A stretch of 33,150 nt of DNA from Anaerolineae bacterium (lineage in GTDB: Bacteria > Chloroflexota > Anaerolineae > JAKLPW01): the NCBI GenBank assembly GCA_022013675.1, contig JAKLPW010000273.1, positions 1 through 33,150 of the forward strand, given 5' to 3'. The stretch's first letter is position 1, and the number at the start of each line of letters is the position of its first letter. Made by a program: the position numbers and the translations under genes. Positions 1 through 33,150 of the stretch are shown in pieces. The notes under the pieces are model-generated. The model ran no database searches and had not been told where the DNA came from. It saw only the letters and a list, made by a program, of their open reading frames with translations.

Positions 1-486
1 ATGTGCGTTTTCCAGCCACAGTGTGGCGGCTATGTAGTCATTGAACACAACGGCGACGCGTATCCCTGCGATTTCTTCGTACGCCAGGATCTCCAGTTGG
101 GGAACATCCTTGAACGGCCCCTGGCCGAGATCATGGTAGATCCCCGGCTTCGCTCTTTTGCCTCCGCCAAGTCGGGGTACCCCGAGTGTGAGCACTGTAA
201 GTGGGAGTGGCTTTGCCACGGTGGCTGCCAGCGCACGCGGTCCATTGAGGGGCAGGAAAAGAAGCAATACCTATGCGAGGCCTACAGGGAGTTCTTCGCT
301 TACAGCGAGAAACGCTTCCTTCGACTGCGAAACCGTTTGCTGGTGGAGAGACAAACTAAGTCTGGCAATGCGTCCTCCCCAGCGAAATCAGTGGGGCGCA
401 ACGATCCTTGCCCGTGTGGCAGCGGTCGCAAGTTCAAACACTGCCACGGTCGGCCCCGCGTGGCCGGGGGCACTCGTGCTTCCTAA
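1..486 (+). CDS. Anaerobic sulfatase-maturase-like radical SAM protein, C-terminal part (partial)
   Basis: Only the C-terminal part (161 residues) is in the window; the radical SAM core with its CxxxCxxC cluster motif would lie upstream. What is visible is a SPASM-type auxiliary Fe-S domain: a CG pair near residue 8, the stretch [12 protein letters not shown] around 15-26, then [14 protein letters not shown] at about 63-76 and a further Cys at 92. This pattern matches anaerobic sulfatase-maturating enzymes, which oxidise a Cys or Ser of a target sulfatase to formylglycine. The last ~20 residues carry a SEC-C zinc motif ([19 protein letters not shown], about 129-147), a known add-on in such proteins. 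The ATG at base 1 is probably internal. The next gene is a sulfate-type transporter, which fits sulfur-ester use but is only suggestive. No sulfatase gene is visible. Another SPASM peptide-modifying enzyme is the main alternative. Confidence 0.82.
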
Positions 487-582
487 CAATCGAAGATCCC
501 TGGCGAGATCGTCTCAGCGGAGCCAAGGGACGTAGCACGTGATGAGCTTACCGAACTATTGAGGAGGTTCTTACTACGCATC

Positions 583-2307
583 ATGTCACGAAACAAGTTA
601 CAGCGTCACATGCAACAAGCAAAGCTGCCAGGGACCCGTCTTGGATCCTACTTCAAGCACACACTGCGACCAGACCTGGTAGCTGGACTGACAGTAGCAA
701 TGATTGCTGTCCCACAGGGCATGAGCTATGCGGCGATTGCGGGCGTCAACCCAATCTATGGCCTTTACACGGCGATCATCCCTGCAATCATAGGATCGCT
801 CTTTGGGAGTTCAAACCACCTGATAACCGGTCCCACCAACGCAGCGGCACTGGCCACGGCCAGTGCCTTGCTGGCAATTGCAGGGCAGGCAGACTACTTC
901 GAATACATTTTTGCCTTAGCGGTGATGATTGGCCTGGTGAAATTGATCTTGGGCCTTCTTCGCCTGGGAGGCATCGTCCGCTATATCTCCAACTCGGTTC
1001 TCACAGGATTCCTGGCAGGAGCAGGGATTCTGATCATCGTCAATCAGATCCACGCCATGCTGGGCCTATCACGCCCCGTGGGAGCGAACACCTTGACTAT
1101 CATGGGGGATCTGGTGCAACAGATACCACGAGCCAATCTACACGTACTTGCGATAGGCTTATTTGTCATCGCTGTTCTCGTGTTGGTTAAGCGGATATCC
1201 CCAAGACTGCCACGAGCGTTGATGGCGATCGTACTGGCAGGCGTGCTGATTCAGATATTCGGATGGGAGTCCCATGGCGTCGTGCTGGTTCGTGACTTGG
1301 ATTGCTCTCTGAGCGAAGCACGACTCTCGTTCCATATTCCCATCATCCCTTTGAAAAACGTCGGCAATCTCATTGCTAGCGCAGGAGCAGTCGCACTGCT
1401 AGGCCTGGTCGAGGCGATGTCGATTGCCAAGACGATTGCGCTTGCCTCAGGCCAGCGCATCAACCCCTCGCGCGAGTTCGTGGGGCAAGGGCTGGCCTCC
1501 CTGATAGGAGGATTCTTCCAGTGCATCCCCTCCTCCGGGTCGCTTTCCAGGAGCGGGATTGCCTATGGCAGCGGAGCGAAGACCCAACTTGCTGGCGTTC
1601 TCTCCGGGGTTTTCGTTTTGCTGGTACTTCTGGCTTTCTCCTCGCAGATAGGCTACATCCCAGTTGCTGGCCTGGCGGGAGTTGTGGTGATGTCCGCCTA
1701 TGGCTTGTTTGATTATCACCATCTGAAACTGACATGGCGAAGCCGGACGACCAGTCGAATTGTGTTGAGTGTGACCTTCGTTGCGACTTTGCTGCTTCCG
1801 CTGTACATTGCGATTTACATGGGAACACTCCTGTCTATTGGGATCTACCTGTATGAAAGTGGCAGCATTCAACTCAGGTATCTCACCCTGAACGAGAATG
1901 GACAGGTTACCGAACACAGCCTGGAAGACATCGCCGCCGAGCGCCCGCCGATTGCCTTGATCAACGTAGAGGGCACGCTCTATTTCGCTGCCGTAGATGA
2001 CTTGGAGAATAAGTTGCGGGCACTTCTCCAGACTGGAGTCAAAGTGCTGATCCTTCGGGTGCGCCGTTTACATCTCCTGGCCAGCACTGGGGTTATCGCT
2101 TTGAGGGGGATCGTCACCAGTGCCAGGGACTCAGGCGCTACCGTGTTGATATGTGGTGTCACGGAAAACTTGGGCGAAATCCTGGCGTCCTCTGGTTTTG
2201 CATCGCCTGTGGAGGTCGAACCGGTCTTCAAGGCCAGCGATATTCTGTTTGAATCGACTAGCCAGGCCCTGCGGCGCGCCAGGGAGATCATTGCGGAAGA
2301 GGAGTGA
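583..2307 (+). CDS. SulP family anion (sulfate) permease with STAS domain
   Basis: This is a 574-aa inner-membrane anion transporter of the SulP/SLC26 family, probably a sulfate or bicarbonate carrier. The N-terminal half has the family signature around residues 30-80 (DLVAGLTVAMIAVPQGMSYA, then GLYTAIIP and LITGPT), followed by about ten or more hydrophobic segments to residue ~425. The C-terminal STAS domain (about 455-560) contains LLASTGVIAL where most relatives have a D-S/T-G-type phosphorylation loop. The ATG at 583 is preferred because AGGAGG lies at 562-567; a TTG at 559 would put that Shine-Dalgarno sequence inside the gene. The 96-base gap from the maturase gene shows no clear terminator or promoter. 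Substrate cannot be read from sequence; sulfate is favoured only by the neighbouring sulfatase-maturase gene. Confidence 0.9.
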   Translation: MSRNKLQRHMQQAKLPGTRLGSYFKHTLRPDLVAGLTVAMIAVPQGMSYAAIAGVNPIYGLYTAIIPAIIGSLFGSSNHLITGPTNAAALATASALLAIAGQADYFEYIFALAVMIGLVKLILGLLRLGGIVRYISNSVLTGFLAGAGILIIVNQIHAMLGLSRPVGANTLTIMGDLVQQIPRANLHVLAIGLFVIAVLVLVKRISPRLPRALMAIVLAGVLIQIFGWESHGVVLVRDLDCSLSEARLSFHIPIIPLKNVGNLIASAGAVALLGLVEAMSIAKTIALASGQRINPSREFVGQGLASLIGGFFQCIPSSGSLSRSGIAYGSGAKTQLAGVLSGVFVLLVLLAFSSQIGYIPVAGLAGVVVMSAYGLFDYHHLKLTWRSRTTSRIVLSVTFVATLLLPLYIAIYMGTLLSIGIYLYESGSIQLRYLTLNENGQVTEHSLEDIAAERPPIALINVEGTLYFAAVDDLENKLRALLQTGVKVLILRVRRLHLLASTGVIALRGIVTSARDSGATVLICGVTENLGEILASSGFASPVEVEPVFKASDILFESTSQALRRAREIIAEEE

Positions 2308-2319
2308 GGGTCTCTCTGT

Positions 2320-2348
2320 TTGGCATATGCCCCGATGTGTGATAGAAT
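2320..2348 (+). promoter_or_regulatory. Predicted sigma70-type promoter for the protease-smpB unit
   Basis: TTGGCA at 2320-2325 and TAGAAT at 2343-2348 are separated by 17 bases, upstream of the S41 protease start at 2440. The -35 box overlaps a perfect 10-bp palindrome, GGCATATGCC (2322-2331), which could be an operator. Prediction from consensus only. Confidence 0.5.
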
Positions 2349-2439
2349 CACTTCATAGTAAGTGAGTGTTATGTCATCTTCCCTCTTACGTTGCTAACCT
2401 TCCTGGCATGAACAAAGACCGAATCACGGAGGACACTTA

Positions 2440-3708
2440 TTGAAAAAGGGTATGGTTGAGCTTCCTGGGTGGATCAAGGTTACCGGCATTGTCCTAGCGC
2501 TGCTTCTAGTCGTAACCCTTTCTTTTGCGGCAGGGTTTGGAGTCTGTTCCTATCGTTCGGTGGAGATGCGCTATCCGCTAGGCGATACTCCTGAAGAACA
2601 CGCGGAGCAATTTCGCCTCTTCTGGGAGGCATGGCATATCGTCGAAGAGCAATTCTATCATCCCGATCATCAACCAGACCCTCAGGACATGACCTACGGA
2701 GCCATTGGAGGAGCACTTGCCTCCTTGGGCGATCCCTACACTAACTTCACCGAGCCCGTATACGCGGCTATCTTTGAAGAGGACATGGGCGGTAACTTCG
2801 AGGGCATAGGCGCTACGGTGAACATGCATGATGGGCAGGTAGTTATCGTGCGTCCTCTGCCCGGCAGTCCAGCCGAGAAGGCAGGATTGCTTCCGGCTGA
2901 CATCATCCTGGAGGTTGATGGCACTCCCATTGAGGGCATGAATCTCCTGGACGCCATAGCGCTGATTCGAGGCCCAGAAGGTACTACGGTGCTTCTGACA
3001 ATCCAGCGACTTTCAGAAACCGATGCAGAGGCCGAGATCTTTGAGGTTGAGATCACTCGAAAGAAACTGGAACTCCCCACGGTGGAGGGCCGTATGCTCG
3101 ACGATGGGATTGCCTACATACGGCTCTTCGAGTTCAACAGCCCGTCTGCCAACCGGATGAAGGATACCCTTGAGGAGCTCCTGGAGCAAGATCCCCAGGG
3201 ACTGATCTTTGACTTGCGTGATAATCCCGGAGGCTATCTTCAAAGTGCCGTCTCAATAGCCAGCCAATTCATTGATGACGGCGTTGTTCTCTATGAGCGC
3301 GGCAGAGACGGCAGTGAGCACGAGTACTCGGTCCGTGGAAAGGGAGTGGCAACTAGCATACCTCTCGTGGTGCTTGTCAACGGAGGAAGTGCGAGCGCGT
3401 CCGAGATAGTGGCAGGCGCCATCCAGGATCACAACCGAGGCATTTTGATTGGCCAACAGACCGTCGGAAAGGGATCCGTCCAGACCTCACACCATCTCAG
3501 CGATGGATCGAGCCTGCACGTTACGATCGCTCGCTGGTATACTCCCAACGATGAGCAAATCGATATGAAGGGCTTGACTCCAGACATAGTGGTCGAAACC
3601 AGTCCGGAGGATCTCGTTCTGGGGTTGGATCCTCAGTTGGAACGAGCCCAACAGTATCTCCTGGAGCAACTAAGCGGCAGCATCAAGGTGTTGTTATGCA
3701 AAAGCTGA
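2440..3708 (+). CDS. S41 family C-terminal processing peptidase (PDZ protease)
   Basis: This 422-aa protein is a carboxyl-terminal processing serine protease of the CtpA/Prc type, acting outside the cytoplasmic membrane on the C termini of exported proteins. One membrane anchor or uncleaved signal lies at about residues 12-33. A PDZ domain (about 125-195) contains GSPAEKAGLLPADIILEVDG. The peptidase core follows; the catalytic Ser is the middle Ser of SASASE (Ser319) and the catalytic Lys is in TVGKGSVQT (Lys344), with the 25-residue spacing seen in E. coli Prc. The start is TTG at 2440, chosen because GGAGG at 2428-2432 is seven bases upstream; the next ATG (2452) is too far from it. The gene overlaps smpB by 13 bases, so the two are probably co-transcribed. 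The C-terminal end carries no obvious extra domain. Confidence 0.92.
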   Translation: MKKGMVELPGWIKVTGIVLALLLVVTLSFAAGFGVCSYRSVEMRYPLGDTPEEHAEQFRLFWEAWHIVEEQFYHPDHQPDPQDMTYGAIGGALASLGDPYTNFTEPVYAAIFEEDMGGNFEGIGATVNMHDGQVVIVRPLPGSPAEKAGLLPADIILEVDGTPIEGMNLLDAIALIRGPEGTTVLLTIQRLSETDAEAEIFEVEITRKKLELPTVEGRMLDDGIAYIRLFEFNSPSANRMKDTLEELLEQDPQGLIFDLRDNPGGYLQSAVSIASQFIDDGVVLYERGRDGSEHEYSVRGKGVATSIPLVVLVNGGSASASEIVAGAIQDHNRGILIGQQTVGKGSVQTSHHLSDGSSLHVTIARWYTPNDEQIDMKGLTPDIVVETSPEDLVLGLDPQLERAQQYLLEQLSGSIKVLLCKS

Positions 3709-4145
3709 TTGCCACGAACCGTAAGGCTTATCATGACTACTTCATCCATGAGACGATTGAGGCGGGGCTGGTACTCAGAGGATCAGAGATCAAGTCCATT
3801 AGGGCCGGAAGGGTAAATCTACGAGATAGTTATGTCTCGATCATCGATGAAGAGGCCTGGCTGCTTAACATGCATATCGCTGCTTACAAACAAGCTGGAC
3901 CTGACAGCCACACTCCACGACGGAAAAGGAAGTTGCTGCTGCATCGAAAGCAAATCAATCGTCTCCACTCAAGAATGCTCGAAAAAGGATACACGATTGT
4001 ACCCCTACGCCTCTATCTCAAGGATAACCGTGCCAAGGCAGAGATCGCTCTCGTAAGGGGCAAGAAACAATATGACAAGCGGGCCACTATCGCCCGAAAG
4101 GATGCCCAGCGGACCATAGACCGGGCACTGAAAGACCGAGGGTAG
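3696..4145 (+). CDS. smpB: SsrA-binding protein SmpB
   Basis: This 149-aa protein is SmpB, the partner of tmRNA in trans-translation: it binds the tRNA-like end of tmRNA and takes it into the A site of stalled ribosomes. Family features are the early segment KAYHDYFIHETIEAGLVLRG (about 9-28) followed by GSEIKSIRAGRVNLRDSYV, the central MHIAAYKQAG, and the basic C-terminal tail with KKQYDKR and ERTIDR-like sequence (about 123-143). Length is normal for the family. The start ATG at 3696 lies inside the end of the upstream protease gene (13-base overlap), suggesting translational coupling. The gene for tmRNA itself begins 56 bases after the stop, with its own predicted promoter, the classic smpB-ssrA arrangement. 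No missing residues are apparent. Confidence 0.96.
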   Translation: MQKLIATNRKAYHDYFIHETIEAGLVLRGSEIKSIRAGRVNLRDSYVSIIDEEAWLLNMHIAAYKQAGPDSHTPRRKRKLLLHRKQINRLHSRMLEKGYTIVPLRLYLKDNRAKAEIALVRGKKQYDKRATIARKDAQRTIDRALKDRG

Positions 4146-4161
4146 GACGTTGAGAAAGGCT

Positions 4162-4190
4162 TTGGTTGCAGAGAACTTATGTGGTATACT
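4162..4190 (+). promoter_or_regulatory. Predicted promoter for ssrA
   Basis: TTGGTT at 4162-4167 and TATACT at 4185-4190 are spaced by 17 bases. The -10 box ends 11 bases before the mature tmRNA 5' end at 4202, leaving a short leader for RNase P to remove. Confidence 0.5.
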
Positions 4191-4201
4191 TACTATTATC
4201 T

Positions 4202-4611
4202 GGGGATGAAACGGCTTCGACAGGGAGGGCTGGGTACCGAGGGCAAGCCGAGGAGCCTCACCCTCGTTAATCAGAGGCAAAAACATAAGTGGCAAAACCA
4301 CTCAAACACCGGCGTACGCCTACGCCGTAGCTGCCTAGTCAGCTAGTAACGTAGCGTATGCTCTGGTCGCTTCGAGCGGCCACGTCCGACCCGAGTCTTC
4401 TCCAGTGGGCCGGAATCGGGCGTCATGATAGCTGGAGTGCGGTCTCTCCGATGCTCATAAGGGAGGCCTAAGGGGGAAACCCAGCATGAGCTGGCTAGGG
4501 ATTAACTCCGTCGGTCGAGGTGGTCCCTGGCGAGAATCAATAGGCCGAACAAGCTTGTAGCACATCGGTAACCGAACTTTCTGGACGCGGGTTCGACTCC
4601 CGCCATCTCCA
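4202..4611 (+). ncRNA. ssrA: Transfer-messenger RNA (tmRNA)
   Basis: The 5' end GGGGATGAAACGGCTTCGAC is the conserved tmRNA start, and the 3' end has the T-arm GGGTTCGACTCCCGCC followed by CATCTCC, which pairs with the 5' GGGGATG to close the acceptor stem (one G-U pair). The 3' CCA is not encoded: the discriminator A at 4611 is followed by CTC. The most likely tag reading frame is 4291-4335, giving GKTTQTPAYAYAVAA and a TAG stop at 4336-4338. Its hydrophobic AYAVAA end fits known degradation tags, and the resume codon would be Gly (GGC). A competing frame starting at GCA 4292 ends in a non-tag-like sequence. The RNA rescues stalled ribosomes together with the SmpB encoded just upstream. Pseudoknot-forming sequence occupies the rest but was not folded. 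Confidence 0.96.
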
Positions 4612-4621
4612 CTCTAACAAC

Positions 4622-4649
4622 GAGGCCGCCTCCGCAAGGAAGCGGCCTC
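4622..4649 (+). terminator. Hairpin terminator after ssrA
   Basis: GAGGCCGC (4622-4629) pairs perfectly with GCGGCCTC (4642-4649). The inner bases allow three more pairs (TCC/GGA) beyond one C-A mismatch, capped by a GCAA tetraloop. There is no clean T-run after the stem (CTGTAGTCTCT), so termination strength is uncertain. It starts ten bases after the tmRNA end. Confidence 0.65.
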
Positions 4650-4675
4650 CTGTAGTCTCTCCAGAAGTTGTGTTA

Positions 4676-4726
4676 GCATCCTCTTGAGTCTAGAGGCATC
4701 CTCTTGAGTTTAGAGGCATCCTCTTG
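4676..4726 (+). repeat. 20-bp direct repeat (about 2.5 copies) upstream of mtnP
   Basis: The unit GCATCCTCTTGAGTCTAGAG occurs at 4676-4695, again at 4696-4715 with one change (C to T), and as a partial GCATCCTCTTG at 4716-4726. Each full unit can form a small hairpin (CCTCT/AGAGG). The last, partial copy runs into the -35 box of the predicted mtnP promoter, so the array may be a regulator-binding site. Confidence 0.85.
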
Positions 4727-4752
4727 CAGAATTGGCCAGACTCCACTATAAT
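4724..4752 (+). promoter_or_regulatory. Predicted promoter for mtnP
   Basis: TTGCAG at 4724-4729 and a perfect TATAAT at 4747-4752 are separated by 17 bases. The coding start at 4807, with AGGAGG at 4791-4796, lies about 50 bases downstream of the expected transcription start. The 20-bp repeats abut and overlap the -35 box. Confidence 0.65.
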
Positions 4753-4806
4753 CTACTCGCTGTCACGGACAAAGGGTCATCGATAGTAACAGGAGGAGCA
4801 TACGAC

Positions 4807-5670
4807 ATGGCACAGGCGCAGATAGGCGTAATCGGTGGTAGTGGCCTCTATCAGATCGAAGGGCTTACGGAAATCGAGGAAGTTGATATCACGACGCCCT
4901 TTGGCAACCCCAGCGATGCTATCACGATCGGCACGCTCTCCGGGCAACGGGTCGCCTTTCTTCCCAGGCACGGACGCGGCCATCGGCTAAGTCCATCAGA
5001 ACTGCCGGCAAGAGCCAATATATACGCTTTGAAGTCTTTGGGAGTCCAAAGCATCATCTCGGTGAGCGCGGTTGGCAGCCTGAAAGAGGAGTTCCGGCCT
5101 CTGGACTTAGTGATCCCTGATCAGCTTCTGGATCGCACGAAAGGTATCCGACCGGCGACTTTCTTTGGTAATGGTCTCGTGGTTCATGTCGCCTTTGCTG
5201 AACCATTCTGCTCAGAGCTCAGCAAAGCACTATACACAGCCGCCCAAGGAGTTGCACCTCGCGTACATTGCGGGGGAACTCTGGTTGTAATGGAAGGCCC
5301 TCAATTCTCCACCAAGGCGGAATCCTTCTTCTATCGCCAGTTGCGCGCTGATTTGATCGGTATGACCGCCTTGCCGGAGGCGAAACTGGCCCGAGAGGCT
5401 GAAATATGCTACGCGACCATAGCTCTAGTAACGGACTACGATTGCTGGCACGAAGCCGAGGAATCGGTGACTGTCGAACTGGTAATCCAGAATCTTCTTC
5501 GCAACGTTGAGACGGCCAAGAAACTACTTGCTGCTGCCCTGCCCCAGTTAGCTACCGAACGTACTTGCGGTTGCCAATCAGCCCTTAAGGATGCTATTAT
5601 CACTCAGAGGGATTTGATCTCTGCGGAAACAAAGAAGAGAGTTGAACTTCTAACTAACAAGTATATCTAG
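4807..5670 (+). CDS. mtnP: S-methyl-5'-thioadenosine phosphorylase
   Basis: This 287-aa cytoplasmic enzyme of the purine phosphorylase family cleaves 5'-methylthioadenosine with phosphate to adenine and methylthioribose-1-phosphate, in methionine salvage and polyamine by-product recycling. Visible family features are IGVIGGSGLYQ near the N terminus (phosphate-binding region), LPRHGRGH (about 54-61), VMEGPQFSTKAES (about 161-173), IGMTALPEAKLAREAEICYA and the base-contacting TDYDCWH (about 213-219), which distinguishes MTA phosphorylases from inosine/guanosine phosphorylases. The ATG at 4807 is preferred because AGGAGG lies at 4791-4796. An in-frame TTG at 4732 would put the coding sequence over the promoter. 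The gene stands alone; it converges with ptsI across a likely two-way terminator. An S-methyl-5'-thioinosine phosphorylase is the closest alternative. Confidence 0.93.
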   Translation: MAQAQIGVIGGSGLYQIEGLTEIEEVDITTPFGNPSDAITIGTLSGQRVAFLPRHGRGHRLSPSELPARANIYALKSLGVQSIISVSAVGSLKEEFRPLDLVIPDQLLDRTKGIRPATFFGNGLVVHVAFAEPFCSELSKALYTAAQGVAPRVHCGGTLVVMEGPQFSTKAESFFYRQLRADLIGMTALPEAKLAREAEICYATIALVTDYDCWHEAEESVTVELVIQNLLRNVETAKKLLAAALPQLATERTCGCQSALKDAIITQRDLISAETKKRVELLTNKYI

Positions 5671-5701
5671 TGCTTGACTTCGCGTAGCCTACACCCTTAT
5701 T

Positions 5702-5742
5702 CACTAGAATCGGGTATTTCAGTAGCAAAACCTATTCTAGTG
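5702..5742. terminator. Candidate bidirectional terminator between mtnP and ptsI
   Basis: CACTAGAAT (5702-5710) and ATTCTAGTG (5734-5742) form a perfect 9-bp inverted repeat, with partial internal pairing of GGGTATTT with AAAACCT. It sits between two convergent genes, 31 bases after the mtnP stop. There is no strong T-run on either strand. Confidence 0.5.
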
Positions 5743-5823
5743 TGACTATGCGAAACTATCTTTGCCAAATGATCGCTTCTCTCGTTGTCCCGGAGGCGTC
5801 GTGCTTTCTGAGGCAACACTATT

Positions 5824-7557
5824 TCACTCTGAACCCCTAACCGCTAACATAAACTCCGCTACTAAGGCTTTTACTTCTTCAGCACTGCAACATCTCACTG
5901 CCTCATTTGCAAGCTTTTGGGCCTCATCGATTCGTACCTCCCTTATGATCTGTTTCGCTTGCGGAATTGCTGCGGGATTCATGCTGAGTAGATCGATGGA
6001 CATGCCAAGAAGCAATGGGATAGCCTCTGGATCTCCTGCCATTTCACCACACATCCCCACATACTTACCATGCCGATGTGCACCAGCAATCACCTGCTGT
6101 ATCAGACGCAGTATTGTGGGCTGCAACGGCTCGTAAAGGTACCCAACCCGCTCGTTCCCGCGATCGCAAGCCATGGTATATTGAATCAGGTCGTTCGTCC
6201 CGATACTGAAAAAGTCCACTTCCCTGGCTAGAACATCCGCGGCCAGTGCCGCCGCAGGTATCTCGATCATGATTCCGACTCCTATGTCGGGATCGTAGCT
6301 ATACCCTCCAGACCGTAGCTCTTCTTTTGCTTCCTCTACCATTCTTTTAGCCCGTCGCACCTCATCCAGCGTAGCTATCATTGGGAACATCATTCTGAAA
6401 TTGTAGAGCGCTCCGGCTCGAAGAATGGCCCGGAGCTGCGTCTTGAATAGCTCTGGGTGATCTAAGCAGTAGCGTATCGCCCGCCAACCCAAGAAGGGAT
6501 TCTGCTCCTCCCCGATATCAAGGTAGGGCAATTGCTTGTCACCACCGACATCCAGAGTACGGATGACTATCGGACGCCCCCCCATAGCCTCTGCGATGGC
6601 GACATACGCTTGATACTGTTCTTCCTCATCCGGCAGCGTCGTGCGATTCAGATAGAGGAACTCCGTACGGAGCAACCCTACACCCTCGGCTCCGAAGTCC
6701 ACAGCGGAACACGCCGATTCGACGTCTCCGATGTTCGCCGCTACGTCGAAAGCGTGGCCATCGACTGTAACCGCCTGAAGCTGAGCATCCTTTCTGAGAG
6801 CATCTTGACGTTTTTGATCTTCTCCCCTACGACTCTGACACTCGCTGATCGTCTCATCGTCTGGCCCTACCACGAGAAGCCCTTCCCCACCATCGACTAT
6901 GACAGTATCGCCTGTCCGCACCTCGTCAAGCAACTGGCCAAGCGCCACCACAGCAGGGATGCCTAATATGCGCGCCATGATCGCCGTATGTGACGTCTTT
7001 CCACCTTTCTCAGTAGCAAACCCCAGGACCATGTCTTTGTTCATGCGTGCCGTATCCGAAGGAGTCAGATCATGTGCGATCACGATCACGGGTGAACTCA
7101 ACTCCGAAAGAGGGACTTCCTCCTTGCCCATCAGAATCCGCAGTAGTCTTTGCCCGACGTCCTTTATGTCCGCCCCGCGCGCACACATGTACTCGTCTTC
7201 CATCGCAGCAAAGATCGCCGCGTAGGAGTCGATCGTTTCTTGCACAGCGAACTCAGCATTGATGCCATCCGCTTCTATTCTTCCCGTGATCTGTCCCAGC
7301 AACTCTGGATCTTCGAGAAACATGGCGTGGGCCGTGAAAATTGCAGCAGTTTCCTCGCCTACCTCAGCAATGGCCCGACTTTGGATACTCTCGATCTGAG
7401 CTTTAGCCACCTCCAACGCATGACGGAAGCGTGCTATCTCTTGCTCCACATCATCCACCTTGAGCAAAACAGCAACAGGGACTTCTGGCTGATACACATA
7501 AGCCCGCCCAATGGCGATGCCCGGCGAGACGACTACACCTTGCAGTGATTTCATCAT
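5824..7557 (-). CDS. ptsI: Phosphoenolpyruvate-protein phosphotransferase (PTS Enzyme I)
   Basis: This 577-aa cytoplasmic enzyme takes phosphate from phosphoenolpyruvate and passes it to HPr at the head of the sugar phosphotransferase system. The N-terminal domain (1-140) is followed by the phospho-histidine motif GGKTSHTAIMAR with His190, matching E. coli His189. The C-terminal PEP-binding barrel contains GVGLLRTEFLY, the SIGTNDLIQYTMACDRGN motif and GMCGEMAGDP with Cys503 (E. coli Cys502). Length matches the family. The start is one of two adjacent ATGs (7557 or 7554) behind a GGGGGG ribosome-binding stretch at 7563-7568. No HPr or Enzyme II gene is nearby, so its partners lie elsewhere; a link to dihydroxyacetone kinase phosphorylation is also possible. 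A hairpin and a palindrome lie in the 180-base leader after gcvPB. Confidence 0.96.
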   Translation of the reverse strand: MMKSLQGVVVSPGIAIGRAYVYQPEVPVAVLLKVDDVEQEIARFRHALEVAKAQIESIQSRAIAEVGEETAAIFTAHAMFLEDPELLGQITGRIEADGINAEFAVQETIDSYAAIFAAMEDEYMCARGADIKDVGQRLLRILMGKEEVPLSELSSPVIVIAHDLTPSDTARMNKDMVLGFATEKGGKTSHTAIMARILGIPAVVALGQLLDEVRTGDTVIVDGGEGLLVVGPDDETISECQSRRGEDQKRQDALRKDAQLQAVTVDGHAFDVAANIGDVESACSAVDFGAEGVGLLRTEFLYLNRTTLPDEEEQYQAYVAIAEAMGGRPIVIRTLDVGGDKQLPYLDIGEEQNPFLGWRAIRYCLDHPELFKTQLRAILRAGALYNFRMMFPMIATLDEVRRAKRMVEEAKEELRSGGYSYDPDIGVGIMIEIPAAALAADVLAREVDFFSIGTNDLIQYTMACDRGNERVGYLYEPLQPTILRLIQQVIAGAHRHGKYVGMCGEMAGDPEAIPLLLGMSIDLLSMNPAAIPQAKQIIREVRIDEAQKLANEAVRCCSAEEVKALVAEFMLAVRGSE

Positions 7558-7589
7558 ATATACCCCCCACAGACTTCCGTCGTAAACGT

Positions 7590-7637
7590 GTGCCGCCCTT
7601 GCCTCACAAGGCGAGCGCGGCACAATACACAGTATTG
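7590..7637 (-). promoter_or_regulatory. Hairpin and palindromic site in the ptsI leader
   Basis: Two structures lie just upstream of ptsI. An outer stem GTGCCGC (7590-7596) pairs with GCGGCAC (7617-7623), enclosing an inner CCTTG/CAAGG stem. Immediately adjacent is the perfect palindrome CAATAC-ACA-GTATTG (7623-7637), with the spacing of a dimeric repressor site. No convincing -35/-10 pair was found, so regulation is inferred only from symmetry and position. Confidence 0.4.
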
Positions 7638-7735
7638 ATATACAACACCCTATCAGCTATTACGGGCCGGCCCCTCTAGCAACTCGACCAAGAAGCCACT
7701 TTCCCCAGTGTTCATTCACTTCAGAGAATCGTTCC

Positions 7736-9205
7736 TCAAGTCTCACGGCGTAGCTTGAGCTGCCGTGCAGCACGTACTTCATCCACTCGTGTGATTGGAG
7801 TACTACGCGGCGCTTCATGCAACAACTCGGGTGATTCCACAGCCTCCCGAGCGATGGCAAGCATCGCTTCAATGAATGAATCCAGTGTTTGCCTACTTTC
7901 CGTCTCAGTCGGCTCGATCATCAATGCTTCAGGCACAATGAGCGGAAAGTAGTTGGTAGGCGGATGGTACCCATAGTCCATCAGACGTTTGGAGATATCC
8001 AGGGCATGTACCTCCGGGGCTGCTGGAAGGCGCCCTTCAAGCACGAATTCATGCATGCAGATGCGGTCATACGGCAAGGGATACACACCCTTTAGCTTCG
8101 TCTGCAGGTAGTTGGCGTTGAGCACCGCCATTTCACTGGCCTCTCTCAGCCCCGCTGCACCCAGCATACGGATATAGGTATAAGCCTTAATCATCACGCT
8201 GAAGTTGCCATAGAAGGATTTCATCCGCCCGATGGATGCTTCAGGCATGACCAGATGGTAGCAGAAAGCTGACATTCCTTCCGCCTCACACTCACAGGTT
8301 CTCGCTTCCTCCCGCTCGACAATAGGGCCGGGCAAAAAACGTGCCAGAGACTCTACCACACCGACAGGCCCAGAACCCGGCCCTCCACCCCCGTGCGGGG
8401 TGGAGAAAGTCTTGTGTAGATTGAAGTGCATGACGTCAAACCCCAGCTCTGCTGGCTTCGCTATGCCCATGAGAGCGTTGAAGTTCGCTCCGTCACCGTA
8501 CATCAACCCACCACATGCGTGCACCAGGTCGCATATCTCCTGGAGATGCTCCTCAAAAAGCCCCAAGGTATTGGGGTTAGTCAGCATCAACCCCACCACG
8601 GTCTCGTCACAATGGGCTCGGAGGTCGCTTAGATCTACGTTCCCTCGAGTATCCGATCTTAACTCCACCATCTGATATCCACTCATGGTGGCAGAAGCCG
8701 GATTCGTCCCGTGTCCGGAATCAGGTATTAGAATCTTGACGCGCTTTTCATCTCCTTTGGACTCATGATAAGCACGCATGATCAGGATCCCAGCAAACTC
8801 CCCGTGGGCTCCCGCAGCCGGCTGGAGACTCACCGCATCGAAGCCGCTTAGAGCCTTCAACTGTTCCTGAAGTCCGTACATCAGCTCCAGATTCCCCTGC
8901 ACCGTGCAGTGGTGCTGGTAAGGATGGGTGCGGACGAATCCGGGCAACCTGGCGGTCTCCTCGTTCACCTTGGGATTGTATTTCATGGTGCATGACCCAA
9001 GCGGGTAGAAGCCAATATCCACCCCATGATTCATCTGAGATAGTCGCGTGTAGTGCCGCATCAGATCTACCTCACCGACCTCTGGAAGCGGCAAGTCACC
9101 GCGAATCATCCCGGCAGGCAGATCTGTCTGGGGCACATCCACCTCAGGAAGAGAAACGCCACACCGCCCAGAGACGCTCAATTCGTAGATGAGGGGCTCT
9201 GTCAC
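7736..9205 (-). CDS. gcvPB: Glycine dehydrogenase (decarboxylating) subunit 2
   Basis: This 489-aa protein is the PLP-binding half of the two-gene form of glycine cleavage P protein. Together with GcvPA it decarboxylates glycine and loads the aminomethyl group on the lipoyl arm of GcvH. The cofactor lysine is Lys265 in HFNLHKTFSTPHGGGGPGSG; GHGTNPASATMSGY (about 166-179) and GDGANFNALMG (about 237-247) are further family signatures. The GTG start at 9205 overlaps the gcvPA stop codon by four bases (GTGA) and has GGGAGG seven to eight bases upstream, indicating translational coupling. The end is followed by about 180 bases before ptsI with only a short GGGCCGGCCC palindrome as possible termination structure. 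Composition resembles its neighbours; no damage is visible. Confidence 0.96.
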   Translation of the reverse strand: MTEPLIYELSVSGRCGVSLPEVDVPQTDLPAGMIRGDLPLPEVGEVDLMRHYTRLSQMNHGVDIGFYPLGSCTMKYNPKVNEETARLPGFVRTHPYQHHCTVQGNLELMYGLQEQLKALSGFDAVSLQPAAGAHGEFAGILIMRAYHESKGDEKRVKILIPDSGHGTNPASATMSGYQMVELRSDTRGNVDLSDLRAHCDETVVGLMLTNPNTLGLFEEHLQEICDLVHACGGLMYGDGANFNALMGIAKPAELGFDVMHFNLHKTFSTPHGGGGPGSGPVGVVESLARFLPGPIVEREEARTCECEAEGMSAFCYHLVMPEASIGRMKSFYGNFSVMIKAYTYIRMLGAAGLREASEMAVLNANYLQTKLKGVYPLPYDRICMHEFVLEGRLPAAPEVHALDISKRLMDYGYHPPTNYFPLIVPEALMIEPTETESRQTLDSFIEAMLAIAREAVESPELLHEAPRSTPITRVDEVRAARQLKLRRET

Positions 9206-10542
9206 AATGGCACCTCCCTCAGAGCTTCCACCAGCTGGTCAATCTGCTCCCTCGTGTTGAGCTCGGTGACGCAAACCAGCATACACCCTTCCACATGTGG
9301 ATAAGCGTAACCCAGGTCATAGCCGCCGATAATGCCCCTATCGAGCAATAACAGGTTGATCTCATCCACTGGCCTGGGACACCGAACAACGAACTCGTTA
9401 AAGAAGGTCTTCGAACTCTCTAAAGAGAAGCCTGGCAACTCCGCGATACGCTGAGCTGCATAGTGCGCCTTGTGATAGCAAAGCTCAGCCACCCGAGACA
9501 GCCCCTGCCTTCCCATAACGGCCAGATAGACACTCGCGGCAAGGGCGCATAATGCCTGGTTCGTGCAGATGTTCGACGTAGCCCTCTCGCGACGGATGTG
9601 CTGCTCCCGAGTGGATAGAGTAAGGACATAGGCTCGTCTGCCTTCGGTATCCACCGTTTCGCCCACTAGCCGCCCAGCCATCTTCCTAATGTGTTTCCGG
9701 CGGCAAGCGAAGAAACCGAGGTAGGGACCGCCGAAACTGAGGTGATTCCCCAAAGGCTGCCCTTCACCAACCACAATATCTGCCTCATATTCTCCTGGAG
9801 GCCGGAACAACCCCAGCGAAATCGGATTCGTGGCCACAATCAACAGTGCCCCTACAGCATGTACCGCCTCCGCAACGCTTTCCAAATCCTCGATCTCACC
9901 AAAGAAATTGGGGCTTTGCACGACCAGACAAGCTGTGTCGCCATCCAGGAGATCTAGCAGAGAGGGAACCCCTATTTGTGTATCCTCATCTCCCGTAACT
10001 GCTACTCCCATTCCCTGCGTATACGTGCGTGTCGTTTCCCGATACTCTGGATGAACGAACGGAGATATAACTACCTTCTTCCGTTTTCCGCGCACTACGT
10101 TGAGGGCCATGATAACGGCTTCAGCCACGGAGGTAGCTCCATCATAGTGAGACGCGTTGGCGACTTCCATACCAGTTAGATCACAGATCATGCTCTGGTA
10201 CTCAAAAACACTCTGCAGGGTGCCCTGGCTGATCTCTGGCTGATAGGGCGTGTAAGCCGTGTAGAACTCTGCCCGACCAGTAACATGACCAACAACGCTT
10301 GGAATGTAATGGTTGTAGGCGCCGGCCCCTAGGAAGCAAGCGTGGTGATCCAGGTCCAGATTCCTCTCACTCACACGCCCGAGTTCCTGTAGTACCTCCA
10401 TCTCCGAAAGAGGCGCGAGAAGGTCCAACACCGGATAGCGAACTTCCGGCGGCACGTCGGCGAATAGGTCTTCTACAGAAGCTACTCCGATCGCCTCCAA
10501 CATGCCTCGACGTTCAGCCTCTGTATGGAGTACGTAGGACAA
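9202..10542 (-). CDS. gcvPA: Glycine dehydrogenase (decarboxylating) subunit 1
   Basis: This 446-aa protein is the other half of the split glycine decarboxylase. It has the family's N-terminal segment (SYVLHTEAERRGMLEAIGV), FLGAGAYNHYIPSVV (about 72-86), TAYTPYQPEISQGTLQ (about 95-110) and GEGQPLGNHLSFGGPYLGFF (about 237-256). The TTG at 10542 is chosen as start: it follows the gcvH stop by one base, has AAGGGGGG about seven bases upstream, and gives the usual length of ~445 residues. An in-frame ATG at 10602 would add 20 residues and overlap gcvH by about 60 bases. Gene order gcvH-gcvPA-gcvPB with overlaps shows one operon. The aminomethyltransferase gene gcvT, often in the same operon, is absent from the window. 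Confidence 0.95.
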   Translation of the reverse strand: MSYVLHTEAERRGMLEAIGVASVEDLFADVPPEVRYPVLDLLAPLSEMEVLQELGRVSERNLDLDHHACFLGAGAYNHYIPSVVGHVTGRAEFYTAYTPYQPEISQGTLQSVFEYQSMICDLTGMEVANASHYDGATSVAEAVIMALNVVRGKRKKVVISPFVHPEYRETTRTYTQGMGVAVTGDEDTQIGVPSLLDLLDGDTACLVVQSPNFFGEIEDLESVAEAVHAVGALLIVATNPISLGLFRPPGEYEADIVVGEGQPLGNHLSFGGPYLGFFACRRKHIRKMAGRLVGETVDTEGRRAYVLTLSTREQHIRRERATSNICTNQALCALAASVYLAVMGRQGLSRVAELCYHKAHYAAQRIAELPGFSLESSKTFFNEFVVRCPRPVDEINLLLLDRGIIGGYDLGYAYPHVEGCMLVCVTELNTREQIDQLVEALREVPL

Positions 10543-10543
10543 C

Positions 10544-10954
10544 TCAATGCCCCCCTTCCTTCCCTGTTTCCTCAATGCAGTACTTCTCGTAGGCATCGGC
10601 ATCCATCAAGCTATCCATCTCGGACACATCCATTGGTCGGAACTGAATGAACCAGCCTTCCCCAAAAGGATCCTCATTCACCACCTGAGGGCGATCCTCC
10701 AGCCTATCGTTCACCTCAAGGACTTCTCCGCTGATAGGCATATCGCAATCGGAGGCGGCCTTGACGGACTCCACAACTGCGTAGACGTCTCCCATCTCGA
10801 AGCTGTCCCCTGGTTCCGGCAGTTCCACATAGACGATGTCGCTCAATTGATCTTGAGCGTAATCCGTGATTCCCGCCAGGGCAATGTCTCCTTCCAATCT
10901 GACCCACTCGTGGGATTTTGAATACCGGCAGTTTCGTTCAAACGTGAAGCTCAT
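10544..10954 (-). CDS. gcvH: Glycine cleavage system H protein
   Basis: This 136-aa lipoyl carrier shuttles the aminomethyl group from the P protein (GcvPA/GcvPB) to the T protein and is then reoxidised by the L protein. The lipoylated lysine is Lys65 in VESVKAASD; the start region CRYSKSHEWVRLEG and ITDYAQDQLSDIVYVELP are typical of GcvH. The ATG at 10954 is preferred, with AAAGGAAG upstream; an in-frame start at 10978 would add eight basic residues not usual in the family. It is the first gene of the gcv operon. No glycine riboswitch was recognised in the 145 bases upstream, and no convincing promoter; read-through from the FtsB-like gene is possible. The C-terminal tail (about ten residues after EKYC) is slightly longer than usual. 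Confidence 0.96.
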   Translation of the reverse strand: MSFTFERNCRYSKSHEWVRLEGDIALAGITDYAQDQLSDIVYVELPEPGDSFEMGDVYAVVESVKAASDCDMPISGEVLEVNDRLEDRPQVVNEDPFGEGWFIQFRPMDVSEMDSLMDADAYEKYCIEETGKEGGH

Positions 10955-11065
10955 GGATTTCTTCCTTTCCCGTTTCAATTCAAAGCAACATCCTCAAAAA
11001 ACCTTCACCAACAAATCTTCGGTCCCAATGACCAAGGCGCACCCTAGCGGCGATATAGTTGATAG

Positions 11066-11097
11066 GGCCAAGGAGCGTGTTCGCTCCCACACCGGCC
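11066..11097 (-). terminator. Hairpin downstream of the FtsB-like gene
   Basis: GGAGCG (11072-11077) pairs with CGCTCC (11082-11087) across a four-base loop, with an outer GGCC/GGCC pair at 11066-11069 and 11094-11097. It lies three bases after the stop of the FtsB-like gene and before gcvH. There is no T-run, so it may only attenuate. Confidence 0.4.
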
Positions 11098-11099
11098 TA

Positions 11100-11519
11100 T
11101 CACCGACCACCGACCAACAGCCTCCTCCATAGCTCCCAGTAAGGCGGGTCATCTATTCGAATAGGGCGCATAGGCTCGGGAAGCCAAACCTGTACCGTAG
11201 GCTGTGAAGTCGGCTCAGGAGTCACAACGACTGCCTGAGCAGCCACCTGGGTTTCGTTGACAGGACCGAAGCCCGCTTTCCTCAACTCTTCGTCCTTGTA
11301 TCTCGTCGTGCTCATATAGGTTGCCGTGGCTTCCAAAGCGGTATGTTCTTCTATAAGTTGTTCGACATTCGCGCTCACGGCCTCAATCTCACGCTCAACG
11401 CGATACTGCTCCAGAGCTCGCCCTGCAAACGCCACAATGAAAAACACCAGTATCGTGGCTAGCACCACGATACCCACCTGATTTGAATAAGGGAACTCAG
11501 AGAAGCGTTTCCTGGGCAT
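11100..11519 (-). CDS. FtsB/DivIC-like septum formation initiator protein
   Basis: This is a 139-aa bitopic membrane protein. A short basic N terminus is followed by one membrane helix (about 16-33) and a coiled-coil stretch (about 36-65, with EQYRVEREIEAVSANVEQL). After it comes DEELRKAGFGPVNETQV, a segment resembling the end of the septum-initiator domain, then a Pro/Thr/Gln-rich tail ending in WELWRRLLVGGR. FtsB-type proteins stabilise the divisome by pairing with FtsL- and FtsQ-like partners through this coiled coil. The ATG at 11519 has AGGTGGAG upstream and a near-perfect promoter (TTGACA-17-TATCAT). It diverges from the DUF2723 gene and precedes gcvH. Assignment rests on architecture and short motifs, so a general coiled-coil membrane protein remains possible. 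Confidence 0.75.
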   Translation of the reverse strand: MPRKRFSEFPYSNQVGIVVLATILVFFIVAFAGRALEQYRVEREIEAVSANVEQLIEEHTALEATATYMSTTRYKDEELRKAGFGPVNETQVAAQAVVVTPEPTSQPTVQVWLPEPMRPIRIDDPPYWELWRRLLVGGR

Positions 11520-11539
11520 GACTCCACCTCGCTACAACT

Positions 11540-11568
11540 ATGATAACTCATCTCTTTCCAGGTGTCAA
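11540..11568 (-). promoter_or_regulatory. Predicted promoter for the FtsB-like gene
   Basis: On the minus strand TTGACA (11568-11563) and TATCAT (11545-11540) are spaced by 17 bases, 20 bases upstream of the start codon. A CGAGCG-N5-CGCTCG hairpin (11597-11613) lies between this and the divergent promoter. Confidence 0.7.
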
Positions 11569-11615
11569 CCGAGGAGTCGTGTATGCAACCGAATCCCGAG
11601 CGAGAGACGCTCGCT

Positions 11616-11644
11616 TTGACTTATCCACACTCAGGATATACAAT
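11616..11644 (+). promoter_or_regulatory. Predicted promoter for the DUF2723 gene
   Basis: TTGACT (11616-11621) and TACAAT (11639-11644) are separated by 17 bases, 35 bases before the ATG at 11680. The start codon is preceded by GGGAGGA at 11668-11674. Confidence 0.65.
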
Positions 11645-11679
11645 CAGAGCGCATCAGTAGCATCCTCGGGAGGAACTAG

Positions 11680-14622
11680 ATGGCAATGACAACATCAAAG
11701 CGGCTGCATGCGCTTGTCATCGGGATAGGCCTGGGAGTATACCTCGGCCGTTTGGTGGCAGAAACACTCGTCTCTCCCCTTTCCTGGGAAGTCATTGCGC
11801 TTATATCGGGTCCCCTCATGGCGATCAGCCTTGGTATCGTGTTGCTGGCGAACCAACGATCTATCAACCTGAGGCCTCTGCTGATTCTATACACCTACGC
11901 TCTATCTCCCTGGAATCACCTCGGATTAGCAATCGGCGTCGGCCTGACGGCTTTGGCCTCGTGCACCATAGCAAACCTGAGAGATGAAGACACGGCACGA
12001 CGAGGCACTATCGCGGATCTGTTAATAGCTTCGCTGGCTCTGATCATCTACATCCAGACCCTATCGCCCACGGTGCTACCAGCAGATGCCGGTGAGTTTC
12101 AGCTAGTATCTTATGTTCTGGGGATTGCGCATCCTCCCGGCTATCCCCTCTACACTATGCTGGCCCACCTCTTTACCTGGCTGCCAGTAGGAGATCCAGC
12201 CTATCGAGTCAGCCTTTTCGCGGCCATCACCAGCGCTCTTACCCTCGCAGTGGTCAGTCGCACTATACGGAAAGCCTCCGGTTCCCTCTGGGGAGGAATT
12301 GCTGGCGCTTTCATCCTGGGCAGCTCCGCTACCTTCTGGGCCCAAAGTACTACCGCAAACATCCGCAGCCTAACCGCTCTTCTCACTGCCCTGAGTCTTC
12401 TAGCGCTAACGCACTACATACAAGAACCCAATGAGCGCCGTCTGGGGCTCTTTGCGCTTTGTTTCGGCATGGCAGTAACTCATCATTCCTCCCTTCTGCT
12501 CCTGGTTCTTCCCTTCGCCGCCACCCTGCTGGCGTCCGACCCTGGCCTCCTGAACAATCCCAAGCGCTGGCCACGTCCTCTCCTCACATTCGCAGTTCCT
12601 TTCATCGTCCTGCTCTATCTCCCCATCCGCAGTCTGATCGGCACTCCCTTCGACCCGGCCCCCATCCGCAGCCTCAACGACTTCCTCCAGCATGTGCTTG
12701 CGCTCGGTTTTCGAGGCGACATGCTCTACTTCACCACCAGGGAGGTCCTCGGCACTCGCACCGGCATCACCTTGGAGATACTGCGGCTACAATTCGGATG
12801 GGGCCTGCTTATCCTGGCCCCCATCTCCCTTTCCGTACTCTCTCTCCGCCATTGGAAGCTCGCTCTCCTCTACGGCGGTGTATTCCTGATCAACGTTCTG
12901 TCCGCTTTGACCTATCGCGCCCCTCAGACAGTGGAGTACCTGATCCCAGCCTACGTTGCATTGGTAATCATCATCGGACTTGGCATCAGCGAGGGAATCA
13001 AGCACTTAGAGTCACGCAAGGCCTGGGCCGGAGCTCTGGTGGGTCTGACATTGCTACTGGCAGGAACCAATCTCGCGCACAACTACCCCAGCTTCGCCAC
13101 TCTTAGCCACGACTACTCTGCCCGCAACTATGCTGAGACTATCCTGAACGCCGCCCCCAGGGAAACAGTCATTCTATCCAATTGGCACCATGCCACGGTT
13201 TTCTGGTACCTACAAGAAGTAGAGGCTCTACGGCCTGACGTATCCGTTCGGTACGTGTACCCAGAAGGCGCAGCTTCCATGGCCGAGACAACTACGCGCC
13301 GAGTCCAGGAGGAGATTTCTCAGCGACCGGTGATCGTCACCAATTCCTATCGCGAATACAGCACCACGCCCTATCGATTCGTGCCCTTCCACGGCGCGTA
13401 TCTCGTATTCGCGGAGCCACCCATGAGCCTCAATCAGGATCTCAATAGGCTGGATACCAATCTCGGTGACCGCATCCACCTGCTAGGATACCACTTGGAG
13501 CAAGACACACTATCACCCGGCGATGCCCTGATCGTTCGCATACACTGGCAGCCCATGGTCAAGTTAGATCGCGACTACTCTTTCTTCGTGCAGGTATTGG
13601 GTCCGGATGATGTCCTGGGACAAGAAGATATCACGCACCAGGCTGCACGCTATCAAGTAGGCGAGATCATAGTGGACGAGTACCACGTTCCCTTGCTGAT
13701 GACCGCCCCTCCCGGAGAGTACCGGCTCATCACGGGCGTCTACTTCACTCTCACAGAGGGAGGCTGGGAACGCCTCTCTAGCCAAGAAGGCAGCGACCAT
13801 GTAGTGCTCTCAATGGTGCAAGTCCAGGCAATGCAGACTCCTCCTGTAAGTGCCCACCCCATGCTCGAGGTCTTCAGCAACGGTGTCCGCCTGATAGGAG
13901 CCGACATAGATAGTAGTATCGGAGGAAGCCAGCGTCTATACCTGCACTGGTGGCTACCGAAAGACCTAGGTGATGAACTGCAGATAGCCATCCACGAGGC
14001 TGCTACTTCTCTGGCGACTGGCCCATTGAATCACTCCCAGCAAGAGGGCTACATCACCACGAGTCTCGATATCCCACCGCACGCAGGTTCACTCTGGGTC
14101 GAACTTCGCTCTGACTCCGCTGGAACCTCAGTACCAGTGCTAGGGCCATGGAATCTGCCGACTCGATCGCGAATTCGACTACCATCTTACCCCGCCGACG
14201 CCCGCTACGTCCCGCTGGGCGGACAAATGGTATTAACCAGCCTCAGATACGATCAACTCGGCCCGATAGCAGGAAGTACGTATCGTGTTCAACCAACGTT
14301 TCTGTCTCAGAGACCCATCACCAATGATTACAGAGTGTCCCTAAGCCTGCACAGCGATGGCGGCACGCGGATTGCCCAGCACGATTCAGTACCAGCCATG
14401 GGAGCCATTCCCACCCTCAAGTGGATGCGGGGGTGGTCTGTCACCGATCCACACATGATCGAGATTCCCAGCGATGCTTCAGGCTCAGCTACGCTACGGC
14501 TGACTATCTACGATGCTTTCACACAGCGCCCGCTAGCAGTTCTGGATGATCGACTGGTGAAGGCGGGCCAGGGACTGCATATAGACTTGGTCACAATGCA
14601 GATAAGGCCAAGAGAGCAGTAG
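11680..14622 (+). CDS. DUF2723 membrane protein, glycosyltransferase-like, with C-terminal beta-domains
   Basis: This is a 980-aa polytopic membrane protein. Residues ~1-100 hold several hydrophobic helices; the DUF2723 signature follows at about 125-170 (TLSPTVLPADAGEFQLVSY, then IAHPPGYPLYTMLAHLF), with helices continuing to ~470. DUF2723 proteins resemble GT-C fold O-mannosyltransferases, which use a lipid-linked sugar on the outer side of the membrane; the acidic DAGEF is the likely counterpart of the catalytic acid. From ~590 on the chain looks soluble and extracytoplasmic and can be divided into about three similar beta-rich units (about 590-697, 732-823 and 844-973). The first contains a Trp-containing strand (IVRIHWQP), SFFVQVLG, IIVDEYH and APPGEYRLITGVYF. 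Similar units occur in the two large proteins encoded convergently to the right, pointing to shared work in surface glycosylation. The donor and acceptor are unknown. Confidence 0.82.
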   Translation: MAMTTSKRLHALVIGIGLGVYLGRLVAETLVSPLSWEVIALISGPLMAISLGIVLLANQRSINLRPLLILYTYALSPWNHLGLAIGVGLTALASCTIANLRDEDTARRGTIADLLIASLALIIYIQTLSPTVLPADAGEFQLVSYVLGIAHPPGYPLYTMLAHLFTWLPVGDPAYRVSLFAAITSALTLAVVSRTIRKASGSLWGGIAGAFILGSSATFWAQSTTANIRSLTALLTALSLLALTHYIQEPNERRLGLFALCFGMAVTHHSSLLLLVLPFAATLLASDPGLLNNPKRWPRPLLTFAVPFIVLLYLPIRSLIGTPFDPAPIRSLNDFLQHVLALGFRGDMLYFTTREVLGTRTGITLEILRLQFGWGLLILAPISLSVLSLRHWKLALLYGGVFLINVLSALTYRAPQTVEYLIPAYVALVIIIGLGISEGIKHLESRKAWAGALVGLTLLLAGTNLAHNYPSFATLSHDYSARNYAETILNAAPRETVILSNWHHATVFWYLQEVEALRPDVSVRYVYPEGAASMAETTTRRVQEEISQRPVIVTNSYREYSTTPYRFVPFHGAYLVFAEPPMSLNQDLNRLDTNLGDRIHLLGYHLEQDTLSPGDALIVRIHWQPMVKLDRDYSFFVQVLGPDDVLGQEDITHQAARYQVGEIIVDEYHVPLLMTAPPGEYRLITGVYFTLTEGGWERLSSQEGSDHVVLSMVQVQAMQTPPVSAHPMLEVFSNGVRLIGADIDSSIGGSQRLYLHWWLPKDLGDELQIAIHEAATSLATGPLNHSQQEGYITTSLDIPPHAGSLWVELRSDSAGTSVPVLGPWNLPTRSRIRLPSYPADARYVPLGGQMVLTSLRYDQLGPIAGSTYRVQPTFLSQRPITNDYRVSLSLHSDGGTRIAQHDSVPAMGAIPTLKWMRGWSVTDPHMIEIPSDASGSATLRLTIYDAFTQRPLAVLDDRLVKAGQGLHIDLVTMQIRPREQ

Positions 14623-14669
14623 CAGAGGAGATAACTCCGTTTTCCGAGAGGTACGGTTACTACTGGGGG

Positions 14670-17600
14670 TTATTGCACGGTCACTTGCGAAGATGATAGA
14701 TAAACTCCAAAGCCCTCACCAGTCCCCGCATCCACCAGTTCCACAGCCAGCACGTAGACGCCTGGCGGCGTGTCCACCTGGGTAGGCAAAGAGTAGAGCT
14801 CCTCAATAAGAGCATACTGAGGCCATGTAGAAGTGGAACACTCAGGAGTAATTGGCAATCTACCAGAAAGACTAACAGCTTTTCCATCCAGATCCAGCAA
14901 TCCCAGACGACAGGCATAGCTGCGTGTAGGGGCTTCAGTAGCAGCCCACATCACGCTCACCGCAATCGTCTCTCCGGCGTGCACCTCGCTCGTGGCAGCC
15001 TCCATCTTCTTCAAGGCCAGCTCGGCGTCGTACTGGTGAACCACTCGCTTCACCGGTCGAACAGTCGGCATAGTCACACTCACATCTTGCACAACAGCGG
15101 AACCTATGGGCGACAGCGAGGGGAGCTCATAAAGGATGACCTCCAGGCCATATCCCATTCCTGGAGCTATTCCCTCAGGCAATGACAACACCTGGTGATC
15201 GGTCACCTCATCGCCAGGCTGCCAGATACTGGTAGGATAAGCCCCACAGAAAGGCGGCAGATCCCTCGAAGCGATCACCTTCCCGCGAGAGTTCCTTAAG
15301 CGTAGCGACAGAGCGTAGCTCCGATCCAATGCATCTCGACACTGCCAGGTCAATTGCACTCGCAGTTTGCCTTGTTCGACCTGCGTGCTCCAAACCCCGG
15401 TCAAAGCAATGGCAGGACCGAAATCGCCCAACGCCGGTTCACTCGCCTCTAAACGCCCTCCGGTGAGAACCCGTATCGGGCGGAGACAGAGCGTACTCAA
15501 GGTCTCGCCCCTATCGTTTTCCGGCCTGACCTCGCCTTTCTCACCCAACACAGTCACCGTCAGAAGATACTCACCCGGCGGAACGTCAACAGGAACAGAT
15601 AGACGATGCACTGTCCATTTGCCAGTGAGTGGTTGTACATTCTCGCTGTAAGGATAAGAGACACCGAAGAGATGCTGGGTCGTACCACTCAGTTGCACTA
15701 GAACTCTCGAAGGCGAGTCTGCCTGGCCCTCCCACTGAAGGGTAACCTCCACCACATCCCCAGCATTCACCTCGTCAGCGGAGAAAGCGTAGCTGCCTAG
15801 TCTCAGATCCTTGCCAAAATGCACCCCATTGGGGTTGTGGTGCAGGTATGGCAAACGACCGAAGTCCATGGTGAGATTTTCCTCACCTCCCATGTCAGGC
15901 GGCAAAGCTCTGCTCACCTGGAAGACAAGCGCCAGGACAATAACCAGGCCCGTTGCCGTCACAAGGTGAAGCACTATCTGAGACCTCGACCACGGACGCC
16001 CCAATAGAAGAAGCAATAGGACGGCAGCGAGTGACATACATTCCAGCACTGCTCGCTCAGGTGTTCGACCGAAGTAGAGATCCACCTCGTGCTCGCCCTC
16101 GGGCAGAAGGATGCGAAGACAGCCGGTCCCCTCGGTAGCATCAAGTTCTACTCGCTTCCCATCAACACGAGCCTGCCAGCCCAGATAGTAGTGCGTCTGA
16201 AATGCCAGGACTGCCTCAGCGGATGAAACCTCGACAACCCATCGCTGTCTAGTGGCACCGGCTGATAGGAGATTCATCTGGCTCACCTGCCCCGTCAGAA
16301 CCAGAACTGCCGGCCTGTCCTCCCCAAAAACGTAGTACACCGATGAATAGGGCCGAGGGACCACGGCGCTCGGCAGATACTCGTGTCGCACTGTGGTACC
16401 GATGTTGCCAGTGAAAGCTTCGTAGAGCATCAGTCGCTCAGGCGTGACCTCGCAATCCCTGACCAGCAGCCTCTCAGGACGCAGCCCGACCATGCCAAGT
16501 ACACCCACCAAACCTGCCAGTACCAAAGCAATCCATTGCCGCCTCCGACCAAGGCGCATCACCAGGAATCCAGCCACCCAAGCGGCCCCAAACGCCTGCA
16601 CAGACAAAAAGCGCCATGGAAACTGAGTCAACTGTAGCAGTGGTACATTCTCCCACACCACTCGGGACAGAGGCGTGATCATCCAGGTGGTGATCAGCAA
16701 CACCAGACATGCACTAACGCTCTGAATCTCTGGGCGCCGCCGCTTCCACCACCAGATCAGGCTGACCACCATCCCGCCAACCGCCAATAACGCCTGCCCT
16801 AGCCCCATGCTGAAGGGCGTATGGTGCCCATCTATAGTATAGTCGAAGTAAATCCGCCATTGCACCAGGCCTGCCCAGCGGAAGTGCTCGCCGAAGTAGA
16901 AATAGCCCGTAGCCATTTCCTGAAGCTGCACCCCTCCCCGTTCCATCAAGGCTGGCACCCAGAACCAGGCGCTCAATGCCGCGCCCAGTGCCCCAGCCGC
17001 CAGGCAAAGCCTCAGGAAACGCAGTCGGCTCGATTTCTTGCTCGGCAACAACGTCAGGCCGTACAGGATTACGAACGGGGTAAAGATCATGGCCGAGATG
17101 TTATGAGTGAGCATGAGGCAGCCATAAGCCAGAGCCAGCGATGCCAACCGCCTGGCCAAAGGTTGCTCGCGGAGAGATAACAGAGCCCAGAAGATCAGAG
17201 GATAGAAGACGAAGGCCCAGAATTCGGAGAGTGAGTCCCCTCGCACATATACATTGACCAGATGAAAGGGAGCGTAAGTATATGCTGCGGCAGAAAGAAG
17301 AGCCGCTGCCTCGTCTCGCGTGGCCCGGCGTACGAACCCGTACATAGCAGCAGAGGCAGCCAGCATGCCAAGTGTCTGCGTCAGCTTCAAAGCAGCAGTG
17401 TAGCCGCCCCCCAGCAAGGAAAAGAGAGCTGCCACGTAGTATGGAAAAGAAGCATAAAAATTGAAAAGGGGATATCCCAGGCCATAGGCAGCATCCGGCA
17501 TCCAGCGTACCGGAAACCCGCCCTCGCGGAGTGCCACCACCAGTTGATGCAAACGCTGAAGGAGAAAAGGGCTATCTCCCCCCGCTCTGGTATTAACAAT

Positions 17601-17708
17601 CCCTGGGCCTATGAGTGGCAGACAAGCAATCGAAGCGAAAAAGAGCGCCAGCAAGAGACCTCTTTGTCGCTTGCAGACGCTCCTCCATTCGCACTTCAAC
17701 CCCACCAT
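14670..17708 (-). CDS. Large PTPS-related membrane protein with repeated C-terminal beta-domains
   Basis: This is a 1012-aa polytopic membrane protein resembling the family named 6-pyruvoyl-tetrahydropterin synthase-related membrane protein (a misleading name; YfhO/GT-C-like architecture). The region around 70-185 carries GYPLFNFYASFPYYVAALF, AYTYAPFHLVNVYVRGDSLS and EFWAFVFYPLIFWALL, the family hallmark. About a dozen hydrophobic segments run to ~415 and one or two more at ~560-610. From ~625 three beta-rich units follow (about 626-726, 761-872 and 893-1006) with recurring features: a Trp-containing strand (LTWQCRD, VMWAATE), RSYA, YPTSIWQPGDEVTDH, and PPGVYVLAVEL. It is the last gene of an operon with the GT39 and secreted-protein genes; it starts 27 bases after the latter behind GGGGGG. 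Likely role: glycan transfer or export at the cell surface; substrate unknown. Confidence 0.78.
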   Translation of the reverse strand: MVGLKCEWRSVCKRQRGLLLALFFASIACLPLIGPGIVNTRAGGDSPFLLQRLHQLVVALREGGFPVRWMPDAAYGLGYPLFNFYASFPYYVAALFSLLGGGYTAALKLTQTLGMLAASAAMYGFVRRATRDEAAALLSAAAYTYAPFHLVNVYVRGDSLSEFWAFVFYPLIFWALLSLREQPLARRLASLALAYGCLMLTHNISAMIFTPFVILYGLTLLPSKKSSRLRFLRLCLAAGALGAALSAWFWVPALMERGGVQLQEMATGYFYFGEHFRWAGLVQWRIYFDYTIDGHHTPFSMGLGQALLAVGGMVVSLIWWWKRRRPEIQSVSACLVLLITTWMITPLSRVVWENVPLLQLTQFPWRFLSVQAFGAAWVAGFLVMRLGRRRQWIALVLAGLVGVLGMVGLRPERLLVRDCEVTPERLMLYEAFTGNIGTTVRHEYLPSAVVPRPYSSVYYVFGEDRPAVLVLTGQVSQMNLLSAGATRQRWVVEVSSAEAVLAFQTHYYLGWQARVDGKRVELDATEGTGCLRILLPEGEHEVDLYFGRTPERAVLECMSLAAVLLLLLLGRPWSRSQIVLHLVTATGLVIVLALVFQVSRALPPDMGGEENLTMDFGRLPYLHHNPNGVHFGKDLRLGSYAFSADEVNAGDVVEVTLQWEGQADSPSRVLVQLSGTTQHLFGVSYPYSENVQPLTGKWTVHRLSVPVDVPPGEYLLTVTVLGEKGEVRPENDRGETLSTLCLRPIRVLTGGRLEASEPALGDFGPAIALTGVWSTQVEQGKLRVQLTWQCRDALDRSYALSLRLRNSRGKVIASRDLPPFCGAYPTSIWQPGDEVTDHQVLSLPEGIAPGMGYGLEVILYELPSLSPIGSAVVQDVSVTMPTVRPVKRVVHQYDAELALKKMEAATSEVHAGETIAVSVMWAATEAPTRSYACRLGLLDLDGKAVSLSGRLPITPECSTSTWPQYALIEELYSLPTQVDTPPGVYVLAVELVDAGTGEGFGVYLSSSQVTVQ

Positions 17709-17735
17709 CTCAGTCCCCCCAGGACAGCCGAAGTC

Positions 17736-19016
17736 TCACAGGCGGGACCGCAACTGGCGCAATCCGAGAGGCAGGATCAGGGCAATCAGAGCAACCAGGA
17801 TTCCAGTGTATTCCGAGAGCCCTCCGCTACTCGTCTTCCCAGGAGATGGCATATTGGTCGGCGTAACCTCAAGCTCCGCTGTCCCGCTCGGCGCGACAGT
17901 TGCTGTTGCCGGTGTAGTTGGCGTGGACGTAGGGGCTATGCGCACACCGAAAGCGATCTCGATGCTCTCCCCCTCAGGGATGATGATAGCCCAATCGCCA
18001 GGTGAAGTTGAGACATACCCCTCGGCTGCGCTACCAGAGACAATGTACCTCCCACCAGATGCCATGAAGACATGCGGCTCGCTGCTTCCGTCGGTAACAT
18101 GAGTATCCAGTGTCTCCCGCTGGAAGTCCATCAGCCTGATCTCTGTCCCTGCTACCAATCCCTCACCCTTGTCTCGCAGCCCGTCCGCATTGGCATCAGC
18201 AAAGGCGAGCACGCCGATGCGGCTCATAATCGGCGTAGGAGTAGCTGTGGGGGTCATCGTAGCCGTAGGCAAGGGTGTATTGGTCGGCGTCGGGGTGATA
18301 GTAGGCGTGTTCGTAGCCTTGGGCGTATTGGTGGGTCGAGGAGTGGGGCGGATGATCGTCAGACAGGCATCGTCCCAGTAGGAGTCATTGTGTTTCAGTC
18401 TCCACTCGGCCTCCCCCTTGACAAAGCAAGTAACGGCATCAGCCTGGGCCCGAGCCTCAACCGTGATCTGTGTCCACTTGTCCAACACCATATTCGCTTC
18501 CGACCAAACGATATTGGGCGAGGTCCAATCGGTGCCACCCGTCGGGTCAATACCAACATAGGTGCGATACTGCCCGCCATCCGAGGTCCCCGGGTCGGAC
18601 TCATTGCTGCTCCATGCCTGCACCCAAATGCTAAAGGTACACTGGCTATCCTTGGGCACACCCACACGCTGCCAGAGGCCTGCCTTGTGAGTGCCAAAGG
18701 TAGTGAAGAATTTCTGCGAGAAATTCCCTCCGTGCACCCGTCTCGTACCATACCGGCTAGCATCCTCAGGCTTATACTCTGGACGCAGATTTAAGCCATC
18801 GCTCGCGAAAGGGCCATCTTGCCAGAATGGGGTCCAACCATTGGCCACCTCTATCTCGCCCACACCACGAGTGGAAAATCCATCTTCAAAGCTTGCATTG
18901 GGCAGGATATTGCCCGGACAGTCCGCTTGCGCGGAAGGCGCGGCTACTGCTGAAACGGAGATGGATACAAGTATGGCCACCACTGTCATTATGTTCACTA
19001 CTGCTCTTCGTTGCAT
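17736..19016 (-). CDS. Secreted, membrane-anchored Thr/Pro-rich protein with SdrD B-like domain
   Basis: This 426-aa protein has a signal peptide (about 1-31, ending near SVSAVAAPSAQA), then a beta-rich domain (about 35-215) beginning ILPNASFEDGF and containing GLWQRVGVP and WTQITVEARA, which resembles carbohydrate-binding jelly-roll modules. A Thr/Pro linker (about 222-262, repeated TPTPTNTP-like units) leads to a short SdrD B-like/CNA-type domain (about 264-350: GVLAFADANADGLRDKGEG). A second Thr/Pro/Ser stretch precedes a C-terminal membrane helix (about 400-418) and a basic end (RQLRSRL). The layout is that of a surface protein held on the outer face of the membrane. The ATG at 19016 follows AGGAGG. 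It lies 14 bases after a GT39 gene and 27 before another large membrane protein gene, so it may be an acceptor for their sugars. No sortase motif was seen. Confidence 0.75.
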   Translation of the reverse strand: MQRRAVVNIMTVVAILVSISVSAVAAPSAQADCPGNILPNASFEDGFSTRGVGEIEVANGWTPFWQDGPFASDGLNLRPEYKPEDASRYGTRRVHGGNFSQKFFTTFGTHKAGLWQRVGVPKDSQCTFSIWVQAWSSNESDPGTSDGGQYRTYVGIDPTGGTDWTSPNIVWSEANMVLDKWTQITVEARAQADAVTCFVKGEAEWRLKHNDSYWDDACLTIIRPTPRPTNTPKATNTPTITPTPTNTPLPTATMTPTATPTPIMSRIGVLAFADANADGLRDKGEGLVAGTEIRLMDFQRETLDTHVTDGSSEPHVFMASGGRYIVSGSAAEGYVSTSPGDWAIIIPEGESIEIAFGVRIAPTSTPTTPATATVAPSGTAELEVTPTNMPSPGKTSSGGLSEYTGILVALIALILPLGLRQLRSRL

Positions 19017-19030
19017 ACTGCTTCTTCCTC

Positions 19031-21052
19031 CTAGCTTCCCCTCTTGTCAATAGCCACCGGTATCTCGACGTGATCCCCCATGGCGCGTCCCGCCTCATCA
19101 AGCAAGGCAAGACGCTCCAACGTCTGCAACTCATAGAGTCCAACAACTATGCGGTGTTCTCGGGAATCGAATGGCTCCGACAAGGAAATAAAGTGATCAT
19201 CTACGATTATGTCACCAGTTCGCCACTGCGACGTCAGGTAATAGCCTCCCGCAGGAAGTGAATCCCCTGACGCAACCATCTGCCCACCGCGCGTCACGTG
19301 GACAAACACAGTGTAGCTAACGTCCAGAGGCTCAGTTGCCTGCCAGATCAGCCTTACGCGTACCCCCTGGGATCCTTGAGGCGACACCTCAGAACCCAGC
19401 AGCGAGATTCCTTTCTCGAACTCGCAATTCAGGTTTCGTGTTATTGGCCTGTTACGCTGCCCCAGATAGACAACGTACAGAAGCCTGGCTTCCTCTTCCA
19501 GATCACCTCGCTCCATTGCTCCTTCACGAACGGAGATGACCGAATCCGCCGGCAGCAGGCCAATCTGCTCAACGGGACGTTCAAACGGCCACAGCAACAA
19601 CATAACGTCATCGAATGAACCAACACCGCTTGGCATACCACCATCCGTTGGCAGTATCGCCAAGCCATCCGACTCAGGAACTAGATACCGCACCGACGCC
19701 CAGTCTTTCCACAACCGCTCAGCCAGATAGACACGGCGCTGCGGTAAAGGTGATGCACTCGGAGAAGTCAACCCCGGCCCACTCCAGCCGATTCCCAGGA
19801 AGGAATTGATCTCGGCACACATCTCAACCGCCCCGGTCTCGAATTGGTAATAGGCCACCTCGCTCCTGGAATGTTGACGGAAATAGTCGACCCATGTGCC
19901 CCCAAGGCTGAGCGCCAGTACAACAATGGCAGCCGCCAAAGCAACTCCTCGGGAAACACGCCCCGCGATGATCCGTTCCCCGGCCTCCAGCGCCACGGAG
20001 GGAATCACGCAAAGCAAAGGCAAAACCCCCACCCCACGCAGGAAATGTGGAGCATCCTCTGCCAGCACCGTGGGCAGCCACATCACAACCACCCAGATCA
20101 AGAGGAAGACGTACGCCTTCTCTCCACGGATGGCCTTCATCACCAAGATCGCGATTCCTGCCACAAAAGCCACCGCCAGCATGGGATCAAACACCGGCCG
20201 AAGGGGCACGTTGTGCCGAGGTATGAAATCCCCGCGATGGGTAAATGCCAATGTGCTGCGCACGATGTGCCGTGCCAGCGTTCCCCAGAAGTCCCCCCCG
20301 TTGATGGCTGGATTTGTTATGGCTACCTGCCCACCTCTACTCAACATGGCCTCCCAATGGCCAAGCAGATAGATACCAAGAGGCGACGCGATCACCAGAG
20401 CCACCGCTACGAAGAGAATCACACCCTTCCAGGGTAATGATTCCCGATGGCGGACAATTACGTAAAGAGCATAAACGGCCAACGCCACCAAAACGACCCT
20501 GGCGGCAAGATATGTGTAGAAAAGTAGTCCGCAGAAGAACCCGCCCAGAGCGAAGTCTCTTCTTCTACGCGAACGCATTCCGCGCCACATCCACCATACA
20601 GTCAAACCCGCGAACAGAGGTAGGGAACCCGCGCGGAACCCCACGCGACTGAGATTAATCGGCCACACAGTGATAGCCATCACCAGTGCCGACCAGAGCG
20701 CTATCCGTCGTCCGAACATCTCCCGCGCCATGGCATAGACCACTGGTACTGTAACAGTCCCCAGAATGGCCGACACGATGCGAATTGCGCCCGGCGTTCG
20801 ACCCAGGACATCCACGGAGAGAGCAATCAGATATATGAACAGCGGCTCCCGCCCGTTGTTAGCCTCAAAGAACAGGGGCGTGCTACCACTAAGCACCTTC
20901 AGAGCATCAAGACCATTGAAGGCCTCATCATGATAAAGACCTGGTGGGAGGTGTCCTAACTCATAGAAACGCAGTGCTCCCGCCAGGACTACTAATCCCA
21001 ATATCGCTAACCATTCCACCCTCGCGAAACGGTGACGATGGCGCTCACGCAA
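19031..21052 (-). CDS. GT39-type (PMT-like) glycosyltransferase with C-terminal beta-domain
   Basis: This 673-aa polytopic membrane protein resembles glycosyltransferase family 39, which moves a sugar from a polyprenyl phosphate to a protein or lipid on the outer side of the membrane. The first extracytoplasmic loop after helix one has PPGLYHDEAFNGLDALKVL (about 37-55), with Asp-Glu at the position of the catalytic acid, and then ANNGREPLFIYLIAL. Around ten more hydrophobic segments run to ~385. The C-terminal ~135 residues (537-670) form one beta-rich unit with YTVFVHVTRGG, SQWRTGDIIVDDH and HRIVVGLYELQT. The TTG at 21052 is chosen: AGGGGAGG lies ten bases upstream and the consensus promoter at 21098-21125 would start RNA near 21091, exactly at the alternative GTG. 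First gene of the three-gene surface operon. Confidence 0.83.
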   Translation of the reverse strand: MRERHRHRFARVEWLAILGLVVLAGALRFYELGHLPPGLYHDEAFNGLDALKVLSGSTPLFFEANNGREPLFIYLIALSVDVLGRTPGAIRIVSAILGTVTVPVVYAMAREMFGRRIALWSALVMAITVWPINLSRVGFRAGSLPLFAGLTVWWMWRGMRSRRRRDFALGGFFCGLLFYTYLAARVVLVALAVYALYVIVRHRESLPWKGVILFVAVALVIASPLGIYLLGHWEAMLSRGGQVAITNPAINGGDFWGTLARHIVRSTLAFTHRGDFIPRHNVPLRPVFDPMLAVAFVAGIAILVMKAIRGEKAYVFLLIWVVVMWLPTVLAEDAPHFLRGVGVLPLLCVIPSVALEAGERIIAGRVSRGVALAAAIVVLALSLGGTWVDYFRQHSRSEVAYYQFETGAVEMCAEINSFLGIGWSGPGLTSPSASPLPQRRVYLAERLWKDWASVRYLVPESDGLAILPTDGGMPSGVGSFDDVMLLLWPFERPVEQIGLLPADSVISVREGAMERGDLEEEARLLYVVYLGQRNRPITRNLNCEFEKGISLLGSEVSPQGSQGVRVRLIWQATEPLDVSYTVFVHVTRGGQMVASGDSLPAGGYYLTSQWRTGDIIVDDHFISLSEPFDSREHRIVVGLYELQTLERLALLDEAGRAMGDHVEIPVAIDKRGS

Positions 21053-21097
21053 ATCGCAGCTACCTCCCCTGTGTACTGCTCGGGCAAACACGGGCCA

Positions 21098-21125
21098 ATT
21101 ATATCATAAGCCTGAGGGTTGTCAA
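21098..21125 (-). promoter_or_regulatory. Predicted strong promoter of the GT39 operon
   Basis: On the minus strand a perfect TTGACA (21125-21120) and a perfect TATAAT (21103-21098) are spaced by 16 bases. Transcription should begin near 21091. This makes the TTG start at 21052, with its AGGGGAGG, more likely than a leaderless GTG at 21091. Confidence 0.75.
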
Positions 21126-21186
21126 AGACCTAGGGCACATCCACTGTCAAAGCAACAACCACTACTATCATCCGCCCAACCAAACT

Positions 21187-21212
21187 ACGCCGCTCTCCAT
21201 TGAGTGCGGCGT
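21187..21212. other. Intergenic hairpin between the CDP-alcohol transferase and GT39 genes
   Basis: ACGCCGC (21187-21193) and GCGGCGT (21206-21212) are perfectly complementary, and CTC/GAG inside can add three pairs. It lies in the 162-base gene-free gap between the GT39 promoter and the end of the phosphatidyltransferase gene. It could be a second terminator or an RNA element; nothing else is visible there. Confidence 0.4.
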
Positions 21213-21258
21213 TCGAAGAAGCCAAATGCGATATGAGTCATGTCAGACACACTCGGTT

Positions 21259-21279
21259 GGCTGACTTTTCATGTCAGCC
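21259..21279 (-). terminator. Hairpin after the CDP-alcohol phosphatidyltransferase gene
   Basis: GGCTGAC (21259-21265) and GTCAGCC (21273-21279) form a perfect 7-bp stem with a seven-base loop, starting eight bases after the stop codon on the minus strand. No T-run follows. Confidence 0.5.
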
Positions 21280-21287
21280 CCAGTGAA

Positions 21288-21875
21288 TCAATCATCCCTC
21301 AATCCTATCATGCGCCAGACATAGATAACGCGCTGGATGGCCGTCAGGTTTGCGAAGATCGCGAGAACCCAAAGGGCTATACGCATCTGCTTTGTCAATA
21401 GCCCAATGACCAGGACCACTACACGCTCAATGCGCGTGAAAAGGCCAACTTCGCACTCCACTCCTACGCCCTCAGCCCGGGCTCTCGCATAGCTTACCAG
21501 TAATGATCCAATGATAGCTGCATAGATCAGAATAGCTAATTCGGTGTTTGCTTCCCTTATGTACAGTATCAGAAGCCCACCGTAGATAGTAGACTCTGAG
21601 AAACGATCCATAACTGAATCCAGATAAGCCCCGAATCGACTAGACTGCTTCATCTCGCGTGCTAATGTGCCATCCAGACCATCAAAGGCCGCCGCAGCCA
21701 ACACCAGAATGCCCCCAATTTGGAGATTCCCAAGGGCAAGTACGTACGCCACGCCTATGTTCAACAAGAATCCTATAACAGTGAGCAAGTTGGGCGAAAT
21801 TCCTAGTCGGCCCATGAACCTCGCGATTGGCAAAATGAACCACCGAGTTGCCCTACGCACCCACTGACTGATCAT
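21288..21875 (-). CDS. CDP-alcohol phosphatidyltransferase family protein
   Basis: This 195-aa integral membrane enzyme transfers a phosphatidyl-type group from CDP-linked lipid to an alcohol, a key step of phospholipid head-group synthesis. The complete family motif D-G-x2-A-R-x8-G-x3-D-x3-D is visible as DGTLAREMKQSSRFGAYLDS followed by VMD (about residues 67-89), between membrane segments; the N-terminal RLGISPNLLTVIGFLLN is also typical. The acceptor alcohol (glycerol phosphate, inositol phosphate or other) cannot be told, so no gene symbol is given. The ATG at 21875 is preferred, with GAAAGG at 21882-21887; an in-frame start further up (21956) would overlap the predicted promoter. It diverges from radC; the two -35 boxes are five bases apart. 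Confidence 0.88.
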   Translation of the reverse strand: MISQWVRRATRWFILPIARFMGRLGISPNLLTVIGFLLNIGVAYVLALGNLQIGGILVLAAAAFDGLDGTLAREMKQSSRFGAYLDSVMDRFSESTIYGGLLILYIREANTELAILIYAAIIGSLLVSYARARAEGVGVECEVGLFTRIERVVVLVIGLLTKQMRIALWVLAIFANLTAIQRVIYVWRMIGLRDD

Positions 21876-21943
21876 CCAAGCCCTTTCTGTGTCGTTAAAC
21901 GCTACAACGCACTTCCCACTGCCCCTATTCCATAAACAAGGGT

Positions 21944-21972
21944 ATATTACAACCATTGAAAGGCCTTGTCAA
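21944..21972 (-). promoter_or_regulatory. Predicted promoter for the CDP-alcohol transferase gene
   Basis: On the minus strand TTGACA (21972-21967) and TAATAT (21949-21944) are spaced by 17 bases, about 70 bases before the ATG at 21875. Its -35 box faces that of the radC promoter, giving the inverted repeat TGTCAA-N5-TTGACA. Confidence 0.65.
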
Positions 21973-21977
21973 AGCCA

Positions 21978-22006
21978 TTGACAGTGGAGCCAGAGTAGTG
22001 TATAGT
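21978..22006 (+). promoter_or_regulatory. Predicted promoter for the radC operon
   Basis: TTGACA (21978-21983) and TATAGT (22001-22006) are separated by 17 bases, 70 bases upstream of the radC start. It is back to back with the minus-strand promoter, so a single bound factor could affect both. Confidence 0.65.
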
Positions 22007-22076
22007 GGAGCCGACAATCGGTCCGCGTGCGCGAGCAAACTGCCTCAGATGACTTGACTATCCACAGAGGAGTGCC

Positions 22077-22787
22077 ATGATCAACTCCAAACTCGTAGAG
22101 TATCACCCGCGCATGATCGACATTCCACAGAACGAAAGGCCCAGAGAAAGGTTGCGTAACCACGGGGCGCAGGCCCTTTCAACTACCGAACTGATCGCAA
22201 TTCTTCTCCGAACCGGAACAAAAGAGCGAAATGCACTGGAACTTGCTCAGGGGATACTGGCTCGCTTCCAAGGGCTGATGGGGCTGTCCCGCGCAAGCTT
22301 CGCGGAGATTTGCACCGAGAACGGCATGGCTACTGCCAAGACGGCACAACTCAAGGCCGCCCTTGAGATTGGCCGCCGTCTGCTCGTCGCTTCCCCGGAA
22401 GAGCGCCCGCAGGTCAAGTCTCCAGCGGATGCAGCCCATCTACTCATGGCTGAGATGAGCATGTTGGAACAGGAGCATCTCCGCGTCATCTTGTTGGACA
22501 CGAAGAACCATGTCCAGGGAATGCCGACGATCTATCAGGGCAACGTCAACACGTCCCTTGTCCGAGTCGCCGAGTTGTTCAAGGAGGCGATAAGAGCCAA
22601 CTGCCCGGCCATCATTGTGGCCCACAATCACCCCAGCGGCGACCCGACACCATCGCCAGAAGACGTCCTGATAACAGAACGGATAGTAGAAGCCGGACGT
22701 ATCCTGGATATAGAGGTTCTGGATCACCTGGTAATCGGACACCAACGATTCGTGAGTCTCAAAGAACGAGGCCTCGGCTTCAAGTAA
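22077..22787 (+). CDS. radC: RadC family protein (JAB/MPN domain)
   Basis: This 236-aa protein belongs to the RadC/UPF0758 family, long named for DNA repair but with no firmly established function; the C-terminal half is a JAMM-type metal-binding fold. The metal motif is complete: [14 protein letters not shown] with His183 and His185. The N-terminal helix-hairpin-helix-like part begins with [20 protein letters not shown] and [13 protein letters not shown] (about 17-50), as in the family. The ATG at 22077 has GAGGAG upstream. It is the first gene of an apparent three-gene unit (radC, HD-domain gene 14 bases later, DUF4416 gene). Length is normal and nothing is missing. Confidence 0.94.
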
Positions 22788-22801
22788 GGAGGAAAGAGAG
22801 A

Positions 22802-23575
22802 TTGCCAATCACCCTTCCTTCCAGACACAACGACACGCTCAAAGCGGTAATGGAGCGAGTGAATGTTGATAGAGAGCTGCACCAGCTCTGGAAGTGTTCC
22901 AATATAAACGCTGTGGACCGCTCGCACATCAGCGACCATGGAGAGGTTCACATCCGGATTGTGTCCAACATTGCCCTGAAGATCTGCAGGCTCTTATCAG
23001 AAGGCGGTGTTGAGATGAGCGTGGTCACCAATTATGGTATGACCAATGATGACGCTGAGATCGTCGTCGTTCTGGCGTGTTGCCTGCATGATCTTGGGAT
23101 CAGCGTACACCGTCATCATCACGAGGAATTCAGCTTGTGGCTGGCGCTGCCAAAGATCAAAGAGCTCCTGTCTGGGATCTACGATCTTGAGCAACTCATC
23201 ATCATGCAATCTGAGATCCTTCACGCTATAACGGCCCACCACTGGAATGAAACCTGCCTTACCATCGAGTCGGGCATCGTCAAAGTGGCAGACGCATTGG
23301 ACATCACCAAGGGCCGTTCGCGAATTCCTTTCGAAGCTGGCGCCGTAAACATCCACGCCGTCTCTGCTGCAGCCATTGAGAGCGTGGCTCTCAAGAGAGG
23401 CAATACCAAACCGGTCCTAATCGAGATTGTCATGAACAACTCGGCGGGCATCTTTCAACTCGATGAGCTACTCAAGCGCAAACTGGCCAACTCTAGCATC
23501 GCGCCCCACGTACAGGTCACGGCTCACATAGCGGGCGAAACAGAGAAGAGTCTCATTGAGGTATACGCCATCTAG
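22802..23575 (+). CDS. HD domain-containing phosphohydrolase-like protein
   Basis: This 257-aa protein has the metal-binding pattern of the HD superfamily: SDHGEVH (His46), CCLHDLGISVH (His96-Asp97), a later His-rich site AITAHHW (146-147) and KVADALDI (Asp164). HD proteins hydrolyse phosphate bonds in nucleotides or related compounds; the real substrate is unknown. The segment TKGRSRIPFE follows the last Asp, and the final ~80 residues (about 180-257) form a separate alpha/beta-like part. The start is TTG at 22802, with GGAGG at about 22788-22792 nine bases away, directly after radC. It precedes the DUF4416 gene by 16 bases. No membrane segment. A nucleotide-signalling or tRNA-type hydrolase role is possible but not supported. 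Confidence 0.8.
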   Translation: MPITLPSRHNDTLKAVMERVNVDRELHQLWKCSNINAVDRSHISDHGEVHIRIVSNIALKICRLLSEGGVEMSVVTNYGMTNDDAEIVVVLACCLHDLGISVHRHHHEEFSLWLALPKIKELLSGIYDLEQLIIMQSEILHAITAHHWNETCLTIESGIVKVADALDITKGRSRIPFEAGAVNIHAVSAAAIESVALKRGNTKPVLIEIVMNNSAGIFQLDELLKRKLANSSIAPHVQVTAHIAGETEKSLIEVYAI

Positions 23576-23591
23576 AGGAGGTTCTCCTGAC

Positions 23592-24143
23592 ATGGGCAGA
23601 ATCAGTCAGCCCCTCCCCGTGAAGCTCATCGTCCCCATGTTCGCGGGAGATAAAGCACTGTTCCTCGTGGCCGAGTCGCGACTTGAAGAAACGTTTGGCC
23701 CCATAGACTATCGCAGTGGTACGCTCCCCTTCATGCATACGAGCTATTACACCCCGGAGTTCGGCCTCGCCCTGCTTCGGAAGTTCGTCGCCTTTGAGAG
23801 ACTAATAGATCCGTGTAGCCTGGCGGACGTTAAGCACGAAACGAATGCCCTGGAGCATGAGCTGGCATCGAACGGGAAGCGACGCATCAACCTCGATCCC
23901 GGCTATATCTCCCAGAGCAAATTGGTGCTTGCCACGACCAAGAATCACAGCCATCGCATCTATCTCTGTAAGGGAATCTATGCCGAGGTAACACTACGCT
24001 ACCAGAACAAAGCCTTTCGCCCCTGGGAGTGGACGTATCCTGACTATCGTACGGAGGAGTATCTGGAGATCCTTGAGGAGATACGGCGGATCTACGTGGA
24101 GCAACTGCGTGCAGGAAATGCGCCCCATTCCAGTGACTCTTGA
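23592..24143 (+). CDS. DUF4416 family protein
   Basis: This 183-aa cytoplasmic protein of unknown function matches the DUF4416 family by several conserved stretches: PVKLIVPMFAG at the N terminus, then MHTSYYTPEFG and FERLIDPCSLADVKHETN, NLDPGYISQSKLVLATTKN, then HRIYLCKGIYAEVTL, and WTYPDYRTEEY near residues 150-160. The many conserved polar residues (His, Asp, Tyr, Lys) suggest an enzyme or nucleotide-binding protein rather than a structural one. The ATG at 23592 is preferred because AGAGGAGG lies at 23574-23581; an in-frame ATG at 23556 would overlap the HD gene. It is the last gene of the radC-HD-DUF4416 unit and converges with a PHP gene 28 bases further on. Function cannot be stated. 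Confidence 0.85.
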   Translation: MGRISQPLPVKLIVPMFAGDKALFLVAESRLEETFGPIDYRSGTLPFMHTSYYTPEFGLALLRKFVAFERLIDPCSLADVKHETNALEHELASNGKRRINLDPGYISQSKLVLATTKNHSHRIYLCKGIYAEVTLRYQNKAFRPWEWTYPDYRTEEYLEILEEIRRIYVEQLRAGNAPHSSDS

Positions 24144-24171
24144 GATGAAGTATCTACTTGCACAGTAGAGA

Positions 24172-25623
24172 CTAACTGGCAATGCGCAAGTAAATGGGAT
24201 TGGAGAGAGCCTCCACCCACAGAGCCGCTGGCTCCGTTTTTAGGTCAGCTTCTGGCGGAGCGATCACTTCTACTCGCAGGTAGTTGGTATCGTTCACCTT
24301 CAGGGCATATCCATACGTGAAATTATCATCCTCTATCCCTACCAATGCTAGTTCCCCCTGGGCTGCAACAAACCGCAACATCATGCCACCCGCGCCAGTA
24401 ACCTTGATGGAGAACTTCACCTCGGTCCCTCTTGGCACACGCAGATCATCTCCCGCCACGGCCCTCACGTCACCACACACAGCAGCAAGATAGACTCTTG
24501 GACCATCATCAGGGTTACTGTTAACAAAGACGTGTCCTGCCCGGATACCATCCAGAATGCCATTCACCGAAAGCTCTGTCGCATAGACCCAAGTAGTTGG
24601 CGCCCCGATGATAACCGGGCTGGGGTCTTTGTCTGGAGCAGCCATGTGGCAGTCACTCCCCCCTACGATCGTGATGCGTCTTCCCTTGCGCAAACGCTCG
24701 TCCCAGAAAGCAAGCGACTGATAGTTGTTCACAAACCAGTATGCCTGCCAAGCCTCAATGCAATCATACCCGCTGATGGGATCAAATGTCCATGGAGGGC
24801 CCTCCTCCTTGGGATGATTGATGGATACCAGCGAGCCTGACCTACTGGCTTCATCGATGATTCGCTGCATGTCCGCCGCGCAGCCAGCACGAAAATCGTG
24901 CCACTTCTCTATCCCCCATACATTGGCATGACCGTAGTACGTTGTGATCTCCTCGCCGGGAATCAGAAGTAGATCGGCGGTAGCATAACGGGCGAACTCC
25001 CTCAAATGACTGATAGTATTGTGATCCGTGACGGCCAGGAAATCCAGCCCACGTGCACGAGCTGATTGCACCAGATCACCTATGGTTCCCGACGCATCAC
25101 TGTGATGGGTATGACAATGCAAATCCCCTTTGTACCAGCGCGTGTCACTACACAGAACACCGGCATCGTAGGGCTCCACTTCAGGTATAGGTTCCGATTC
25201 ACCGTGGATCATCTGCACCACTGCCCGATAGTGACATCCTCTTGGGACGATGCGATACAGCCCTAACATGATACACCAGCGACCAGAATGGATAGGGCCC
25301 GCCAAATACCCGGGTGTCGCCTCGTGAAGCCCGATGCTGAACTCATGACGAAAGCTTCCACTGGTACCCCGGAATCCCCGAGCGGTAATAAACTCACTGC
25401 CGCGCGAATCGAAAACGCCTAGGTCAATCACATTGCCTGACGGGGCCCATAGCTCGGCCCCCGTCTCATCGCTGTACTCGTAGCGCAAATCCAGACGCAC
25501 TATACCGTCAGGCACAGCAAATGGCAGCAGAAGGTAGTCCGATTCTTGTTTGTCCGCCTGACTGACGAATCCCTCGAACGTATAGGTCTCATCTTTCAAG
25601 ATAGGGATAGGAATCGAAGCCAT
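24172..25623 (-). CDS. PHP domain (CehA/McbA-like) metallohydrolase
   Basis: This 483-aa protein has a PHP phosphoesterase domain in the middle (about residues 165-375). Metal-ligand motifs are DLHCHTHHSDASG, VTDHNTISHL, LIPGEEIT, SINHPK and VGGSDCHM, the set seen in CehA/McbA-type metallohydrolases. The N-terminal ~160 residues and the C-terminal ~100 look like beta-sandwich flanks; no signal peptide is evident, so the protein is probably cytoplasmic. Its substrate is unknown: family members act on phosphate esters, and CehA itself on a carbamate. The ATG at 25623 has GGAG upstream. It is the last gene of a long minus-strand series and follows the FecR-like gene by 65 bases; co-transcription is likely but not certain. 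Confidence 0.85.
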   Translation of the reverse strand: MASIPIPILKDETYTFEGFVSQADKQESDYLLLPFAVPDGIVRLDLRYEYSDETGAELWAPSGNVIDLGVFDSRGSEFITARGFRGTSGSFRHEFSIGLHEATPGYLAGPIHSGRWCIMLGLYRIVPRGCHYRAVVQMIHGESEPIPEVEPYDAGVLCSDTRWYKGDLHCHTHHSDASGTIGDLVQSARARGLDFLAVTDHNTISHLREFARYATADLLLIPGEEITTYYGHANVWGIEKWHDFRAGCAADMQRIIDEASRSGSLVSINHPKEEGPPWTFDPISGYDCIEAWQAYWFVNNYQSLAFWDERLRKGRRITIVGGSDCHMAAPDKDPSPVIIGAPTTWVYATELSVNGILDGIRAGHVFVNSNPDDGPRVYLAAVCGDVRAVAGDDLRVPRGTEVKFSIKVTGAGGMMLRFVAAQGELALVGIEDDNFTYGYALKVNDTNYLRVEVIAPPEADLKTEPAALWVEALSNPIYLRIAS

Positions 25624-25688
25624 ATCTTTTCTCCAGATGCTCGCCCACCCACCAATAGGCCACCTATCCAGTGCCGCTCAACCGACTC

Positions 25689-26891
25689 CTATTCTACAAT
25701 CAGGTTGATCTCGGAAATCAAACTATCGTAGTCCCAACCCGAGGCATAGACTTGAATGGACTCGATTCTTGAGGGCGTGATGGGCATGACATCTAGTAGG
25801 TTCTCTGATTCATACATGTACCACCGTCCCCTCGGAATAATCTGCCCATAGGTGGTCGGATTGTTAGTTACATTCTGGTAGTAGAAACCATGCACCCATT
25901 CGGCCTCGCTGTTATATGCGTCCCGGTACCTCAATCGAATCATCAATGGGTACTCTGAACTCAGATACCCACCTCCAGACAGGCTCTGATACTGAAGCTT
26001 CACCATGACACGGACCTTAACAGAAATAGGAGGATCTGGCAAGGCACTGTTGATCACCTGCTCAATGGCCGTTTCACAATGGTCTCCATCACCTCCCGTA
26101 CGCACGAAGCGAACAGCACGACGTCCCTCTTCCCAGACCAACATCACTTGGCCATCTATCTCGCCCCCGTCCAATCCCTGATCATTGTAGGCGTTCCACC
26201 CAGTTTCCAGGGGCTCGCTGAACGCTCCATTCCGTATCAGATCCTTGGCAGCAGGCATCGGGGGCATGGGGGCCTCCCCAATAGTCACTATCGTTCGTTG
26301 ACGTTGTTCGAGCCTCACCTCGCTCCCCATCGCCGTCACGGAGGCCTCTCCACGGGTTACGATGATTTCCGATTGATCGTTGCTCACTTCCACACGATAG
26401 CTGCCGTCCTCTGCCAGCATAGTTCTAGCCTGAAGAGAACGAACTTCGAAATGGAGCGGGACGTCGTGCGAAATTGCTCTTCCCACACCAATTCTCCCAC
26501 CATTCTCGTAAAGCACGATGCGACCGGGATTTGGACTAAACCCGAACTTGGGAGAACGCATCTCCTCCAAAGTGATGCGAGTGTCAGGGAAAAGGCGCAT
26601 GGAGCTATGATCAAAGAAAGTAACGGCGGCCTCGGAGGTCTCATCCACAATGATGACGCTTCCTTCCGGGACTGCCATACGCTCGCCTTTAACCACAGGC
26701 TTGGCAGTGGCGTTACCGGGGATATCCACGACCACCGTGCCAACCAGGGCTTCCACTTCGGCATCATAAGTATTGGTGGCATTCATCAGGTACGAGCGCA
26801 CACCCCACGGGACAACCACTACGAGAATGCAGAATACGGCAAAGGCCGTCAACAGGACAGCCCAGGCAAGTCTTTCTGGATTACTTTTCAT
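25689..26891 (-). CDS. FecR-like single-pass membrane protein
   Basis: This 400-aa protein has a ten-residue cytoplasmic start, one membrane helix (about 8-30) and a large outer part. Residues ~45-205 resemble the FecR domain: VEALVGTVVVD, then VPEGSVIIVDETSEAAVTFF, SSMRLFPDTRITLEEM, and a repeated strand pattern ending VTRGEASVTAMGSEVRLE. The C-terminal ~180 residues (from LIRNGAFSEPLETGW) look like a carbohydrate-binding-type beta-sandwich. Classical FecR proteins are anti-sigma factors, but here no cytoplasmic sigma-binding part and no sigma gene are visible, so a structural or sensing role is as likely. The ATG directly follows the acylphosphatase stop (TAGATG). A site-2 protease gene lies upstream in the same gene string. 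Confidence 0.75.
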   Translation of the reverse strand: MKSNPERLAWAVLLTAFAVFCILVVVVPWGVRSYLMNATNTYDAEVEALVGTVVVDIPGNATAKPVVKGERMAVPEGSVIIVDETSEAAVTFFDHSSMRLFPDTRITLEEMRSPKFGFSPNPGRIVLYENGGRIGVGRAISHDVPLHFEVRSLQARTMLAEDGSYRVEVSNDQSEIIVTRGEASVTAMGSEVRLEQRQRTIVTIGEAPMPPMPAAKDLIRNGAFSEPLETGWNAYNDQGLDGGEIDGQVMLVWEEGRRAVRFVRTGGDGDHCETAIEQVINSALPDPPISVKVRVMVKLQYQSLSGGGYLSSEYPLMIRLRYRDAYNSEAEWVHGFYYQNVTNNPTTYGQIIPRGRWYMYESENLLDVMPITPSRIESIQVYASGWDYDSLISEINLIVE

Positions 26892-27173
26892 CTAGAAACG
26901 CACCTCGAACTGCTTGAACTCTCCGATGGGATCCTCCCACGTTACATCCACATCCTCGACCCTGGCCCACCGGGGACCAGTGTGAAGCCACGTCACCAGT
27001 CGACGGGTGGAGGCTTCTTGGCCCTCCGCCACGATTTCCACCGTTCCATCCCATCGGTTTCGAACGAATCCCAGCACCCCAAGCTCTCTAGCCATCTCAA
27101 GGGTGTAATAGCGGAAACTGACACCTTGGACTCGCCCCCTTACAATGGCGCGAAAGCGTACTCGGTTCGCCAC
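26892..27173 (-). CDS. acyP: Acylphosphatase
   Basis: This 93-aa enzyme hydrolyses acyl phosphates such as acetyl phosphate or carbamoyl phosphate to the acid and phosphate. Both catalytic residues are visible at the usual positions: Arg21 in GRVQGVSFRYYT and Asn39 in GFVRNRWDGTVE. The end KQFEVRF is a common family ending. The GTG at 27173 is preferred because GAGGG lies about eight bases upstream; an in-frame GTG at 27188 would use no clear ribosome-binding site. Its stop codon touches the FecR-like start (TAGATG), indicating translational coupling. The 103 bases before it hold no recognisable gene. Confidence 0.93.
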   Translation of the reverse strand: MANRVRFRAIVRGRVQGVSFRYYTLEMARELGVLGFVRNRWDGTVEIVAEGQEASTRRLVTWLHTGPRWARVEDVDVTWEDPIGEFKQFEVRF

Positions 27174-27276
27174 TCTGCTATCCCTCACAAAACACCGGCG
27201 ACTGCCATCTATCTCGGCGATCCAACCGGTGAAGCCCAGCTTCGTGTGCTAGGCGAGATCTACTTACACTCCCTGG

Positions 27277-27597
27277 CTACTCCTCCATGTTACTGTATAC
27301 CTTGTAGCTATCCAGTGGCGGAACAAAGAGCTCGACCACGTATTCTCCAGAGACTCCCATTGGCTCAGCGAAGCCAACAACGAAGTCTTTCACCACGGCA
27401 TCTAGCACCTCCTGCGACAGACTCTCGCAGCGATCCTTCCATATGAGGAAAGTACCATAGGTGCCCTCCTCTGTGTAGTGCAAATCGATTTTCCCAACAC
27501 ACACGGGCAGACCATCGTCTCCTTTTTGTTCCTGATCGTGCAAGGCATACTGCTCAGAGGTTGGAGTACGAACCAGTCGTCTCAGTTCAAAATTCAT
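27277..27597 (-). CDS. Conserved-looking 106-aa protein of unknown function
   Basis: This gene was not recognised. The 106-aa product is acidic and soluble, with alternating beta-like segments such as VCVGKIDLHYTEEGTYGTFL (about 32-51) and YVVELFVPPL, and one helix-like stretch SQEVLDAVVKDFVVGF. There is no signal peptide, membrane helix or Cys motif. The ATG at 27597 follows GGGGG. It lies 41 bases after the HEAT-repeat gene and 103 bases before acylphosphatase, in the same direction, so it probably belongs to the same transcript. It is called real because of operon position, ribosome-binding site and reasonable composition. Confidence 0.65.
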   Translation of the reverse strand: MNFELRRLVRTPTSEQYALHDQEQKGDDGLPVCVGKIDLHYTEEGTYGTFLIWKDRCESLSQEVLDAVVKDFVVGFAEPMGVSGEYVVELFVPPLDSYKVYSNMEE

Positions 27598-27638
27598 TCG
27601 GCACCCCCTGTGTTTGGTTGTCCGCGTCTTGTTCCAGA

Positions 27639-28640
27639 CTATGCCTCCAGGTCCCAGTCGAAGCCCTCCTCCGGCATCATCAGATCATCGTCCAACTCGC
27701 AGGTCAGCATATCCAAGGAAGTAGTCCCAATCTCCCACTCAGCAAGAGCCTCCTCCGAGGACTCCCGAATCAGATCATCGTCGGATTCGCAGCAAGTGAA
27801 CAGTATCTCTCTGGCCTGTTCTCCCCCAATCTGACCTAGGGCCCAGATTGCTGCCCGCTGCACTTCCTCATCTCGATCCTCAACAAGTCGGCTCAAGACC
27901 GGTACTGCCGCTCTTGCCATCAGTTCGCCACAAGCCCGCGCTGCCTCAGAACGGAACCCTGGGTCATCGTTGCTCAGCTCGCTAATAACCGTGCCTCTCC
28001 AGAATATATCTGCACTGCGCCCCATGGCGAAGAGGGCACTGATGCGCATGAGACGGTTCTCATCTCCATAGGCCGCGTCAATGATCTGCCGCAGGTTATC
28101 CACACTCATGTGGGCAATGGACTCAATCGTCCGACGACGAACTCCCAGATATTCCCGAGAATTGTGCACCACAGTTGATAGTGCCTCGCTAATCGTAGCA
28201 GAGCGCTGCGCATCCAACTCTCCCATCTCAGCCAAATACGCGAAACGACCCAGCGAGATGGCGGCTGCCTCCCGCACTACTACAGAGGGATCCTCTAGCA
28301 GCATCTTAACGAGAGGCTGTACCAGTGACGGAGACTCGTCCTCCCATAAGCCCTCGACCGCGGTCCTACGCACCTCCTCGTCCTCATCGTCCAGACAGTG
28401 CTTAAAAACGGCTCCGAAGTCCATCTCGAAATTCGACTCTGCCAGCTCCACCAGCGATTGAAGAAGCTGCTGCCGCCTTTCGACGCTGGCAAGCGACCAC
28501 CACTCCATGAAGATGCGAGATTCCTCTGGCATCATGCCCGACAGTAAGTGCAAATCGCTAGGCGGCAGGGGATCAGTTTGACCAAGAGCCTTCCCCAACA
28601 ATTCCCTGAAACTCATTTCCTCTTGCGTAGGCCCAGACAT
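27639..28640 (-). CDS. HEAT-repeat protein
   Basis: This ~333-aa, strongly acidic soluble protein consists of repeated helical pairs of HEAT type. Clear repeat cores are DEDEEVRRTAVEGLWEDES (about 85-103), DPSVVVREAAAISLGRFAYL (about 116-135), DPGFRSEAARACGELMARAA and DRDEEVQRAAIWALGQIGGE (about 255-274). Such proteins act as scaffolds for other proteins. The end (LDMLTCELDDDLMMPEEGFDWDLEA, split here as two parts: LDMLTCELDDDLM and MPEEGFDWDLEA) is unusually acidic. The ATG at 28640 is preferred with GGAG close upstream; a GTG at 28670 is also possible. It follows the zinc-ribbon gene by up to 45 bases. No membrane segment. The partner is unknown. Confidence 0.82.
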   Translation of the reverse strand: MSGPTQEEMSFRELLGKALGQTDPLPPSDLHLLSGMMPEESRIFMEWWSLASVERRQQLLQSLVELAESNFEMDFGAVFKHCLDDEDEEVRRTAVEGLWEDESPSLVQPLVKMLLEDPSVVVREAAAISLGRFAYLAEMGELDAQRSATISEALSTVVHNSREYLGVRRRTIESIAHMSVDNLRQIIDAAYGDENRLMRISALFAMGRSADIFWRGTVISELSNDDPGFRSEAARACGELMARAAVPVLSRLVEDRDEEVQRAAIWALGQIGGEQAREILFTCCESDDDLIRESSEEALAEWEIGTTSLDMLTCELDDDLMMPEEGFDWDLEA

Positions 28641-28685
28641 CTCACTCCGTCCTGGTTCCTCCTCGTTCACACACGGCTATCCCTC

Positions 28686-29552
28686 TCAGTCCCAGTAGAA
28701 GACTCGCGTCTCACTAGTCGGACTCACGGAGACACCATCACGGCCACCATCCGGCTTCGCTCCCGTTTGACGCATCACTGTAACATCCCACTGAAATCCG
28801 GGTTGCCCGGGATCTGGACTACGGTGAAGCTCCTTAGGAACCCGCCATTGAAGCTCCTTCACCCACGCCCCAGAATAGTGCATTCTATCTTCTGCCCAAA
28901 AACGCAGGCTAACATCATACCACTCGTCCTCGCCCAGTGATCCAACAGCTTCCCACGACAGGATGATCTCCGTTTTGCGACCCTGAAAGCGGCTCCCGTC
29001 ATCAGGACCGCTCAACTGCGGTGCCGGTGTTGACTCTGCCGTCTCCGTAGGCAACACGAGCGTAGCCGTGTACGTGGGGACTGGTGTGCTGCTGTGCGTG
29101 GGCGAAGCAGCAAGTGTAGGAGAAGCCGTAGGCAAAGAGACAGCCGTTACCGTGGCTATCGGTGTCGGATCAGGGACAGGCGACAGTGTCTGCTCCGGCT
29201 CGCAGGTACTAGTGCTAGTGGATACAACCGTCAATCCCTTTGTTGGTTCCACGCCATCCTCCAACACCTTGGCTGACGTCAGTGTGTCCCCAATACCAGG
29301 CAGCGGCACGACCTGGACGAGCCAGTAGACCAATACACTCAGCACTATGAAGAGCACGACGGGCAGCCTCCAGTTGTACCGGATACGTAGAGCCTCACCA
29401 CACACAGGGCAGAGGTGAAGCCCCACCCGAGACTCGGCCCCGCAACAACGGCAGCGTACATACTTGCTGCCTTTCACCCCACAGCTCTCTCCACATCGAG
29501 GGCAGACTCCCGATCCCTCTGATAGTTGTTGCCCGCATGACTTACAGCGCAT
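28686..29552 (-). CDS. Double zinc-ribbon membrane protein with Thr/Pro linker
   Basis: This 288-aa protein has two zinc ribbons at its N terminus: Cys3/Cys6/Cys17/Cys20 and Cys34/Cys37/Cys48/Cys51. A membrane helix follows (about 64-82), then a long Thr/Pro/Ser-rich linker (about 105-175) and a C-terminal beta-rich domain (about 178-288) that begins LSGPDDGSRFQGRKTEIILSW. The topology suggests zinc ribbons in the cytoplasm and the rest outside. Architecture is common in Chloroflexota; function is unknown, but it may sense or scaffold at the surface. The start ATG at 29552 lacks a strong Shine-Dalgarno sequence. It lies 94 bases after the site-2 protease gene, in which nothing else is visible. 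Confidence 0.78.
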   Translation of the reverse strand: MRCKSCGQQLSEGSGVCPRCGESCGVKGSKYVRCRCCGAESRVGLHLCPVCGEALRIRYNWRLPVVLFIVLSVLVYWLVQVVPLPGIGDTLTSAKVLEDGVEPTKGLTVVSTSTSTCEPEQTLSPVPDPTPIATVTAVSLPTASPTLAASPTHSSTPVPTYTATLVLPTETAESTPAPQLSGPDDGSRFQGRKTEIILSWEAVGSLGEDEWYDVSLRFWAEDRMHYSGAWVKELQWRVPKELHRSPDPGQPGFQWDVTVMRQTGAKPDGGRDGVSVSPTSETRVFYWD

Positions 29553-29646
29553 AGGTGTATGCTCTTTACAACACTGCTTTCTTCTCTGCCCAAATCCCTA
29601 AGGGAACCAGTCCGATCCTTTCGCTACTCTCTCGTCCACATCTTGG

Positions 29647-30729
29647 TCAACGAAGGGACCAGCGAGCGAAGTCCAAGTACGAAACCATCACGAAGAGACT
29701 CAGTATTACGGCGATCCCTATGAGATGCACATATCCTTCCTTCTGGGGATCAACCCTCTTGCCTCCACGAAGCCACTCGATAACGACAAAAAGCAGTCGC
29801 CCCCCATCAAGAGCTGGGAATGGGAACAGGTTGATGAGGCCAAGGTTCACGCTGAGGATAGCCGTCAAAAGCATCAGGCGAACCACGACGTTCCCATCGC
29901 CCGAACGCGCAACCTCGCTAACGATGATCCCGATGCCAACAGGCCCCGTCAAAGCCACCGGCATCTCCTCCTCAGCCTGCAGCAAACCACGCACCATGCG
30001 CATCATTCCCTGGTAGATATCCCTCAAAGCATCCCAAGTCCGCTCGAATCCTCTCGAAACGGCTGTCCACCAAGGGTACCTGATGATATCCGTTCGGATC
30101 CAGGTAGATTCGATGCCCACGCCCATGGCCCCTTCCCCTCTTGGAGGATTGACTCGCGGCGTCAGCACTACGTTTACCTCACGGCCAGCACGATCCACTG
30201 TCATGGACATCGAGCGACCAGACCGCTCCTCCACCCAGCGGCTCAATGTATAGAAGTTGTATATTGGTTCACCTTCTACGGCCACGATAACGTCGCCGAA
30301 AGAAACGCCAGCCTCATAGGCCGGAGACTGCCCCACAACCTGAATGATCTCCAACCGCTCCACTTCCATCGGCTCACCGATGAACGACACGGCAGCAAAC
30401 AGCAGAACGGCCAATAGGACATTCATCGCTGATCCCGCCAGCAGAGCAACGACGCGGGCACCTCTGCCCTTCGAGTTGAATCCCTCTGGATCTGTGGGAT
30501 CCTCATCCCCGGGCATGCCCGCCATGCGTACGAACCCCCCAATGGGGATAGCGTTCAGGGTGTACGCGGTGTCTCCCCGCCGGAAAAGAACTGCTATACG
30601 CGGAGGGTAGCCAAACCCAAACTCATCAACTCGAATGCCTGCAAGGCGGGCCGCCACATAGTGCCCCAGCTCATGAACATAGACCAAGATACTGAATACG
30701 ACTAACGTCGAAACGATTGTCACAACCAT
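29647..30729 (-). CDS. rseP: Site-2 protease (M50 RIP zinc metalloprotease, RseP-like)
   Basis: This 360-aa membrane metalloprotease cuts membrane helices of regulators or leftover signal peptides. The active site HELGH is at residues 19-23 in the first membrane helix. A PDZ domain follows (about 115-190; GQSPAYEAGVSFGDVIVAVEG), and NLFPFPALDGGRLL (about 307-320) supplies the third zinc ligand Asp. Length and motif order match bacterial RseP. The ATG at 30729 has GAGGG about ten bases upstream and a strong promoter at 30780-30808. It heads the gene string zinc ribbon-HEAT-unknown-acyP-FecR-PHP. The frequent neighbours dxr and cdsA are not adjacent; the gene before it is an isoprenoid kinase, which hints at a distant memory of that order. 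Confidence 0.93.
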   Translation of the reverse strand: MVVTIVSTLVVFSILVYVHELGHYVAARLAGIRVDEFGFGYPPRIAVLFRRGDTAYTLNAIPIGGFVRMAGMPGDEDPTDPEGFNSKGRGARVVALLAGSAMNVLLAVLLFAAVSFIGEPMEVERLEIIQVVGQSPAYEAGVSFGDVIVAVEGEPIYNFYTLSRWVEERSGRSMSMTVDRAGREVNVVLTPRVNPPRGEGAMGVGIESTWIRTDIIRYPWWTAVSRGFERTWDALRDIYQGMMRMVRGLLQAEEEMPVALTGPVGIGIIVSEVARSGDGNVVVRLMLLTAILSVNLGLINLFPFPALDGGRLLFVVIEWLRGGKRVDPQKEGYVHLIGIAVILSLFVMVSYLDFARWSLR

Positions 30730-30779
30730 TTACGCTCACCCTCTGTTCCTTTTGCGAATCTTAGGGCCTTACTGCTGCT

Positions 30780-30808
30780 ATTATACCCTCTTAGACCCTA
30801 GCTGACAA
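30780..30808 (-). promoter_or_regulatory. Predicted strong promoter for the site-2 protease operon
   Basis: On the minus strand TTGTCA (30808-30803) and a perfect TATAAT (30785-30780) are spaced by 17 bases, about 50 bases before the ATG at 30729. It separates this unit from the isoprenoid genes upstream. Confidence 0.7.
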
Positions 30809-30903
30809 GGCGGTACCTCTCAGGGAAAACGAAGCGGAAGGCAAAAGCCGGTAGCCAACCCTGTGCTTAAGTCGAGTCCGTGACCTGAATAGAAGCTTCA
30901 TCC

Positions 30904-31716
30904 TCAGAAACGCACCAGGGTACCCTCGCCATCAGCTTCCCCTTTAAGAGCCGCCTCAATAGCTCCTTCTCGCATTCCAGAAATCAGCCGGATAATCAGT
31001 TGCGGCTGGTCTTCAATCAACTTGAAAAGGATCTTCACTTTACTTCGCATCCCTCCAGTCACATCAACGACACGAGAAGCTGCCAACAACCCCACCACCC
31101 GATCCACGTTAAGCGATGAAATTACCCGAATGGGAAAGGCATCCTTGTCGCATTGTGGGTCCCCAGTAAAGACACCATCAACCTCTCCCACAATGACCAT
31201 CCTATCAGGATACAGACTTCGGGCCAGGTATGCAAAAACCTGCTCCGTCGAGACAATGGCGCAGCCTTGCTCCTCATCAAGAGCCACGTCGCCGTAGACC
31301 AGCGGCACAAGTCCACGATCTAACAGCATTCTCACTGGGAGCACTGCCATCTCCAACAATTCCCCGCTTCGGCAGAGTGTCGAAGCCGAGGGTTGCACCG
31401 AAACAACTGGAACTCCTCGCCTGAGCAGCGCATCCACCACCAGACGATTGAGTCGCTGGGCCGCGGCGCTGGTGACAGCATACCCTCGCCAATCTTTCAG
31501 ATGACCCCGGTGCACGCCGTATTCTTCAGCAGCATAGTGCCCGTAGGACCCGCTGCCGTGCCCTAGTAACAGTCTCAATCTCGGACGATCTCTCAATGCT
31601 TGAGCAATCTCCAGGCTGACTCTCTCGATTACGTCCAATCTAGGAGTCTCAAGCTTGCTCTTCTCAGTGATAAGCGATCCTCCCAGTTTCAGAAACACGA
31701 GTTCACTCGACCTCAA
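30904..31716 (-). CDS. Isopentenyl phosphate kinase
   Basis: This 270-aa kinase of the amino-acid kinase fold phosphorylates isopentenyl phosphate to isopentenyl diphosphate, the last step of alternative mevalonate pathways. The N-terminal VFLKLGGSLITEK and GHGSGSYGHYAAEEYG are diagnostic; the catalytic His60 is in the second, at the same number as in the archaeal enzyme. VGEVDGVFTGDP (about 178-189) and VDVTGGMRSKV (about 216-226) are further family motifs. The start is TTG at 31716, with AAGGAGG six bases upstream, overlapping the aconitase X small-subunit gene by 14 bases. This coupling to aconitase X argues for the archaeal-type route rather than the classical one. Common in Archaea; known in some Chloroflexota. 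Confidence 0.93.
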   Translation of the reverse strand: MRSSELVFLKLGGSLITEKSKLETPRLDVIERVSLEIAQALRDRPRLRLLLGHGSGSYGHYAAEEYGVHRGHLKDWRGYAVTSAAAQRLNRLVVDALLRRGVPVVSVQPSASTLCRSGELLEMAVLPVRMLLDRGLVPLVYGDVALDEEQGCAIVSTEQVFAYLARSLYPDRMVIVGEVDGVFTGDPQCDKDAFPIRVISSLNVDRVVGLLAASRVVDVTGGMRSKVKILFKLIEDQPQLIIRLISGMREGAIEAALKGEADGEGTLVRF

Positions 31717-32086
31717 TCAGGTCCTCCTTGATCGACACCACCATACCAGTCTGTATCAAAGACACATCTACCTGATCTATCATCGGAATGCTGGCAATAA
31801 TGGCGCCCACTGTCGTTACAGCATCGCCGTTTGCATTGATGATAGCCGCAGGCGATACGCCATTCCTCGCGAGACGATAGATCGTATACGAGCCGACTGT
31901 GCTTCCTTTTCCGGTAGGAAAAACCAGTATGCGTCCGGCCACGCACTCCCCCTCCAGTGCATGGCCTTGCTCAATCACAATACCCGTTTCAGGGTCTATA
32001 CCGCCCAAGAACCCAATCGGTTCCAGCGAACTCAGGGCTACCCCTTTAGCGGAACCACTCACTAGTGCCCGCCCCCACAGTTTCAT
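31703..32086 (-). CDS. Aconitase X small (swivel) subunit; likely phosphomevalonate dehydratase small subunit
   Basis: This 127-aa protein is the DUF126/aconitase X swivel domain. It has FLGGIDPETGIVIEQGH (about 26-42) and VFPTGKGSTVGSYTIY (about 55-70), in which Ser62 is at the expected catalytic serine position; IASIPMID follows later. Together with the large subunit it forms a dehydratase. In Archaea this two-subunit enzyme converts mevalonate 5-phosphate to trans-anhydromevalonate 5-phosphate. The ATG at 32086 is chosen: it starts four bases after the large-subunit stop with GGGAG nearby. Upstream in-frame starts would overlap the large subunit. Its end overlaps isopentenyl phosphate kinase by 14 bases. 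The alternative is a cis-3-hydroxyproline dehydratase subunit; the kinase neighbour argues against it. Confidence 0.9.
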   Translation of the reverse strand: MKLWGRALVSGSAKGVALSSLEPIGFLGGIDPETGIVIEQGHALEGECVAGRILVFPTGKGSTVGSYTIYRLARNGVSPAAIINANGDAVTTVGAIIASIPMIDQVDVSLIQTGMVVSIKEDLIEVE

Positions 32087-32090
32087 CCCA

Positions 32091-33150
32091 CTACTCCCAC
32101 TTCCCTGTAGTTGCCGCCTGAATACATTGCTCCAACGATCCAAATCGTACCTGCAACCCGACGTGTGATGGGGCATAGAAAGCCATTTTCGCTGAATTCG
32201 TGGCTAGAGAGTGATAGCCGAGCATCTTCACAGGAGAGACCACCAGGCAAGTGTCCGCCACAACTTGCCCTCCAGCCGCCTCAATGTGCTCAACTAGTCC
32301 TTGACGCTCTGCTTCCTCCCGAGTATTGCGCGCTGTAGTCACCCAAAGGTCTGATGTGACTCTCCTTCCATCCAGTAACTCCCCCACCCATCTGATTTCA
32401 TCGAGCGATGCATGAGGACAACCTATTGAAACAAGGTCTATATGATTCACCGGCGAATTGAGGGCAGAGTATCCCTTCGAAAGATCATCTATCCGCATCA
32501 CCTTCGCATCCGAGGCCAGCATGTCACTCATTCGAGCCTCAGGAGTCAGGCCATCAACATGATACAATGCAACAGCTCCACTGGCAGCCATAGCCGCACC
32601 CAACAACTTGAGTCCCGATATTAATGGCTCAGGCGGTAATTCTCCGACTCCCCACGTAGTTCGTGCCCAAGGAGCATCTCTGAAACAGAAATATGGTATT
32701 CCATTAGAGACTCGTTGACCGACTAGATATCCGAGGGCACCAAAATCGGAGAGAGAGCTGACACTGCATCGCACATCAATCCTGTAGTTCGCGAGACGGT
32801 AATCGTCGAGATGCAATCCATACTCCGCTGTTCGGCCAACCATGGCAGATGCCAGAGCACTCGGCCCACCCTCTCGATTAGTACGTGCTCCCAGAACCGA
32901 GTTGGCAAAGCTAACAGCAGAGGATTCACTCCACGCCAAATGCTGTCTGAACTCCGGCACGTGGCCGGCCAAGTACGGCGTGCATGTACATGTTGGCTGG
33001 ATACCCATAGCCGTATAGACTTCCACCACCATGCGTTGCTTGTACGCGAACGACCTAGAAATACCAAGGGTTTCCCAGGCAGTCAGGTCCATGCCAGCCG
33101 GATTCAGCATAGCTGGTATGCGCACCTGGGCACCAGCATCAGCCCACTCC
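32091..33150 (-). CDS. Aconitase X large subunit (likely phosphomevalonate dehydratase), 5' end cut by window
   Basis: The reading frame is open to the right edge, so the true start is outside; the last visible residues before the edge (EWADAGAQVRIPAMLNPAG) match the inside of the family, not its beginning. About 353 residues are visible. Family motifs are TPYLAGHVPEF, AWSESSAVSFANSVLGARTN, then EGGPSALASAMVGRT and YGLHLDDYR. Three Cys sites probably hold the Fe-S cluster: CTCTPY, SIGCPHAS and DTCLVVSP. The enzyme is a dehydratase; with the small subunit and isopentenyl phosphate kinase directly downstream it most likely acts on mevalonate 5-phosphate. In some bacteria aconitase X acts on cis-3-hydroxyproline, which stays an alternative. 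A GTG at 33125 is an internal codon rather than the start. Confidence 0.9.
   Translation of the reverse strand, partial: EWADAGAQVRIPAMLNPAGMDLTAWETLGISRSFAYKQRMVVEVYTAMGIQPTCTCTPYLAGHVPEFRQHLAWSESSAVSFANSVLGARTNREGGPSALASAMVGRTAEYGLHLDDYRLANYRIDVRCSVSSLSDFGALGYLVGQRVSNGIPYFCFRDAPWARTTWGVGELPPEPLISGLKLLGAAMAASGAVALYHVDGLTPEARMSDMLASDAKVMRIDDLSKGYSALNSPVNHIDLVSIGCPHASLDEIRWVGELLDGRRVTSDLWVTTARNTREEAERQGLVEHIEAAGGQVVADTCLVVSPVKMLGYHSLATNSAKMAFYAPSHVGLQVRFGSLEQCIQAATTGKWE

Follow-up and report, generated by a model that had tools for sequence, protein, structure and literature searches.

A pair of aconitase X (AcnX) subunit genes and an isopentenyl phosphate kinase (IPK) gene at the end of an Anaerolineae contig very probably encode an archaeal-type mevalonate branch with a type IIb AcnX phosphomevalonate dehydratase (PMDh), the catalytic roles being predicted from sequence. 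The DNA analyzed (here, the window; 33,150 nucleotides) is the entire contig C209 of the MAG G000 (3.94 Mb; 526 contigs; 93% complete; 5.8% estimated contamination), and its right edge is the edge of the contig (position 33150). The named close relatives of G000 are Anaerolineae (Chloroflexota). An earlier note on this DNA had interpreted the three genes as archaeal-type mevalonate pathway genes, and that interpretation is supported by the phylogeny, by the active-site residues, and by the fact that neither DXR nor a mevalonate-type decarboxylase was found in G000. The pathway type is already known in Chloroflexota; what is added here is its class-wide spread, the exchange of two routes at a site before rseP, and the occurrence of a common operon in DPANN archaea.

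The putative PMDh large chain (AcnX-L; 32091..33149, minus strand) matched PF04412 with 392 bits over profile positions 66 to 400 of 400. It has no start codon, as its 5′ end (approximately 65 profile positions) is lost at the contig end. The small (swivel) subunit (AcnX-S; 31703..32086, minus strand; PF01989, 113 bits) and IPK (30904..31716, minus strand; TTG start; AA_kinase, 119 bits; NF040647, 183.7 bits against a cutoff of 120) follow. The two subunits are encoded by separate, tandem genes, as is characteristic of type IIb AcnX. The open reading frame coordinates agree with the claimed gap of 4 bases between the AcnX genes and overlap of 14 bases between AcnX-S and IPK. The numbering of kinase His60 and small-subunit Ser62 also proved correct on the translations, and the three large-subunit Cys sites singled out earlier correspond to C110, C283, and C342 of TkPMDh. 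The nearest solved relatives of AcnX-L and AcnX-S were chain A (E value, 1.4e-76) and chain B (1.5e-36), respectively, of the Thermococcus kodakarensis structure 7cnr. The top PDB matches of IPK were solved IPKs (7n9d, 7lnt, and 3ll9), and its His60 lies in a GSYGH motif.

In a maximum-likelihood tree of AcnX-L, 30 Anaerolineae sequences, including that of the window, formed one clade (support, 96/98). This clade joined the archaeal PMDhs (99/93), including TkPMDh, a reference that is itself termed "putative" (PMC10040528); the tree was built without the proven enzymes of A. pernix and M. mazei. Outside the combined Anaerolineae and archaeal clade were AtAcnX, four cis-3-hydroxyproline (C3LHyp) dehydratase-like Anaerolineae genes, and AcnX sequences of proteobacteria, Desulfovibrio, and Desulfofundulus. 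The phylogeny was also computed as a quick tree with more rows. Grouping with cis-3-hydroxyproline dehydratases, which the earlier note had named as an outcome that would overturn its interpretation, was not observed. As sampled, the Anaerolineae AcnX-L sequences are sister to those of the archaea.

Residues that discriminate between the two activities are known from crystal structures in which TkPMDh is bound to mevalonate 5-phosphate and AtAcnX to cis-3-hydroxyproline (PMC8184944). AcnX-S of the window carries Leu27, Ser62, Thr63, and Val64, as does TkPMDh, at positions where AtAcnX has Trp, Ser, Cys, and Thr. AcnX-L carries N79, C110, E129, S130, S131, C283, C342, K361, and Y365 (TkPMDh numbering); AtAcnX differs from PMDh in having Asn at position 131, Ser at position 283, and a second Cys after position 342. 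All of the residues testable on the contig (nine of nine in the large subunit and four of four in the small subunit) were PMDh-like. Cluster-binding Cys residues are present at sites A, 1, and 2, and there is none at site C, where the window has DTCLV and AtAcnX has DLCWC. The loop that binds the 5-phosphate (A/S-G-V-S..N; TkPMDh residues 47 to 53) falls past the contig end and was judged from relatives only; it is intact in all complete members of the Anaerolineae clade. The Asp position of the C3LHyp comparison is likewise off the contig.

That the window's AcnX is instead a C3LHyp dehydratase is exceedingly improbable. The NCBIfam model for that enzyme was the only one to match AcnX-L broadly (263 bits), but this score is far under the model's 700-bit cutoff, and the AcnX-L tree excludes such a placement. 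The C3LHyp-specific Trp35, Thr72, site-1 Ser, and second site-C Cys are replaced by PMDh residues in the window, the coupling to IPK is conserved over many families, and the separate C3LHyp-like AcnX genes of four other Anaerolineae (L248, L254, L261, and L262) branch elsewhere. Hydroxyproline dehydratase identity was rejected on the basis of tree and residues together. Current annotation models file PMDh near hydroxyproline dehydratase, which is a warning for the annotation of such genes.

The surroundings of the three genes had been described as bacterial, with ssrA among them. A bacterial tmRNA lies at 4202-4612 (plus strand; tag peptide GKTTQTPAYAYAVAA). Directly downstream of IPK is an RseP-like site-2 protease (29647..30729, minus strand), a syntenic anchor that marks the contig as Anaerolineae. 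It is followed by a zinc-ribbon-like protein (28686..29552, minus strand), for which several Anaerolineae loci have a relative in the corresponding position, and a HEAT-repeat-like protein (27639..28670, minus strand), with relatives in the same neighborhood in about ten loci; these three proteins were named by eye. An archaeal contaminant in a bacterial MAG might be considered given the 5.8% contamination estimated for G000. For contig C209, however, this is hardly conceivable: the rseP, zinc-ribbon, and HEAT genes stand in the order seen in other Anaerolineae, the tmRNA on the same contig is bacterial, and the window's AcnX-L falls inside the Anaerolineae clade, not among the archaea.

The rest of G000 was searched for the remaining steps. 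HMGR, one of the genes that the earlier note had proposed to look for, is present beside an archaeal-type HMG-CoA synthase (TIGR00748, 551 bits; cutoff, 353). These two genes are clustered on contig C227 (L229:1643-5644, minus strand) with genes for a thiolase of archaeal type and for a small DUF35-like protein; the cluster resembles the archaeal thiolase/HMG-CoA synthase complex, with the DUF35-like protein placed by eye. DXR was found neither in G000 nor in 59 relatives, and three weak DXR matches in the relatives were aspartate-semialdehyde dehydrogenases. No PF18376 match (MDD-family decarboxylase) was found in G000, so neither a complete DXP pathway nor a complete classical mevalonate pathway was detected there. 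UbiD (searched with PF01977 and a 15-row profile) and UbiX were likewise not found in this 93%-complete genome. Of three GHMP kinases found, one was a galactokinase and two resembled sugar kinases, with mevalonate kinase (MVK) scores below the cutoff; none was a clear MVK. A weak UbiD match on C333 (20.9 bits) was rejected, as it matched none of the NCBIfam UbiD models and had only a weak GSU2086 domain. A second AcnX match on C374 was subthreshold (27.9 versus 31.5 bits), and many relatives have similar weak matches. The proposal of an archaeal-type pathway in this bacterium is thus borne out for AcnX, IPK, HMGR, and HMG-CoA synthase, while its UbiD, UbiX, and mevalonate kinase components were not found in the MAG.

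The window has the order AcnXL-AcnXS-IPK-RseP and ends within AcnXL. Among relatives, UbiD-AcnXL-AcnXS-IPK-RseP occurs in G017, G028, G035, G042, and G052; MVK-UbiD-AcnXL-AcnXS-IPK is contiguous in G027, as is UbiX-UbiD-AcnXL-AcnXS-IPK in G013; and in G006, MVK-UbiD is followed after approximately 2 kb by AcnXL-AcnXS-IPK. UbiD, UbiX, and MVK are often just upstream of AcnX-L in relatives and in some are elsewhere. Given that all three lie upstream of AcnX-L in relatives and that the contig ends there, one assembly gap could explain their absence. By analogy with the gene order of relatives, the UbiD gene of G000 is most likely located immediately past position 33150, and UbiX and MVK are also predicted to be present.

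A true loss of UbiD and mevalonate kinase, with the archaeal-type dehydratase left as a relic or as the partner of another decarboxylase, would account for the lack of UbiD, UbiX, and MVK in a MAG that is 93% complete. We regard it as very unlikely, since the missing genes sit just upstream of AcnX-L in one or another of G027, G006, G013, and two archaeal loci (L040 and L041). Moreover, the AcnX and IPK reading frames are intact with conserved catalytic residues, and G000, having neither DXR nor MDD, would be left without any other known way to make isopentenyl phosphate or isopentenyl diphosphate.

In the complete archaeal-type pathway favored here, HMGR and the archaeal-type HMG-CoA synthase of G000 would supply mevalonate. 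The heterodimeric [4Fe-4S] AcnX would dehydrate mevalonate 5-phosphate to trans-anhydromevalonate 5-phosphate, with Ser62 of AcnX-S serving as the general base and the cluster, which has three Cys ligands, serving as the Lewis acid. A prenyl-FMN UbiD-family decarboxylase would then yield isopentenyl phosphate, which IPK would phosphorylate to isopentenyl diphosphate.

We surveyed 60 genomes of the class Anaerolineae (G000 and 59 relatives) representing 42 families. A strong AcnX-S match (>100 bits) was present in 32 genomes (25 of the 42 families), and 30 of these 32 also had UbiD; in G001, as in G000, AcnX was present and UbiD was not detected. HMGR was found in 57 of the 60 genomes and IPK over its cutoff in 53. 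An MDD-family decarboxylase (PF18376) was over the cutoff in 24 genomes and occurred together with AcnX in only 4, counting one MDD match just below the cutoff; this exclusivity had a Fisher P value of approximately 1e-6 without correction for relatedness. The earlier note had left open an old transfer or a lineage trait; both look true, with one clade extending over 25 of the 42 sampled families. It had also mentioned that some Chloroflexota use a phosphomevalonate decarboxylase with the same kinase, a route shown in Roseiflexus (PMC3857490).

The rseP gene follows IPK in G000 and in 13 other AcnX genomes. An MDD-family decarboxylase adjoins rseP in eight genomes (G010, G013, G019, G021, G026, G038, G045, and G054; loci L143, L144, L145, L146, L147, L154, L160, and L165); in two of these, G013 and G021, the AcnX cassette is at another place. 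The site immediately in front of rseP is held by the AcnX-IPK cassette in some genomes and by the decarboxylase in others. In other bacteria, dxr is often found at the place next to rseP. Most of the Anaerolineae decarboxylases have KYWGN where classical ones have Lys, which fits the nonclassical decarboxylase type described previously (PMC3857490 and PMC11052028). The IPKs of AcnX and MDD genomes were interleaved in a poorly resolved tree; because of this poor resolution and the lack of separation between the two kinds of genomes, cotransfer of IPK is neither proven nor excluded.

In a quick tree, the UbiDs encoded beside AcnX formed one clade with those beside archaeal AcnX. The nearest archaeal UbiDs were those of archaeon SMBSF43 and Diapherotrites. 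A longer kind of UbiD, which occurs both in genomes that have AcnX and in genomes that lack it, was distinct. The operon of archaeon SMBSF43 (L041), MVK-UbiX-UbiD-AcnXL-AcnXS-IPK, has the same genes in the same order as the Anaerolineae operons, and that of Diapherotrites (L040) is UbiX-UbiD-AcnXL-AcnXS-IPK; their UbiDs are 54 to 59% identical to the Anaerolineae reference. These DPANN operons differ in that their AcnX-L falls outside the Anaerolineae clade and no rseP was detected downstream. The UbiD comparison points to a DPANN-like relative.

The AcnX-L of G021 (L028:1907-3175; also L222) grouped with DPANN archaea and not with other Anaerolineae, and the UbiDs of G021 and of G056 (L233), a member of the same family, formed a separate branch outside the main clade. 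This pattern likely reflects a second acquisition, with the UbiD common to G056, or else contamination in G021 (8.0 Mb; 990 contigs). Taken together, a tentative scenario, which we hold to be possible though somewhat short of probable, is that the dehydratase/UbiD branch has long been a class-wide trait of Anaerolineae, that its operon, already assembled, is common to DPANN-like archaea, and that this branch was repeatedly exchanged with the decarboxylase branch at one fixed chromosomal site before rseP while the kinase was kept, with a second independent acquisition in family f22 (G021).

The dehydratase of Candidatus Promineifilum breve was reportedly confirmed in vitro, and its decarboxylase via carotenoid production. 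The archaeal pathway in this member of Chloroflexota is on record as a report (Kanno et al. 2024, AEM 90:e0110624, as represented in PMC13001223), and the likeness to G000, an archaeal-type pathway in Chloroflexota, is one of reported pathway and not of sequence. The two differ in that the G000 assembly lacks UbiD; the present survey reaches 25 families. Compared with archaeal PMDh (TkPMDh, 7cnr/7cns; ApPMDh), the window shares the two subunits, the three Cys residues, Ser62, Thr63, Val64, Leu27, Glu-Ser-Ser, Lys, and Tyr; here, the host is bacterial and the Anaerolineae sequences form their own clade. The route through mevalonate phosphate decarboxylase and IPK in Roseiflexus castenholzii (Dellas et al. 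2013; PMC3857490) has the same start, mevalonate 5-phosphate, and the same last enzyme, IPK, but a single ATP-dependent decarboxylase, whose gene is absent from G000, replaces the dehydratase and UbiD. As late as 2023, the archaeal mevalonate route was called unique to archaea (PMC10040528); the subsequent bacterial report concerned one uncultured species. In a search that left most subscription journals outside its range, we found no paper describing the spread of the route through the class, its exclusivity, or the swap at the rseP site. Because the route is present in approximately half of the sampled class, mostly to the exclusion of a second route that uses the same chromosomal site, it becomes possible to test how isoprenoid pathways arose and were exchanged: which branch is ancestral, whether the operon passed from DPANN archaea to Anaerolineae or the other way, and why a route that saves ATP and relies on an iron-sulfur enzyme is kept or replaced.

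Several variations in gene content and arrangement were observed among the Anaerolineae. Eight genomes with AcnX and UbiD (G006, G007, G017, G027, G035, G042, G052, and G055; several >95% complete) had no UbiX over the TIGR00421 cutoff. In many, the small subunit is with IPK and the large subunit is elsewhere (L201, L202, L210, L212, L214, L215, L217, and L226). G034 encodes a single-chain AcnX (large domain and then small domain; 617 amino acids) directly after an AMPD-clade UbiD (L230:6276-8126, plus strand). This protein has a PMDh-like SGVS loop and a GTGSSV motif, in a genome with HMGR, IPK, and UbiX and without MDD, and may represent a natural fusion of the two phosphomevalonate dehydratase subunits.
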